From positions 1,760,828-1,824,827 of the forward strand of contig NZ_CP039865.1 of NCBI RefSeq assembly GCF_005160265.1: a DNA stretch of 64,000 nt, in the 5' to 3' direction. This document shows, one piece after another, positions 1 through 64,000 of the stretch. Within the stretch, counting starts at the first letter, position 1; each line of letters opens with the position of its first letter. Made by a program: the position numbers and the translations under genes. The notes beneath the pieces are model-generated. The model had not been told where the DNA came from. It saw only the letters and a program-made list of their open reading frames with translations, and did not search any database. The DNA comes from Phreatobacter aquaticus. Lineage in GTDB: Bacteria > Pseudomonadota > Alphaproteobacteria > Rhizobiales > Phreatobacteraceae.

Positions 1-2
1 GC

Positions 3-1016
3 CAGACCGGCAAGACCGCCATCGCCCTCGACACGATCCTCAACCAGAAGCCGCTGAACCAGGGCACCGACGAGAGCGCCAAGCTCTATTGCGTCTATGT
101 CGCTGTCGGCCAGAAGCGTTCGACGGTTGCCCAGTTCGTCAAGGCGCTGGAAGAGAACGGCGCTCTTGAATATTCGATCGTCGTTGCCGCGACCGCCTCT
201 GACCCGGCTCCGATGCAGTTCCTGGCGCCCTTCTCGGGCTGCGCCATGGGCGAGTTCTTCCGCGACAACGGCATGCACGCCGTCATCATCTATGACGATC
301 TGTCCAAGCAGGCCGTGTCCTACCGCCAGATGTCGCTGCTGCTGCGCCGCCCGCCGGGCCGCGAAGCCTATCCGGGCGACGTGTTCTATCTTCACTCCCG
401 CCTGCTCGAGCGCGCCGCCAAGATGGGCGATGCCGCCGGTAATGGCTCGCTGACCGCGCTTCCGGTCATCGAGACCCAGGCGAACGACGTGTCCGCCTAC
501 ATCCCGACCAACGTGATCTCGATCACCGACGGTCAGATCTTCCTCGAGACCGACCTGTTCTTCCAGGGCATCCGCCCGGCGGTGAACGTCGGCCTCTCGG
601 TGTCGCGCGTCGGTTCCTCGGCGCAGACCAAGGCGATGAAGAAGGTCGCCGGCAAGATCAAGGGCGAGCTCGCTCAGTATCGCGAAATGGCTGCCTTCGC
701 GCAGTTCGGTTCCGATCTCGACGCCACCACCCAGCGCCTGCTGGCACGCGGCTCGCGTCTGACCGAACTCCTGAAGCAGGCCCAGTACTCGCCGCTGAAG
801 ATGGAAGAGCAGGTCTGCGTGATCTGGTCCGGCACCAACGGCTATCTCGACAAGCTGCCGCTCAACCGCGTGAAGGCTTTCGAGGACGGTCTCCTCGGCA
901 AGCTGCGCTCCGAAGGCACGATCCTCGAAGCCATCCGGTCGTCGAAGGATCTGTCCGACGACACCGCGGGCAAGCTGAAGGCACTGGTCGAGGCATTCGC
1001 CGGCGCGTTCGCCTGA
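3..1016 (+). CDS. atpA: ATP synthase F1 subunit alpha (5'-truncated)
   Basis: Alpha subunit of the membrane-bound F1Fo ATP synthase, which forms the alpha3beta3 head and carries the non-catalytic nucleotide sites. The window opens inside the Walker A loop: the first readable codons give QTGKT, so about 170 N-terminal residues are missing and 337 remain. The arginine-finger region is visible as VGLSVSRVG, and the C-terminal helical domain ends in an alanine-rich tail. The stop is followed after 7 bases by the start of a PH-domain gene instead of atpG. Identity is certain; only the start lies outside the window. Confidence 0.97.
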
Positions 1017-1023
1017 TCCGCTG

Positions 1024-1524
1024 ATGAGCTACGTCACCGACAGTCTGGGACCGGGCGAGACCATCGTCCATGAGGCGAGCATCCACTGGATCGCCTATCT
1101 CTGGCCGTTCGTGACGATCATCCTCGGTCTGGGCATCGCTGTCCTGACCGTGACCTTCGGATCCAGCCGTCTGAACACCAGTTCGAACGGCCTGATCTGG
1201 CTCCTGGGTTTCGTGCCGCTGCTGGTCGGCATCGTCTGGTTTCTGGTCTCCAGGTTCCTGACGCGCACGACCGAGCTGGCAGTGACCTCCCGCAAGGTCG
1301 TGGCGAAGTGGGGCCTGATTGCCCGCTCCACCATCGAGCAGCGGCTGGAGAAGGTCGAATCGATTTCGGTCGATCAGACCTTCTGGGGCCGCATGTTGAA
1401 TTTCGGACATGTGACGGTTCACGGAACGGGTATTTCCGAGACCCCGATCAAGAGAATTGCTGATCCGCTGACCTTCCGCCGCAAGGTGGAGCAGGCCATC
1501 GAAGCCAGAAGGGAAGTCGGCTAA
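1024..1524 (+). CDS. PH-domain (bPH2, YdbS-like) membrane protein inside the atp operon
   Basis: Predicted 166-residue inner-membrane protein of unknown function. Two hydrophobic segments are visible at about residues 20-43 and 57-80. They are followed by a cytoplasmic bacterial PH domain (PF03703 type) containing [28 protein letters not shown] and GTGISETP. Family members bind no defined ligand in bacteria. The gene starts 7 bases after atpA, and its TAA stop shares one base with the atpG ATG (TAATG), so it is probably translationally coupled to both. The atpA-atpG junction is normally uninterrupted. A link to ATP synthase assembly or membrane stress is inference from position only. Confidence 0.9.
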
Positions 1525-2393
1525 TGCCGAGCTTGAAGGATCTGAGGAACCGCATCGCCTCCGTGAAGGCGACGCAGAAGATCACCAAGGCCATGCAGAT
1601 GGTGGCCGCGGCGAAGCTGAAGCGTGCGCAGAACGCGGCCGAGGCGGCGCGTCCCTATGCGGAGAAGATGGACGCGGTCCTGGCCAATCTCGCCAGCTCC
1701 GTGTCGGGCGCCGATGCGCCGCGCCTTCTCGCCGGCACGGGCTCCGACAACGTCCACCTGCTGGTGGTTGCCACCGGCGAGCGCGGCCTGTGCGGCGCCT
1801 TCAACACCTCGATCGTCAGGCTTGCCCGCGAGCGGGCCCTGGCGCTGATGGCCGAGGGCAAGACGGTCAAGTTCTTCTGCGTCGGCCGCAAGGGCTATGA
1901 CCTGATCCGCCGCCAGTTCGACAAGCAGATCGTCGGCTATGTCGAGTTCCGCAGCGTGCGCCAGCTCGGCTATTCCAACGCGGCGGAAGTCGCCAATCAG
2001 GTCCTGAAGCTGTTCGAGGACGGTGCCTTCGACGTCTGCACCCTGTTCTTCTCGCGCTTCAAGTCGGTGATCGCCCAGATCCCGACGGCCACCCAGCTCA
2101 TTCCGGCGACCATTCCCGCCGGCGCGGCCGAGGCCACCGCCCCCTACGAGTTCGAGCCCGGCGAAAGCGAGATCCTCGCCGATCTCCTGCCGAGCAACAT
2201 CACCGTTCAGGTTTTCCGGGCCCTCCTGGAAAACAACGCCTCGTTCTACGGTTCACAGATGTCCTCCATGGACAGCGCGACCCGCAACGCCGGCGAGATG
2301 ATCAAGAAGCAGACGCTCAAGTACAACCGCGCGCGTCAGGCGATGATCACCAAAGAACTCATTGAAATCATCTCGGGCGCTGAAGCGCTCTGA
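1524..2393 (+). CDS. atpG: ATP synthase F1 subunit gamma
   Basis: Central rotor shaft of F1, coupling proton flow to catalysis. The 289-residue length is normal. The two long terminal helices that form the coiled coil are recognisable: the N-terminal one contains [20 protein letters not shown], and the C-terminal one contains [13 protein letters not shown] and ends [15 protein letters not shown]. The ATG overlaps the stop of the preceding PH-domain gene by one base, so efficient initiation probably depends on translation of that gene. atpD follows after 29 bases. Confidence 0.97.
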
Positions 2394-2407
2394 TCCGACA
2401 CAGTTAG

Positions 2408-3880
<1,473 letters not shown>

Positions 3881-3906
3881 TCACCTGACAGGGATCGAGA
3901 TAGCCC

Positions 3907-4320
3907 ATGACGACCTTCTCCTTCGAACTGGTCTCGCCGGAGCGTCAGCTCTTCTCCGGCGCGGTGACCCAGGTGGTCGTGCCTGGCGCTGATGGTGAGT
4001 TCGGCATCTTCGCCGGCCACGCGCCCTTCGTGTCGTCGATCCGTCCGGGCATCCTGACGATCTACGGCGAAGGTCAGCCGAAGCGGCTCTATGTCCGCGG
4101 CGGCTTCGCCGAGGTCTCTTCCGGCACGCTCACCGTGCTTGCCGAGCAGGCCGTGGCGGTCGAGGACCTCGATGCCGGCCAGATCGACCGCGACATCAAG
4201 GCGGCCGAGGAAGACCTCGCCGACGCCAAGAGCGATGACGCGCGTTCGCGTGCTGCCGAGAAGTTGGCCCAGTTGAACGACGTCAAGGCCATCCTTGCCA
4301 CGTCGTCGACGGTCCACTGA
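3907..4320 (+). CDS. atpC: ATP synthase F1 subunit epsilon
   Basis: Epsilon subunit, part of the F1 central stalk and an intrinsic inhibitor of ATP hydrolysis. The 137-residue protein has the N-terminal beta-sandwich (FELVSPERQLFSGAV, GADGEFGIFAGHAPF) and a C-terminal alpha-hairpin from about residue 90. The last gene of the operon: a perfect hairpin with a T-run begins 22 bases after the stop. Confidence 0.96.
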   Translation: MTTFSFELVSPERQLFSGAVTQVVVPGADGEFGIFAGHAPFVSSIRPGILTIYGEGQPKRLYVRGGFAEVSSGTLTVLAEQAVAVEDLDAGQIDRDIKAAEEDLADAKSDDARSRAAEKLAQLNDVKAILATSSTVH

Positions 4321-4342
4321 GACAGGCCTGCTGATCACTTCG

Positions 4343-4369
4343 AAAGGGCCGCCTTCGGGCGGCCCTTTT
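4343..4369 (+). terminator. Rho-independent terminator of the atp operon
   Basis: An 11-bp perfect stem (left arm 4343-4353, right arm 4358-4368) closes on a TTCG tetraloop with the stable C(UUCG)G closing pair and runs into TTTT. It lies just after atpC and before a convergent gene, so it probably ends the atp transcript. Confidence 0.92.
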
Positions 4370-4379
4370 CGTTTGGGGG

Positions 4380-5105
4380 TCAGGCCGGCAGGTCCGCGAC
4401 ACTGATCTTCTTGACGCCGAGCGCCGCCATGTCGGTCCAGGCTTTCGCGAGCGAGCCACCGAGGTCGATGGCCCGGCAGCCCTCCTCGACCACGAAGGTC
4501 TGCAGGCCGTTCTTGGCGGCGTCCTGGGCCGTCCAGTTGACGCAGAAGTCAGTGGCAAGGCCGACCACGACGGCCCGTGCGATGCCCCGCTCTTTCAGAT
4601 AGCCGCCAAGGCCGGTTGCGGTCTTGCGGTCGGCCTCCATGAAGCCGGAATAGCTGTCGACTTCGCGGCGATAACCCTTGCGGACAATGGTCTGCGCATG
4701 GGCGATGTCGAGACCCTCGTGGAACTCGGCACCGGCACTGTCCCAGGTGCAGTGGTCGGGCCAGAGCACCTGCGGCCCATAGGGCATCTGGATCAGCTCG
4801 AAGGGCTTCTTGCCGGGATGCGAGGTGGCGAAGGAGGAATGACCTTCCGGGTGCCAGTCTTGCGTCAGCACGACATTCTGGAAGCGCTTCGCCATTGCAT
4901 TGATGACAGGAACCACCTCGTCGCCCTTGCCGACGGCCAGCCGTCCGCCTGGACAGAAGTCGTTCTGCACGTCGACGACGATCAGGACGGTGGAACTGTC
5001 GATCACAGGCTTGTCCTGCGCATGGGCAGTGAGACTGCCTGCGGCTGTCAGCAGGGTGGCTCCGGCAATGGCAGCGCGGCGATCGATCTCGAATGGGCGT
5101 TTCAT
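4380..5105 (-). CDS. pncA: Exported nicotinamidase (PncA/isochorismatase family)
   Basis: Hydrolyses nicotinamide to nicotinate and ammonia in the NAD salvage pathway. The catalytic triad is readable: Asp45 in VVDVQNDF, Lys143 in VRKGY and Cys188 in GLATDFCVN. Metal ligands lie in QDWHPEGH, and the PncA-type WPDHC is present. The protein begins with a Tat-like or Sec signal peptide (IDRRAAIAG, then a hydrophobic stretch ending AHAQ at about residue 30), which is unusual for a nicotinamidase and predicts a periplasmic enzyme. The start at 5105 is chosen because a GAGGAGG ribosome-binding site sits just upstream; a longer in-frame start at 5153 lacks one. Confidence 0.88.
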   Translation of the reverse strand: MKRPFEIDRRAAIAGATLLTAAGSLTAHAQDKPVIDSSTVLIVVDVQNDFCPGGRLAVGKGDEVVPVINAMAKRFQNVVLTQDWHPEGHSSFATSHPGKKPFELIQMPYGPQVLWPDHCTWDSAGAEFHEGLDIAHAQTIVRKGYRREVDSYSGFMEADRKTATGLGGYLKERGIARAVVVGLATDFCVNWTAQDAAKNGLQTFVVEEGCRAIDLGGSLAKAWTDMAALGVKKISVADLPA

Positions 5106-5195
5106 GGGATCCTCCTCGGCGGTCGGTGACACCTGCCGGAAGGCTACGCTCATGCTCGGATTGTGCGATGCGGAAGAACCCTTAACTGGGATGCT

Positions 5196-5723
5196 TCAGT
5201 GCGCGAAGGCCGAGAAGCTCGCGACGACGCGCTCATAGACGCCGCGCTTGAACGGAATGATCAGGTCGGGCGTCGCCGTCAGCTTCTCCCAGCGCCAGGC
5301 TTCGAACTCCGCCTTGTGCCTGCCCTCGGCCGGCTGCAGCACGTTGATCTCGCTATCGTCGCCGTCAAAGCGGAAGGCGAACCATTTCTGCGTCTGGCCG
5401 CGATATTTGCCCCGCCACGCCTGACCAGCCACCACCTGCGGCAGGTCATAGGCGAACCATTCCGGCGCCTCGGCAATCAGCGAGGCGGATCGGACATTGG
5501 TCTCTTCGTAAAGCTCGCGTTTGGCGGCGGCGAGCGGGCTCTCGCCGGGATCGATGCCGCCCTGCGGCATCTGCCAGGCATGGCCACCATCGACATGCTC
5601 CGGGGCGGGGCCCTTGCGCTTGCCGACAAAGACGAGACCGTCCCGGTTGATCAGGACCACGCCAACACAGGGGCGGTATGGCAGGTCTTCGAAGGGTGTC
5701 ATCGTCGATGTCCGGCTCGGCAT
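5196..5723 (-). CDS. rppH: RNA pyrophosphohydrolase
   Basis: Nudix hydrolase that removes pyrophosphate from the 5' end of mRNAs and so triggers their decay. The Nudix box runs from [13 protein letters not shown] to RELYEETNV, preceded by the RppH-type YRPCVGVVL start and WQMPQGG. Length 175 residues, or 168 if the internal ATG at 5702 is used, which fits the family better. It lies 5 bases downstream of the polysaccharide deacetylase gene on the same strand, so the two are probably co-transcribed. Confidence 0.93.
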
Positions 5724-5728
5724 TCGTT

Positions 5729-6901
5729 TTACCCCGATGAAGGACGGCGCGCCACGCCTGTTGTGACGGGGACGAGGATGATGCCTCGCTCCTCGAGCGC
5801 GCGCGCCCAGTTGGCGACGCGGTCTATGGTGACCGGTAATGCCGAGCCGATGCCAAGCGCGAACCCCTTCTCACGCGCCCGGGCTTCGAGGCGGCTGAGC
5901 TGGGCATCGAGTTCGGCAGGTGTCGGCACCCGGTCGATCTGGATATCGCCGCGCAGATTTGGCTGCTGGAGACCGGTCGCAAGCTGGCCGATCAGGCTGC
6001 GCGGGCTCGACCCGTCGTCGATCATCATCAGGCCGCGCCTATTGGCCTCGCGCAGCATGGGCGCCAGCGACTGCTCGGTCGCCGTGAACTTGGCGCCCAT
6101 GTAATTGACGATGCCGACATAGCCCTGGAAGCGGCCCATGGCCCAGAACAGCCGCTCGGTATTGCGCTCAGCGGACAATGTGGTGAGCAGCGTCTGCGGT
6201 CCGGGATCGTTCTCGGGATAGTCGAACGGCTCCATCGGCACCTGCAGGAAGACCTCATGGCCGATCGAGCGGGCGCGCATGACAGCGCGTTCGAGGTCGT
6301 TGCCATAGGGCGCAAAGGCAAGCGAGACCGCGCCCGGCAACTTGGTGATCGCTTCCGACGTGCCGTTGGCACTGATACCCAGGCCGCCGATGAGGATGGC
6401 GATGCGCGGCAGATTGGATTGCGCCGAGGTTGGAACGCGGAATGCCCGGGCATAGGCCTCAAGGGGGCGGCGGCCGTCGGGAGCGACCCGAGGCAGCGGG
6501 CCATGGGGCGTGCGTTCCGACAATCGGGGATCGAGGCCGGTGGCACGCTCCTGCGAGGGCGGTGGCGTCGCGATGCGAACCTGCTGCGCGGCACCTGACA
6601 TGCCGTTGATCACATTGATCGTCGTGCCTTCCGGCTGCTCGGTCGGTGTCGCCGCCGGCGCAGCAGCTGGAGGCGGCTGGACGACCGGTTCCATCTGGCG
6701 CGGCTTGGGCTCGGCGATCGCCGCAAGAGCGCGCGGCTCACCGCCCAGCGGATTGTGAACGAGCAGGATCGTACCGATGAGGCCGAGAACGATGAGGCCG
6801 ACCAGGCCGGCGGCAAGCGGCATCAGAGGCGGCAGCGGCCACCTGCGCTTGGGCTTGGTCTCTGGTTCCACCCCGAGAGGGGCGTTGAGCTCGTCGGTCA
6901 T
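5729..6901 (-). CDS. Divergent polysaccharide deacetylase family protein (YibQ/DUF610)
   Basis: A 390-residue inner-membrane-anchored periplasmic protein. A short cytoplasmic Lys/Arg tract is followed by one membrane helix at about residues 25-49, a Pro/Ala-rich linker to about residue 110, and a polysaccharide-deacetylase-like fold from about residue 160 ([36 protein letters not shown]). Family members probably act on cell-wall or surface polysaccharide, but the substrate is not known. In related bacteria this gene usually follows envC and ctpA; here it heads the unit with rppH. A CtrA-type box lies 55 bases upstream of its start. Confidence 0.85.
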
Positions 6902-6955
6902 CGTGCGCCGGATGTTGGCGGCGGAGCGCCCCCTTCCTTCATCAGGCCGGAACCC

Positions 6956-6971
6956 TTAACTCCCGGTTAAC
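6956..6971. promoter_or_regulatory. CtrA-type binding box (TTAA-N7-TTAAC)
   Basis: TTAA at 6956-6959, seven bases, then TTAAC at 6967-6971 exactly match the full CtrA consensus of alphaproteobacteria. The match also forms the inverted repeat TTAAC-N5-GTTAA. The box sits in the 164-base divergent gap between the deacetylase gene (start 6901, minus) and proA (start 7066, plus). AT-rich half-sites are rare in this GC-rich window, which makes chance less likely. Binding is inferred, not shown. Confidence 0.55.
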
Positions 6972-7065
6972 CACATTGTCGCGTGTGGCGGGTTGGGCGA
7001 TTTTCCCGGCGGATTTTGCGTTCTTTCGCCTGCGTGCTAGGCAATGCGCCCCTTCGGAGGGACCG

Positions 7066-8358
7066 ATGAGTGCGAAGCTGAGTGCTGTCGACGCCGCTGC
7101 CGGCATCGAAACCGTCATGAACGTGCTGGGCGCCGACGCCCGGCGCGCGGCTCGGCAGGTCGCGCTTGCTTCGCCTGCCGACAAGAATCGGGCGCTCGAT
7201 GCGATCGCCATCGCCATCCGTGCATCTGCCGCCGACATTCTGGCCGCCAATGCCGAGGACCTCGCGGACGCCCGCCGCGACGGGCTCGCCGCCTCGTTCA
7301 TCGACCGGCTGACACTCACGCCTGCGCGCGTCGAGGCGATGGCTGCCGGCGTCGAGGTGGTTCGTGATCTGCCGGATCCCGTTGGCGAGGTGATCTCGGC
7401 GTGGGACCGGCCGAACGGCCTGCACATCGAGCGCGTCCGTGTGCCGCTCGGTGTTGTCGGCGTCATCTACGAGAGCCGGCCGAACGTCACGGTTGATGCC
7501 GGTGTGCTCTGTCTCAAGGCCGGCAACGCGGTGATCCTGCGCGGCGGGTCCGACAGCTTCCGTTCATCGCGCGCGATCCACAGGGCAATCGTCACGGGCA
7601 TGGAACAGGCCGGCCTGCCGGCTGCTGCCATTTCTCTCGTCCCCACCCGCGACAGGGCAGCCGTCGGCATGATGCTGCGTGGCCTGGAGGGCACGATCGA
7701 CGTCATCGTGCCGCGTGGCGGACGCAGCCTGGTCGAGCGGGTTCAGCAGGAGGCCCGTGTGCCGGTCTTCGCCCATCTCGACGGCAATTGTCACGTCTAT
7801 GTCCATGCCGGAGCGGACCTGGCGATGGCGCGCGATATCCTGATCAACGCCAAGATGCGGCGCACCGGTGTCTGCGGCTCTGCGGAAACCCTGCTGGTTG
7901 ATCGCGCCGTCGCAGCCACGCATCTGAAGCCGCTGGTCGAGGCGTTGTTTGCTGCCGGCTGCGCGGTACGCGGGGATGCTGCGGCGCGCGCCGTCGATGC
8001 CCGGGTGACCGCTGCCGTCGAACTGGACTGGTCGACCGAGTTCCTGGACGCCATCATTGCGGTGAAGGTCGTCGACGATCTCGACGCAGCGATTGCCCAT
8101 ATCGAACGCTATGGGTCGCACCACACGGACGCCATCGTCACGGCGGATCAGGGCGCAGCGGAGCGCTTCATGCGCGAGGTCGACAGCGCCATTCTCCTGC
8201 ACAATGCCTCGACGCAGTTTGCCGATGGCGGCGAGTTCGGCTTCGGCGCCGAGATCGGCATCGCGACCGGCAAGATGCACGCACGCGGGCCGGTCGGCGT
8301 CGAGCAGCTGACCTCGTTCAATTACCGCGTGCGCGGCACCGGTCAGATCCGTCCGTGA
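7066..8358 (+). CDS. proA: Gamma-glutamyl phosphate reductase
   Basis: Second step of proline synthesis: NADPH-dependent reduction of gamma-glutamyl phosphate to glutamate semialdehyde. The 430-residue aldehyde-dehydrogenase-fold protein has [11 protein letters not shown], the nucleotide-site loop [11 protein letters not shown] and the catalytic cysteine in [10 protein letters not shown]. The ATG at 7066 follows a GGAGGG ribosome-binding site; in-frame codons upstream to 6976 are not needed. nadD starts within its stop codon. proB, the partner kinase, is not in this window. Confidence 0.95.
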
Positions 8359-9026
8359 GGCCGTTCGGCTCGCGCATCGCGCCACGGCTGAAGCGCTCCG
8401 GGCGGCGGCTCGTCCTGCCGCCGCATGCCAAGGGCATGACAATCGGGCTGTTTGGCGGATCCTTCAATCCGCCTCACGAAGCGCACCGCTTGGTTGCGCT
8501 CGCCGCGCTGAAGCGGCTTGGCCTCGACGCCGTCTGGTGGATGGTGTCGCCGGGAAATCCGCTCAAGGCCCATTCAGGCCTCGCCCCGCTGGCGGAACGG
8601 GTGTCGGCCGCCCGTGCGCTGGCCCACCATCCTGCGATCAAGGTCACCGATATCGAGGCGCGGCTCGGCACCCGCTTTACCTTCGACACCATCGCTGCCC
8701 TGAAGGCGCGCTGCCCCGGTGTTCGCTTCGTCTGGATCATGGGGGCTGACAATCTGGCCCAGTTCCATCTGTGGCAGAACTGGCTGGGCATTGCCGGTCT
8801 TGTGCCGATGGCGATCGTCGACCGACCGGGGGCCGGCCTGAAATCCGCAGGCGGCGTCGCGGCCACCCGCCTTGCCCGCTATCGCCTCGACGAATCCGAC
8901 GGCCACCGGCTGGCTTTCACCCAGGCCCCGGCCTGGATTTTCCTGCACGGATTGAAGTCGCCGCTGTCATCGACGGCGCTTCGCGAGAAAAAGCTGATAC
9001 CCGTAAAATTGCACCTATCCACTTAA
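8355..9026 (+). CDS. nadD: Nicotinate-nucleotide adenylyltransferase
   Basis: Adenylates nicotinate mononucleotide to deamido-NAD in NAD synthesis. The nucleotidyltransferase motif is [14 protein letters not shown], in which the HxGH box reads HEAH. SSTALRE near the C-terminus is the ISSTxIR motif. The GTG start overlaps the proA stop by 4 bases (GTGA). An alternative ATG lies at 8436, but the intervening LPPHAKGM resembles the conserved N-terminus of alphaproteobacterial NadD, so the GTG is preferred. 223 residues. Confidence 0.92.
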
Positions 9027-9078
9027 GCGCGGGGCAAAGCGCGCCGGTTAATGTCGCCTCATAGAAACGCGGGGCGGG

Positions 9079-9609
9079 ATGCATATGAACGGGCTGATGT
9101 CCAAGAAGGCCGAGCAGCTTCTGTCGAGCGTCGATGTCCTCGTCATCGACGACAATCAGTTCATGCGGAAGATTATCCGCAACATTCTGACCAATATCGG
9201 GATCAAGAGTGTTTCCGAGGCCGTCGATGGACTGGCAGGTCTTGAGCATATCAGGCTGCACGCCCCGGACATCGTCATTCTCGACTGGGAAATGCCGATG
9301 CTCAACGGCGCCGAGTTGATGCGCATCGTGCGCAACCCATCGACCTTCCCGCTGCCGGATATCCCGATCATCATGTTGACCGCGCATCTGGAGCGCTGGC
9401 GCGTGATGGAGGCGACCAAGCTCGGCGTCAACGAGTTCGTCGCCAAGCCGATCTCCGGCAAGATCATGCTGGAGCGCATCATCTCGATCATCACCCGACC
9501 GCGGCCTATGGTGCACATTGATGGCCACTATCGTCCCGAGCCGCGTCGCAATCTGATCGAGCCGCGGCTGCGTCGCGCCTCCGCTCCCCAGCCCGCAAGC
9601 GTGGTCTGA
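9079..9609 (+). CDS. Stand-alone CheY-like response regulator receiver protein
   Basis: A 176-residue single receiver domain with no output domain. The acidic pair is Asp24-Asp25, the phospho-acceptor is Asp69 (VILDWEMP), the switch threonine is Thr101 (MLTAH) and the conserved lysine is Lys123 (VAKP). A basic, proline-rich tail of about 35 residues (RPEPRRNLIEPRLRR) follows the domain and may be a partner-binding region. No histidine kinase or chemotaxis genes lie nearby. It occupies the place after nadD where rsfS commonly sits in relatives. Confidence 0.88.
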   Translation: MHMNGLMSKKAEQLLSSVDVLVIDDNQFMRKIIRNILTNIGIKSVSEAVDGLAGLEHIRLHAPDIVILDWEMPMLNGAELMRIVRNPSTFPLPDIPIIMLTAHLERWRVMEATKLGVNEFVAKPISGKIMLERIISIITRPRPMVHIDGHYRPEPRRNLIEPRLRRASAPQPASVV

Positions 9610-9713
9610 CGCCGCAGGCTGGCGGCGGCAGACGTCCCTTGCGACGGCCCTACTTGCGAAGATTTCCAAACACGGGTCCTCTTGCGTTCTGATCACGCAT
9701 CGAGGATCCCGTC

Positions 9714-10220
9714 ATGACCAAAGCTGCCACTCCCGCCCATCCGCAGGGCCTCTCGATGTACGAGAAGCGCCGGATCGAGGCGGAGATTCTCAAGCACGTC
9801 TATGACGCGCTGACCGCGAGCCACGGCAAGGCCATTGCGGAGGCCTCGGTTGCCGAGGCTGTGCGCCGTTCTGCCATCGAGCAGGGCGAGCGTTTCGCCG
9901 CAGAAGCGCCGCAGGGCCCGTCGCTGCAGGGCTTCATCGACATGCAGGAATTGTGGACCAAGGGCGGTGCGCTTGATGTCGAGGTCCTCGGCCGCACCGA
10001 GGACACCTATTCCTTCAACGTCACCCGTTGCCGCTATTCCGAAATGTACAAGGACATGGGATTGGGCGAGATCGGCCACCTCCTGTCGTGCCAGCGCGAT
10101 GGCACCTTCTGCGAAGGCTACGACAAGAGGCTCAAGCTCGACCGGACCCAGACCATCATGCAGGGCGCAAGCCACTGCGACTTCCGGTTCCGCTATGAGA
10201 AGGACGCGGCGTCGTCCTGA
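9714..10220 (+). CDS. L-2-amino-thiazoline-4-carboxylic acid hydrolase family protein
   Basis: A 168-residue protein resembling the ATC hydrolase family (PF14196), whose founding member opens the thiazoline ring during conversion of ATC to L-cysteine. Seen here are the helical N-terminal half and a C-terminal half with conserved cysteines in VTRCRYSEMYK, HLLSCQRDGTFCEGY and SHCDFRF. The family is broad and most members are uncharacterised, so the true substrate is open. A GAGGATCCC ribosome-binding site precedes the ATG. No partner genes for cysteine salvage are adjacent. Confidence 0.7.
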   Translation: MTKAATPAHPQGLSMYEKRRIEAEILKHVYDALTASHGKAIAEASVAEAVRRSAIEQGERFAAEAPQGPSLQGFIDMQELWTKGGALDVEVLGRTEDTYSFNVTRCRYSEMYKDMGLGEIGHLLSCQRDGTFCEGYDKRLKLDRTQTIMQGASHCDFRFRYEKDAASS

Positions 10221-10733
10221 TCAGACGGGCGGGCGGCCGACGAAGTCGCGCTTGCCGATATCCATGCCGTTCTCGCGCAGGATGTTGTAGGCCGTGGTCA
10301 CGTGGAAGAAGAAGTTCGGCAGGGCCATATAGGTGAAATAGACGCGTGACTTGAACGCGACCTGCTGGCCGGCGAGCGGCACGGTGATCTCGACATCGGC
10401 ACGGTCGTCGATTGCCTTGGTGTCGGCGCTCCTGACGAAGGCGATCGTGGTGGCGATGCGCTGCTTCAGCTCCTCGATCGTCGTTTCGGTGTCGGGATAT
10501 TTCGGGATCTCAATGCCCGAGAGACGGGCCGTCGGGCCCTTGGCGAAATCGGTGGCGAGTTGCACCTGTCGGGTCAGCGAGAACATGTCGGGCGCCAGCC
10601 GCGAGTCCAGCAGGACCTTCGGGTCGATTTTCTTGGCGGCGGCGAATTCAGCCGCCTTGTCGAGCATTGCTGACAGATTGGTCAGCATCTGGACGAAGAT
10701 GGGCAGCGAGACGTCGGACAGGCGCGTGCTCAT
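10221..10733 (-). CDS. DUF1993 family protein
   Basis: A 170-residue predicted cytoplasmic protein of the DUF1993 family, a DinB-like four-helix bundle of unknown function. The N-terminus LSDVSLPIFVQMLTNLSAML and the C-terminal FFFHVTTAYNILRENGMDIGK are typical. It is convergent with the ATC hydrolase-like gene, its stop directly abutting that gene's end, and divergent from recF. Nothing around it indicates a role. Confidence 0.78.
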   Translation of the reverse strand: MSTRLSDVSLPIFVQMLTNLSAMLDKAAEFAAAKKIDPKVLLDSRLAPDMFSLTRQVQLATDFAKGPTARLSGIEIPKYPDTETTIEELKQRIATTIAFVRSADTKAIDDRADVEITVPLAGQQVAFKSRVYFTYMALPNFFFHVTTAYNILRENGMDIGKRDFVGRPPV

Positions 10734-10823
10734 GGGGATAATCCTGAAGGATCGAGGCGCAGGAGTTGCGCATTCCCCATTTAGGCCTCGCGCATCGATT
10801 GCGCCACCACGCTATAAGAGCCC

Positions 10824-12005
10824 ATGCCGATTCAGCACGCCATCGACCAGCCGGCCCCGATCGGGCGGCAGCCAATCCAGGGTCGCGTGACGCGCATCCA
10901 GCTGTCGCGGTTTCGCAGCTATGCCGCGGGCGACCTGCGACCCGAAGCCTCGCTTGTGGCGCTCGTGGGCCCCAATGGAGCCGGCAAGACCAATGTTCTC
11001 GAAGCGCTGTCGCTGCTGACGCCTGGCCGCGGCCTGCGGCGCGCGACCTTGAGCGAAATTGCTTCCGACCAGGGCGATGGCGGGTGGGCGCTCAACGCGA
11101 CCGTAGAGGCGGCCTATGGCGAAACCATGCTGGGCACCGGCATTGAGGGTGGCGAGGAAGAGGCGCGAACCCGCATCTGCCGCATTGATCGGGTGCCTGT
11201 CGGTTCGGCTGCGGCCTTTGCCGAGCATATCCGCGTCGTCTGGCTGACGCCCGCCATGGATGGCCTGTTTCTCGGCTCTGGCGGTGAGCGTCGGCGCTTC
11301 CTCGACAGGCTGGTTCTGGCGGTGGATGCCGAGCACGGCAGCCGCGTGAATGCGCTGGAGCGGTCGCTCCGCGCGCGCAATCGCCTGCTGGAGGAGCCGG
11401 CCCCCGATCCCGCCTGGCTGGAGGCGGTGGAACATGAGACGGCGGAACTCGCGGTTGCCGTGGCGGCCGCACGGGCCGAAACGGTGCGCCGTCTCGCAGG
11501 CCTGATCGAGGCGACCAAGGACCCGGCCTCGCCCTTCCCCTGGGCGGCGCTCGCGCTCGATGGCGCGGTCGAGAATGCCGTGCTGGAGCGTCCTGCCCTG
11601 GAGGTGGAGGACGATTACCGGGCGGTGTTGCGCGCCAATCGCAACCGCGACCGGGCTGCAGGGCGGACCACCGAGGGCCCGCATCTGACCGACCTGCAGG
11701 CGGTCCATGGTCCATCCGGGTCACCCGCCGAGCGCTGCTCGACCGGCCAGCAGAAGGCCCTGCTCGTCGGGCTGGTCCTGGCCCATGCCCGTCTCGTTGC
11801 CGAAATGGCAGGTTTCACGCCGCTGGTCCTGCTCGACGAGGTGGCGGCCCATCTCGATCCCGAGCGTCGAGCCGCTCTCTACGATGCCCTGGAGGCACTG
11901 GGCGCCCAGGTCTGGATGACTGGCGCCGATCCCCAGGCTTTCGACAGCCTGAGGACCCGAGCCGATATCTTCGCAGTCGTGCCCGGCACGATCAGCCGGG
12001 CCTGA
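10824..12005 (+). CDS. recF: DNA replication and repair protein RecF
   Basis: SMC-like ATPase that loads RecA at single-strand gaps with RecO and RecR. The Walker A loop is GPNGAGKTN near residue 50, the signature region CSTGQQKALLVGLVLAHA and Walker B LVLLDEVAAHLD lie near the C-terminus. Length 393 residues. In many bacteria recF follows dnaN; here it stands alone between a DUF1993 gene and a convergent TerC gene. TATAAG at 10813-10818 lies only 5 bases before the ATG, so transcription may start at or near the start codon. The exact start is less sure because the first 25 residues are not conserved. Confidence 0.93.
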   Translation: MPIQHAIDQPAPIGRQPIQGRVTRIQLSRFRSYAAGDLRPEASLVALVGPNGAGKTNVLEALSLLTPGRGLRRATLSEIASDQGDGGWALNATVEAAYGETMLGTGIEGGEEEARTRICRIDRVPVGSAAAFAEHIRVVWLTPAMDGLFLGSGGERRRFLDRLVLAVDAEHGSRVNALERSLRARNRLLEEPAPDPAWLEAVEHETAELAVAVAAARAETVRRLAGLIEATKDPASPFPWAALALDGAVENAVLERPALEVEDDYRAVLRANRNRDRAAGRTTEGPHLTDLQAVHGPSGSPAERCSTGQQKALLVGLVLAHARLVAEMAGFTPLVLLDEVAAHLDPERRAALYDALEALGAQVWMTGADPQAFDSLRTRADIFAVVPGTISRA

Positions 12006-12008
12006 CTG

Positions 12009-12770
12009 TCAGGCGACCGCCTGCGACGCGTGCCGCCGGCGCAGGACATAGCCGATCGCCAGCACGACGACCGCACCGCTGAGCGCGGCCACATAATGTG
12101 GCAGTGCCGCAGCCTTCAGCGAACCAGCAGGCGTCGGATCGACCACTACCAGGTTCAGGCTCCAGCCGGCGAGCTGTCGGAGGACGGCGGGATCGCTGAC
12201 GATCATGTCGCCGGCAATCCATCCGAGCAGCGCCGCGCCAGCCCAGACGAAGATCGGGAACCGCTCGATGATCTTCAGCACCAGGCCCGATCCGGCAATG
12301 ATCAGCGGGATGGTCAACAGCAGGCCGAAGATGAAGAGCCAGACATTGCCGTGCGAGGCGGCGGCGATAGCCAGCACGTTATCGAGGCTCATGACAGCAT
12401 CGGCGATGGCAATGGTGCGCACGGCCTTCCAGAGGCTGTCCGTCGCTTCCATTTCGGTATGGGCTTCCTCGCCCTCACCCACCACGAGCTTGACGGCCAC
12501 CCAGAGCAGCAGCAGGCCACCAATCAGCCGCAGCAGCGGAATGGCGAGCAGATAGGTGATGATGAGTGCGAACAGGATGCGCAGGCCGATAGCCGCACCA
12601 GCACCGAGCAGAATGCCGTAGAATCGCTGGCGCTCCGGCAGGCCGCGGCATGCCAGCGCGATGACGACCGCATTGTCGCCTGACAGGAGAAGGTCGATCC
12701 AGATGATCTGGAGCAGGCCGATCCAGAACTTGGTGTCGGAGAACAGGGTTCCAGAGAGAATGCTTTCCAT
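12009..12770 (-). CDS. TerC family integral membrane protein (YjbE type), copy 1
   Basis: A 253-residue multi-pass inner-membrane protein. The family includes metal-ion exporters, notably for manganese, and exoenzyme-loading factors. The LSGDNAVVIALACRGLP and DAVMSLDNVLAIAA segments hold the paired acidic residues expected to bind cation within the membrane. About seven hydrophobic segments are visible. The start at 12770 removes an Arg-rich upstream extension. It is the downstream member of a tandem pair with the gene at 12882 and is convergent with recF. Confidence 0.87.
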   Translation of the reverse strand: MESILSGTLFSDTKFWIGLLQIIWIDLLLSGDNAVVIALACRGLPERQRFYGILLGAGAAIGLRILFALIITYLLAIPLLRLIGGLLLLWVAVKLVVGEGEEAHTEMEATDSLWKAVRTIAIADAVMSLDNVLAIAAASHGNVWLFIFGLLLTIPLIIAGSGLVLKIIERFPIFVWAGAALLGWIAGDMIVSDPAVLRQLAGWSLNLVVVDPTPAGSLKAAALPHYVAALSGAVVVLAIGYVLRRRHASQAVA

Positions 12771-12881
12771 ATCGGCCCCACGGCGCAGGCCGCGCACCGA
12801 TGCGCGGCCGATCGGCCACCGACATAATAAGCATTTGTGCCTATGTCACGAGGGGGGGCGAAAAACCCCTAGGTGTATCCC

Positions 12882-13565
12882 TTATGCTTCAGCTGCCGCG
12901 TGTCGCTTCCTGATCAGGAAGGCCGTCGCCACCACGAAGATGGCCCCGATGATCGCCGCAGGCATTTCCAGCTTGTGGGCGAGATCGCCACCGATGAACT
13001 GCTTCACAATCGGGTCATTCAACGCCATGTCGCCGGCAAGCCAGCCGAGAAGAGCGGCGCCCGCCCAGATGAGAATGGGGAACCGCTCGAGCATCTTCAT
13101 GATCAGCGTGGCGCCGGCGACGATCAGCGGGATCGAGATCACGAGGCCGAAGATGAGCATGAACTTGTTGTCGCGGGCGACGGCGGCAATGGCCAGCACG
13201 TTGTCGAGGCTCATGACGGCATCGGCGATGGCCACGGTGCGAACTGCATACCAGAGCTGATCGGATGCCTGGATCTTGTCGTCGTCGCCGCCTTCATCCG
13301 TGACCAGCTTGACTGCGATCCACAGCAGCAGCAAAGCGCCGACCACCCGCAGGAAGGGCATGTCGAGCAGGGTTGCGACGAACAGGGTGAAGACGACGCG
13401 GAGCAGGATCGCCACGCCTGCGCCCAGCACCATGCCGATCATGCGCTGCCGGTCAGGCAGGCCGCGGCAGGCCAGCGCGATGACGACCGCATTGTCGCCC
13501 GACAGGATGATGTTGATCCAGATGACCTGAATGATGCCCACGAGGCTGAGCGAGCTGAAGTCCAT
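12882..13565 (-). CDS. TerC family integral membrane protein (YjbE type), copy 2
   Basis: A 227-residue paralogue of the neighbouring gene on the same strand, with the same LSGDNAVVIALACRGLP and DAVMSLDNVLAIAA cation-site segments. It is shorter at the C-terminus. About seven membrane spans are predicted, likely for divalent-cation (possibly manganese) export. The gap to copy 1 is 111 bases and includes a G/C tract with short pairing potential, so the two may not be strictly co-transcribed. I looked for a yybP-ykoY manganese riboswitch in the 170-base leader and found no convincing match. Confidence 0.87.
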   Translation of the reverse strand: MDFSSLSLVGIIQVIWINIILSGDNAVVIALACRGLPDRQRMIGMVLGAGVAILLRVVFTLFVATLLDMPFLRVVGALLLLWIAVKLVTDEGGDDDKIQASDQLWYAVRTVAIADAVMSLDNVLAIAAVARDNKFMLIFGLVISIPLIVAGATLIMKMLERFPILIWAGAALLGWLAGDMALNDPIVKQFIGGDLAHKLEMPAAIIGAIFVVATAFLIRKRHAAAEA

Positions 13566-13737
13566 CGGGGGCACCTTCAATATGGGATGGGTTGAAACGG
13601 CCGACGTGCCGACTTTGGGCCGCACACTAGGGGCAGGACCTCATCGCTGATATTAGTATTTCTGACTAAGAAATGCGTGGAAATGCGCATAACTATATAG
13701 AAACACGTATCAGTCCGGCCGTTTCATCTTTCCCATA

Positions 13738-14814
13738 TCAGCCGATGGCGTCGACCACAGCCTTGCCGCAGTCGATCGTATTGGCCTGGCCGCCGAGATC
13801 GCGTGTGCGGTACGCAGCGCTCGCCAGCACTTCCTCGATGGCGCGGACGATTTCGGCAGCGGCCTCGGGCTCGCCGAGATGGTCGAGCATCATGGCCGCT
13901 GACCAGATCTGGCCGATCGGATTGGCAATCCCCTTGCCGGCAATGTCGGGAGCCGAACCGTGCACCGGCTCGAACAGCGAGGGGAACTTGCGGTCCGGAT
14001 TGATGTTGCCCGACGGCGCGATGCCGATCGTGCCGGTGCACGCCGGACCAAGGTCGGAAAGAATGTCGCCGAACAGGTTGGACGCCACCACCACGTCGAA
14101 CTTGTCGGGGTTCAGCACGAAGTGGGCGGTGAGAATGTCGATGTGGAACTGGTTCACCTCGACAGCCGGATAGGACTTCTTCATCTCGGCCACCCGCTCG
14201 TCCCAATAGGGCATGGAGATCGAGATGCCGTTCGACTTGGTGGCGCTGGTCAGCTTGCGCCGCTTGCGCTTCATCGCGAGCTCGAAGGCATATTTCAGGA
14301 TCCGGTCGACACCGACGCGGGTCATGACCGTTTCCTGCAAGACGAACTCGCGGTCGGTGCCCGGGAACATGCGGCCGCCGATCGAGGAATATTCGCCCTC
14401 GGTGTTCTCGCGCACGACGAAGAAGTCGATGTCGCCAGGCTTGCGGCCGGCCAGCGGCGAGGGCACGCCCGGCATCAGCTTGACCGGGCGGAGGTTGACG
14501 TACTGGTCGAACTCGCGCCGCATCAGCAGCAGCGAGCCCCAGAGCGAGACATGGTCGGCGATCTTGTCGGGCATGCCGACGGCGCCGAAGAAGATCGCGT
14601 CATGGCCGCCGATCTTCTCCTTCCAATCCTCCGGCATCATGCGGCCATGCTTCTCGTAATAGTCGAAGGACGAGAAGTCGAAATGGTCGAGATCGACGGA
14701 GAATTTGTACTTCTTCGCCACGGCTTCCAGCACGCGCACACCCTCGGGCATGACTTCCTTGCCGATGCCGTCGCCGGGAATGACGGCGAGCCGGTAGGTG
14801 TTCGAGCGGGCCAT
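13738..14814 (-). CDS. Tartrate dehydrogenase / D-malate dehydrogenase (decarboxylating), copy 1
   Basis: NAD- and metal-dependent beta-decarboxylating dehydrogenase of the LeuB/Icd family. Members of this subgroup oxidise tartrate, D-malate and sometimes isopropylmalate. The 358-residue protein has VIPGDGIGKEVMPEGV at the N-terminus, VRENTEGEYSSIGG for substrate and cofactor binding, and the metal-site LFGDILSDLGP. It lacks the local context of leuB (no leuC or leuD). A strong AAGGAG site precedes the ATG. It follows its paralogue by 100 bases, and both are divergent from a GntR regulator. Confidence 0.87.
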   Translation of the reverse strand: MARSNTYRLAVIPGDGIGKEVMPEGVRVLEAVAKKYKFSVDLDHFDFSSFDYYEKHGRMMPEDWKEKIGGHDAIFFGAVGMPDKIADHVSLWGSLLLMRREFDQYVNLRPVKLMPGVPSPLAGRKPGDIDFFVVRENTEGEYSSIGGRMFPGTDREFVLQETVMTRVGVDRILKYAFELAMKRKRRKLTSATKSNGISISMPYWDERVAEMKKSYPAVEVNQFHIDILTAHFVLNPDKFDVVVASNLFGDILSDLGPACTGTIGIAPSGNINPDRKFPSLFEPVHGSAPDIAGKGIANPIGQIWSAAMMLDHLGEPEAAAEIVRAIEEVLASAAYRTRDLGGQANTIDCGKAVVDAIG

Positions 14815-14914
14815 GCGTGTCTCCTTGGGAAGCGAAGTCCGACCGGATAGCCAGCGGGACGGTGGCGGACAAGCCTTGCCGGCGGCAGGGCGCCCATGAG
14901 GTCAGGGAAGGGCT

Positions 14915-15988
14915 CTATTCGTTATCGGCGAGGATCGCGGTGATCACGGCATCGGTGACCTGGCGGGTCGTCGCCTTGCCACCGAGGTCGGGCGTGTGAA
15001 GGCTCGGGTCCGCCGTGACGCGTTCGATCGCGCGCATCAGCCGGGCCGCGGCCGGCTGCTCGCCAAGATGGTCGAGCATCAGGACGGCCGACCAGAACGT
15101 GCCGATGGGGTTGGCGATGCCCTTGCCCATGATGTCGAAGGCCGAGCCGTGGATCGGCTCGAACATCGAGGGAAACTCGCGCTCGGGATTGAGATTGGCG
15201 GTCGGAGCGATGCCGAGCGAGCCGGCAAGGGCCGCAGCGAGATCGGAGAGGATGTCGGCATGCAGGTTGGTGGCAACCACCGTGTCGATCGTCTCCGGCT
15301 TCAGGGTCATCCGCATGGTCATGGCGTCGACGATGGCCTTGTCCCAGGTCACGTCCGGGAATTCGGTGGCCACCTCGGCGGCGACCTCATCCCACATCAC
15401 CATGGCATAGCGCTGGGCGTTCGACTTGGTGACCACGGTGAGGAGCTTGCGCGGGCGCGACTGCGCCAGCTTGAAGGCGAAACGCATGATGCGGGTGACG
15501 CCGGCGCGGGTCATCATCGACACGTCGGTTGCCGCCTCGATCGGCAGGCCCTGATGGACGCGGCCACCGACGCCGGAATATTCGCCCTCGGAATTCTCGC
15601 GCACGATCACCCAGTCGAGTTCCGGCCCCGACACGTGGCGCAGCGGCGAGGTGATGCCCGGCAGGATGCGGGTCGGGCGGACATTGGCGTACTGGTCGAA
15701 GGGTTGGCAGATCGCGAGCCGGAGGCCCCAGAGCGTGATGTGGTCGGGAATGTCGGGGTGGCCGGCGGAGCCGAACAGGATGGCGTCATGTTTCCTGATC
15801 TGCTCGCGGCCGTCCTCCGGCATCATCCGGCCATGCTTCTTGTAGTACTCGCCGCCCCAGTCGAACCGGTCGAAGGAGATTGTGAACTGTTCGCGCCCGG
15901 CGAGCGCCTGCAGGACCTCGACGCCGGCATCGACCACCTCGGCGCCGATGCCGTCCCCTGGAATGGATGCGATGCGATAGGCCTTCAT
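14915..15988 (-). CDS. Tartrate dehydrogenase / D-malate dehydrogenase (decarboxylating), copy 2
   Basis: A 357-residue paralogue of the next gene, with the same architecture: SIPGDGIGAEVVDAGVEVL, VRENSEGEYSGVGG and HADILSDLAAALAG. The divergence between copies (for example VSLWGSLLLMRREFDQYVN versus ITLWGLRLAICQPFDQYAN) argues for different substrates and not a recent duplication. It is the first gene of the minus-strand unit and starts 125 bases from the divergent GntR gene, which probably controls it. A GAGGA site precedes the ATG. Confidence 0.87.
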   Translation of the reverse strand: MKAYRIASIPGDGIGAEVVDAGVEVLQALAGREQFTISFDRFDWGGEYYKKHGRMMPEDGREQIRKHDAILFGSAGHPDIPDHITLWGLRLAICQPFDQYANVRPTRILPGITSPLRHVSGPELDWVIVRENSEGEYSGVGGRVHQGLPIEAATDVSMMTRAGVTRIMRFAFKLAQSRPRKLLTVVTKSNAQRYAMVMWDEVAAEVATEFPDVTWDKAIVDAMTMRMTLKPETIDTVVATNLHADILSDLAAALAGSLGIAPTANLNPEREFPSMFEPIHGSAFDIMGKGIANPIGTFWSAVLMLDHLGEQPAAARLMRAIERVTADPSLHTPDLGGKATTRQVTDAVITAILADNE

Positions 15989-16029
15989 GGGGCTGGTCCT
16001 CGGTGGCGCGGTGGCTGGCGATCAGGCTT

Positions 16030-16081
16030 GATTGCAATCGAAACCAATCGATGTCAACATTCCATTGGAGCTTCCATGGAA
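16030..16081. promoter_or_regulatory. Candidate GntR operator region
   Basis: In the gap between the dehydrogenase unit and the GntR gene there are three symmetrical motifs. GATTGCAATC at 16030-16039 is a perfect palindrome; TTCCATTGGA at 16060-16069 is a near palindrome; TTCCATGGAA at 16072-16081 is a perfect palindrome. The last two are 12 bases apart, so they would lie on nearly the same helix face. Their position suits autoregulation plus control of the dehydrogenases, but binding is inferred. Confidence 0.45.
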
Positions 16082-16113
16082 GCATCGTCACAATGCGCAG
16101 TTCGGGAGATCAG

Positions 16114-16818
16114 ATGGTTGCGGGCATTGCCCACGAGGAGCAGGTGCAGGACCGGCGGCCGTCGTTGGTCGACGACGCCTATGCCGCGCTGAAGGAAGCG
16201 ATCCGCGAGAGCATCTTCCCGCCGGGCTATCAGGCATCGGCCCAGGAACTGGCGCTGCGCCTCGGCATGAGCCGGACACCGGTCCACGAGGCCTCACTCA
16301 AGCTGCAGGAGGAGGGTCTTGTCCGCATCGTGCCCAAGCGCGGGATCGTCATCTGCGCGCTGGCCCCGGACGACATCCGCGAAATCTACGAGGTCATCAT
16401 TGCCATCGAGGCCAGCGCCGCCCAGCGCCTGGCTGGCCTGACCGCGCCCGAGCGCGCCATCGTCTGCGATGAACTGGCGACGGCCACCGACCGCATGGCC
16501 GAGGCGCTTGCACGCGGCGATCATGGAGAATGGGGCCGCGCCGACGAGGCCTATCACCAGCTTCTGGTCGAGCGCTGCGGCAATGGCCGCTTCGTGCGCA
16601 TCATGCAGACGGTCAAGGACCAGCTCCATCGCGCCCGCATGCTCACCCTGAAACTTCGCACGCGGTTGCCCGCCTCCGTCGACGAGCATCGCGCGGTGAT
16701 CGCGGCGATCCGTGCCGGCGACGGCGAGGCTGCCCATGCCGCCGCCCGCCGCCATCGGCTCAACACGAGCGATGAGCTTCTGCCGCTTCTGGAGAACTTC
16801 GGACTGAAGCACCTATAG
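16114..16818 (+). CDS. GntR family transcriptional regulator (FCD/FadR subgroup)
   Basis: A 234-residue regulator. The winged helix at about residues 18-85 includes SAQELALRLGMSRTPVHEAS and IVPKRGIVIC, and an all-helical FCD ligand domain extends from about residue 90. FCD domains bind small organic acids, often with a metal held by Asp and His residues; DEAYHQLL and DEHRAVI are such segments. The start at 16114 is chosen because GGGAG lies 5 bases upstream; ATG 16093 is a weaker alternative. It is divergent from two dehydrogenases and followed by a Bug binding protein, which suggests control of tartrate or malate use. Confidence 0.9.
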   Translation: MVAGIAHEEQVQDRRPSLVDDAYAALKEAIRESIFPPGYQASAQELALRLGMSRTPVHEASLKLQEEGLVRIVPKRGIVICALAPDDIREIYEVIIAIEASAAQRLAGLTAPERAIVCDELATATDRMAEALARGDHGEWGRADEAYHQLLVERCGNGRFVRIMQTVKDQLHRARMLTLKLRTRLPASVDEHRAVIAAIRAGDGEAAHAAARRHRLNTSDELLPLLENFGLKHL

Positions 16819-16901
16819 TCATACGGCCAATCCGGCGTTTTGCCGGCATAACAACAAGATCGCGCATCCGGCGCGGCGCACCCCAACTCAGGAGGAAATC
16901 C

Positions 16902-17873
16902 ATGCGACTGTTTGCCAGTGCCCTAGCGGCAGGCCTCATTGCTCTCGCCAGCCCCGCTGCGGCGCAGAGCTTTCCCAGCCGCGCGATTACCATGATCGTG
17001 CCTTTCGCGGCCGGCGGGACGACCGACATCATCGCGCGGATCGTCTCCGAGCACATGTCGCGAACGCTCGGCCAGTCGATCGTGGTCGAGAATGTCGGCG
17101 GCGCCGGCGGCACGACCGGCTCGACACGCGTCGCCCGCGCGACCCCTGACGGCTACACGCTGATCATGGGCAATATGGGCACCCATTCAGCCTCCGTCGG
17201 CCTCTATCCCAATCTGGCCTATGATCCGCGCACCGATTTCGAGCCGATCATGAATGCCGCCGGCACGCCGATGATGATCGCGGCGCACAAGGATTTCCCG
17301 GCCAGCACGTTGCAGGAGATGATCGCGCTGATCAGAGCCAATCCCGGGCGCTACAATTACGGCCATGGCGGTGTGGGCTCGACCTCCCATCTCACCTGCG
17401 TGTTCTTCCACCACCTCGTCGGCGCGCCGGTCCAGCATGTGCCGTTCCGCGGGTCGGGTCCGGCGCTCGCGGCCCTGCTCGGCAAGCAGCTCGACTATGT
17501 CTGCGACCAGACCGTCACCATAGTGCCGCAGCTTGCCAATCTGAAGACCTATGTGGTCGCAACGCCGAGCCGCCTTGGCGTTGCCCCGGATGTGCCCACC
17601 TCGGCCGAGGCGGGTTTGCCCGTCTTCCAGGTTGTCGGGTGGAACGCCATGTTCGCCCCGAAGGGCACGCCGCGCGAGATCATCGAGCGCCTGAATGCCG
17701 CCGGTCGTGCGGCCTTGGCCGATGAGAGCGTTCGCAAGCGCCTGCTGGAACTCGGCTGCGAGATTCCCGATGCCGCGGGACAGACACCCGAGGCGCTCGG
17801 TGCTCACGTCCGTGCAGAGGTCGAAAAGTGGACGCCGGTGATCAAGGCCGCCGGCGTCACTGCGGGCAACTGA
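16902..17873 (+). CDS. Bug/TctC-type tripartite tricarboxylate transporter binding protein
   Basis: A 323-residue periplasmic solute receptor with a Sec signal peptide (cleaved after about residue 22, at PAAAQS). Typical Bug features are FPSRAITMIVPFAAGGTTDI, GGAGGTTGSTRVARA and the C-terminal PEALGAHVRAEVEKW. Family members bind carboxylates such as citrate, malate or aromatic acids. No TctA or TctB membrane genes are in the window, so it must work with a distant permease or act as a sensor. A CAGGAGG site precedes the ATG. Its place after the GntR gene suggests a C4-dicarboxylate or tartrate ligand. Confidence 0.9.
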   Translation: MRLFASALAAGLIALASPAAAQSFPSRAITMIVPFAAGGTTDIIARIVSEHMSRTLGQSIVVENVGGAGGTTGSTRVARATPDGYTLIMGNMGTHSASVGLYPNLAYDPRTDFEPIMNAAGTPMMIAAHKDFPASTLQEMIALIRANPGRYNYGHGGVGSTSHLTCVFFHHLVGAPVQHVPFRGSGPALAALLGKQLDYVCDQTVTIVPQLANLKTYVVATPSRLGVAPDVPTSAEAGLPVFQVVGWNAMFAPKGTPREIIERLNAAGRAALADESVRKRLLELGCEIPDAAGQTPEALGAHVRAEVEKWTPVIKAAGVTAGN

Positions 17874-17876
17874 TGA

Positions 17877-18776
17877 TCAGGTGAAGAACGCTTCGAATTC
17901 GGATGCCACGAGGTCGGGCACTTCCTCCGCGAGGTAGTGCCCGCCCGGCAGGGGATGGCCCCTGACATCGCTTGCCCGTTCGCGCCACAGCGCCAGCGGG
18001 TCGAAACATTTGCCGATCACGCCATTCTCTCCCCACAGTGCCAGCAACGGCATGTCGAGCTTGCGCCCGCCGTCCTCGTCGTCGTGGACGATGTCGACCG
18101 CGGCGCCGGCCCGATAATCCTCGCAGCTGGCGTGGATGGTCGCGGGGTTGCGGAAGCAGCGGAGATATTCGGCCAATGCCTCCGGCGAGAACGGATTGAG
18201 GCCGGCCGCGCCCGAGCCGCACTTCTTCAGCCAATAGGCATCCGGATCAGCCCCGATCATCCGCTCCGGAAAGGGAGCCGGCGTGATGAGGTAGAACCAG
18301 TGCCAGTAGGCGCGTGCGAAGGCATCCGTCGTGTCGCGGTACATCTCACGGGTAGGCGCGATGTCGAGGGTTGCGAGCTTCCGCACCCGGCCGGGATGGT
18401 CCAGGGCCAGCCGGTGGGACACGCGGGCGCCGCGATCATGGGCGCCAAGGAAGAACTGCTCGTGCCCGAGCGCGGTCATCACCTCCGCCATGTCATTGGC
18501 CATCGCCCTCTTGGAATAGGGCATATGCTGTGCGTCCGTCTCCGGCTTGCCGCTGTCGCCATAGCCTCTGAGGTCGGCCGCCACCACGGTGAAACGCTCT
18601 GCCAGCCGCGGCGCAATCCGGTGCCAGAGAACGTGGGTCTGGGGATAGCCATGGAGCAGCAGCAGGGCCGGCCCCGATCCGCCTGTTCTCAGCCGGATCG
18701 TCGTCCCCGACGTGGTGACGTCGAGCATGCGAAAGCCAGGGAATAGGCGATCAGACACGGGCAATTGGGCGATCAT
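17877..18776 (-). CDS. Haloacetate/fluoroacetate dehalogenase-like alpha/beta hydrolase
   Basis: A 299-residue alpha/beta hydrolase, predicted cytoplasmic. The complete active-site set known from fluoroacetate dehalogenases can be read. The nucleophile is Asp114 in AHDRGARVSHR, with carboxylate-binding Arg115 and Arg118. Asp138 is in LDIAP and His280 in GGHYLAEE, and the halide pocket is His159-Trp160 (YWHWFY) with Tyr221 (CEDYRAG). Most alpha/beta hydrolases and epoxide hydrolases lack this combination. It is convergent with one Bug gene and divergent from another. Activity on C-F or C-Cl bonds is inferred from residues alone. Confidence 0.82.
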   Translation of the reverse strand: MIAQLPVSDRLFPGFRMLDVTTSGTTIRLRTGGSGPALLLLHGYPQTHVLWHRIAPRLAERFTVVAADLRGYGDSGKPETDAQHMPYSKRAMANDMAEVMTALGHEQFFLGAHDRGARVSHRLALDHPGRVRKLATLDIAPTREMYRDTTDAFARAYWHWFYLITPAPFPERMIGADPDAYWLKKCGSGAAGLNPFSPEALAEYLRCFRNPATIHASCEDYRAGAAVDIVHDDEDGGRKLDMPLLALWGENGVIGKCFDPLALWRERASDVRGHPLPGGHYLAEEVPDLVASEFEAFFT

Positions 18777-18926
18777 CGCGGTTTTCCCTGTGAAATTGAC
18801 GCAAACGGCATGTGCGCCGAAGGTCGCAGCAGGTCCTTGTATCCAGAAGCGCGAAGATTAGGTATTCGAAAAGCTCCACAGCAAAGAAGCTCCCCCCAGG
18901 AGCCGCCCAAGCCCCAGAGGACCCCG

Positions 18927-19910
18927 ATGAACAAGCGCTTCTTCCTTGCCGCCGCAGCGACTGCCCTGGCGACCGGCCTTTCGCCCGCCGCCGCCCAGAC
19001 GTTCCCGTCGCGGCCGATCACCATGATCATTCCCTTCGCCGCCGGCGGCCCGACCGATGTCGTCGCCCGCATCGTCTCCGAGGCGATGGGCAAGTCGCTG
19101 GGCCAGGCTGTCGTCATCGAGAACGTCGCCGGCGCCGGCGGCACCACAGGTTCGACCCGCCTGACCCAGGCCGCCGCCGATGGCCATACGATCATGATCG
19201 GCCACACCGGCACCCATGCGGCTTCCGTCGCGCTCTATCCGAACCTGCGCTACAACCCGGCCACCGACTTCGCGCCGATCGGCCTGGTCAACACCAATGC
19301 CATCCTGATCACCGCCAAGAAGGCACTGCCGGCCAACACGCTGAGCGAATTCGTGGCCTGGGTGAAGGCCAACGAGCGCACGGCCAACAATGCCCATGCC
19401 GGCATCGGCTCGGTCAGCCACACGACCTGCCTGCTGCTCAATTCGATCATGGGCGTCAACCCGCAGACCGTGCCCTATCGCGGCACCGGCCCGGCCATGA
19501 ACGATCTCGTCGCCGGTCAGGTCGACTATCTCTGCGATCAGGTGGTCAACGTCGCCCCGCAGGTCCGCGCCGGCACGATCAAGGCCTTCGCCGTCGCCCA
19601 GATGACCCGCAACCAGGCGCTGCCTGATGTCCCGACCACCACAGAGGCTGGTCTGCCCGGCTATCAGGTCGTCGTCTGGAACGCCATGCTCGCGCCGAAG
19701 GGCACGCCGGCTCCGGTCGTTGCCCGGCTGAACGAGGCTCTCAAGGCTGCTTTGGCCGACGCTAATGTCCGCGCCCGCCTGGCCGAACTCGGTGCCGATC
19801 TCCCGACCGATGTCCAGGCGACGCCTGCCGGTCTCCAGGCCTTCATCGAGTCCGAGATCGCCAAGTGGACGCCGGTGATCAAGGCGGCAGGCGTCACCGC
19901 CTCGAACTGA
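18927..19910 (+). CDS. Bug/TctC-type binding protein, second copy
   Basis: A 327-residue periplasmic receptor similar to the gene at 16902, with a signal peptide of about 25 residues ending AAAQ, then FPSRPITMIIPFAAGGPTDV and GAGGTTGSTRLTQA. The shared C-terminal KWTPVIKAAGVTA suggests the two are close paralogues. The start at 18927 is preceded by AGAGGA; a longer in-frame reading back to 18765 has no signal-like character. A small metal-binding gene follows. No cognate permease is present. Confidence 0.9.
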   Translation: MNKRFFLAAAATALATGLSPAAAQTFPSRPITMIIPFAAGGPTDVVARIVSEAMGKSLGQAVVIENVAGAGGTTGSTRLTQAAADGHTIMIGHTGTHAASVALYPNLRYNPATDFAPIGLVNTNAILITAKKALPANTLSEFVAWVKANERTANNAHAGIGSVSHTTCLLLNSIMGVNPQTVPYRGTGPAMNDLVAGQVDYLCDQVVNVAPQVRAGTIKAFAVAQMTRNQALPDVPTTTEAGLPGYQVVVWNAMLAPKGTPAPVVARLNEALKAALADANVRARLAELGADLPTDVQATPAGLQAFIESEIAKWTPVIKAAGVTASN

Positions 19911-19967
19911 TTGATACGGCGCGTGCCCGGCGGATTCCCGCCGGGCACGTCGTCCAGGAGAACGACC

Positions 19968-20165
19968 ATGGTCGTGTTGAATGTTCAGGGAATGACCTGT
20001 GGCGGCTGTGCTGCCTCGGTCGAGAAGATCATCCGCCGCACCGATCCTGCGGCAATCGTCCGGGTCGATCTGGCGTCCGGCCGCGTGGAGGCCGATACCT
20101 CGGCCGACGCCGCGATCCTTGCCGAGGCTGTCAGCGCGGCAGGCTACCAGGCCAAGGCGGCCTGA
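19968..20165 (+). CDS. Small heavy-metal-associated (HMA) domain protein, CopZ-like
   Basis: A 65-residue single HMA domain. The metal-binding loop is GMTCGGCAAS, with CxxC at residues 11-14, and the fold matches copper chaperones or the N-terminal domains of copper P-type ATPases. The start at 19968 has an AGGAG site; an upstream in-frame extension is not needed. No copper ATPase, CueR-type regulator or oxidase gene is adjacent. It lies 57 bases after a Bug gene and may be read from the same transcript. Copper as ligand is inferred from the motif. Confidence 0.85.
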   Translation: MVVLNVQGMTCGGCAASVEKIIRRTDPAAIVRVDLASGRVEADTSADAAILAEAVSAAGYQAKAA

Positions 20166-21458
20166 TCAGCCGACGAGAATAGCTCTGAAATCATTGACAT
20201 TCGTGTGTGTCGGGCCGGTCACCACCAGCCCGTCCACCGCGGCGAAGAAGCCGAAGCCGTCATGGCGGTCGAGGTGGCTGCGGGCGGATAGTCCCCGCCG
20301 CTCGGCGTCGTCGATCAGCCCCGGCGTGACGATCGCGCCCGCATTGCTTTCGATGCCGTCGATGCCATCGGTATCGAGTGCAATGGCATGAAGGCGCTTG
20401 CGCAACTCCGGCTTCCATCCCTGCACCGCAACCAGCAGCGCCAGCGCGAATTCCGAGTTGCGGCCGCCGCGCCCGAATGATCCGCCGCGCGGCAGGGTCA
20501 CCGTCGTCTCGCCGCCCGAGAGAATGAGCAGGGGCGGCCCAACCGGCAGGCTGTGCTCCAGCACCGAGCGGGCAAGGGCTGCATGGACCTGCGCCACATC
20601 GCGCGCCTCGCCCTCGATCGTGTCGCCCAGCACCAGCGTCGGGATGCCGGCCTTCTCGGCAATCGCAGCGGCGGCTCGCAGGCTCTCGACGGGGCGTGCA
20701 ATCAACCGAACGTCGATCCCTTGCGCAAAGGCCGGATGGTCCGGCTTCGGGCTTTCGCAGGCCGGATCGGCCAGATGCCGCATGACGGCGTCGGGCAGTT
20801 CCATGCCGTAGCGCTGGACGATCGCCAGCGCATCCTCGCGCGTCGTTGTGTCGGGCACGGTGGGGCCGGACGCGATGACGGCTGGGTCGTCGCCGGGCAC
20901 ATCGGAAATGGTCAGCGTCACCAGCCGCGCCGGCAGCGCCGCAGCAGCCAGCCTGCCGCCCGCAATGGCCGAGACATGCTTGCGCACGCAGTTCATAGCG
21001 CCGATATCGGCGCCCGATGCCAGGAGCGCTGAATTCACCGCCTTGAGATCATCAAGCGTCAGATCGCCGCCCGGCAGTGTCAGCAGGGCCGAGCCGCCGC
21101 CCGATATCAGCGCCACGACCAGATCGTCAGGCCGCAGGCCCTCAAGCCGGCTCAGGATGCGGCGCGTTGCCGTCAAGCCGGCCTCGTCGGGCACCGGATG
21201 CGACGCCTCCAGCACCTCGATCCGCGAGCAAGGCACGGCATGACCATAGCGCGTCACCACCGTGCCGCTGAGCGGAGCCGGCCAGGCCTTCTCGAAGGCG
21301 GCCGCCATGGCCGCCGCCGCCTTGCCTGCCCCGATCACGATGGTCCGGCCGGTCGGAACCGCCGGCAGGTGATCGACCAACCGCTCGGCAAGGGCAGCGC
21401 CGATCGCGGCGTGACCGAGCGAGACGAGAAAGGCGCGCGGGTCGGAGGGCAGGGGCAC
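20166..21458 (-). CDS. Glycerate 2-kinase (GckA/TtuD, MOFRL family)
   Basis: ATP-dependent kinase converting D-glycerate to 2-phosphoglycerate; homologues in tartrate clusters are called TtuD. The N-terminal domain has IGAGKAAAAMAAAFEKAW and ISGGGSALLTLP, and the C-terminal MOFRL domain has ALDTDGIDGIESNAGA. About 430 residues from a GTG at 21458. An ATG 32 codons further upstream would add only an Arg-rich, unconserved stretch, so the start is uncertain. Its presence near two tartrate dehydrogenases supports a route from tartrate through glycerate to glycolysis. Convergent with the HMA gene. Confidence 0.86.
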   Translation of the reverse strand: MPLPSDPRAFLVSLGHAAIGAALAERLVDHLPAVPTGRTIVIGAGKAAAAMAAAFEKAWPAPLSGTVVTRYGHAVPCSRIEVLEASHPVPDEAGLTATRRILSRLEGLRPDDLVVALISGGGSALLTLPGGDLTLDDLKAVNSALLASGADIGAMNCVRKHVSAIAGGRLAAAALPARLVTLTISDVPGDDPAVIASGPTVPDTTTREDALAIVQRYGMELPDAVMRHLADPACESPKPDHPAFAQGIDVRLIARPVESLRAAAAIAEKAGIPTLVLGDTIEGEARDVAQVHAALARSVLEHSLPVGPPLLILSGGETTVTLPRGGSFGRGGRNSEFALALLVAVQGWKPELRKRLHAIALDTDGIDGIESNAGAIVTPGLIDDAERRGLSARSHLDRHDGFGFFAAVDGLVVTGPTHTNVNDFRAILVG

Positions 21459-21605
21459 AGCTTGGGTTCCACGGTCATGCAGGGGCCGCGAGACAAGCAG
21501 GCGCGCGCCACCTGTGCAAGGGCGACCCCGGTCCTTCGCCCGGATTGCCGGCAAGCCGACGCGCTCCTAAACCTTGGCCAGTAAACCGACGCCGTGGGGA
21601 AACGC

Positions 21606-22757
21606 ATGCTGTTCGAACTCAGCGAGGAAGAGATCCTGATCCGCGACACCGCGCGGCGGATGAGCGCGGAGATTGTCGCTCCGCTTGCTGAGACGCTGGA
21701 CCACGGCGGCGGGCGTCCCGCATTCCTGGCCAATCTCAAGCAGCTGGCCGAGGCCGGTTTCATGTCGGTCAATGTCCGCTCCGAATTCGGCGGCACCGAA
21801 GCCGGCACGGTCGCCTTCGCGCTGACCATCGAGGAGCTGGGCTATGCCTGCGCAGCAACCGGCGTCACCGCCTCGGTCACGAACATGGTGGCCGAGGTGA
21901 TCCAGGCGGTCGGCTCGGCTGAGCAGAAGGCCCGCCATCTGCCACGCATTGCCGATGGCACCTATCCCGCCGGCGCCTTCTGTCTCACCGAATCCGGGGC
22001 CGGCTCCGACCCTTCCGCCATGGCGACGAAAGCGCGCATCGACGGCGACCATTTCGTGCTGGACGGTCAGAAGCTCTACATCACCTCGGCCGAATATGCC
22101 GGGCTGTTCGTCGTCTGGGCGGTGACAGACCCCACCGCGCCCAAGGGCAGGGGCATTTCCTGCTTCCTGGTCGAGGCCGGCACGCCGGGCCTCACCATCG
22201 GCAAGGCCGAGAGGAAGCTCGGCCAGCATGGGTCCGCCACGAATGTCGTCCATTTCGACGGCTGCCGTGTGCCCGCTTCCGCGCTCATGGGCAAGCTGCA
22301 TGACGGCTTCCGCATCGCGGTCGGCGAACTGGCGGGCGGCCGCATCGGCATTGCGGCGCTCTCGCTCGGCATTGCCCGCGCCGCCATGGATGCCGCCAAG
22401 GCCTATGTGAAGGAGCGCCGCCAGTTCGGCCAGGCGATCGCTGATTTCCAGGGCATCCAATGGATGATTGCCGACCGCGAGACCGACCTCGAGGCTGCCC
22501 GCTTGCTCATGCTGTCGGCGGCCGCGAAAAAGGACCGCGGCGAGCCCTTTGGCCGCGAGGCATCCATGGCCAAGCTGTTTGCCTCGGAAGCGGCGCTCCG
22601 CTGCACCGACACGGCAGTGCAACTCCATGGCGGCGCCGGCTATTGCGCCGACTATCCTGTCGAACGGCATTTCCGGGATGCTCGCATTACCCGAATCTAT
22701 GAGGGCACCAGCGAGGTCCAGCGTATGATCATCTCCCGCGAAACCTTCCGGCAGTAA
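21606..22757 (+). CDS. Acyl-CoA dehydrogenase
   Basis: FAD-dependent alpha,beta-dehydrogenation of a short or branched acyl-CoA. The 383-residue protein has the normal three-part fold. CLTESGAGSDPSAMAT binds flavin, QFGQAIADFQGIQWMIAD is the family signature, and the catalytic glutamate lies in RIYEGTSEVQRM. The ATG at 21606 follows GGGGAAA; a GTG 12 bases upstream is less likely. A glutathione transferase gene follows after 9 bases and is probably co-transcribed. Confidence 0.93.
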   Translation: MLFELSEEEILIRDTARRMSAEIVAPLAETLDHGGGRPAFLANLKQLAEAGFMSVNVRSEFGGTEAGTVAFALTIEELGYACAATGVTASVTNMVAEVIQAVGSAEQKARHLPRIADGTYPAGAFCLTESGAGSDPSAMATKARIDGDHFVLDGQKLYITSAEYAGLFVVWAVTDPTAPKGRGISCFLVEAGTPGLTIGKAERKLGQHGSATNVVHFDGCRVPASALMGKLHDGFRIAVGELAGGRIGIAALSLGIARAAMDAAKAYVKERRQFGQAIADFQGIQWMIADRETDLEAARLLMLSAAAKKDRGEPFGREASMAKLFASEAALRCTDTAVQLHGGAGYCADYPVERHFRDARITRIYEGTSEVQRMIISRETFRQ

Positions 22758-22766
22758 GAAGCGACC

Positions 22767-23384
22767 ATGAAACTCACGATCTATGGAATTGCCCGCTCGC
22801 GCGCCATCCGCAACCTCTGGATGGCCGAGGAGCTCGGTCTGGCCTACCAGCACGTTCAGACCGTCTATGGCCCGGAAGGCTCCCGCAAGCCCGACTTCCT
22901 GAAGCTCAATCCGAACGGCCGCGTGCCCGCCGCCGATGTTGACGGTGTGATCCTCTGGGAATCACTCGCCATCAACCTGCATCTGGCCAAGAAGGTCGGA
23001 GGCTCGCTCAGCCCGAAGGATGTCGATGAGGATGGCCTCATGACCATGTGGAGCATGTGGGCGGTCACCGAGGTCGAGACCCCCGCGCTTGCCGTGCTCA
23101 CCCATGGCAGCCTCAAGTCCGAAGCCGAGCGCGACAACGCCTTGCTCGCGAAGAGCATCGAGGCACTGAAGGCCCCGCTCGCCGTGCTGGAGGCGCATCT
23201 GGCCGCCCATTCCGGCCACCTGGTCGGCGGGCGCTTCACGGTGGCGGACCTCAATGTCGCGGCCTGCGTGTTCTATCTCCGCCTGTCGAACCTCCTGGCC
23301 GACAAGCCGGCGATAACCGCCTGGTACACGGGCGCGATGGAGCGGCCGGCGGCGAAGAAGGCCTTCGCGCTCAGGGGCGACTGA
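22767..23384 (+). CDS. Glutathione S-transferase family protein
   Basis: A 205-residue cytosolic GST with a thioredoxin-like N-terminal domain (MKLTIYGIARSRAIRNLW; NPNGRVPA with the cis-proline; WESLAI for glutathione contact) and an alpha-helical C-terminal domain from about residue 90. Ser11 or Arg12 is the likely activating residue. The acyl-CoA dehydrogenase gene immediately upstream suggests a role in a catabolic or detoxifying pathway, but the substrate is unknown. Confidence 0.9.
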   Translation: MKLTIYGIARSRAIRNLWMAEELGLAYQHVQTVYGPEGSRKPDFLKLNPNGRVPAADVDGVILWESLAINLHLAKKVGGSLSPKDVDEDGLMTMWSMWAVTEVETPALAVLTHGSLKSEAERDNALLAKSIEALKAPLAVLEAHLAAHSGHLVGGRFTVADLNVAACVFYLRLSNLLADKPAITAWYTGAMERPAAKKAFALRGD

Positions 23385-23509
23385 ACCGCTGCGGACGGAA
23401 GCGTCCCCCGCATTTCCGGAACTTCCCCGCGGGGCGTGGCATCGCTATGGTCCGCGGCGAATGAAGCCGCGACCGTCGCGCGGCCGTGACGACACCCGAG
23501 GATATGTCC

Positions 23510-25192
23510 ATGCGCCCCGACACCGTGACCCGCACCGGCGGTCAGATCCTGGTCGATCAGCTCGTCGCCCAGGGCGCCGACCATTGCTTCTGCGTGCCCG
23601 GCGAGAGCTATCTCGCCGTGCTGGACGCGCTGCATGACGCCAAGTGTCAGGTCACCATCTGCCGGGCCGAAGGCGGCGCTGCCATGATGGCAGAGGCCCA
23701 TGGCAAGCTCACGGGACGTCCAGGCATCTGCATGGTCACCCGCGGCCCCGGCGCCACCAATGCCTCGCCGGGCATCCACATCGCCCAGCAGGATTCGACC
23801 CCGATGATCCTGTTCGTCGGCCAGATCGAGCGCGGCATGCGCGGACGCGATGCCTTCCAGGAGGTGGACTACACCCAGCTCTTCGGCGGCATGTGCAAAT
23901 GGGTCGCCGAGATCGACGATGCTGCCCGCATCCCGGAAATGGTGGCGCGGGCCTACGCCACCGCCATGCAGGGCCGTCCCGGCCCCGTCGTCCTCGTCCT
24001 GCCCGAGGACATGCTGACCGAAAGCGCCTCCGTCCCCGACGCTCCCTATGTCGAGGCTGCCGAGACCTGGCCCGGCAACACCGACATGATGAAGCTGCAG
24101 AAGATGCTCTGGGCGGCGCAGAAGCCGGTGCTCATCCTCGGCGGCTCGCGCTGGTCGGCCAAGGCGACCGCGGCCATCGCGCGCTTTGCCGAGCGTTTCG
24201 ACCTGCCGGTCATCTGCCAGTTCCGCCGTCAGATGCTGTTTAGCAGCGACCATCCGAACTATGCCGGCGACCTCGGCCTCGGCGGAAATCCCTCGATGAT
24301 CAAGCTGATCCAGGAGAGCGATCTCGTCATCGCGCTCGGCGGCCGCCTCTCCGAGATCGCGTCGCAGAGCTACACGCTGTTCGACATCCCGCAGCCGAGC
24401 CAGCCCTTCGTCCACATTCATCCCGGCGCAGAGGAACTCGGCCGCGTCTATCAGGCGACGCTGGCGATCCAGGCAAGCCCGACGGCCTTCGCCGCCGCCG
24501 CCGAGGGCCTGCAGCCGCCGCAGACGCTCGCCTGGGCCGGCCGCGCCACCACCGCTCACGAGAGCTATCTCGGCTGGACCGGCAATCCCGCGCGCCTGCC
24601 GGGCAAGCTGCAGTACGGCGAGATCATGGCCTGGCTGCGCGACCGCCTTCCGGACAATTCCGTCATCTGCAACGGCGCCGGCAACTACGCGATCTGGGTG
24701 CACCGCTTCCTGCGCTTCAAGCAGTTCGGCTCGCAGCTCGCCCCGACCTCGGGCTCGATGGGCTATGGCACGCCGGCTGCAGTTGCCGCCAAGCGCATCA
24801 ATCCGGAAAAGACCGTCGTCGCCTTTGCGGGCGACGGCTGCTTCATGATGAACGGCCAGGAATTCGCCACCGCCTGCCAGTACGATCTGCCGATCATCGT
24901 CATCGTCGTCGACAACGGCATGTACGGCACGATCCGCATGCATCAGGAGCGCGACTATCCGACCCGCGTCTCGGCTACCACGCTGAAGAACCCGGATTTC
25001 GCCGCGCTCGCCCGCGCCTATGGCGGCCACGGCGAGACGGTCCGCGAGACGGCGGAATTCGCGCCGGCCTTCGAGCGGGCGGTGGCCTCCGGCAAGCCGG
25101 CAATCCTCCACTGCTTCCTCGACCAGCAGGCGATCACGCCGACCACGACGATCGACGCGATCCGCGAGAAGGCCTTCGCCGCGAAGAAGTGA
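23510..25192 (+). CDS. Thiamine-diphosphate-dependent enzyme, acetolactate synthase-like
   Basis: A 560-residue ThDP enzyme with the usual three domains. The N-terminal Pyr domain carries the cofactor-activating glutamate in CRAEGGAAMM, followed by a central domain, then a PP domain with the metal/ThDP motif GDGCFMMNGQEFATAC and VVDNGMYG. It resembles the acetolactate synthase large subunit, but no small regulatory subunit is adjacent, and sulfoacetaldehyde, oxalyl-CoA or benzoylformate-type activity cannot be excluded. The start at 23510 is chosen because GAGG lies 8 bases upstream; 23486 and 23504 are alternatives. Convergent with the peptide transporter genes. Confidence 0.87.
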   Translation: MRPDTVTRTGGQILVDQLVAQGADHCFCVPGESYLAVLDALHDAKCQVTICRAEGGAAMMAEAHGKLTGRPGICMVTRGPGATNASPGIHIAQQDSTPMILFVGQIERGMRGRDAFQEVDYTQLFGGMCKWVAEIDDAARIPEMVARAYATAMQGRPGPVVLVLPEDMLTESASVPDAPYVEAAETWPGNTDMMKLQKMLWAAQKPVLILGGSRWSAKATAAIARFAERFDLPVICQFRRQMLFSSDHPNYAGDLGLGGNPSMIKLIQESDLVIALGGRLSEIASQSYTLFDIPQPSQPFVHIHPGAEELGRVYQATLAIQASPTAFAAAAEGLQPPQTLAWAGRATTAHESYLGWTGNPARLPGKLQYGEIMAWLRDRLPDNSVICNGAGNYAIWVHRFLRFKQFGSQLAPTSGSMGYGTPAAVAAKRINPEKTVVAFAGDGCFMMNGQEFATACQYDLPIIVIVVDNGMYGTIRMHQERDYPTRVSATTLKNPDFAALARAYGGHGETVRETAEFAPAFERAVASGKPAILHCFLDQQAITPTTTIDAIREKAFAAKK

Positions 25193-25195
25193 CGC

Positions 25196-26184
25196 TCACC
25201 CGTTCAGATGACAGGCCGACAGCCGTCCTGGCGCGATCTCCCTCAGCGCCGGGATATCCGTCTTGCAGCGCGCCATGGCGAGCGGGCAGCGCGGATGGAA
25301 ATGGCAGCCTGACGGTGGATTGAGCGGCGAGGGGATCTCGCCCTCGATCGGCTTGAACTGCCGCTTGCCGGTGTCCACCCGCGGCACTTCGGCGAGCAGT
25401 GCCTGCGTATAGGGATGGTTTGGCGTCGAGAACAGCTCTTCCGCCGGTGCCAGTTCGACGATCCGGCCGAGATAGAGGATCGCCACCCGGTCTGCGACGT
25501 GCCTGACCACGCCGAGATCGTGGCTGATGAACAGATAGGTGAGGCCGAAGTCCTCGCGCAGCTTCATGAACAGGTTCAAGACCTGCGCCTGGATCGACAC
25601 GTCGAGCGCCGCCACGCTCTCGTCCGCGACGATCATCTTCGGCTTCACCGCCAGCGCCCGGGCAATGCCGATGCGCGCCCGCTGGCCGCCCGAGAACTGG
25701 TGCGGATAGCGCTTGGCATAGGCCGGGTCGAGCCCGACTTTGCGCATGAGATCAGAGAGATAGGCCTCAGCGTCGGCCTTCGCGACAATGCCGTGATAGA
25801 TCGGCGCCTCGATGATCGCATCGCCGATCCGCATGCGCGGATTGAGCGACGACATCGGGTCCTGGAACACCATCTGCACCGCCAGTTCGGCCGCCCGCTT
25901 CTCCGCGCCGGAGAGCTTTTTGCGCTCCTTGTCCTGGAACAGGATGGAGCCCTCGCTCTCGTTCCAGATGCCCGCGATGATGCGGCCGAGCGTCGACTTG
26001 CCCGAGCCACTCTCGCCGACGAGGCCCAGCACTTCGCCGGGCATCACCTTCAGGTCGACATGATCGAGCGCATGGACCACCTCGCGCTTCGGACCGGCGC
26101 CGAGGAGCCCAGCCAGCTTGGCTGCCAAATCGGGTTCTTTCGAGAAGCGCTTGGAGACGCCGCGGGTTTCGATGATCGGCGTCG

Positions 26185-26188
<4 letters not shown>
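25196..26188 (-). CDS. Peptide-type ABC transporter ATP-binding protein (DppF/OppF)
   Basis: Second ATPase of a dipeptide/oligopeptide-type importer, 330 residues. The Walker A loop is GLVGESGSGKSTLGR, the signature FSGGQRARIGIARALA, Walker B KMIVADESVAALD, and the oligopeptide-family C-terminal tail holds CHFHPRCPLAMARC with cysteines that can bind a metal cluster. The ATG overlaps the stop of the preceding ATPase gene by 4 bases (ATGA), showing translational coupling. Last gene of the five-gene unit. Confidence 0.93.
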
Positions 26189-27173
<985 letters not shown>

Positions 27174-27177
<4 letters not shown>

Positions 27178-28091
27178 TTCTTCAGGCGCGGGTTCAACAG
27201 GTCGCGCAGATGGTCGCCGACCAGGTTGATGAGCAGGATGGTGATGAGCAGCGCGATGCCCGGGAATACGCTGACCCAGTACTTGCCTGAGAGGATGTAC
27301 TTGTAGCCGTTGGAGATCAGCAGGCCGAGCGAGGGCTCGGTGATGGGCACGCCGACGCCGAGAAACGACAGGACGGCCTCCAGCGACACCGCATGCGCCA
27401 CCTGCACGGTCGCCACGACGATCAGCGGCGGCAGGCAGTTCGGCAGGAGGTGGCGGAAGATGACCCGGTACTTCGGCAGGGCCAGGCACTGCGCCGCCTC
27501 GATATATTCGCGCCTGCGCTCGACCAGCGCGCCGCCGCGCACGGTGCGGGCATAATAGGCCCATTGGGTGGCCACCAGAGCGAGAATGACCTTGTCGATG
27601 CCCTTGCCGAGCACGGCCAGCAGGATCAGCGCGATCAGGATCGCCGGGAACGACAGCTGCAGATCGACCAGCCGCATGATGACGGCATCGACCTTGCCGC
27701 CGAAGAAGGCGGCGATGACGCCGACCGTCAGTCCCACCACCAGCGCGATCAGGGTCGCCGCGGCGGCGACGAACAGCGACAGGCGCAGGCCATAGATCAT
27801 GGCGGAGAGCATGTCGCGGCCCTGGTCGTCGGTGCCGAGCAGGTACAGCTTGCCCTCAAGCGACCTCTCGCCCGGCGCCAACATGTTGTCCATGATCGAG
27901 ATCTGGTTGAGATCGTAGGGGTTCTGCGGCGTCAGCCAGGGCGCGAAGATGGAGACCAGCGTCAGCAGCGTCACCAGCGCCAGGGCGCCGACGGCAACGC
28001 GGTTCTCGCTGAACTCGGAGACGAAGCGGCGGAACGGCGTCTCCACATCGGTGGCAATGGCGGCAGGTGCCGGCAGCGCGGTATCGGTCAT
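27174..28091 (-). CDS. Peptide-type ABC transporter permease (DppC)
   Basis: A 305-residue inner-membrane permease of the BPD_transp_1 family with an N-terminal OppC-type segment and six predicted spans. The TDDQGRDMLSAMIYG segment and the EAA loop (EYIEAAQCLALPKYRVIFRH) that contacts the ATPases are clear. It pairs with the DppB-type permease 16 bases upstream. Confidence 0.93.
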
Positions 28092-28107
28092 CGGGCGGCC
28101 CTCGCGC

Positions 28108-29085
28108 TTACTTCTCGATATCCTGCAGGCGAACCCGCGGATCGAGGATCGAATAGAGGATGTCGACGGTCAGGTTGATCACAACGAACATCACCACGAC
28201 CACCATCAGGTAGGCGACGATGACCGGGCGATCGAGCCGGTAGATGGAATCGATCAGGAGCTTGCCCATGCCGGGCCAGGCGAAGACTGTCTCCGTCACC
28301 ACCGCGAAGGCGATCATCGCGCCAAGCTCCAGGCCGAGCACGGTCACCACCGGGATCAGGATGTTCTTCAGAACATGGACGCCGATGATCCGGCGCGGCG
28401 ACAGGCCTTTGGCGCGGGCGAACCGGACATAGTCCTGCAGCATGGCCTCGCGCGTGCCGGCATAGGCAAGGCGGATGACCAGCGAGGTCTTGTAGATGGC
28501 AAGCGTCAGCGCCGGCATCAGCAGGTTCGGCCAGCCCGACGGATTGAGCAGCGAGAGCTCCACCCCGAACAGCGTGCCTGTGGGGCCACGCCCGCCGGCC
28601 GGCAGCCATTGCAGCGTTACCGCGAACAAGAGGATCATCATGATGCCGAACCAGAAGTTCGGCAGCGAGAAACCGACGATCGAACCGGAGACGATCGAGC
28701 GGCCAACGATCGTGTCGTGTTTCAGTCCGGCAATGACGCCGAGCGGGATGCCGATCATCGCGGTCATGAACAGGGCCAGCACGGCCAGTTCCATGGTCGC
28801 CGGCATGCGCGAGACGATCAGCCCCATGGCATCGACGCCGTGGACGAAACTCTTGCCGAAATCGCCGTGCAGCATGTTCCAGACGAAGACGCCGAACTGG
28901 ACATAGAGCGGCTTGTCGAGACCGAGCCGGGCGATCGCCGCGTCGCGCTCGGTCTGGTCAGCGTCGGGAGCGAGCAGGATGTCGATCGGATTGCCGATCG
29001 CATAGACGCCCATGAAGACGAGCACGGCCATGGCGGCGACCACGAAGGCGCTCTGGCCGAGACGTCGGAGAATGAAGACGAGCAT
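28108..29085 (-). CDS. Peptide-type ABC transporter permease (DppB)
   Basis: A 325-residue permease with six predicted spans. The N-terminal helix (FILRRLGQSAFVVAAMAVLV) and the long periplasmic loop with the DADQTERDAAIARLGLDKPL segment are typical of DppB. The coupling loop is REAMLQDYVRFARAKGL. A stable stem-loop lies between the binding-protein gene and this one, as often seen where the receptor must be made in excess. Confidence 0.93.
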   Translation of the reverse strand: MLVFILRRLGQSAFVVAAMAVLVFMGVYAIGNPIDILLAPDADQTERDAAIARLGLDKPLYVQFGVFVWNMLHGDFGKSFVHGVDAMGLIVSRMPATMELAVLALFMTAMIGIPLGVIAGLKHDTIVGRSIVSGSIVGFSLPNFWFGIMMILLFAVTLQWLPAGGRGPTGTLFGVELSLLNPSGWPNLLMPALTLAIYKTSLVIRLAYAGTREAMLQDYVRFARAKGLSPRRIIGVHVLKNILIPVVTVLGLELGAMIAFAVVTETVFAWPGMGKLLIDSIYRLDRPVIVAYLMVVVVMFVVINLTVDILYSILDPRVRLQDIEK

Positions 29086-29119
29086 GGGCGGTTCCCCGTG
29101 GATCGGGATGTCGGGGCGT

Positions 29120-29145
29120 GCCCCTCCCGGCGAACCGGAAGGGGC
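29120..29145 (-). promoter_or_regulatory. Intercistronic stem-loop between binding-protein and permease genes
   Basis: On the minus strand the RNA forms an 11-pair stem (29145-29135 with 29130-29120), including one G-U pair, closed by a UUCG tetraloop. It has no T-run, so it is more likely to protect the upstream binding-protein message from 3' decay or to lower read-through than to end transcription fully. Confidence 0.6.
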
Positions 29146-29161
29146 AGGGGCGGCTCGCGCG

Positions 29162-30775
29162 TTACGGAGCCGGCCGCACCAGTTCGGCGCGCGTGTACTG
29201 GTTCATCTGCGCCTCGTAGGTCAGGCCCTTGCGGAACGCCCAGACCGACACTTCGAAATGCAGCGGCAGCAGGCCGAAATCGGCCATCGACATGCGCGAG
29301 GCCTCCGCCAGCAGCGCGTTGCGCTTGGCATCGTCCACCATGGTCAGCGCCTCCACGACCTTGGCGTCAACGGCCGCGTTCGAATAGCCGCCCGGATTGG
29401 TCGTGCCCATGCCGCGATTGCGGTCGGGCGTCGAGATCAGGGCGCGCAGCGGGTTCGACATCTCGCCGGTATCGGCGCCCCATCCGGCCAGCCAGAAGCC
29501 GAACTCGGCGCGATTGCGGCGCGCGAAGAAGGTGGAGGCGGTCATCGCCTCGACCTGCGTCTTGATGCCGATGCGGGTGAGCATCTGGGCGACCGCCTGG
29601 GCGATCTGGCCGTCATTGATGTAGCGATCGTTCGGGGTCGCGAGCGTGATCGAGAAGCCGTTGGGGAACCCGGCCTCGGCGAGCAGGCGCTTGGCGCGGT
29701 CGAGATCGGGACGGGCGGGCTTGGCGTCCGCATTGGTGCCGGGCAGCGGGCTCGGCAGCATTTCGGCCGCCGCCACCGCGACGCCGCCCATGATGCGGGC
29801 AACGATCGCATCGCGGTCAAGCGCCAGGCTGAAGGCCTCGCGCACGCGCCGGTCGCGGAACGGGTTCTTGCCACCGGTGTCGGTGACGCCCGGCGGCGGC
29901 GTCTCGGTCAGGTAGTTGAAGTGCAGGTAGATGATCCGGCTCGACAGGGCCTGCACGGTCGCGAATTGGGGATTGGCGCGGATGCGCGGCAGATCCTGGA
30001 TCGGCGGGTTCTCGATGAAGTCGACATCACCGGCGAGCAGGGCCGCGACGCGCGCGGCGGCCTGGGTGATCGGACGGAAGGTGACCTTCGACCAGGCCGG
30101 CTTCGGACCCCAATAGGCGTCGTTGCGCTCGACCACGATCCGGTCGCCACGCGTGAACTGGGTGTAGCGATAGGGACCCGTGCCGATGGCAAGCTTCAGC
30201 GAGTTGAAGTCCTCGGTCTTCGGCCAGGCGTCCACACCGGCACAGCCAGCGCGATTGAAGGCAAGGTTCTCCGGCGCGCCAGCGGCCTTGGCCGAGATGA
30301 TCGCGATATTGGCGGTCTCGATCGGCAGCAGCGGATGCGGCGCCGTCGTGGTCATCACGATCGTATAGGGATCCGGCGCGGTCATGGTCGCGACAGCGCG
30401 GGTGTTGACGATGAAGGAGGAGGGCGAGTTCTCGACCTTCGGAATGCGGCAATAGGAGAAGATCACGTCGCGGGCGGTGAGCTCGGTGCCATCAGAGAAC
30501 TTGACGCCGCGGCGGAGCTTGAACTCCCAGGTGGTGGCATCGACTGCGCGATAGCTCTCGGCGAGCCGCGGGATCGGCTGCTGGTTCTTGTCCTGATCGA
30601 GCAGGCTCTCGAACACGTGCCAGCGCAGCTGGATGTTCGGCGTCAGATTGTGAAAGTGCGGATCGGCCGAGCTCGGCTCGGACGACAAGCCCACCCGGAG
30701 CTCCTGTGCGGCGGCCGGTCCGACCAGCACGAAGGCGGTCGCGGCTGCAGCCAGGATGTGATGAAGTCGACGCAT
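29162..30775 (-). CDS. Peptide-type ABC transporter substrate-binding protein
   Basis: A 537-residue periplasmic receptor of family SBP_bac_5 (DppA/OppA). A signal peptide (MRRLHHILAAAATAFVL, cleavage near AAAQE at about residue 24) precedes LRVGLSSEPSSADPHFHN, and the family region around YRAVDATTWEFKLRRGVKFS is clear. The start at 30775 follows AGGGGA; upstream in-frame codons to 30838 are not signal-like. First gene of the five-gene importer unit. Because the divergent unit encodes an ArgE-like deacylase, the ligand could be an N-acyl amino acid or short peptide. Confidence 0.93.
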   Translation of the reverse strand: MRRLHHILAAAATAFVLVGPAAAQELRVGLSSEPSSADPHFHNLTPNIQLRWHVFESLLDQDKNQQPIPRLAESYRAVDATTWEFKLRRGVKFSDGTELTARDVIFSYCRIPKVENSPSSFIVNTRAVATMTAPDPYTIVMTTTAPHPLLPIETANIAIISAKAAGAPENLAFNRAGCAGVDAWPKTEDFNSLKLAIGTGPYRYTQFTRGDRIVVERNDAYWGPKPAWSKVTFRPITQAAARVAALLAGDVDFIENPPIQDLPRIRANPQFATVQALSSRIIYLHFNYLTETPPPGVTDTGGKNPFRDRRVREAFSLALDRDAIVARIMGGVAVAAAEMLPSPLPGTNADAKPARPDLDRAKRLLAEAGFPNGFSITLATPNDRYINDGQIAQAVAQMLTRIGIKTQVEAMTASTFFARRNRAEFGFWLAGWGADTGEMSNPLRALISTPDRNRGMGTTNPGGYSNAAVDAKVVEALTMVDDAKRNALLAEASRMSMADFGLLPLHFEVSVWAFRKGLTYEAQMNQYTRAELVRPAP

Positions 30776-31066
30776 GTCGTTCCCCTGCTTCTGATCAGAT
30801 TGAAAAGGCGGACTGAACGCCACCCTTGGTCGAAGCAAATGCCAAATCCGCGGCGCGAGCTAGCCCCGTCCGGCAACGCCGCTGCGACATAGCGCGCCTG
30901 AAGCGTTTGGACAGCCCTGTCCGCACCGCTCTTCACAACAGCTTCTTTTTCATCCAGATTATCGTCAATCAAAATATCATAGCGTTTTGTTATAGTGTCT
31001 ATAGCGCGCGCCACCGTTCCTGACGACGCCGGCGCCCTCTCCGAGGGTGTGCGGGGCTTTGCCTCC
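30776..31066. promoter_or_regulatory. Divergent control region between the importer and the LysR gene
   Basis: This stretch of about 290 bases is the longest non-coding segment here. Its right half is unusually AT-rich (about 30940-31005) and includes the symmetrical TATAG-TGT-CTATA at 30991-31003 and a second ATAG-containing copy near 30979-30984. Such spaced dyads fit the T-N11-A sites of LysR regulators. If the LysR protein began at the GTG at 30995, part of this dyad would be coding; I consider that less likely. Confidence 0.45.
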
Positions 31067-31960
31067 ATGCGCGACCTGGAGGTTCTGCGGGCGCTGGTTG
31101 TCGCCCGCAAGATGACGGCGGCTGCCACCCAGCTTGGCATTTCCCAGCCGGCGGTCAGCCGCACCATTGCTCTGCTGGAGGAACGCTCGGGTCGGCAGCT
31201 GTTCCGCCGCGAGGGCGGCCGCCTGGTGCCGACGGCCGATGCCCTGGCGCTGTTCGCCGAGACGACACCGGTCTTCGATGCGCTCTCCAAGCTGGATCGC
31301 TTTTCGTGGAACGCGCAATCGCATGAGCCGCTGCGTGTGGTCGCGCCGGCGACCATCGCCCATCACTTCCTGCAGCGCGTGATCGCCGGCTATCTCGCGG
31401 CCCAACCGGAAGAGACGGTGTCGCTGGAGATCACCACATCGCCGGATGTCTTTGCCGCCGTCGCCGACCGCAAGGCCGATATCGGCATCTCCGACAGCTA
31501 CATCTCCCATCCGGCCCTGCTGCGGGAGCCGTTCCGGCGCTCCTTCGCGGTCTGCGCGCTGCCGGCCGGCCATCGTCTCGCCGACCGTCCGCATATCCAG
31601 GCCTCCGATCTCGACGGCGAGAACTTCGTCTCCTTCGCGCGGCGCCTCACCATCCGCGCGACGCTCGACCGCATCTTTGCCGAGGCCGGCGCGCGCCCCA
31701 AGGTCCGTTGCGAGACCGCAACCGTCGTCTCCGCCGTCGAGATGGTACGCTCTGGCGTCGGCCTGTCCGTGTTCAATCCGTTCCCGGTGGCGCTGCGCCC
31801 CGACATCGGCGTGGTCTTCCGCCCCTTCCTGCCACGGGTCGCCTACGAGACCGCCTTCATCTTTGCCGCCGAAGGGCCAGCAAGCCCCGCTGCCCGCCGG
31901 CTTGCCGACTTCACCCGCAGCCAGCCCATCGAAGACATCTATTCCGCCGCCATTGCCTGA
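31067..31960 (+). CDS. LysR family transcriptional regulator
   Basis: A 297-residue regulator. The N-terminal winged helix-turn-helix (ATQLGISQPAVSRTIALLEE) is followed by a periplasmic-binding-like effector domain from about residue 85. The ATG at 31067 gives the normal LysR N-terminus; an in-frame GTG at 30995 would add 24 residues without a ribosome-binding site. It is divergent from the peptide-type importer and 9 bases upstream of the argE-like gene, so it likely controls both arms. Confidence 0.9.
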   Translation: MRDLEVLRALVVARKMTAAATQLGISQPAVSRTIALLEERSGRQLFRREGGRLVPTADALALFAETTPVFDALSKLDRFSWNAQSHEPLRVVAPATIAHHFLQRVIAGYLAAQPEETVSLEITTSPDVFAAVADRKADIGISDSYISHPALLREPFRRSFAVCALPAGHRLADRPHIQASDLDGENFVSFARRLTIRATLDRIFAEAGARPKVRCETATVVSAVEMVRSGVGLSVFNPFPVALRPDIGVVFRPFLPRVAYETAFIFAAEGPASPAARRLADFTRSQPIEDIYSAAIA

Positions 31961-31969
31961 AAGGTCATC

Positions 31970-33130
31970 ATGTCACCGCTCTCGACTCCCGACATTCTCG
32001 CCAAGCTGATCTCGTTCGACACGACGAGCCGGAACTCGAACCTGCCGCTGATCGACTGGGTGGAGACCTATCTCGACGGGTTCGGGCTGAAGGGCGAGCG
32101 GGTCTATGACGAGACCGGCAAGAAGGCCAATCTCTGGGTGACGATCGGTCCGAGCGATGTCGCGGGCTATGTGTTGTCCGGCCATGTCGATGTCGTGCCG
32201 GTCGATGGCCAGAACTGGTCGACCGATCCGTTCCAGATGGTTGAGAAGGACGGCAAGTTCTTCGGCCGCGGCACCTGCGACATGAAGGGCTTCGTCGCCT
32301 CCGCGCTCGCCGCCGTTCCCGCCATGGTGAAAGCGCCGCTCGCCAAGCCCATCCATCTCGCCATCTCCTATGACGAGGAGGTCGGCTGCCGCGGCGTGCG
32401 CACGCTGCTCGCCGTGCTGAAGGAGCGGCCGCTGAAGCCCGAGGCCTGTTTCGTCGGCGAACCGACCAACATGCAGGTGATCACCGCCCACAAGACCGGC
32501 CGGCCCATGCGCTGCACGGTGCGCGGCAAGGAGGCCCATTCCTCGCTCCGGCCCTTCGGCGTCAGCGCCATCGAGGAAGGCGCCAAGCTGATCGTCAAGA
32601 TCAACGAGATCGGCCAGCGGCTCGCCGCCCGCAAGGATCTCGACATGCTCTATTCCGTCCCCTTCAGCACCACCTCGGTCGGCGTCATCAAGGGCGGCAC
32701 GGTGCGCAACATCGTCGCCGGCGAATGCGTCATCGATTTCGACCTGCGCTGCGTGCCGGGCGACGATCCCTATGTCATCGTTGCCGAGCTTGAGGCCTAT
32801 GCCCGCGATGTGCTGGAGCCGCCGATGAAGGCGATAGACCCCGCCTGCGGCTTCACCTTCGAGGAATTGTCGCTGGTGCCCGGTCTCGATACCCCGGCCG
32901 ATGCAGCCGTGACCGTGCTCGCCAAGCACCTGGCTGGGCGAAATGACCATGCCAAGGTCGCCTATGGCACCGAAGCCGGCCTGTTCCACGAGATCGGCAT
33001 TCCCACCGTCGTGGTCGGCCCGGGCTCGATCGAGCAGGCCCACAAGCCCGACGAATATGTCGAGGCGATCGAACTCACCAAGTCCGACGACTTCATTGCC
33101 CGGCTGATCGACCACGCCCGCCGCCATTGA
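31970..33130 (+). CDS. argE: Acetylornithine deacetylase / ArgE-like M20 metallopeptidase
   Basis: A 386-residue M20 family enzyme that removes an N-acyl group from an amino acid; ArgE releases ornithine from N-acetylornithine. Metal and catalytic residues are in GHVDVVPVDG (His, Asp), GRGTCDMKG (Asp) and SYDEEVGCRG (Glu-Glu). The dimerisation lid domain lies between about residues 175 and 290. A strong full-length match to ArgE, but its place beside a LysR gene and a peptide-type importer makes a catabolic N-acyl amino acid hydrolase equally possible. Confidence 0.88.
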   Translation: MSPLSTPDILAKLISFDTTSRNSNLPLIDWVETYLDGFGLKGERVYDETGKKANLWVTIGPSDVAGYVLSGHVDVVPVDGQNWSTDPFQMVEKDGKFFGRGTCDMKGFVASALAAVPAMVKAPLAKPIHLAISYDEEVGCRGVRTLLAVLKERPLKPEACFVGEPTNMQVITAHKTGRPMRCTVRGKEAHSSLRPFGVSAIEEGAKLIVKINEIGQRLAARKDLDMLYSVPFSTTSVGVIKGGTVRNIVAGECVIDFDLRCVPGDDPYVIVAELEAYARDVLEPPMKAIDPACGFTFEELSLVPGLDTPADAAVTVLAKHLAGRNDHAKVAYGTEAGLFHEIGIPTVVVGPGSIEQAHKPDEYVEAIELTKSDDFIARLIDHARRH

Positions 33131-33146
33131 TCCCGGCGCAAAGTCA

Positions 33147-33184
33147 CCGCCGGGGCGGTTTTTGCTGTCCCCGGCGGCATTTTT
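33147..33184 (+). terminator. Terminator between argE and obgE
   Basis: A 9-bp perfect inverted repeat (33147-33155 with 33169-33177, both G/C only) is followed by ATTTTT at 33179-33184. A second small stem with TTTTT at 33159-33163 lies inside the loop. The pair probably ends the argE transcript ahead of obgE. Confidence 0.65.
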
Positions 33185-33227
33185 GCTATAGAGACGCGGC
33201 CCGCCATCCCGGCGGCTGTGGACAATT

Positions 33228-34286
33228 ATGAAGTTTCTGGATCAGGCGAAGGTCTACGTGAAGTCGGGCGCGGGTGGCGCCGGCTGTGTCTCGTTCCATC
33301 GCGCCAAGTTTGTCGAGTTCGGCGGCCCTGACGGCGGCGACGGCGGTCGCGGCGGCGATGTCGTCGTGCAATGCGTCGATGGCCTGAACACCCTGATCGA
33401 CTACCGCTACCAGCAGCACTTCAAGGCCAAGACCGGCGTCCACGGCATGGGCCGTGATCGTGCGGGCGCCCGCGGCGCCGATGTCGTGCTGAAGGTGCCG
33501 GCCGGCACCCAGATCTTCGAGGAAGACGGTGAGACGCTGGTCGCCGACCTCACCGAGGTCGGCCAGAAGGTCGTGCTGTTCCAGGGCGGCAATGGCGGCT
33601 TCGGCAATGCCCATTTCAAGAGCTCGACCAACCAGTCGCCGCGCCACGCCAATCCCGGCCAGCCGGGCATCGAGGCCTGGATCATCCTCCGGCTGAAGCT
33701 GATCGCCGATGCCGGCCTGGTCGGCATGCCCAATGCGGGCAAGTCGACCTTCCTGGCCGCCACCACCGCCGCCAAGCCGAAGATCGCCGATTATCCGTTC
33801 ACGACGCTCCATCCGGGCCTCGGCGTGGTCCGTGCTGTCGGCCGCGAATTCGTGCTCGCCGACATTCCCGGCCTCATCGAGGGCGCCCACGAGGGCCATG
33901 GCCTCGGCGACCGGTTCCTCGGCCATGTCGAGCGCTGCCGCGTGCTCCTGCATCTCGTCGACGGCACCGGCGACCATGCCGGCAAGGCCTACAAGCTGGT
34001 GCGCGAGGAGATCGAAGCCTATGGCGGCGATCTCGCGTCGAAGCCCGAGATTGTCGCCTTGTCCAAGGTCGATGCGCTCGATCCGGCCACCCGCAAGGAA
34101 CAGATGGCGCGGCTGAAGCGGGCGGCCAAGCGCGCCCCGCTCGCCCTGTCGGCGGCGTCCGGCGAGGGTGTCGAGGCGGCCCTGACCGAACTCCTGATGA
34201 TCATCGACGGTGCGCGCGCGGCCGAGGCCCCGCCCAAGGTCATCGTCGAGGACGACGTTCCGGTTGCGACCACCTGGCGGCCCTGA
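33228..34286 (+). CDS. obgE: GTPase ObgE/CgtA
   Basis: Essential GTPase of late 50S ribosome assembly and stress control, 352 residues. The glycine-rich Obg fold covers about residues 1-158 ([33 protein letters not shown]). The G domain has G1 [10 protein letters not shown]3 [11 protein letters not shown] and G4 as LSKVDAL. A C-terminal Obg domain is short or absent, as in many alphaproteobacteria. The usual upstream rplU-rpmA and downstream proB are not here; proA-nadD lies 25 kb away. Confidence 0.95.
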
Positions 34287-34361
34287 TGGCCGTTCGGCAG
34301 GCTGGCTGAACGGCGTCGAACCCGCCAGATTGCGCCCCCGCGCACGTTTGGAGGCATCGCC

Positions 34362-35435
34362 ATGCCGCTCGACCGACGTATCCAGGATCTTCTCGGCATC
34401 GACCTGCCGATCCTCCAGGCTCCCATGGCCGGCGCTCAAGGCGCCGGCATGGCCATTGCCGTATCCGAGGCCGGTGGGCTCGGAGCCTTGCCCTGCGCTC
34501 TGCTCTCGGTGGCGCAGGCGCGCACCGAACTCGGCATCATCCGGCAGCGCACCAGCCGGCCGATCAACCTGAACTTCTTCTGCCACAAGCCGCCCGTTCC
34601 GGATGCTGCCCGCGAAGCGCAATGGCGGGCGCGGCTCGCCGGCTATTACCGGGAACTGGGCATTGATCCCGAAGGTCCGATCCCAGCGTCCAACCGCGCG
34701 CCGTTCGACGATGCCTTCTGCGAGCTTGTCGAGGAATTCCGCCCCGAGATCGTCAGCTTTCATTTCGGTCTGCCCGAGGAGCGTCTGGTCAATCGCGTCC
34801 ATGCGGCCGGTGCCAGGGTCCTGTCGTCCGCCACCACTGCGGCGGAAGCCCGCTGGCTGGCGGATCACGGCTGTGACGCGATCATTGCCCAGGGCAACGA
34901 GGCTGGCGGCCATCGCGGGATTTTCCTCGGAGAGGACGTCGGCGCCCAGCCCGGCACCCTGGCGCTGGTGCCGCAGGTGGTGGATGCGGTGAAGCTGCCG
35001 GTGATCGCGGCCGGCGGCATCACGGACGCCCGCGGCATCGTCGCCGCCTTCGCGCTCGGCGCCTCCGCAGTCCAGGTCGGTACGGCCTATCTCTTCACAC
35101 CTGAGGCGACGATCACGCCCATGCACCGGGCGGCGCTCGCCCGCGCCACGGACGATGGCACCGCCCTGACGAACCTGTTCACCGGCCGCCCGGCGCGGGG
35201 GCTCGTCAACCGCGTGATGCGTGAGATCGGCCCGCTCTCCACTGATGCCCCAGCCTTCCCGACCGCAGGTGGCGCGCTGGCCCCGCTCAAGGCACGGGCG
35301 GAAGCGGCAGGATCGGCGGATTTTTCGTCGCTCTGGTCGGGCCAGGCGGCGGCCCTCGGCCGCGCCATGCCAGCGGGGGATCTGACCCGGTTGCTGGCAT
35401 CGGAAGCGAAAGCGCTGCTCTCGGCCTTGTCCTGA
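34362..35435 (+). CDS. NAD(P)H-dependent flavin oxidoreductase, nitronate monooxygenase-like
   Basis: A 357-residue FMN-binding TIM barrel of the 2-nitropropane dioxygenase family. LQAPMAGAQGAGMAIAVSEA at the N-terminus, AQGNEAGGHRG with the conserved histidine near the active site, and AAGGITDARGIVAAFALGA for FMN phosphate binding are visible. Family members oxidise nitronates or reduce quinones. A GGAGG site precedes the ATG. It is convergent with the phosphatase-like gene, with no gap. Confidence 0.9.
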   Translation: MPLDRRIQDLLGIDLPILQAPMAGAQGAGMAIAVSEAGGLGALPCALLSVAQARTELGIIRQRTSRPINLNFFCHKPPVPDAAREAQWRARLAGYYRELGIDPEGPIPASNRAPFDDAFCELVEEFRPEIVSFHFGLPEERLVNRVHAAGARVLSSATTAAEARWLADHGCDAIIAQGNEAGGHRGIFLGEDVGAQPGTLALVPQVVDAVKLPVIAAGGITDARGIVAAFALGASAVQVGTAYLFTPEATITPMHRAALARATDDGTALTNLFTGRPARGLVNRVMREIGPLSTDAPAFPTAGGALAPLKARAEAAGSADFSSLWSGQAAALGRAMPAGDLTRLLASEAKALLSALS

Positions 35436-35897
35436 TCACTCGTTGCCGGTGCTGGCTCGGCTGAAACGCTTGCGGATCCGCATCAGCAGCATGTCGCGCA
35501 CCTCGCGATAGGCCTCCAGCCGCTGCTCCCGTGACCCCTGCGCGAGCGTCGGATCCGGGGTCGGCCAGTATTCGACCTCCATGTCGAGCGTGCGGGTGAG
35601 GTCCAGCGCCTTGTGGTGGGCGTCGGGCGCCAGCGTCACCACCAGGTCGAAGTTCAGCCCCTCCCACTCTTCCAGCTCTTCCAAGGTCTTCGGCCTGGTC
35701 TTCTGGGTGTCGATGCCGATCTCGTCCATCACCGCGTCGACGAAGGGGTCATGCTCGCCCTTGTGCACGCCCGCGCTCTCGACGAACACGGTGCGCCCGT
35801 GGAAATGCTTCATGAGGGCCGCAGCCATCGGCGAGCGCACCTGGTTCATGCCGCATGCGAACAGGACAGCCTGAGGGTTGCGGCGGCGGTCGGACAA
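35436..35897 (-). CDS. Low-molecular-weight protein tyrosine phosphatase / arsenate reductase-like
   Basis: A 153-residue member of the LMWPTP/ArsC fold. The CX5R phosphate loop is at residues 15-21 (CGMNQVR), with WPTPDP as the general-acid loop. It belongs to a conserved alphaproteobacterial run with hisD and the UPF0262 gene upstream; the infA, maf and yacG genes that commonly follow are absent here. No arsenic genes are nearby, so protein phosphatase activity is more likely than arsenate reduction. Confidence 0.85.
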   Translation of the reverse strand: MSDRRRNPQAVLFACGMNQVRSPMAAALMKHFHGRTVFVESAGVHKGEHDPFVDAVMDEIGIDTQKTRPKTLEELEEWEGLNFDLVVTLAPDAHHKALDLTRTLDMEVEYWPTPDPTLAQGSREQRLEAYREVRDMLLMRIRKRFSRASTGNE

Positions 35898-35900
35898 GCC

Positions 35901-36383
35901 TCAGCCTTTCCAGTGCAGGACCGAGATCAGCGTGAACAGCCGCCGTGCCGTATCGAAATCGAATTCGAGCTTGTCCTTCAGCCGCTCGGTGAGCGTCTCC
36001 GAGCCCTCGTTGTGCAGGCCGCGGCGGGCCATGTCGATGGTCTCGATCTGGGCTGGCGTCGCGGTGCGGATCGCCTCGTAATAGCTGTCGCAGATCATGA
36101 AATAGTCCTTCACGATCCGCCGGAACGGCGTCAGCGACAGGATATGGGTAACGACCTGCCGGCCATCCTCGTGCTTCACGTCGAGGACGAGCTTGCCCTC
36201 GGAGAGCGAGATCGCCAGCGCGAACGGCCCTTCGTCCGTGCCCTTGGGCGCGAAACTGTTCTGCTCGAGCAGGTCGTAGATGGCGATCGCGCGCTCGTGC
36301 TCGATATCGGCCGACGGGCGCCCGATTGACGCTTCGTCCAGCGTCACCGCCACAAGTCGCCGCGACGTCTTCGGAGCCGTCAT
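35901..36383 (-). CDS. UPF0262 family protein
   Basis: A 160-residue predicted cytoplasmic protein of unknown function, restricted mainly to alphaproteobacteria. The family segments [38 protein letters not shown] and [14 protein letters not shown] are clear. It lies 3 bases from the phosphatase gene and 37 bases from hisD, all on one strand, and is probably co-transcribed with them. Confidence 0.9.
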
Positions 36384-36420
36384 GCCATGCCTCCGGAAGG
36401 GTCGATCCCCTCTGTCTCGC

Positions 36421-37716
<1,296 letters not shown>

Positions 37717-37861
37717 GGCGATGTTCCTGATCGGCGGGAGCCATGCGGGACGAGGTTCCCGGCGTCAAGTGCGGCGGGTTGCCGGGCTGTTGCGGCACCT
37801 ATGTCCGGTCGGTTGCGCGCATGGGCGGCGCCTGCCATTCAGGCCGCAACGGAGACAGGCC

Positions 37862-38653
37862 ATGGACATCAAGACCCAGCCCGGCGCCATGCCGGGGAAC
37901 ATCCCGGAGAACGCGCCGCAGCCCGCCGATTTCAAGCCGGTGGCCTGGGCGCGCGACCTGCTGCGCAGCGTGCGCACGGCGGCGCTGGGCACGATCGACC
38001 GCAATACCGGCCATCCCGTCACAACGCTGGTGACCGTTGCGACCGATACCGACGGCTCGCCCATCATCTCCATCTCCAACCTGTCGAGCCATACGGCGAA
38101 CCTCAAGGCCGATCCGCGGGCGTCGCTGCTGCTCGCACGCACCGGCAAGGGCGATCCGCTCGCCCATCCGCGCCTCACCGTGCTCGGCGCCTTCGAGAAG
38201 ATCACTGACGACGCCACGCGCGCCCGGCTGCGCGGCCGGTTCCTCCTGCGCAATCCGAAGTCGCAGATCTATATCGACTTCCCCGATTTCAGCATCTGGC
38301 GGCTGTCGGTTGCTGCCGGCCATCTCAATGGCGGCTTTGCCCGTGCCGCCGATCTGCCGGCTTCCGACCTGATCATCGACGTCGCCGATGCCGCGGACCT
38401 CATCGCGTCGGAGGCGGGCGCCATCGCGCATATGAACGACGACCATGCCGAGGCCGTGTCTCTCTATGCGACGGTTCTGGCCGGCGAGGATCCCGGCCCC
38501 TGGCGCATGACCGGCGCTGATCCCGAAGGTTTCGAACTCGCCGCGGGGGACCGCACCGCCCGCGTCCTGTTCCCCGAGCGCGTGACCACCGGCGACCAGC
38601 TGCACAAGACGCTGGTCACGATGGTGCGCGCAGCGCGGGCGAAGGCGAGCTGA
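37862..38653 (+). CDS. HugZ-like PPOX flavoprotein with DUF2470 domain
   Basis: A 263-residue protein with an N-terminal pyridoxamine-phosphate-oxidase-like split barrel (residues about 25-165, including LLRSVRTAALGTIDR and ISISNLSSHTANLKADPRAS) and a C-terminal DUF2470 domain with IAHMNDDHAEAVSLYA. This layout matches HugZ/HutZ heme-utilisation proteins, which bind or degrade heme; no heme uptake genes are adjacent. The start at 37862 has a GGAGACAGG site; the upstream in-frame extension overlaps hisD on the other strand. Confidence 0.87.
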   Translation: MDIKTQPGAMPGNIPENAPQPADFKPVAWARDLLRSVRTAALGTIDRNTGHPVTTLVTVATDTDGSPIISISNLSSHTANLKADPRASLLLARTGKGDPLAHPRLTVLGAFEKITDDATRARLRGRFLLRNPKSQIYIDFPDFSIWRLSVAAGHLNGGFARAADLPASDLIIDVADAADLIASEAGAIAHMNDDHAEAVSLYATVLAGEDPGPWRMTGADPEGFELAAGDRTARVLFPERVTTGDQLHKTLVTMVRAARAKAS

Positions 38654-38662
38654 GGCGGCGGC

Positions 38663-39337
38663 TCAGCCGCTCCTGGGCGCCAGATAGCCGCCGAGCACCG
38701 TCTCGACGATCTGCTCGGCGAGCTTGTCACGATGCGGACGGTCCTCGCCGGGGCGAGGCGAGTACCAGACTGCCACCCAGTTGAGCGCTCCGAGGATCGT
38801 GCGCATGGCGAGCGAGGGGTCGGGCACCTTTAGAGATCCATCGGCTTGCCCCTCGGCGAAGACCTTGCGGAACAGGTCCTCATAGGTGAAGCGCAGCCGC
38901 ATCAGGTCTTCCAGCACCACCTTGTGTTCGTCGCTCGGCGAGCCGAACCGGTAGAGGTCGACGCCGAGCGTCAGCGAACGCTGGAAGGTCTGGGATTCCA
39001 TCATGGCCAGCGTGTGGGCCTTGGCGAGACCGAACAGCCGTCGCTCCGCCGTGCCGGCGTCCGCCATCGCCGGCGCTGCCCCCTGCATAAGGATTTCCAT
39101 CGCGCGCCGGTAGACCTCGAAGAACAGGTCCGGCTTGGACGGGAAGTGGTGGTAGACGCGTCCCTTGGTGGCGCCGAGCGCGTCGGCGACATCGTCCATG
39201 GAGGTGGCCTCGTAGCCCCGCCGCATGAAACATTCGGCAGCCGCCGCGAGAACCTCCTCGCGACGGGCATGGGACTGGCGGGCCTGCGGCAGGGCGGTCA
39301 TCGGCACTCGATCGGCTGGAAGGGGATCAGTCGACAT
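38663..39337 (-). CDS. TetR family transcriptional regulator
   Basis: A 224-residue repressor with an N-terminal helix-turn-helix (ATSMDDVADALGATKGRVYHHF) and a variable helical ligand domain. The ATG at 39337 lies within the last codons of the acyl-CoA ligase gene (11-base overlap); ATG 39301 is an alternative. Co-transcription with the ligase implies that it responds to an acyl-CoA or acid of this pathway. A perfect palindrome at 41107-41124 is its likely operator. TetR regulators of this type usually release DNA on binding acyl-CoA. Confidence 0.9.
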   Translation of the reverse strand: MSTDPLPADRVPMTALPQARQSHARREEVLAAAAECFMRRGYEATSMDDVADALGATKGRVYHHFPSKPDLFFEVYRRAMEILMQGAAPAMADAGTAERRLFGLAKAHTLAMMESQTFQRSLTLGVDLYRFGSPSDEHKVVLEDLMRLRFTYEDLFRKVFAEGQADGSLKVPDPSLAMRTILGALNWVAVWYSPRPGEDRPHRDKLAEQIVETVLGGYLAPRSG

Positions 39338-40967
39338 CCGGCAGGGCGTGATCGGCGAATTGCTTGCGCAATGTCAGCTTCGACACCTTGCCAGTCGCGG
39401 TCAGCGGCAGCTGATCGACGAAGACGACGTCATCCGGCATTTGCCATTTTGCGATCGCCTTTTCCAGTGTCGCAAGCACCTCTTCCTTCTTGGGATCGGC
39501 GCCGGAGGCCCTGACCGCGATCATCAGCGGCCGCTCCTGCCATTTCGGATGGGGCACGCCGATCACGGCGCAGGCGGCGATGCCCGGATGCGACAGGGCG
39601 GCATTCTCGACATCGATCGAGGAGATCCACTCGCCGCCCGATTTCACCAGGTCCTTGGTGCGGTCGACGATGATCAGATAGCCGTCCGGCGTGATCTTGG
39701 CGACGTCGCCCGTGCCGAACCAGCCCTCGGCATCGAAGGCCTTCGCGCTGGCCTCCGGGTTCTCGTAATAGCCGGAAATGATGCCGGGTCCCTTGACGAA
39801 CAATTCGCCCGAGGCCTCGCCGTCATGGGGCAGGCGCTTGCCCGCCTCATCGACGATCTTCAGCTCGACGCCGAACATCCGGCGGCCCTGCCGGGCCTTC
39901 AGGTCGATCCGCTCCTCGATGGGCTTGTCGCGATCCTTCGGCGGCAAGGTGCCAAGCGTGCCGACCGGGCTCATCTCGGTCATGCCCCAGCCGTGGACGA
40001 CGGAGATATCCATCTTTTCGAAGGCCTCGATCATGGCGCGCGGCGCCGCCGAGCCGCCAATGATCACCTCGCCAAGCGCCGAGGGCTTCTTGCCCCGCTT
40101 CTGGATTTCCGCCAGCAAGCCCATCCAGACGGTTGGCACGCCCCAGGACGAGAAGACCTTCTCGCTCTCGAGCAGATCATAGAGGTTCGGGCCGTCGAGC
40201 TTCACACCCGGCATGATCAGGTTGAGCCCGATGATCGGCGCCGTATAGGGCAGGCCCCAGGCATTGACGTGGAACAGCGGCACCACCGGCAGGATCGTCT
40301 GGCCCGAGCGCAGGCCCGGCATGCCGGAGGTCAGGGTGAACAGCGCGTGCAGCATCACCGAGCGCTGCGAATAGAGCGCGCCCTTGGGCTCGCCGGTCGT
40401 ACCCGACGTGTAGCAGAGCGAGACGCCGGCATTCTCGTCGATGGTCGGCCAGGCGATGCAGGTCGGCTGTCCCGCCAGCAGATCCTCATAGGCCAGCACG
40501 CCCTCCAGCCCCTCGCCGGTCGGCTTGTGGGCGGCGTCGCACATGGCGACATAGATCAGGTCCTTCGGCCAATGGGCGCGCATCTTGGCGACGAGCGGCG
40601 CCAGATTGATATCGAAGAACATCACGCGGTCCTTGGCGTGATTGACGATGTAGACCAGCTGTTCCGGGAACAGCCGCGGATTGATCGTGTGGCAGACCGC
40701 GCCGATGCCGCCGATCGCGTAATAGAGCTCGAGATGGCGGTAGCCGTTCCAGGCGAGTGTCGCCACGCGGTCGCCCTCCTTCACGCCGAGGGCCTTCAGC
40801 GCATGGGCGAGCTGCGCGGTGCGTGGCAGCATCTGTCCGAAGGTCGTGCGGTGCATGCCGCCCTCGATCGCCGCCGAGACGATCGCCGCGTCGGGATACA
40901 TCTCCGCGCCATATTCGAGTGCCGCTGACACGTTCAGCGGGGTGTCCATCATCATGCCGCGTACCAT
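39327..40967 (-). CDS. Acyl-CoA ligase (AMP-forming fatty acid-CoA ligase family)
   Basis: Activates a carboxylic acid to its CoA thioester through an acyl-adenylate. The 546-residue protein has the P-loop YTSGTTGEPKG, the adenylate motif HGWGMTEMSPVG, the hinge region DVAKITPDGYLIIVDRTKD and the catalytic lysine in LTATGKVSKLTLRK. It resembles the medium/long-chain and methylmercaptopropionate ligase group, so chain length cannot be assigned. The start at 40967 is fixed by GGAGGAG upstream. It is divergent from the acyl-CoA dehydrogenase operon and shares its control region. Confidence 0.92.
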   Translation of the reverse strand: MVRGMMMDTPLNVSAALEYGAEMYPDAAIVSAAIEGGMHRTTFGQMLPRTAQLAHALKALGVKEGDRVATLAWNGYRHLELYYAIGGIGAVCHTINPRLFPEQLVYIVNHAKDRVMFFDINLAPLVAKMRAHWPKDLIYVAMCDAAHKPTGEGLEGVLAYEDLLAGQPTCIAWPTIDENAGVSLCYTSGTTGEPKGALYSQRSVMLHALFTLTSGMPGLRSGQTILPVVPLFHVNAWGLPYTAPIIGLNLIMPGVKLDGPNLYDLLESEKVFSSWGVPTVWMGLLAEIQKRGKKPSALGEVIIGGSAAPRAMIEAFEKMDISVVHGWGMTEMSPVGTLGTLPPKDRDKPIEERIDLKARQGRRMFGVELKIVDEAGKRLPHDGEASGELFVKGPGIISGYYENPEASAKAFDAEGWFGTGDVAKITPDGYLIIVDRTKDLVKSGGEWISSIDVENAALSHPGIAACAVIGVPHPKWQERPLMIAVRASGADPKKEEVLATLEKAIAKWQMPDDVVFVDQLPLTATGKVSKLTLRKQFADHALPDVD

Positions 40968-41106
40968 GGCGGTCTCCTCCCTGGATTGTCCGCCGTTGAT
41001 CGGCGGTTGATCGTTGGTCTTCAGGCCCGTGCCGTCCGGTCGAGTGCCGCGGCAAAAAGTTCGCCGCGCTTGGGACAAACCCTCTCGACAAGTCTGCCGA
41101 GCCTGA

Positions 41107-41124
41107 ACATACTCATCAGTATGT
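41107..41124. promoter_or_regulatory. Perfect 18-bp palindrome, likely TetR operator
   Basis: ACATACT, four bases, AGTATGT: a perfect 7-bp inverted repeat centred between the ligase-tetR unit (start 40967, minus) and the acyl-CoA dehydrogenase operon (start 41203, plus). The AT-rich half-sites stand out in GC-rich DNA. Arm length and spacing fit TetR dimers. One site could silence both arms at once. Confidence 0.65.
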
Positions 41125-41202
41125 CCTTGCTCAGGCAAGGCCGTCAACGAATGAAGCAGTCGAGCCTGCGGAAAACCGCCGGGCCAGAACGGGAGGCGTC
41201 CG

Positions 41203-42393
41203 ATGGAAGCGCTGGACCAATTCCGGCGGGATACACGCGCGTGGCTGGAGGCGAATTGCCCGGCCGAGATGCGCGTGCCCGTGCGCGGCGACGACGACAT
41301 CTGCTGGGGTGGCCGCAACTGGGTGTTCAAGTCGGAAGCGCAGCGCGTCTGGCTGGAGCGGATGGCGGCCCGTGGCTGGACCGTACCGGCCTGGCCTAGG
41401 GAATATGGCGGCGGCGGTCTCTCCCATGAGGAGGTGACGATCCTCAAGCAGGAGATGGCCGCCATCAAGGCGCGCTCGCCGCTGGAGAGCTTCGGCATCT
41501 GGATGCTCGGCCCGGCCTTGCTGGCGTTCGGCTCTCATGAGCAGAAGCTCGAATATCTGCCGCCGATCGCGCGCGGCGAGATCCGCTGGTGCCAGGGCTA
41601 TTCGGAGCCCAATGCCGGCTCCGACCTCGCTTCGCTGCAGACCCGCGCCGACGATGGCGGCGACCATTTCGTCGTCACCGGCTCGAAGATCTGGACGAGC
41701 TATGCCGACAAGGCCGACATGATCTTCTGCCTGGTGCGGACCGACTTCTCCGCGGCCAAGCATCTCGGCATCTCGTTCATTCTCTTCGACATGACCTGGC
41801 CCGGCGTCTCGACCAAGCCGATCATGCTGATCTCCGGCAAGTCGCCGTTCTGCGAGACCTTCTTCGACGGTGTGAAGGTGCCGAAGGCCAATCTGGTCGG
41901 CACGCTCAACCGCGGCTGGGATATCGCCAAATACCTGCTCACCCACGAGCGCGAGATGATCGGCGGCGGTGGCGGCGGATTGCTCGGCGGTCGCTCGCCC
42001 GGCCAGCTGGCCGCACAGGAGATCGGCGTCGGCGACGACGGCCGGCTCGCCGATCCGTTCCTGCGCGTCGACATGGCGCGCGCCGAGGTCGACGCGCTGG
42101 CCTTCGCCCTCACCATGACCCGCTACAAGGACGAAGCGGCCTCCGGCGGCCGCGGCGTCGGCGACAAGTCCTCCGTGCTCAAATATTACGGCACCGAGCT
42201 GAACAAGCGCCGCTACGAACTGATGATGCGGGCGGCTGGGACCCAAGGCCTCGAATGGGAAGGCGCCCGCACCAATGACGGCGAATTGCCGCGTGGCTGG
42301 CTGCGCACCAAGGCCAATTCGATCGAGGGCGGCACGTCGGAGGTGATGCTCGACATCGTCGCCAAGCGCCTCCTGCAACTGCCGTCCGCGTAA
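41203..42393 (+). CDS. Acyl-CoA dehydrogenase, catalytic subunit of a probable heteromer
   Basis: A 396-residue FAD enzyme. GYSEPNAGSDLASLQTRA contacts flavin and substrate, and the C-terminal SIEGGTSEVMLDIVAKR contains the region of the catalytic glutamate. It has a glycine-rich insert (residues about 252-262, GGGGGGLLGG) and belongs to the FadE-like group that often works as an alpha2beta2 tetramer with an adjacent, shorter partner. That partner follows 12 bases downstream. GGGAGG precedes the ATG. First gene of the long operon. Confidence 0.9.
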   Translation: MEALDQFRRDTRAWLEANCPAEMRVPVRGDDDICWGGRNWVFKSEAQRVWLERMAARGWTVPAWPREYGGGGLSHEEVTILKQEMAAIKARSPLESFGIWMLGPALLAFGSHEQKLEYLPPIARGEIRWCQGYSEPNAGSDLASLQTRADDGGDHFVVTGSKIWTSYADKADMIFCLVRTDFSAAKHLGISFILFDMTWPGVSTKPIMLISGKSPFCETFFDGVKVPKANLVGTLNRGWDIAKYLLTHEREMIGGGGGGLLGGRSPGQLAAQEIGVGDDGRLADPFLRVDMARAEVDALAFALTMTRYKDEAASGGRGVGDKSSVLKYYGTELNKRRYELMMRAAGTQGLEWEGARTNDGELPRGWLRTKANSIEGGTSEVMLDIVAKRLLQLPSA

Positions 42394-42405
42394 GGGGTCG
42401 AAGCC

Positions 42406-43542
42406 ATGCTCGTTCATGACGAAGACCAGCGCCTGCTGGCCGATGCGGCCAAGGGCTTCATCCAGGAAAAGGCGCCTGTCGCCGCGCTCCGCAAGCTGCG
42501 CGACGAGAAGGTCGCCGACGGCTTCGACCGCGACCTCTGGCGCCAGATGGCCGAGATGGGCTGGACCGGCATTCTCGTGCCGGAGGAGGCGGGTGGTCTC
42601 GGCTTCGGCTTTGTCGGCGCCGGCATCATCTGCGAGGAAATGGGCCGCACGCTGACCGCCTCGCCCTTCCTCTCCACGGCCATGATGGCGGCGACCGCCG
42701 TCTCGCGGGCGGGCTCTCCCGCCCAGAAGGAGCGCTGGCTTCCGGCCATTGCGGCGGGCGAGACGATCATCGCGACAGCGATCGACGAGGGCCGCAAGCA
42801 CGCGCCGGAAAAGACGGCGCTCAAGGCGGAAGTCTCCGGCAACGGGTTCAGGCTGTCAGGCGCCAAGACCTATGTCGCCGATGGTCAGGTGGCGGACGCC
42901 TTCCTGGTCGCGGCCCGTACCGCAGGATCGGCTGGCGAGACCAAGGGCATCAGCCTGTTCCTGGTGGATTCGAAGCTTGCGGGCGTGTCCTCCGAGCGTG
43001 TCGTCACTCTGGATTCCCGCGGCGCAGCCCATGTCAGTTTCGACAATGTGCAGATCACCGGTGCGGACGTGCTGGGCGAGATCGATGATGGCTTAGGCCT
43101 GCTCGAGATCGTCCTCGGCGCCGGGCGTGCAGGCCTCGCCGCCGAACTCTCCGGCAATGCCCAGGAAAGCTTCGGCCGCACCGTCGACTATCTGAAAGAG
43201 CGCAAGCAGTTCGGCCGCACCATCGGCGCCTTCCAGGCCCTGCAGCATCGCGCCGCCCATCTGTTCAGCGAGATCGAGATCGCGAAATCCGCCGTGCTCG
43301 GTGCGCTCCAGGCGCTCGATGCCGATCCTGCCGGGGCCGCACTTGCGGTCTCGCTGGCCAAGTCCAAGGCGGCGTCGGTTGCCCGGCTCGCCGCCCAGGA
43401 GGCGATCCAGATGCATGGCGGCATCGGCATGACCGACGCCATCGACATCGGCCTGTTCGCCAAGCGCATGCAGGTGGCCTCCGAACTCTATGGCGATGCC
43501 GATTTCCACGCCGATCGCGTGGCGCTGGCGCGTGGGTTCTGA
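42406..43542 (+). CDS. Acyl-CoA dehydrogenase, partner subunit lacking the C-terminal glutamate motif
   Basis: A 378-residue acyl-CoA dehydrogenase homologue. The N-terminal helical domain, LKERKQFGRTIGAFQALQH and AIQMHGGIGMTDAID are conserved, but the C-terminus ends LYGDADFHADRVALARGF with no YEGTSE-type motif. Such glutamate-less subunits are known from heterotetrameric dehydrogenases of steroid and branched-chain pathways, where they complete the FAD site. Its position directly after the catalytic subunit supports this. Confidence 0.88.
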   Translation: MLVHDEDQRLLADAAKGFIQEKAPVAALRKLRDEKVADGFDRDLWRQMAEMGWTGILVPEEAGGLGFGFVGAGIICEEMGRTLTASPFLSTAMMAATAVSRAGSPAQKERWLPAIAAGETIIATAIDEGRKHAPEKTALKAEVSGNGFRLSGAKTYVADGQVADAFLVAARTAGSAGETKGISLFLVDSKLAGVSSERVVTLDSRGAAHVSFDNVQITGADVLGEIDDGLGLLEIVLGAGRAGLAAELSGNAQESFGRTVDYLKERKQFGRTIGAFQALQHRAAHLFSEIEIAKSAVLGALQALDADPAGAALAVSLAKSKAASVARLAAQEAIQMHGGIGMTDAIDIGLFAKRMQVASELYGDADFHADRVALARGF

Positions 43543-43556
43543 CCGGAGTGGATGAG

Positions 43557-44375
43557 ATGACCTTTCTCGAAACCCTGTTCGGCCTGAAGGGCAAGACAGC
43601 ACTGGTGACCGGTGGCGCCACCGGCATTGGCCGCATGGGCGCCGAGGCGCTGGTCATGGCCGGCGCCCGGGTCCTGATCGCCTCGCGCAAGGCGGATGCC
43701 TGCGAAGCCGTGGCGAAGGAGCTCAATGCGCTCGGCGGTTCGGGCTCGGCCGAAGGCTTCGGCGGCGACGTCGGCACGGAAGCGGGCGTCAAGGCGCTGG
43801 CCGACGAGGTCCGCTCCCGCACCGACCGTCTCGACATCCTCTGGAACAATGCCGGCAAGACCTGGGGCACGCCGCTCGGCGCCTTCCCGTTCAAGGCCTG
43901 GGACGGCGTCATGTCGGTCAATGTGGCCGGCCTGTTCACGCTGACCCAGGAATTGCTGCCGCTTCTCGAGAAGAACGCCAGCACCGACGATCCCGCCCGC
44001 GTGGTCAATGTCGGTTCGGTCATGGGCACGATCCCCGTCGGGGCCGGCGCCTATTCCTATGCCGCCTCCAAGTCGGCCGTGCACCACCTCACCCGCATCC
44101 TCGCTCTGGAACTGGCGGGACGCCGCATCACCGTCAATGCACTGGCGCCCGGTCCCTTCATCAGCCGAATGACCGCCTTTGCACTGTCGTCGGATGAAGG
44201 GCAGGCTCACGCGGCGGCGGATACGCCGATCGGACGGATCGGCCGGCCGAGCGACATCATGGGCTGCCTCCTGTTCCTGTGCGGACGCGGCGGCGCCTAT
44301 ACGACCGGCGCGATCCTGCCGGTCGACGGCGGCATTCATGTCGATTCCGGCCACAAGCTCTTCGGAGGAGAGTGA
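43557..44375 (+). CDS. Short-chain dehydrogenase/reductase
   Basis: A 272-residue classical SDR. The cofactor motif TGGATGIGRMG is at about residues 17-27, NNAGKTWG is the structural motif, and the catalytic Ser and YxxxK appear in YSYAASKSAV. Probably oxidises a hydroxyacyl-CoA or alcohol group of the pathway intermediate. The ATG at 43557 has GGAG 8 bases upstream; a GTG at 43548 is less likely. MaoC follows after 6 bases. Confidence 0.9.
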   Translation: MTFLETLFGLKGKTALVTGGATGIGRMGAEALVMAGARVLIASRKADACEAVAKELNALGGSGSAEGFGGDVGTEAGVKALADEVRSRTDRLDILWNNAGKTWGTPLGAFPFKAWDGVMSVNVAGLFTLTQELLPLLEKNASTDDPARVVNVGSVMGTIPVGAGAYSYAASKSAVHHLTRILALELAGRRITVNALAPGPFISRMTAFALSSDEGQAHAAADTPIGRIGRPSDIMGCLLFLCGRGGAYTTGAILPVDGGIHVDSGHKLFGGE

Positions 44376-44381
44376 CCCCCC

Positions 44382-44843
44382 ATGGCAGCAGAGATGACCA
44401 TTGACGAGATGAAGGCGCAGATCGGCCAGGAGATCGGCGTCTCCAAATGGTTCGAGATCAGCCAGGCGACCATCAACTCCTTCGCCGATCTGACCCACGA
44501 TCTCCAGTTCATCCATATCGATCCGGTGGCCGCGGCGAAGACGCCGTTCGGCACCACCATCGCCCACGGCTTCCTCACCGTGTCCTATCTGTCGGCCTTC
44601 GCCATTGACGCTCTGCCGGGGGTTGCCGGCCGGGTGATGGGCGTCAACTACGGCTTCGACAAGCTGCGCATGATGAGCCCGGTGAAGTCCGGATCAAAGA
44701 TCCGCGGCCGCTTCGTGCTGAAGGCGCTGGACTCCAAGAGCCCGCAGCAGCACCAACTGACCTATGCGGTCACCGTCGAGATCGAGGGAGGCGACAAGCC
44801 GGCCCTCATCGCCGACTGGGTGACGCTCGCCTATACCAAGTGA
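44382..44843 (+). CDS. MaoC-family enoyl-CoA hydratase
   Basis: A 153-residue hot-dog-fold hydratase adding water to an enoyl-CoA, usually giving the (R)-3-hydroxyacyl-CoA. The hydratase motif is present as HDLQFIHIDPVAAAKTPFG followed by TIAHGF. Paired with the SDR at 44856, which is related to (R)-specific hydroxyacyl-CoA dehydrogenases, it would perform the middle two steps of an R-type beta-oxidation cycle. Confidence 0.92.
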   Translation: MAAEMTIDEMKAQIGQEIGVSKWFEISQATINSFADLTHDLQFIHIDPVAAAKTPFGTTIAHGFLTVSYLSAFAIDALPGVAGRVMGVNYGFDKLRMMSPVKSGSKIRGRFVLKALDSKSPQQHQLTYAVTVEIEGGDKPALIADWVTLAYTK

Positions 44844-44855
44844 AGGACTGACAGC

Positions 44856-45785
44856 ATGACCATTCGTTTCGACGGGCGCGTCGCCATCGTCACGGGAGCC
44901 GGCAACGGACTCGGCCGGTCCCACGCGCTGGGCCTGGCCAGCCGTGGCGCCAAGGTGGTGATCGTCGATTTCGGCGGCGCACGTGACGGCACCGGCGGAT
45001 CGTCGGAAGCCGCCGAGAAGGTGGTCGCCGAGATCAAGGCCGCCGGCGGCGAGGCGATGGCGCATGGCGCCAATGTCGCCGATTTCGCCCAGGTTCAGGA
45101 CATGGTCGCCAAGACCATGGCGAAGTGGGGCCGCATCGACATTCTCATCAACAATGCCGGCATCCTGCGCGACAAGACCTTCGTCAAGATGGAGCTGCCG
45201 GACTTCGAGGCCGTGATGGCCGTGCACCTGATGGGCACGGTCAACTGCACCAAGGCGGTGTGGGAGATCATGCGCGCCCAGAATTACGGGCGCATCGTGT
45301 TCACCTCGTCGTCGTCGGGGCTCTACGGCAATTTCGGCCAGTCGAACTATGGCGCCGCCAAATCCGCCATGGTCGGCCTGATGAACGTGCTGCATCTTGA
45401 AGGCGCCAAGAACGACATCCGCGTCAACACGCTGGCGCCGACGGCGGCCACCCGTATGACCTCCGACCTGCTGCCGCCGGATGCGCTGCAATTGCTGACG
45501 CCGGAATCGATCACGCCCGGTGTTCTGTTCCTCGTCAGCGACAAGGCGCCGTCGCGCGTCATCCTCTGCGCGGGCGCCGGCGCCTTCGCCCGCACCATGA
45601 TCTACGAGACCGAGGGCATCTATCTCGACGAGGCCGAGCGTACGCCGGAGACCATTGCCGCCCGGTTCGACGACATCTCGAATCCCGACGGCCAGAAGGC
45701 GCTGCAGGGCGCCTTCGAGCAGACAACAAAATTTGCCATGAAGGCCGCGGCTGCCAAGGGCGTTGCCCTTCCGCCCCGCGGCTGA
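44856..45785 (+). CDS. (R)-3-hydroxyacyl-CoA dehydrogenase-like SDR (multifunctional enzyme type 2 family)
   Basis: A 309-residue SDR resembling the dehydrogenase part of peroxisomal multifunctional enzyme 2. [20 protein letters not shown] binds [18 protein letters not shown] is the family segment after the structural motif, and the catalytic YGAAK lies in [14 protein letters not shown]. Longer than a classical SDR because of a C-terminal extension of about 50 residues. AAGGA precedes the ATG. Predicted to oxidise the product of the MaoC hydratase. Confidence 0.9.
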
Positions 45786-45807
45786 TCAGATTTCAAGGAG
45801 AAGCGCC

Positions 45808-46998
45808 ATGCGCGAAGCCGTCATCGTCTCCACTGCCCGCACGGGCCTTGCCAAGTCGTTCCGAGGCGCCCTCAACAACACCCATGGTGCATCCATGGGC
45901 GGTCATGCCACCCGTCACGCCATCGCCCGCGCCGGCATCGATCCGGGCGAGGTCGAGGACGTGATCGTTGGCTGCGCCAATCCGGAAGGCGCCACCGGCT
46001 CCAATATCGCGCGCCAGATGGCGATCTCGGCCGGCTGCCCGGTCACCGTGTCGGGCGTCACGGTCAACCGCTTCTGCTCGTCGGGCCTGCAGACCATCGC
46101 CATGGGCGCCCAGCGCATCCTGGCCGGCGAAGGCGACATCTATGCCGCCGGCGGCGTGGAATCGATCTCGCTGGTCCAGAACAGCTTCAACAAGTCGAAC
46201 CTGATCGACCCCTGGCTGAAGGCCAACAAGCCCGACATCTACATGTCGATGCTGCAGACCGCCGAGACGGTCGCCAAGCGCTACAACATCCCGCGCCAGC
46301 TGCAGGACGAGTATGGCGTCGAGAGCCAGCGCCGCGCCGCCGCCGCTCGCCAGGGCCGCAAGTTCGACGACGAGATCGTGCCGTTCACCACCTCGATGAC
46401 CAAGTTCGAGATGAACGACAAGAAGGAGGTCGTGCGCACCTGGCAGGAGGAGGTCACTCTCTCCGAGGACGAGGGCATCCGCGCCGACACGACCTATGAG
46501 GGCGTGTCCAAGATCCGCCCGGCGCTCGAGGGCGGTGTCATCTCCGCTGGCAATGCCAGCCAGTTCTCGGACGGCGCTTCCATGGCCATCATCATGGATT
46601 CCAAGCTTGCCGAGCAGCGCAACCTCAAGCCGCTCGGCATCTTCAAGGGCTTCGCGGTCGCTGGTTGCGAGCCCGACGAGATGGGCATCGGCCCGGTCTT
46701 CGCCGTGCCGAAGCTTCTGAAGCGCGCCGGCCTCAAGGTCGAGGACATCGACCTGTGGGAGCTGAACGAAGCCTTTGCCGTGCAGGTCATCTATTCGCGC
46801 GACAAGCTCGGCATCCCCAATGACCGGCTGAACGTCAATGGCGGCGCCATCGCGGTCGGCCATCCCTATGGCGTCTCGGGCGCCCGCCTGGTCGGCCATG
46901 CGCTGATCGAGGGCAAGCGCCGCGGCGCGAAGCACGTGGTGGTCACCATGTGCATCGGTGGCGGCATGGGTGCCGCTGGTCTGTTCGAGGTCGCCTGA
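45808..46998 (+). CDS. Acetyl-CoA acyltransferase (thiolase)
   Basis: A 396-residue degradative thiolase releasing acetyl-CoA (or propionyl-CoA) from a 3-ketoacyl-CoA. The nucleophile is Cys90 in [10 protein letters not shown], the histidine is in [18 protein letters not shown] and the second cysteine in [18 protein letters not shown] precedes the ATG at 45808. It closes the enzyme part of the operon; the importer genes follow on the same strand after 155 bases. Confidence 0.94.
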
Positions 46999-47153
46999 CC
47001 TCTTCTACAATCCGGTGGGATGGCGGGGTTTGACCCCTGCCGTCTCGCCCATTCGACGAGAGCCGCGCCAAGCGGCCAGTTGTTTCGAGAGGAAACCCCG
47101 TGCGTCCCGAACTACCGCCCCCGGCGGCCGGGCGCCATCACAGGAGGATCACC

Positions 47154-48401
47154 ATGTCCCGTCTCAATCGCCGTCAGGTCATTGGCTCCGGCATTGCCGC
47201 CGCTGCCCTGTCCACCATGCCGCTGCGGGCCCAGGGCGCGCCGGTCAAGATCGCGTTCATCGATCCGCTCTCGGGCTTCATGGCCCCGGTCGGTGACGGT
47301 GGGCTCAAGCAGTTCGAGTTCGAGTGCGAGCGCATCAATGCGGCCGGCGGTGTTGCCGGCGGGCGCAAGCTCGAAGTCGTCGGCATGGACAACAAGCTCA
47401 ACCCGCAGGAATCGATCGTCCAGCTTGAGAAGGCGATCGACCAGGGCGTCCGCTACATCGCCCAGGGCAACGGTTCCTCGGTCGCCTCGGCGCTTGTCGA
47501 TGCCATCGAGAAGCACAATGCGCGCAACCCGCGCCAGACCGTGATGTATCTGAACTATGCCGCGGTCGATCCGGTCTTCACCAACGACAAGTGCTCGTTC
47601 TGGCACTTCCGCTTCGATGCCGATTCCGACATGAAGATGTCGGCCATGACCGACTACATCAAGGCTCAGGCGGATCTGAAGCGCATCTACATCATCGGCC
47701 AGGACTATTCCTTCGGTAAGGCGGTGGCCGATGCCGCGGTGAAGATGCTCGGAGCCAAGCGCCCTGACATCCAGATCGTCGGCAACGAGCTGCATCCGTT
47801 GGCCCGAGTCCGCGATTTCTCGCCCTACATCACCAAGATGCGTGCCGCCGGCGCCCAGGCCGTCATCACCGGCAACTGGGGCAATGACATGCAGCTCCTG
47901 ATCAAGGCCTCGTCGGATGCGGGCTTCAACGTGCCCTATTTCACCTATTACGGCGGTGGCCTCGGCGCGGTCGCCGGCATGGGCAAGCCCGCTGTCGGCC
48001 TGGTGCGCCAGATCACCGAATGGCACGCCAACATCCCCGATATCGGCATGGATGACATCGTCCGCGCCTTCAAGGCCAAGCACCGCGACCTCGACTACTA
48101 CTATTATCGGGTCAAGGTGATGTTCGACATGCTGGCCAAGGCGATGAACGACACCAAATCGGTCGATGTGCGCGAGGTCGCCCTGGCGCTCGAGGGCATG
48201 GAGATCAAGATCGAGACCGGTACGGCCTCGATGCGCAAGGACAATCACCAGCTCATCCAGCCGCTCTACATCTCGACGCTGGCCGAGAACGTGAAGTTCG
48301 ACGTCGACAACACCGGTCTCGGCTTCAAGACCGACATCAAGATCGAGGGTCCCGCAACGTCGATGGCCTCGACCTGCCAGATGCGGCGTCCCGCCAGCTG
48401 A
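47154..48401 (+). CDS. Branched-chain amino acid-type ABC transporter substrate-binding protein
   Basis: A 415-residue periplasmic receptor of the LivJ/LivK family (Peripla_BP_6). The N-terminus carries a Tat-like motif (LNRRQVIGSG) and a hydrophobic stretch ending near residue 25. IAFIDPLSGFMAPVGDGGLK is the family start. Receptors of this type located inside catabolic operons commonly bind aromatic or aliphatic acids and not amino acids. CAGGAGG precedes the ATG. Start of the importer block. Confidence 0.91.
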   Translation: MSRLNRRQVIGSGIAAAALSTMPLRAQGAPVKIAFIDPLSGFMAPVGDGGLKQFEFECERINAAGGVAGGRKLEVVGMDNKLNPQESIVQLEKAIDQGVRYIAQGNGSSVASALVDAIEKHNARNPRQTVMYLNYAAVDPVFTNDKCSFWHFRFDADSDMKMSAMTDYIKAQADLKRIYIIGQDYSFGKAVADAAVKMLGAKRPDIQIVGNELHPLARVRDFSPYITKMRAAGAQAVITGNWGNDMQLLIKASSDAGFNVPYFTYYGGGLGAVAGMGKPAVGLVRQITEWHANIPDIGMDDIVRAFKAKHRDLDYYYYRVKVMFDMLAKAMNDTKSVDVREVALALEGMEIKIETGTASMRKDNHQLIQPLYISTLAENVKFDVDNTGLGFKTDIKIEGPATSMASTCQMRRPAS

Positions 48402-48422
48402 TCCGCCAAGGACCAGAGGAAT

Positions 48423-48449
48423 CGCGGCGGAGGGCATCCCTCCGCCGCG
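48423..48449 (+). promoter_or_regulatory. Intercistronic stem-loop after the Liv-type receptor gene
   Basis: A perfect 12-bp G/C-rich inverted repeat (48423-48434 with 48438-48449) around a 3-base loop, lying between the receptor and first permease genes with no T-run. Likely stabilises the receptor message or reduces permease expression relative to the receptor. The same arrangement occurs in the peptide-type importer of this window. Confidence 0.65.
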
Positions 48450-48483
48450 CCCAGCGGCCAGTCGATCCCCGGAGGCTCTCCGT

Positions 48484-49422
48484 ATGGAGACGATCGTCTT
48501 TTCCACGCTGAACGGCGTGCTCTACGGCCTGTTGCTGTTCATGCTCGCGAGCGGGCTCACCCTCATCTTCTCGATGATGGGCGTGCTGAATTTTGCCCAT
48601 GCCAGCTTCTACATGCTCGGCGCCTATCTCGCGGTGACGCTGGGATCGGTTGTCGGTTTCTGGGCGGCCCTGGTGCTGGCGCCCATCTGCGTCGGGCTGT
48701 TCGGGGCCGCGGTCGAGCGGCTGGGATTGCGCCATGTGCACAAGAACGGCCATGTGGCGGAGCTCCTGTTCACCTTCGGCCTCGCCTATCTCATCGAGGA
48801 GATCGTCAAGCTGGTCTGGGGCAAGAATCCCTTGCCCTACACGCCGCCGCCGATCCTCCAGCAGCCCCTGTTCACGCTCTGGGGCACCCATTATCCCTCG
48901 TTCCGCATCTTCATGATGGTGGTCGCCATCGCCATGTTCGTGGCGCTGTGGCTCCTGCTGAAGCGCACCCGTGTTGGCCTCATCGTTCAGGCATCCCTCA
49001 CACACCCGCACATGGTCGGCCATCTCGGCCATAACGTGCCGCTGGTCTTCATGGGCGTGTTCGCGGTCGGCTGTGGCATGGCGGGTCTCGCTGGTGTCAT
49101 CGGCGGCGCGCTGCTCGTCACCGACCCGGCCATGGCGCTGACGCTTGGTCCCATCGTCTTCGTGGTGGTGGTGGTCGGCGGCATGGGCTCGCTCGGCGGC
49201 GCCTTCCTCGCTTCGGTCCTGATCGGCCTGATCCAGACCTTCGCGGTGGCGGTCGACGCGTCCCTGTCTGACCTGCTCGCCCGCTTCGGGGTTCTGGTGT
49301 CCAACCGCTCCGATCTCGGCCGCATCACGCTGGCGCAGGTCGCGCCCATGCTGCCATTCTTGATCCTCGTCCTGGTGCTGATCTTCCGGCCCCGCGGCCT
49401 CATGGGAGCTCGCGAAGGATGA
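48484..49422 (+). CDS. Liv-type ABC transporter permease (LivH)
   Basis: A 312-residue membrane permease with about eight spans. [20 protein letters not shown] at the N-terminus, [18 protein letters not shown] and the coupling loop near [14 protein letters not shown] are characteristic. GGAGG precedes the ATG. Its stop overlaps the next permease by 4 bases. Confidence 0.92.
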
Positions 49423-50669
49423 GCCTGAACCCGACCCTCAAGACCATCGCCATCTGGATCGCCTTTGCCCTCGTGCTCGCCGTCCTGCCGATGATCTTCT
49501 CCTCCCGCCCCTCGCTGACGCTCATGAACATCATCGGCGTCTGGGTGGTGTTCGCGCTCGCCTACAACATGCTGCTCGGCCAGTCCGGCATGCTGTCCTT
49601 CGGCCATGCCGTCTATTTCGGCCTTGGCGGCTACGCCGCGATCCACATGATGGCGGCGATCAAGGCCCAGAAACTCGGCATTCCCGTCGCCGCCCTGCCA
49701 CTGGTCGGCTTCATGGCGGGCATGGCGGCCGGCGCCGTCATCGGCTGGTTCTCGTGCCGGCGCTCTGGCACACCCTTCGCCATGATCTCGCTCGGCGTCG
49801 GAGAACTCATCGCAGCGTCCGGCCTGATGTTCGTGTCGATCTTTGGTGGCGAGGAGGGCATTTCCGGCGACCGCTCCGCCGGTCCGGAACTGCTCGGCTT
49901 CTCGCTGGGGCCGCAGATCAACGTCTATTACTTCATCGCCTTCTGGATGTTCATGGCGACGCTTGCCATGTGGGCTTTCACCAAGACCCCGCTCGGCCGG
50001 CTCGCCAATGCGGTGCGCGACAATGCCGACCGTGTCGCCTTCATCGGCTACGATCCGCAGCGCGTGCGCTATCTGGTGTTCCTGATCTCTGGCGGTTTCG
50101 CCGGGCTTGCCGGCTCGCTCTCGGCGGTGAATTTCGAGATCATCACGCCGGAAAAGCTCGGCGCCATCAATTCCGGCGCGGTGCTGCTCATGGCCTATAT
50201 CGGCGGCGTCGCGGTGTTCTTCGGCCCGATCATCGGTGCGGTCCTGATCTCCATCATGCAGTCCATGCTGTCCGACTTCACCAAGGTCTGGCAGCTCTAT
50301 CTCGGCCTGCTCTTCGTCGTCGTGGTGATGTTCGCGCCCTATGGCATCGGCGGCATCGTCGCGCAGGTTCTCGGCGCCATCCGCAAGGGCGAACTGGCCG
50401 AGAAACTGCCGGGCTGGCTCATGGGGCTCGTCGGCGCGCTCATCGCCTTTGGCGGCGCCATCATGGTCATCGAGATGGCCTACCGGATCCGCGAGGGCGG
50501 CCGTCCGTTCCAGGCCTTTGGCCGGGTGTTCCCCCATGGCGACCCCTTGAGCTGGGTGGTTGCGGCGGCCGTGACAGCCATTGGCCTCGCGGTCCTGGTG
50601 GTGGCGGTCCGGTGGCGACGGCGAGGGTCGCTGGGCGCGGCGCTCAGCTTCGGGGAGGCCACGCCATGA
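49419..50669 (+). CDS. Liv-type ABC transporter permease (LivM) with C-terminal extension
   Basis: A 416-residue permease. The family core covers about residues 1-310 ([40 protein letters not shown] as coupling loop). It continues with a 90-residue tail holding two further hydrophobic segments at about residues 335-353 and 380-398. The ATG overlaps the LivH stop, and its own stop overlaps the next start (ATGA in both cases). Confidence 0.91.
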
Positions 50670-51412
50670 GCGCGCTGGTTCTGAAGGATGTCACCAAGCG
50701 CTTCGGCGCGGCCGAGATCATCCGGGGGGTCAATCTCGACATCCCCGCCGGAGAGCGCCATGCGATCATCGGGCCGAACGGCGCCGGCAAGTCGACCCTG
50801 TTCAACCTGATCTCCGGTGCCTTCCCGCCGAGTTCCGGGGAGATCCTGGTCAATGGTAAGCCGGCCGGCGGCGTCTCGCCATTCCAGATCAACCGCAACG
50901 GCCTGTCGCGCTCGTTCCAGGTCACCAACATCTTCCACAACATGAGCGTCTACGAGAACGTGCGCTGCGCCACCCTCTGGTCGCTCGGCCATCGCTATGT
51001 GTTCTGGCGGTTCATTGGCGGCATGCGCGACGTGGCGGACCGCACCGAGGAGATCCTCGATCTCATTGGCCTGTCAGCCGTGCGCGACACCCAGGCGGGG
51101 CTCTTGTCCTATGCCGATCAGCGGGCGCTGGAGATCGGCGTCACCATCGCCGGCGGCGCCAAGGTGATCCTGCTCGACGAGCCGACAGCCGGCATGAGCC
51201 ATCACGAGACCGAACGCGCCATGGCGCTGATCCGCAAGGTCACCGAAGGCCGGACCCTCGTCATCGTCGAGCACGACATGAGTGTGGTCTTTGGCCTCGC
51301 CGACCGCATCTCGGTGCTGGTCTATGGCCAGATCATTGCTTCGGGCACGCCGGACGAAATCCGCGCCGACAAGAAGGTCAAGGAAGCTTACCTGGGCGAG
51401 GAGGCTGCCTGA
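50666..51412 (+). CDS. Liv-type ABC transporter ATP-binding protein (LivG)
   Basis: A 248-residue ATPase. Walker A is GPNGAGKST, the signature region reads [17 protein letters not shown] (LSYADQ in place of LSGGQ, normal in LivG) and Walker B is [12 protein letters not shown]. The start at 50666 overlaps the LivM stop by 4 bases; its own stop shares one base with the next start. Confidence 0.93.
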
Positions 51413-52107
51413 TGCTCGAAGTCTCCAATCTCCACGCCTATTACGGCAAGAGCCACATCCTCCAGGGCGTCGACCTGCATGTCGCGGGCGGCGAGGTCGT
51501 CAGCCTGATCGGCCGCAACGGCGTCGGCCGCTCCACCACGGTCAAGGCGATCATGGGCGAGGTGCCGCCGCGCGGCTCGGTCAAGTTCAAGGGTCGCGAG
51601 ATCGGCGGCCTGCCGAGCTACCGCATCGCGCGGCTCGGCATCGGCTATGTGCCTGAGCATCGCGACATCTTCCCGGAACTCACCGTCCGGCAGAACCTGA
51701 TGCTGGGCATGAAGGACGCCAAGCGGGAAGGGCGCTGGACCATCCAGGGCTCGCTCGACATGTTCCCGAACCTCGCCGCGCGGGCCGATGCGCCCGCCGG
51801 CGTGCTCTCAGGCGGCGAGAAGCAGATGCTCACCATGTGCCGCACCATGATGGGCGATCCGGACCTCGTCATGATCGACGAGCCGACCGAGGGCCTGGCG
51901 CCGCTGATCGTTCGCCAGGTCGGCGAACTCATCGCGGAGATCGCCCGCCGTGGCGTCGCAATCCTGCTGGTCGAGCAGAAGCTCTCCATCGCGCTGGACA
52001 TTTCCCACCGGGTCTATGTGATGGGGCATGGGCGGATCGTCTTCGAGGGCACGCCGGCCGACCTCAAGGCGAACGATTCCGTGCGCCGGGAATGGCTGGA
52101 GGTCTAG
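51412..52107 (+). CDS. Liv-type ABC transporter ATP-binding protein (LivF) with altered Walker A
   Basis: A 231-residue ATPase. The Walker A loop reads GRNGVGRSTT: the invariant lysine is replaced by Arg40. The signature VLSGGEKQML and Walker B LVMIDEPTEGLAP are intact. In ABC ATPases this lysine contacts the beta and gamma phosphates, so nucleotide hydrolysis at this site may be slower, with LivG supplying the main activity. I recall GRNGVGRST in some other LivF proteins, so it may be a subfamily trait. Confidence 0.92.
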   Translation: MLEVSNLHAYYGKSHILQGVDLHVAGGEVVSLIGRNGVGRSTTVKAIMGEVPPRGSVKFKGREIGGLPSYRIARLGIGYVPEHRDIFPELTVRQNLMLGMKDAKREGRWTIQGSLDMFPNLAARADAPAGVLSGGEKQMLTMCRTMMGDPDLVMIDEPTEGLAPLIVRQVGELIAEIARRGVAILLVEQKLSIALDISHRVYVMGHGRIVFEGTPADLKANDSVRREWLEV

Positions 52108-52225
52108 CGCTCCGCGCCAATCGGCCGTTTGGACAGCATGGCTTTCGGCTGCCGCCCGATTACAAGTTTCGATGCCTGCCGGCCGGCGAAAGCCTGTCGG
52201 CATGGCACCAACCGGAGCATGCCCT

Positions 52226-53272
52226 GTGGTCACCTCGCCCGCCCCCGCCATGACCATCGATGAAGTCGCGCTTGCCGCCTATCTGGAATCCGCCTGGCCG
52301 GGGTTCAAGGGCCCGGTCAAGGCCGAGAAATTCGCTGGTGGCCAGTCCAACCCCACTTTTCTCCTGACCCATGCCGGCGGCAAGGCCGTGCTGCGCAAGA
52401 AGCCGCCTGGCCTGCTTCTGAAATCGGCGCATGCCGTCGACCGCGAATATCGCGTCATGAAGGCGCTCGGCCCGACCGGCTTTCCGGTGCCGAAGATGCA
52501 TGTGCTCTGCGAAGACGACGCCATCCTCGGCACGTCCTTCTTCGTCATGGAATATGTCGAGGGCCGCATCCTGTGGGACCCCGCCCTGCCGGACGCCGAT
52601 GTGGCCGAGCGCGCCGCCATCTATGACGCCATGAATGCGGCGCTGGCCCAGCTGCACACCGTCGATATCGACAAGGCCGGCCTGTCCGACTTCGGCCGGC
52701 CCGGCAATTATTTCGCCCGCCAACTGTCGCGCTGGACCGACCAGTACCGCGCCTCGGAGACCGAGGTGATCGAGGACATGAACAGCCTCATCGCCTGGCT
52801 CGAAAAGGCGCTTCCGGCCGATGACGGCCGCGCCTCGCTGGTCCATGGCGATTTCCGCATCGACAACATGATCTTCTCGCCCACCGAGCCGCGCCTTCTC
52901 GCTGTGCTCGACTGGGAATTGTCGACCATAGGCCATCCGCTCGCCGACCTGTCCTACCAGTGCATGCAGTGGCGCCTGCCCAATGCCGGCGCGTTCCGCG
53001 GCCTAGCCGGCATCGACCGGCAGGCATCGGGCATCCCGACGGAAGAGGCCTATGTCGCCCGCTATGCCGCGCGCACGGGCATCGGCGATATCCCGCACTG
53101 GACCTTCTATCTCGCCTTCTCGTTCTTCCGGCTCGCGGCCATCCTGCAGGGCGTGCTGAAGCGCGCGCTCTCCGGCAATGCCTCGAACCCGGAGCGTGCC
53201 ATGAAGATGCGCGAGAATGTGCCTGTGCTCGCGCGCATGGCGCTCGAGGTGATCGCGAAGGACGGCAAATGA
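52226..53272 (+). CDS. APH-family phosphotransferase (ACAD10/11- and LvaA-like kinase)
   Basis: A 348-residue kinase-fold protein. The N-lobe ATP region includes FAGGQSNPTFLLTHAGG and AVLRKKPPG. The catalytic loop is HGDFRIDNMIF, and the metal-binding DWELSTIGHPLADLSY follows. This subgroup resembles the APH domain of mammalian ACAD11 and LvaA of levulinate catabolism, which phosphorylate 4-hydroxyacyl-CoAs. The start is set at GTG 52226, with CGGAG 8 bases upstream; ATG 52250 is possible. It lies between the importer and an SDR gene in the acyl-CoA operon, not with antibiotic genes. Confidence 0.87.
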   Translation: MVTSPAPAMTIDEVALAAYLESAWPGFKGPVKAEKFAGGQSNPTFLLTHAGGKAVLRKKPPGLLLKSAHAVDREYRVMKALGPTGFPVPKMHVLCEDDAILGTSFFVMEYVEGRILWDPALPDADVAERAAIYDAMNAALAQLHTVDIDKAGLSDFGRPGNYFARQLSRWTDQYRASETEVIEDMNSLIAWLEKALPADDGRASLVHGDFRIDNMIFSPTEPRLLAVLDWELSTIGHPLADLSYQCMQWRLPNAGAFRGLAGIDRQASGIPTEEAYVARYAARTGIGDIPHWTFYLAFSFFRLAAILQGVLKRALSGNASNPERAMKMRENVPVLARMALEVIAKDGK

Positions 53273-54048
53273 CCGAGATGAAGCGCTACCAGGGCAAGGT
53301 GGTTCTGATCACCGGAGCAGCCTCCGGCTTTGGCCGCCGCGCCGCCGAGCGCTTCGCCGCCGAGGGCGCGAAGCTCGTTCTGGCGGACATTCAGAAGGCC
53401 GGCCTCGACCAGACGCTGGCAAGCGTCACGGCCGCTGGCGCCGAGGCCATCGGTCAGGTCACCGATGTGTCGAAGGCGGCCGAGGTGCAGGCATTGGTCG
53501 ACGCGGCGGTGGCGCGGTTCGGCAGGCTGGATGTGGCGCTCAACAATGCCGGTGTCGCGCACGGCACGATCAAGCTGGTCGATACCGACGAGGCGCTGAT
53601 GCGCCGCATGTTCGACGTCAATGTCATGGGCGTGTTCAACGGCATGAAGGCCCAGATCGCCGTGATGGAGCGCCAGGGCTCTGGCGTCATCCTGAACACC
53701 GCGTCGGTTGCCGGCGTCACCGGCGCGCCTCTGCTCGCGGCCTATGCCGCCGCCAAGCACGCTGTGATCGGCCTGACCAAGACGGCGGCGGCCGAAGTCG
53801 CCCGCAAGGGCCTGCGCGTCAACGCGATCTGTCCGGCCTTCGCCGAGACGCCGATGCTGACGGATTCGCTGAACCAGCCGGGCCGCAGCCACGAGGAGAC
53901 GGTGTCGCGCCTCGTCCAGACCATGCCGATGCGCCGCCCCGGCACGGCCGACGAGATCGTTCAGGCCATGCTGTGGATCTGCTCGCCCGAGAACTCGTTC
54001 ATGACCGGCCACGCGCTGGTGGTCGATGGCGGGCTGACCGCCCTCTGA
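53269..54048 (+). CDS. Short-chain dehydrogenase/reductase
   Basis: A 259-residue classical SDR: TGAASGFGRRAAERFA binds the cofactor, NNAGVAHG is the structural motif and the catalytic YAAAK lies in LLAAYAAAKHAVIGL. It overlaps the kinase gene by 4 bases (ATGA), so the two proteins probably act on the same intermediate. Last gene of the operon; convergent with apaG. Confidence 0.91.
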   Translation: MTEMKRYQGKVVLITGAASGFGRRAAERFAAEGAKLVLADIQKAGLDQTLASVTAAGAEAIGQVTDVSKAAEVQALVDAAVARFGRLDVALNNAGVAHGTIKLVDTDEALMRRMFDVNVMGVFNGMKAQIAVMERQGSGVILNTASVAGVTGAPLLAAYAAAKHAVIGLTKTAAAEVARKGLRVNAICPAFAETPMLTDSLNQPGRSHEETVSRLVQTMPMRRPGTADEIVQAMLWICSPENSFMTGHALVVDGGLTAL

Positions 54049-54052
54049 GCTG

Positions 54053-54445
54053 TCAGTTCATCGTCCGCTTGGCGTTCGGGACATCGAGCGAAAAGGCCGG
54101 GATCTCCGCGTCGAAGCTCTCGTCGCGATCGGTGACCATGCCGTAATGGCCAACCATGATGCCGGTCGGCGTGGCCAGCGGACATCCCGACGTATATTCG
54201 AAGGCAGCCCCCGGCTCGATCACCGGCTGCTCGCCGATGACGCCGGGGCCGCGCACCTCCTGCACATGCCCGTTCTCGTCGGTGATATGCCAATAGCGCG
54301 TGCGCAACTGCACCGTGTCCGGCGATAGGTTCACGATCTCGACCCGGTACGACCAGAAATATTGGTTGTCGTCAGGCGACGACCGTTCGGGCAAGAATTG
54401 GGGCGTGACGGTGATGCGGATGCCCCGCGTGATCGAACGATACAT
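54053..54445 (-). CDS. apaG: ApaG family protein
   Basis: A 130-residue beta-sandwich protein. The family is linked to Co2+/Mg2+ resistance, but its biochemical role is unclear. YRSITRGIRITVTPQFLPER, QYFWSYRVEIVNLS and GHYGMVTDRDESFDAEIPAFSLD are family segments. The start at 54445 gives the usual length. It lies 69 bases from the divergent CDP-alcohol transferase gene. Confidence 0.93.
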   Translation of the reverse strand: MYRSITRGIRITVTPQFLPERSSPDDNQYFWSYRVEIVNLSPDTVQLRTRYWHITDENGHVQEVRGPGVIGEQPVIEPGAAFEYTSGCPLATPTGIMVGHYGMVTDRDESFDAEIPAFSLDVPNAKRTMN

Positions 54446-54514
54446 GGCGGGCCTCGGCGGCTTCGGACGGCGCAACCGTCGCGGAGGCGCTCGGCTCTGT
54501 CAACGGGGAACGGC

Positions 54515-55144
54515 ATGTTCGACGTGAGGCTGCGCAGGTTGATCGACCCGGTGCTGGACCGTGCCGGTAGCGCTCTGGCGGCGCGTGGCGTCAGGGCCGA
54601 TCACCTGACGATGGCAGGCCTCGCTGTCGGGCTTGCGGCGGGACTGGCCATTGCGCTTCAGGCGCCGCATCTGGCTCTGGTGCTGATCCTTGCCAATCGC
54701 CTGCTCGACGGGCTCGACGGCGCCGTCGCCCGCGCCAGTCACCCGACCGATGCCGGCGGCTTTCTCGACATCACGGCCGACTTTCTGTTCTACGGGATCG
54801 TGCCCTTCGCCTTTGCCGTCGCCGATCCGGCGGCAAATGGCCTGCCTGCCGCTGCCCTGCTTGCCTCGTTCTACGTCAACGGCTCGGCCTTCCTCGCCTT
54901 TGCCGTGCTGACGGCCAACCGTCCGGGCCTCGGCGCCGCGGGCCAGAAGTCGTTCCACTATCTCTGGGGCCTGGCGGAGGGGGCGGAGACCATCGCTTTC
55001 TTTGTGCTGATGGTGCTCTTTCCCTCGGCTTTCGCCCTGCTGGCCTGGATCTTCGCGGTCATCTGCCTGGCTTCGGGCCTCGCCCGCATCGTCTCGGGCT
55101 ACCGTGCCGCGCGGGCTCAATCCTCGAGTGGCGGAAAGACGTGA
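54515..55144 (+). CDS. CDP-alcohol phosphatidyltransferase family protein
   Basis: A 209-residue integral membrane enzyme transferring a phosphatidyl group from a CDP-alcohol. The motif is DGLDGAVAR followed by GGFLDITAD, supplying the metal-binding aspartates; the gap between AR and the glycine is seven residues, not the usual eight. About six membrane spans. Substrate not assignable. GGGGAA precedes the ATG. Its last 28 bases overlap the end of the convergent DUF952 gene. Confidence 0.86.
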   Translation: MFDVRLRRLIDPVLDRAGSALAARGVRADHLTMAGLAVGLAAGLAIALQAPHLALVLILANRLLDGLDGAVARASHPTDAGGFLDITADFLFYGIVPFAFAVADPAANGLPAAALLASFYVNGSAFLAFAVLTANRPGLGAAGQKSFHYLWGLAEGAETIAFFVLMVLFPSAFALLAWIFAVICLASGLARIVSGYRAARAQSSSGGKT

Positions 55145-55464
55145 CGGCCATCAGGGCCGAGCGGCAGGGGCTTTACCCCGCGCACGGCGCTCATCGGCAG
55201 GTCGGCATAGAGATGGGGAAACAGCGCGCCGCCGCGCGAGACCTCCCATTTCAGCGCGGGCCCGAGCACTGCGGCATCAATGGCGACAAGGACGAGATCG
55301 GGCGCGCCGGCAAAATGCTTCGCCGCGGTCTCGACAGCCTGCGCGCCCGTGGAGAAATGGATGTAGCCATCCTTGAGATCGACCGGCGCACCGGTAAACG
55401 TGCCAGCCGCCTCAGCGGCGTCCCAGGCGTCCTTGGGTGAAATCTTGTAGATCGTCGCGGTCAT
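55117..55464 (-). CDS. DUF952 family protein
   Basis: A 115-residue predicted cytoplasmic protein of the DUF952 family, with TIYKISPKDAWDAAEAAGTF, DGYIHFSTGAQ and HLYADLPMSAVRGVKPL. The fold is distantly related to ADP-ribosyl transferase-like domains, but function is unknown. The 3' end overlaps the CDP-alcohol transferase gene on the opposite strand by 28 bases. Confidence 0.88.
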   Translation of the reverse strand: MTATIYKISPKDAWDAAEAAGTFTGAPVDLKDGYIHFSTGAQAVETAAKHFAGAPDLVLVAIDAAVLGPALKWEVSRGGALFPHLYADLPMSAVRGVKPLPLGPDGRHVFPPLED

Positions 55465-55500
55465 GGCGCTCAGCCCGTTTCTCCGCCCTCAACCGGGCAG

Positions 55501-55564
55501 CTGTGAATTCTGTCTGTATATTCCGATTGACCTATGGTGAGAAGGCGTTTAGTCCTATTCACAG
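55501..55564. promoter_or_regulatory. Promoter of the LexA-like regulator flanked by an inverted repeat
   Basis: CTGTGAAT at 55501-55508 and ATTCACAG at 55557-55564 form an 8-bp perfect inverted repeat separated by 48 bases. Between them are TTGACC (55527-55532) and, 17 bases later, TAGTCC, a plausible -35/-10 pair reading toward the regulator gene. The arrangement suits autorepression with looping or cooperative dimers. Confidence 0.45.
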
Positions 55565-55612
55565 ACGATCGTCCTCAAAATTGTGCCGAGCCTCGGTCTC
55601 CGGAGGTCTGTG

Positions 55613-56239
55613 ATGTTCTCGCATTCCGACATCTGGACGGCGATCGACCGTCTGGCCGAAACCCACGGTCTCAGCGCCTCCGGGCTTGCCAAGCGCGCCG
55701 GGCTCGACGCCACCACCTTCAACAAGTCGAAGCGCGTGATGTTCGACGGCCGCGAGCGCTGGCCCTCGACGGAATCGCTCGCCAAGATCCTGAACGCCAC
55801 CCATACCAGCTTCGACGATTTCGTCGCCCTGCTGTCGCCGTCGAAAATGCGCACCAAGCCGTTGCCGATCCTCGGCTTCGCGCAGGCCGGCGCGGGCGGC
55901 TATTTCGACACCAGCGGCGTGCCGGTGGGCAAGAGCTGGGACGAGGTGTCGTTCCCCGACATGCCCGATGAATCGATCTACGCGCTTGAAATCCAGGGCG
56001 ATTCCATGCTGCCGGCCTATCGCGACGGCGACCGCATCGTCGTCTCGCCGACAGCCCCGATCCGCCGCGGCGACCGCGTCGTGCTGCAGACCAGTGACGG
56101 CGAGATCATGGCCAAGGAACTGAAGCGCCAGACCAACAAGACGATCGAGCTCGCCTCCCTCAATGCCGACCATGCCGACCGGACATTCCCGGTCAGCGAG
56201 GTCGCTTGGATGGCGCGCATCATGTGGGTCAGCCAGTAG
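55613..56239 (+). CDS. LexA-like helix-turn-helix regulator with S24 self-cleavage domain
   Basis: A 208-residue protein like phage CI/C2 repressors. A helix-turn-helix at about residues 18-62 (LSASGLAKRAGLDATTFNKS) is followed by an S24 peptidase domain. The catalytic Ser131 (QGDSMLPAYRDGDRI) and Lys168 (GEIMAKELKR) are present, and a candidate Ala-Gly cleavage site lies at residues 92-95 (FAQAGAGGYFD). No phage genes are nearby, and it is not lexA itself, which has a different N-terminal domain. GGAGG precedes the ATG. Probably a stress- or RecA-responsive chromosomal repressor. Confidence 0.87.
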   Translation: MFSHSDIWTAIDRLAETHGLSASGLAKRAGLDATTFNKSKRVMFDGRERWPSTESLAKILNATHTSFDDFVALLSPSKMRTKPLPILGFAQAGAGGYFDTSGVPVGKSWDEVSFPDMPDESIYALEIQGDSMLPAYRDGDRIVVSPTAPIRRGDRVVLQTSDGEIMAKELKRQTNKTIELASLNADHADRTFPVSEVAWMARIMWVSQ

Positions 56240-56280
56240 GCCGCGTCCCAACACCAGGCCGAGCCCACAGCAGAGTTTTC

Positions 56281-56311
56281 CGTCATGCCCGCCACGAGGG
56301 CGGGCATGACG
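56281..56311. repeat. REP-like perfect palindrome between convergent genes
   Basis: A 13-bp perfect inverted repeat (56281-56293 with 56299-56311) around a 5-base loop, built on GTCATGCCCGCC. It lies between the regulator gene and convergent lysK. The GTCATGCCCG core resembles dispersed palindromes common in Hyphomicrobiales genomes. It may act as a two-way terminator, though no T-run follows. Confidence 0.6.
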
Positions 56312-56336
56312 CATGATCTTGAGACCGAGCTCTCGC

Positions 56337-57995
56337 TCAGACCGGCTTGGTCACCAGTTCGCCGGCCAGCGCCTTGGTGATCAGCACGCGGACATTGTCC
56401 AGGCCGTAGAGCACGGCAAATGACCCGAAGCGCGGTCCGCGCTCCTGGCCGAGCAGCACCTGGTACATCGCCGCGAACCAGTCCGACGAGACGCCCGGCT
56501 TTTCCGGCGTCGCGCCCTTGGCCTTGAAGTCCTGATAGCGCGGCACGGTGCGGCCCACGTCATAGACCGCGCCCTGCACGTCCTCGGCCGAGGCATCGGC
56601 GGGAAGCGCGGCAATGGCTGCCGACAGCGCCTGCAGCGCCTCGCGCTCCACGTCGTCGGCGGCGCGATAGATCTTGGTCGGCTTCACGAAGTCGTGGAAA
56701 TAGCGCACCGCATAGCCGGCGAGCTCGTCGAGCTTCGGGTACTTCTCGGCGGTCGCATCCGGCATGTAGCGGCGGATGAAGCCCCACAGCGCTTCCTTCT
56801 CGTGGGCATTGGAGACAGAGGCGAGGTTCATCAGCATGGAGAACGAGATCGGCACTTCCACAGCCGGCGGCGTGCCGGAATGGATATGCCAGACCGGGTT
56901 CATCAGCTTCGAGCGCTCGTCCTGCGTCGGGAACTTCTCCACGAAGGTCAGGTAGTCGTCGACGTTCCGCGGAATGACATCGAAGAACAGGCGCTTGGCG
57001 CTGCGCGGGCTCTGATACATGAACAGTGACAGGCTCTCGGGCGAGGCATAGGCCAGCCAGTCCTCGATGGTGAGGCCGTTGCCCTTCGACTTCGAAATCT
57101 TGCTGCCGGTCTCGTCGAGGAACAGCTCGTAGTTGAAGCCCTCGGGCGGCGTGCCGCCCAGCGCCTGGCAGATCTTGCTCGACTGGGTCACCGAGTCGAT
57201 CAGGTCCTTGCCGGCCATTTCGTAATCGACGCCGAGCGCCGTCCAGCGCATGGCCCAGTCAGGCTTCCACTGCATCTTGGCATGGCCGCCGGTGACCGGC
57301 GTCTCGTAGCGCTTGCCCGAGGAGGGATCGCGCCAGACGATGGTGCCGTTCGCGACATTGCGCTCCTCCACCGGCACCTGCATGACCACGCCGGACTCGG
57401 GGTGGATCGGCAGGAACGGCGAATAGGTGGCGCGGCGCTCCTCGCCCAGCGTCGGCAGCATGATCGCCTGGATCGCGTCGAAGCGCTCCAGCGCCGTCAG
57501 CAGCGTCTGGTCGAAGGCGCCTGACTGATACATCTTGGTCGAGGAGACGAATTCGTAATCGAAGCCGAAGGCGTCGAGAAAGCCCATCAGGCGGGCATTG
57601 TTGTGCTCGCCGAACGAGGGATGGGTGCCGAACGGATCCGGCACCGAGGTCAGCGCCCGGCCGAGATGCTGGGTCAGCAGCTCCTTGTTGGGCACGTTGT
57701 CGGGCACCTTGCGGAAACCGTCGAGATCATCCGAGAACGCGATCAGCCGCGTCGGCACCTTGTCTTCGGTCAAGAGCCGGAACGCGGTGCGCACCATGGT
57801 GGTGCGGGCGACCTCGCCGAACGTGCCGATATGCGGCAGGCCCGAGGGGCCATAGCCGGTCTCGAACAGGATCGGCGCCGCCTTCGGCTTCCGCTCCAGG
57901 CGCGCCACCAGTTTCTTCGCTTCCTCGAACGGCCAGGCGGTCGAAACGCGGGCCGCCTCCAGGAGGGCGGGGGTGAAGCTGATCGGGGCGGGCAT
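56337..57995 (-). CDS. lysK: Lysyl-tRNA synthetase, class I
   Basis: Charges tRNA-Lys. The 552-residue enzyme is class I, not the common bacterial class II LysS: the HIGH box reads LPHIGTFG near residue 50, and the KMSKS loop reads SKISKSKGN near residue 292. Class I LysRS is known from archaea and is usual in many alphaproteobacteria. The start at 57995 matches the family N-terminus; in-frame codons further upstream belong to the opposite-strand gene. Confidence 0.95.
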
Positions 57996-58163
57996 GGGCG
58001 GTTTCCGGACGAGTGAACGCGGGTGCGATGCAATAGGCGCGGGGGGCTTGGAGGTCAATCGACGGCCATGAGCAAAGCGTGATGGCGGCTGGCATTGACG
58101 CTCCGGAGACGCCCGGCCACAGTTGCTGCAACCGATTGCGCGAAGGGCATCCCGACACCTCCC

Positions 58164-59156
58164 ATGGATATCCAGCTGAAGCTTGCCTGCACCCTGTCGG
58201 ATCGCACACGCCCCATCGTCGAAGGCCGGATCGCTGTGCCCGGTTGCCGCTTCGAGGTGACCCTCGGCGAACCCGAGGCGATCTTCCGCCAGGCGCTGCG
58301 CGAGAAGACGTTCGACGTCACCGAACTGTCGATGGGCAGCCACATCGTCACCACGGCGCGCGGCGACAGCGCCTATATCGGCGTGCCCATCTTCCTGTCG
58401 CGGGCGTTTCGCCATTCCGGCATCTTCGTGCGCACCGATCGCGGTATTGCCTCGCTTGCCGATCTGAAGGGCAGGCGGGTCGGCCTGCCCGAATATCAGC
58501 AGACCGCCGCCATGTGGGTGCGCGGCATCATGAAGGACCAGCACGGCGTCGATGCCCGCGACGTCGAGTGGGTCACCGGTAGCCAGGAAGTCGCCGGCGG
58601 CACCGAACGCGTCGCGCTGAAGCTGCCGACCGACATCCGCGTCACGCCGATCGGGTCCGACGAGACACTGAACGGCCTGCTGGCGAAGGGCGAGATCGAT
58701 GCGCTGATCACGCCGCGCCCGCCCTCGTCGTTCCTTGAGCGCACGGCCCCCGTCGATCGGCTCTTTCCCGATTTCCGCGCCGCCGAAACCGCATGGTACC
58801 GCGAGACCGGCTTCTTCCCGATCATGCATTGTCTCGCCGTCCGCCGCGATGTTGCCGCGGCCCATCCCTGGTTGCCAAAGGCGCTGTTCGAGGCTTTCGC
58901 TCAAGCCAAGGCTGAGGCGCTCGACGATCTGTCGCGCGGCAATTTCCTGCGCGTGGCTCTGCCCTGGGTGGTCGATCATCTGGCGGAAACCCGCGCCGTC
59001 ATGGGCTCGAATGTCTGGCCCTATGGCGTGCCGCTGAACCGCGCTGAGATATCGGCCATGACCCGCTTCGCCGCGACCGACGGGCTCGCTGCCCGGCAGG
59101 TCGCCGTGGAGGAATTGTTCCACGAGACAACGCTGGAGCTGGCCGATCTCGGCTGA
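58164..59156 (+). CDS. 4,5-dihydroxyphthalate decarboxylase-like / NMT1-type binding-fold protein
   Basis: A 330-residue protein with the type-2 periplasmic-binding fold ([40 protein letters not shown]) but no signal peptide, so it is predicted to be cytoplasmic. Homologues are annotated as 4,5-dihydroxyphthalate decarboxylase, which removes a carboxylate to give protocatechuate, or as ABC receptors. No other phthalate genes are present. The start at 58164 is chosen because sequence upstream is unlike the family; no strong ribosome-binding site is seen. A Bug gene follows 66 bases later. Confidence 0.75.
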
Positions 59157-59222
59157 CCAGTGCCCCCCAAAGGAGACGACATGATCTCCGACCAAGACCA
59201 TTCGCTCCGGAGGAGATACCCG

Positions 59223-60197
59223 ATGCCCACACTATCCCGCCTGCTTGCTGCGCTTGCCTGTCTGGCAGGCCTTGCCGGCGCGCTGCCAGCGCTCGCCCAG
59301 ACCTATCCGAGCCGCACCATCACCATGGTCGTGCCATTTCCCGCAGGGGGCTCGGCGGACACGCTGGCGCGCCGCATCGGCCAGCACCTGACCGAGCGCA
59401 CGGGACAGCCGGTCGTTGTCGAGAACCGACCGGGCGCCGGCGGCAATGTCGGCACCGACGCCGTCGCCAAGGCGGCCCCCGACGGCTACACGATCCTGGT
59501 CACGCCGAGCTCCTTCGCCATCTCGCCGCATCTCTATGCGCGCCTTGCCTTTGATCCCCTGAAGGACTTCGTGGCGGTGGCCGAAATCGGCTCGATCCCC
59601 ATGGTGGTGATCGTCCACCCCTCCTTCGCAGCGCGTTCGCTCGCCGATCTTGTGACGCTTGCCAAGGCGGAGCCCGGCCGCGTGTCCTATGCCTCGGCCG
59701 GCATCGGCACGACCAACCATCTCGCCGCCGAATTGTTCAAGTTCCGCACCGGCGTCGACATCCTGCACATCCCCTATCGCGGCAATCCGCTGGCCGTGGT
59801 CGATGTCATCGGCGGCCGCGTGCCGGTCATGTTCGATTTCGTGCTGACCGGGCTCCAGCATGTCCGCGATGGCAAGGTGCGCGCGCTCGCCACCACCGGT
59901 CGAACCCGCGCCGCCGTCATGCCGGACGTGCCGACCGCCATCGAATCCGGCTTTGCCGATTTCGAGGCCAGCACCTGGTTCGGCGTCTATGCGCCGGCCG
60001 GCACGCCGCAGGCGATCGTCGATAAGCTCAACGCCGAGATCAATGCGGTGCTGGCGCTGCCCATCGTGCAGGAGCGGCTGGGCGCGCTCGGTGTCGAGCT
60101 CACGCCCGGCCCGGCGCAGCAATTGCGCGATCGGACCGCCGCCGAATTCGCTAAATGGGGGCCGATCATCCAGGCAGCCCGCATCCGCATCGACTAG
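59223..60197 (+). CDS. Bug/TctC-type binding protein, third copy
   Basis: A 324-residue periplasmic receptor with a signal peptide ([20 protein letters not shown], cleavage near residue 25), then [20 protein letters not shown] and [18 protein letters not shown]. Two in-frame starts each carry a strong ribosome-binding site: ATG 59223 (GGAGGAG) and ATG 59181 (AAAGGAG), the latter adding 14 residues with an Arg-Arg-Arg run. Lies after the decarboxylase-like gene; no permease is present. Confidence 0.9.
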
Positions 60198-60249
60198 GAT
60201 CTGAGCTTTCGGGCGGTGCGACGAGAGGCGCCATGCTAGATTCGACGCC

Positions 60250-60831
60250 ATGACGACCAAAGGACACGCCCTTTTCCAGACCGCCATCGGCGCCTGTGGC
60301 ATCGCATGGGACGGCGATGTGATCGTTGGCGCTCAATTGCCCGAGGCGAGCGAGACTGCCGCGCTCGCAAGGCTGGCCCGACGCCTGCCCGATAGCGTCG
60401 AGGCGGAGCCGCCGCCGGCGATCCGCCACGTCGTCGACCGCGTCGTCGCTCTGATCTCAGGCGAGAGAATGATGTTCGGCGATGTGGCCCTCGCCATGGA
60501 CGCCGTGCCGGATTTCAACCGGAAGGTCTATGAGGTCGCGCTCGCGATCCCGCCGGGTGAAACGCTCACCTATGGCGAGGTCGCCAAACGGATCGGCGAG
60601 CCAGGCGCCGCCCAGGCGGTGGGGCAGGCGCTCGGCCGGAACCCGTTCCCGATCATCGTGCCCTGTCACCGGGTGCTCGCCGCCAATGGCCGGACGGGTG
60701 GCTTCTCGGCCCATGGCAGCGTCGAGACCAAGCTGAAACTGCTGTCCATCGAGCGCGCCCGAACCTCGGCCGAGCCGACCCTGTTCGATGGAGATGCCGG
60801 CTTCGGCTTCGCTGCTCGTCCCCAGCGATAG
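60250..60831 (+). CDS. ogt: Methylated-DNA--protein-cysteine methyltransferase
   Basis: A 193-residue suicide repair protein that removes methyl groups from O6-methylguanine. The acceptor cysteine is in IIVPCHRVLAANGRTGGFSA, preceded by the DNA-binding helix GEVAKRIGEPGAAQAVGQAL. A short C-terminal tail beyond the domain ends FGFAARPQR. Convergent with the DJ-1/PfpI gene. Confidence 0.93.
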   Translation: MTTKGHALFQTAIGACGIAWDGDVIVGAQLPEASETAALARLARRLPDSVEAEPPPAIRHVVDRVVALISGERMMFGDVALAMDAVPDFNRKVYEVALAIPPGETLTYGEVAKRIGEPGAAQAVGQALGRNPFPIIVPCHRVLAANGRTGGFSAHGSVETKLKLLSIERARTSAEPTLFDGDAGFGFAARPQR

Positions 60832-60837
60832 GTCCGT

Positions 60838-61485
60838 CTACCGGAGCACGTGCCCCAGGGCCGCGCGGTTCGCCGCATAAGCGCGGTCATATTCGATGAC
60901 TTTAGCGACGTCGTCGCGCGCCTCCGGGCCATAGATCCGGCCGATCAGATAGAGCGTTGCGTCGATGGCCAACGACACGCCGCCACCGGTCACCAGGCCG
61001 CGATCCTCCACGATTGCCGCCGCGACGGGCGACAGATCCGTGGCGAGCCCGGTGAGCAGGTCCAGCGGAGCGATCGGCTCGGTCCCGACCGCATGCCGGC
61101 GGGTGGTCGCGCTATGGCCGTCGAGCACGCCCGCGGCACCGAGGATGAGCGCGCCGGTGCAGACCGACGCGATGGTGCCTGGCCGACGCGAGCGGATGAA
61201 GCTGAGCATGGCCGGATCGCCCACCTGATCGCGCCAGCCGGGACCGCCGGTGATGATGTGGACGTCACAGTCGGGCGCGCTGGCGAAGCCATGGCTGGCG
61301 ACCATGGTCAGCCCGCCTGCGAGCGCGACCAGCCCGGCGGAGGCGGCGATGGTCACTGCCTCGATCGCCGGCAAGACCCGGCGGGCCATCGACACGACGC
61401 CCATTGTGCCGCCGATATCGATCGGCTCGACGCCCTCATAGACGACCACGCCGATCAGGGCCGGGCTCGTGCGCTCTCGATACAT
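60838..61485 (-). CDS. DJ-1/PfpI family protein
   Basis: A 215-residue class I glutamine amidotransferase-like protein. The nucleophile elbow cysteine is in SVCTGALILGAAGVLDG, followed by TRRHA, and the conserved glutamate is in YEGVEPIDIGG. It lacks an AraC DNA-binding domain. Members include isonitrile hydratase and deglycase-like proteins; the substrate here is unknown. Convergent with ogt. Confidence 0.87.
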   Translation of the reverse strand: MYRERTSPALIGVVVYEGVEPIDIGGTMGVVSMARRVLPAIEAVTIAASAGLVALAGGLTMVASHGFASAPDCDVHIITGGPGWRDQVGDPAMLSFIRSRRPGTIASVCTGALILGAAGVLDGHSATTRRHAVGTEPIAPLDLLTGLATDLSPVAAAIVEDRGLVTGGGVSLAIDATLYLIGRIYGPEARDDVAKVIEYDRAYAANRAALGHVLR

Positions 61486-61625
61486 GGTGCCTCGCTGGCT
61501 GGGACGATCTCAGCCCTAGCAAGATGCGGACCTCCCTTGCGTAAGCGTGGCATGACGCTTGCTGAACCGACTTCATCTGGACCCATCAGCCAGTTTCTGC
61601 CCCGTGATCCCCAATGGAGCCTGCG

Positions 61626-62714
61626 ATGAAGCGCCGTGATGTCCTGAAGTCCGCCACCGCCGCCGTTCTGGCCTCATCGGCCGTTGCAGCACCTGCCATC
61701 GCCCAGTCCGCACCGACCATCCGCTGGCGCGCGACCTCAAGTTTTCCGAAGAGCCTCGACATCACCTATGGCGCGGCCGAGCAGTTCTGCAGGCATGTCT
61801 CCGAGCTGACCGATGGAAAATTCACCATCCAGCAATTCGCGGCGGGCGAGATCGTGCCGGCTTTGCAGGCACTGGACGCGGTCGCCAACAACACGGTCGA
61901 GGTCGCCTATACCGGCACGCTCTTCTATGTCGGCAAGGACCCGACCTTCGCGCTCGCCGCCTCGGTGCCGTTCCTGATGAACCCGCGCCAGCAGCACGCC
62001 TGGTACTATCATGGCGGCGGCCTCGCCATGACCAACGACTTCTTCAAGAAGTTCAACGTCTACGGCCTGCCCTGCGGCAATACCGGCATGCAATGGGGCG
62101 GCTGGTTCCGCAAGGAGATCAAGACGGTCGCCGATCTCAACGGCCTGAAGATGCGCATTGCGGGTCTCGCCGGCACGATTGCCGCGCGCCTCGGCGTGGT
62201 GCCGCAGCAGATCGCACCGGGTGATATTTATCCGGCTATGGAACGTGGCACGATCGACGCGGTCGAATATATCGGCCCCTATGACGACGAGAAGCTCGGC
62301 TTCAACAAGGTCGCGCAGCACTATTATGCGCCGGGCTGGCAGGAGGGCGGAACCGTGTTCCACGCCCTATTCAACCTGCAGAAATGGGCAGAGCTGCCGC
62401 CGCTCTACAAGAAGGCCGTCGAGGTTGCGGCCCAGGCGGCAACCACCGACATGCTGGCGCATTACGACACGAAGAACCCGGAAGCGCTGATCCGGCTGGT
62501 GGCTCAGGGCACCAAGGTGTCGCTGTTCCCGCAGGAGGTGCTGGAGCGGCTCTATGTGGAAGCCGAGGCCTATTACAAGGAGATCACCGCGACCAACACC
62601 GAATTTGCCAAGATGTTCAATCACCAGCGCGAATTCCAGCGCAAGTCGAACATCTATCACCAGGTGGCCGACTTCCAGTATGACCTGATGATGCTGCGTC
62701 TGCGGCGCGGATGA
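61626..62714 (+). CDS. TRAP transporter substrate-binding protein (DctP family)
   Basis: A 362-residue periplasmic receptor with a Tat signal (MKRRDVLKSATAAVL) cleaved near residue 27. IRWRATSSFPKSLDITYGAA, QFAAGEIVPALQALDAVANN and the substrate-carboxylate arginine region LNGLKMRIAGLAG are typical of the group binding 2-oxo acids or other carboxylates. No DctQ or DctM gene is adjacent. GGAG precedes ATG 61626. A PPOX flavoprotein gene follows after 13 bases and may be co-transcribed. Confidence 0.9.
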   Translation: MKRRDVLKSATAAVLASSAVAAPAIAQSAPTIRWRATSSFPKSLDITYGAAEQFCRHVSELTDGKFTIQQFAAGEIVPALQALDAVANNTVEVAYTGTLFYVGKDPTFALAASVPFLMNPRQQHAWYYHGGGLAMTNDFFKKFNVYGLPCGNTGMQWGGWFRKEIKTVADLNGLKMRIAGLAGTIAARLGVVPQQIAPGDIYPAMERGTIDAVEYIGPYDDEKLGFNKVAQHYYAPGWQEGGTVFHALFNLQKWAELPPLYKKAVEVAAQAATTDMLAHYDTKNPEALIRLVAQGTKVSLFPQEVLERLYVEAEAYYKEITATNTEFAKMFNHQREFQRKSNIYHQVADFQYDLMMLRLRRG

Positions 62715-62727
62715 GGGGGCTTGCGGC

Positions 62728-63363
62728 ATGAGCCAGACATTCGATCCGGCATCGGTCAGCTATGTCTCAACCATCGATGAGGTGAGGGCGCGCCACCCCG
62801 TGCCCATGTCGCGGGCGGCCGACAAGGTCATCGGCCATCTCGACAAGCACTGCAGGGCGATCATCGAGAAGGCGACGTTCTGCCTGATTGCGACCCATGG
62901 CAGTCGGGGCGCGGATGTCTCGCCCCGTGGCGATCCCGCGGGCTTCGTGCGTGTGCTGGACGACAAGCACCTGCTTCTGCCCGACCGGGTCGGCAACAAC
63001 CGGTTCGACTCCATGGAGAACATCTTCGAGACCGGACTGGTCGGTCTCCTGTTCCTGGTGCCCGGCATGGCGGAAGTGTTGCGCGTCAATGGACGTGGCC
63101 GCATCACCGATGATGCGGCCCTGCTGGCCGCTTCCGAAGTGCAGGGCCGTCCGCCGAAGATCGGTATCCTTGTCGAGGTCCGCGAGGCCTATCTCCATTG
63201 CGCCAAGGCGGTGAACCGGGCGGGCCTGTGGGATGCCTCCCGCCATATCGACCGGTCGATCCTGCCGACCTACGGCGAGATGCTGGTCGACCACGTCGCC
63301 GGCCTCACCCACGAGGAAAGCGAGCGGCAGGGGGCAGAGATGGCGCGCCGGGGCATGTACTGA
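62728..63363 (+). CDS. PPOX-class FMN-dependent flavoprotein (pyridoxamine 5'-phosphate oxidase family)
   Basis: A 211-residue split-barrel flavoprotein. FCLIATHGSRGADVSPRGDP and LLLPDRVGNNRFDSMENI are the FMN-site segments, resembling the MSMEG_1061 subgroup of uncertain function. The C-terminal ESERQGAEMARRGMY tail is also seen in that subgroup. Immediately follows the TRAP receptor gene. Confidence 0.87.
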   Translation: MSQTFDPASVSYVSTIDEVRARHPVPMSRAADKVIGHLDKHCRAIIEKATFCLIATHGSRGADVSPRGDPAGFVRVLDDKHLLLPDRVGNNRFDSMENIFETGLVGLLFLVPGMAEVLRVNGRGRITDDAALLAASEVQGRPPKIGILVEVREAYLHCAKAVNRAGLWDASRHIDRSILPTYGEMLVDHVAGLTHEESERQGAEMARRGMY

Positions 63364-63437
63364 CGGGCCGGGCATAGCCCCGGACAGTTCGTCCGTATCC
63401 GAAGCATCGGTCGTGGGGTTGCGGGCATTGTCGCCCC

Positions 63438-63644
63438 ATGACCCACGCCATGCCCTTGCCCAAAACCCGCCGGGCGCGATCGCGCCCCGCCTGTTTCAGC
63501 GCCTTCAGATCTCTTGTCCGGATTTGGCGCGAACGCCGCGACACGCGCATCCATCTCGGCGAGCTCGAGGCGCATCACCTCGCCGATATCGGGCTCACGG
63601 AAGCGGAGCGTCGCCGTGAATGCGCCAAATGGTTCTGGCAGTAA
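63438..63644 (+). CDS. DUF1127 small protein
   Basis: A 68-residue, Arg-rich protein with the DUF1127 core at the C-terminus (LGELEAHHLADIGLTEAERRREC). In alphaproteobacteria such proteins bind RNA or influence phosphate and stress physiology; the role of this copy is unknown. It stands alone between the flavoprotein gene and a convergent receptor gene. Confidence 0.82.
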   Translation: MTHAMPLPKTRRARSRPACFSAFRSLVRIWRERRDTRIHLGELEAHHLADIGLTEAERRRECAKWFWQ

Positions 63645-63668
63645 GAGCTTCGCGCAGGCCGGCTGGTC

Positions 63669-64000
63669 TCAATAGGCCCCGACCGGGAAGGCCTTGAGAT
63701 AGAGATCGGTATAGACGCCCTTCTCCCACAGCCGTTGCAGCGCGTGGTTGATCGCCAGACGCAAGGGCTCGTTGCCGCGCCGCATCACAATGGCCATGCC
63801 CTCGCCGAAGAAGCGGTTCTCGGTGAAGGGGCCGCCGAGAAACCGGCAGCAATCCGCTGAATCCGAGCCATTGAGCCAGAAAGCCATGCCGATACCATCG
63901 GCAAACAGCGTATCGACATCGCGGCCCGACAAGGCCTTGCGCGCCTCGGCCAGTGTCGGATAGCGGCGGATCGCCGACTGGGTGAAGAAGGCCTGGATAT
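63669..64000 (-). CDS. Amino acid ABC transporter substrate-binding protein (5'-truncated by the window edge)
   Basis: The C-terminal 109 residues of a periplasmic receptor of family SBP_bac_3. VDTLFADGIGMAFWLNGS, FFGEGMAIVMRRGNEPLRLA and RLWEKGVYTDLYLKAFP are characteristic of polar amino acid receptors. The frame stays open to the last base, so the start lies beyond the window. Convergent with the DUF1127 gene. Confidence 0.85.
   Translation of the reverse strand, partial: IQAFFTQSAIRRYPTLAEARKALSGRDVDTLFADGIGMAFWLNGSDSADCCRFLGGPFTENRFFGEGMAIVMRRGNEPLRLAINHALQRLWEKGVYTDLYLKAFPVGAY

Follow-up and report, generated by a model that had tools for sequence, protein, structure and literature searches.

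A conserved membrane PH-domain gene between atpA and atpG in Phreatobacter, with a putative role in ATP-synthase assembly or stability

We identified a gene for a two-helix membrane protein with a bacterial PH domain (here the PH gene and PH protein) between atpA and atpG in the F1 operon of Phreatobacter. Its open reading frame, the gene order and a one-base overlap with atpG recur in 11 of 11 testable genomes of the genus, which is more than chance. As the best single reading, held tentatively and at somewhat less than an even chance, we propose that the PH protein is a putative ATP-synthase assembly or stability factor. This proposal draws on the order and overlap kept in all 11 genomes, the selection on the protein, the genus-specific linkage in the sampled genomes, a likeness to EROS and PuhB, and the precedent of atp1/CGL160. 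A selected membrane protein at a nearly always closed junction offers a starting point for finding an ATP-synthase biogenesis factor, and such a factor would lie outside the known set of ATP11/ATP12, AtpI and Atp1/CGL160.

The locus and its conservation within Phreatobacter

The window is the whole 64,000-nucleotide stretch of Phreatobacter aquaticus DNA that was analysed. It opens within the F1 genes, where we mapped the following features.

3 to 1016, + strand: atpA (F1 alpha; Pfam PF00006 and PF00306), with its 5' end outside the window
1024 to 1524, + strand: two-helix membrane PH-domain gene, 166 aa (open reading frame; PF03703, 45.8 bits)
1063 to 1077, + strand: modelled N-terminal PH strand, residues 14-18, ahead of the hairpin (AlphaFold2 models)
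1087 to 1269, + strand: predicted transmembrane hairpin, modelled helices 22-49 and 55-82 (hydropathy, AlphaFold2 model)
1273 to 1518, + strand: remaining PH domain, residues 84-165, with six strands and two helices, one short and one C-terminal (Pfam, model)
1507 to 1513, + strand: AGAAGGG, Shine-Dalgarno-like motif for atpG, made of PH codons -5 and -4 (AGA AGG) and the next G
1522 to 1526, + strand: TAATG stop/start overlap of the PH gene and atpG (junction sequence)
1524 to 2393, + strand: atpG (F1 gamma; PF00231, 310 bits; NCBIfam F0F1 gamma)
2423 to 3880, + strand: atpD (F1 beta; Pfam)
3907 to 4320, + strand: atpC (F1 epsilon; PF02823)

The PH reading frame is intact from its ATG start to its TAA stop. 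With the atpA stop ending at 1016 and atpG starting at 1524, coordinates and reading-frame calls agree with the initial annotation, which had placed the gene 7 nt past atpA and in one-base overlap with atpG. Its description as a two-helix bPH_2 protein also stands. The protein matched bPH_2 (PF03703, formerly DUF304) with 45.8 bits against a cut-off of 22 over residues 81-153, and hydropathy placed two hydrophobic stretches (residues ~20-50 and 53-81) ahead of this match, in line with the two helices predicted by the model. The base composition had been likened to that of the neighbours; the gene is otherwise native-looking, but its GC content (0.606 versus 0.644-0.664) and GC3 (0.82 versus 0.86-0.89) are slightly lower. 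No second PF03703 gene above the cut-off was detected in the window genome (a single contig of 4,974,952 bases), where one weak match of 12.8 bits lies elsewhere.

A family search of 12 Phreatobacter genomes found the PH gene in 11. The twelfth (G003), 89% complete and in ~480 contigs, had no AtpG match and is therefore uninformative on the junction. The order atpA-PH-atpG was present in all 11 genomes with a readable junction, and in all 11 the PH gene overlaps atpG in the form TRATG (TAATG in one, TGATG in ten) and its reading frame is open. Between atpA and the PH gene lie 7 nt in the window genome and 12 nt in G005; the remaining nine genomes have 10 nt. The aligned PH start codon is ATG in five genomes and GTG in six. 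The gene had been judged not to be a fresh insertion, and its presence in every testable genome bears this out and shows that the arrangement does not belong to a single strain. The hairpin of the window genome exceeds that of the other 10 genomes by 16 residues (window positions 1159-1206, a placement that depends on the alignment).

The atpA-atpG junction outside the genus and the origin of the gene

We compared this junction across an order sample of 199 genomes (8 Phreatobacter and 191 others), with gaps estimated from match positions. The gap was 465-510 nt in the eight Phreatobacter genomes. Among the 191 others, 183 were measured, six had no match and two (G065 and G124) were unmeasurable; the gap was at most 209 nt in 182 of the 183, with a median of 47 nt over 184 junctions. 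The junction is thus normally uninterrupted, as the initial annotation had stated. One genome from another family of the order, G058, has a 579-nt junction that holds an HbpS-like gene (121.9 bits) unrelated to the PH gene. It represents an insertion independent of that in Phreatobacter, so the site is able to take passengers. The HbpS-like gene lies between atpA and atpG at positions 2095-2607 of its locus (L121), and its N-terminus looks signal-peptide-like by eye.

Homologues of the PH protein are more widespread than its position. They were detected at E<=1e-5 in 33 of the 199 order genomes (8 in the genus, 25 outside), in 39 of 289 genomes of a class sample (E<=1e-12) and in 23 of 397 of a phylum sample (E<=1e-15); the class and phylum samples overlap and both contain the window genome. 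No AtpA or AtpG was found near the homologue at any of 22 fetched non-genus order loci (flanks of ~1.5 kb, or as far as the contig reaches), and in G044, G106 and G026 the homologue is on a different contig from the atp junction. Likewise, AtpA, AtpG, AtpD and AtpC were absent from ~1.5 kb around the 29 loci (L050-L078) fetched from other genomes of the class sample and the 23 loci (L098-L120) added by the phylum sample. The class loci came from 29 of the 38 non-own matching genomes, one of the other nine being covered in the phylum set, and in some genomes the fetched loci cover the first match only. The linkage is therefore genus-specific in what was sampled. A survey of PF03703 genes at this junction, which the initial annotation had proposed, thus returned the arrangement in 11/11 testable Phreatobacter genomes but not at the fetched non-genus loci of the order, class and phylum samples. 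Among the titles listed from the open-licence literature, none dealt with the atpA-PH-atpG arrangement.

Relatives also occur on mobile and viral DNA. The PH protein matched 68 of 72,556 plasmid records in PLSDB, among them small plasmids of about 2.2 kb from Enterobacteriaceae and a 6.5-kb plasmid from Psychrobacter that is mobilizable, and also seven loci on viral contigs. In two plasmids, the relative is one of three annotated genes (L124, 2.2 kb, E. coli) and one of seven (L125, 6.5 kb, Psychrobacter). At three loci of family f32 (L025, L027 and L033), the homologues stand beside aspartokinase-like and methyltransferase genes, named by eye and in keeping with the Pfam tallies. The methyltransferase is presumably UbiG. 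This setting is recurrent but different from that in Phreatobacter. Shared neighbour functions were set aside as a clue, because the top Pfam families matched 4 of 78 ORFs (78 of 217 candidate neighbours). As these relatives on chromosomes, small plasmids and viral contigs lie away from atp genes, the basic function of the family is not ATP-synthase-specific.

Phylogenetic analysis of the PH family (67 rows, midpoint-rooted) recovered the 11 Phreatobacter proteins as one group (98/96). The nearest sampled row was from Caulobacter sp. SLTY (98/89), on a long branch. The other half of the tree held all 12 chromosomal rows of other Hyphomicrobiales, two of four plasmid rows and one of six viral-contig rows. 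The Phreatobacter half held the other two plasmid rows and five of six viral-contig rows, none directly adjoining Phreatobacter; the source may have been a plasmid or a virus. A vertical origin, from the copy that other Hyphomicrobiales carry, is not favoured, as Phreatobacter groups with Caulobacter SLTY, though the fork that separates the two halves is weak (56/82). Within the genus, the PH and AtpG gene trees contain the same four groups, although support for one of them is low in the AtpG tree (0.587). That tree also unites G004/G007 with the G000 group (0.995), a point left unresolved by the PH tree (0.076). A single Phreatobacter clade together with vertical descent makes one capture in the genus ancestor the likely and simplest history on these trees. 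The captured gene was perhaps acquired by horizontal transfer.

Selection, translation signals and competing explanations

Within the genus, mean pairwise identity of the PH protein was 92% over residues 80-166, 58% over residues 23-79 and 85% over residues 1-22. The dN of the soluble domain was 0 in five of eight pairs, with dN/dS of 0.11-0.34 in the other three, compared with 0.08-1.08 for the N-terminal and hairpin part and 0.03-0.27 for AtpG; these ratios are rough, since dS was small and four of the five zero-dN pairs fall inside one group of four close genomes. By these comparisons, the PH domain is under purifying selection while the transmembrane hairpin drifts. The pattern fits a cytoplasmic domain that matters and a hairpin that would serve mainly as an anchor.

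The end of the PH gene also carries a signal for its neighbour. AGAAGGG occurs in the last PH codons, with 10 nt between it and the atpG ATG, and the AGA-AGG codon pair is present near the 3' end in all 11 genomes. Both codons are rare here: AGA and AGG account for 0 and 2 of 60 Arg codons in the window atpA (part), atpG and atpD, and for 2 and 8 of 190 in the 11 genus atpG genes. In the 11 PH genes, they make up 28 of 104 Arg codons, 22 of which come from the conserved pair. Calculated against an assumed anti-Shine-Dalgarno 12-mer, duplex energies over the 11 genomes were -10.6 kcal/mol for atpG in every genome. For atpD they ranged from -5.8 to -7.4 and for the PH start from -2.2 to -6.3, with the PH value reaching or approaching the atpD range in four genomes (G001, G005, G008 and G011). 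Hence, atpG seems to be served by a ribosome-binding site inside the PH gene and can probably initiate alone. The initial annotation had considered gamma synthesis probably coupled to translation of the PH gene. The overlap is indeed kept in 11/11 genomes, but with so strong a motif in the last PH codons, coupling is probably not a requirement for atpG, though it may still add to its output. The PH start is poor in most genomes, and the PH gene may itself depend on reinitiation after atpA.

This embedded signal raises the possibility that the PH gene is a passenger retained in cis, since a ribosome-binding site for atpG and an overlap in its 3' end would make clean loss hard. The AGA-AGG pair and TRATG overlap in all 11 genomes agree with this, as does the unrelated HbpS-like gene at the G058 junction. 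So do the fourfold sites of the last 25 PH codons, which are near-invariant: 11/11, 11/11 and 10/10 in three sets of 3-5 genomes, and 8/10 across ten genomes, where the whole PH gene has 27/53 and atpG 31/90. However, other parts of the PH gene are also nearly invariant at such sites in the closest genome set (8/8 and 22/24), and the amino-acid constraint spans the whole PH domain, well beyond the last codons. A frameshifted or stop-bearing remnant would keep the atpG motif, yet all 11 copies are open. We regard retention in cis as improbable, although restriction of the arrangement to Phreatobacter and the unrelated gene in G058 keep it alive. The gene could also act mainly as a translational spacer that helps to set the alpha:gamma ratio by reinitiation, with the protein secondary. 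The contrast between the PH start (-2.2 to -6.3 kcal/mol) and atpG (-10.6), along with the overlap in 11/11 genomes, would suit such a device. We consider it very improbable, as it leaves the amino-acid-level purifying selection unexplained, elsewhere in the order a median gap of 47 nt suffices (184 junctions), and the PH start scores about like atpD in four genomes.

Position, selection and fold together favour a membrane role that profits from co-expression with F1. One form of it is a general membrane-protection, peptide-transport or homeostasis protein, YdbS-like, that exploits strong constitutive expression from the F1 operon without contacting ATP synthase. Homologues in unrelated contexts speak for it: in one family they adjoin aspartokinase-like and methyltransferase genes, and others are found on small plasmids and on viral contigs. 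As the sole above-cut-off PF03703 gene of the genome, the PH gene could also hold a general job. In Enterococcus, the PHb2 proteins DdE and DdF act in leaderless-bacteriocin transport, according to a passage in PMC8657885. On the other hand, the position is identical in 11/11 testable genomes, and YdbS goes with YdbT in the examples given there, whereas no second above-cut-off bPH_2 gene exists here. A purely general role is quite possible but on balance doubtful. We thus return to an assembly or stability factor as the preferred reading. Several points count against it: the hairpin, possibly the part in contact with membrane partners, is poorly conserved; the linkage was seen in one genus only; relatives live apart from atp genes; G058 carries a passenger; and the EROS match described below is weak (TM <0.5). 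Replacement of a lost F1 chaperone was ruled out, as ATP12 is above the cut-off in 12/12 Phreatobacter genomes, which leaves no evident gap for the PH protein to fill.

Beside the observed position, purifying selection on the PH domain, embedded atpG motif and predicted fold type, we infer a topology, expression level, partner and activity for the assembly or stability factor as follows. In the Phreatobacter ancestor, a free-standing two-helix PH gene would have entered the atpA-atpG junction in a single capture and been kept by selection. Its translation may lean on reinitiation after atpA, while atpG would use the motif in its 3' end. The hairpin would anchor the protein in the inner membrane so that the split PH domain faces the cytoplasm. 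There, the domain may bind subunits or intermediates of ATP synthase (F1, gamma or the F1-Fo interface) and either aid assembly at the membrane or shield unassembled subunits. Such a role is modelled by analogy on EROS for NOX2 and on PuhB as annotated for the photosynthetic complex. A more specific version, in which the protein is a dedicated F1Fo assembly chaperone of split-PH (EROS/PuhB-like) type recruited into the F1 operon from a widespread membrane-protein family, seems to us rather unlikely.

Predicted fold and comparison with known systems

Two AlphaFold2 models (pLDDT 75 and 83; pTM 0.61 and 0.69) share one layout: a strand at residues 14-18 is followed by two long helices, then by six strands accompanied by a short helix, and lastly by a helix at the C-terminus. 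They predict a PH domain split by a transmembrane hairpin, with one PH strand (14-18) preceding it. Foldseek searches of the PDB with these models gave no match at E<=0.001. The top match in both runs was a bacterial PH domain (3dcx_B, ~86 columns), and the second run also produced several long alignments with rmsd >12, which are of little meaning. EROS (8kei_D) ranked 11 and 16 (E 0.0098 and 0.014), aligned over nearly the full chain (168/165 columns, TM 0.48/0.45, rmsd 5.2/5.8). Chains of the Tetrahymena mitochondrial complex IV (8b6h_DR, 7w5z_F and 8gym_B) gave long, weak matches with probabilities of 0.63-0.85. Searching the sequences of solved structures with the PH protein returned two SNF7 sequences only (E ~0.8).

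At the family level, all 15 members of an alignment (A2) matched PF03703 at E<=1 (best 4.3e-15) and, weakly, PuhB (NF040894; best 7.9e-6). Comparison of the PH family with PuhB by hhalign gave 95.6% probability over 116 columns covering the strand, the hairpin and part of the PH domain. By these profiles, the PH family is distantly related to PuhB, though as NCBIfam may hold few other bPH_2 families, PuhB being the nearest there is weak evidence. PuhB was rejected as the identity of the protein, which scores 16.7 bits against the NF040894 cut-off of 110, and separate puhB genes exist in the genus. These were above the NCBIfam cut-off in three of eight sampled Phreatobacter genomes (G008, at L088, G002 and G009), elsewhere than the PH gene, which suggests that the genus has phototrophic members; in the window genome, no puhB match was detected at E<=1e-5. 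A passage in PMC10576062 calls the puh genes reaction-centre assembly genes. No EROS or Ycf4 Pfam family matched the window PH protein at E<=1, and neither was among the matches listed (25 of 26 Pfam families) for A2; for Ycf4, Pfam was the only sequence comparison with the PH family.

The closest structural parallel is EROS (CYBC1), the NOX2 chaperone. A passage of PMC9767466 describes it as a gp91phox chaperone built as a PH domain into which two membrane helices are inserted after strand 2 and before strand 3, and its relation to Ycf4, a photosystem I assembly factor, is claimed in a passage of PMC5379978. The PH models share with EROS a PH domain interrupted by a membrane hairpin and match it over nearly its full length, but EROS has two strands before the hairpin instead of one, identity is 11-12% and TM is below 0.5. 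The hosts and clients of EROS and Ycf4 (NOX2, photosystem I) also differ from the host and putative client of the Phreatobacter protein. PuhB, a photosynthetic complex putative assembly protein, shows a profile likeness at the family level, whereas the window protein itself is far below the NF040894 cut-off.

YdbS and other two-helix bPH_2 proteins share with the PH protein two helices, one bPH_2 domain and a length of ~150-170 aa. In the examples presented in PMC8657885, YdbS is paired with YdbT; the Phreatobacter gene is unpaired and inside the F1 operon, and no other bPH_2 gene above the cut-off, as a YdbT-like partner would be, was found in the window genome. To our knowledge, atp1/CGL160 and UncI (AtpI) have no bPH_2 similarity. 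They are likewise non-subunit membrane proteins encoded with ATP-synthase genes, to which a passage in PMC4383579 assigns an assembly role, with atp1/CGL160 described there as a membrane auxiliary factor in cyanobacterial atp operons. If the more specific version, a dedicated F1Fo assembly chaperone, is true, the clients of the split-PH membrane-chaperone architecture would include a rotary ATP synthase besides redox and photosynthetic complexes. An ATP-synthase biogenesis factor at this junction would further suggest what a common bacterial family, largely unassigned so far, does, and would connect that family with EROS, Ycf4 and PuhB.
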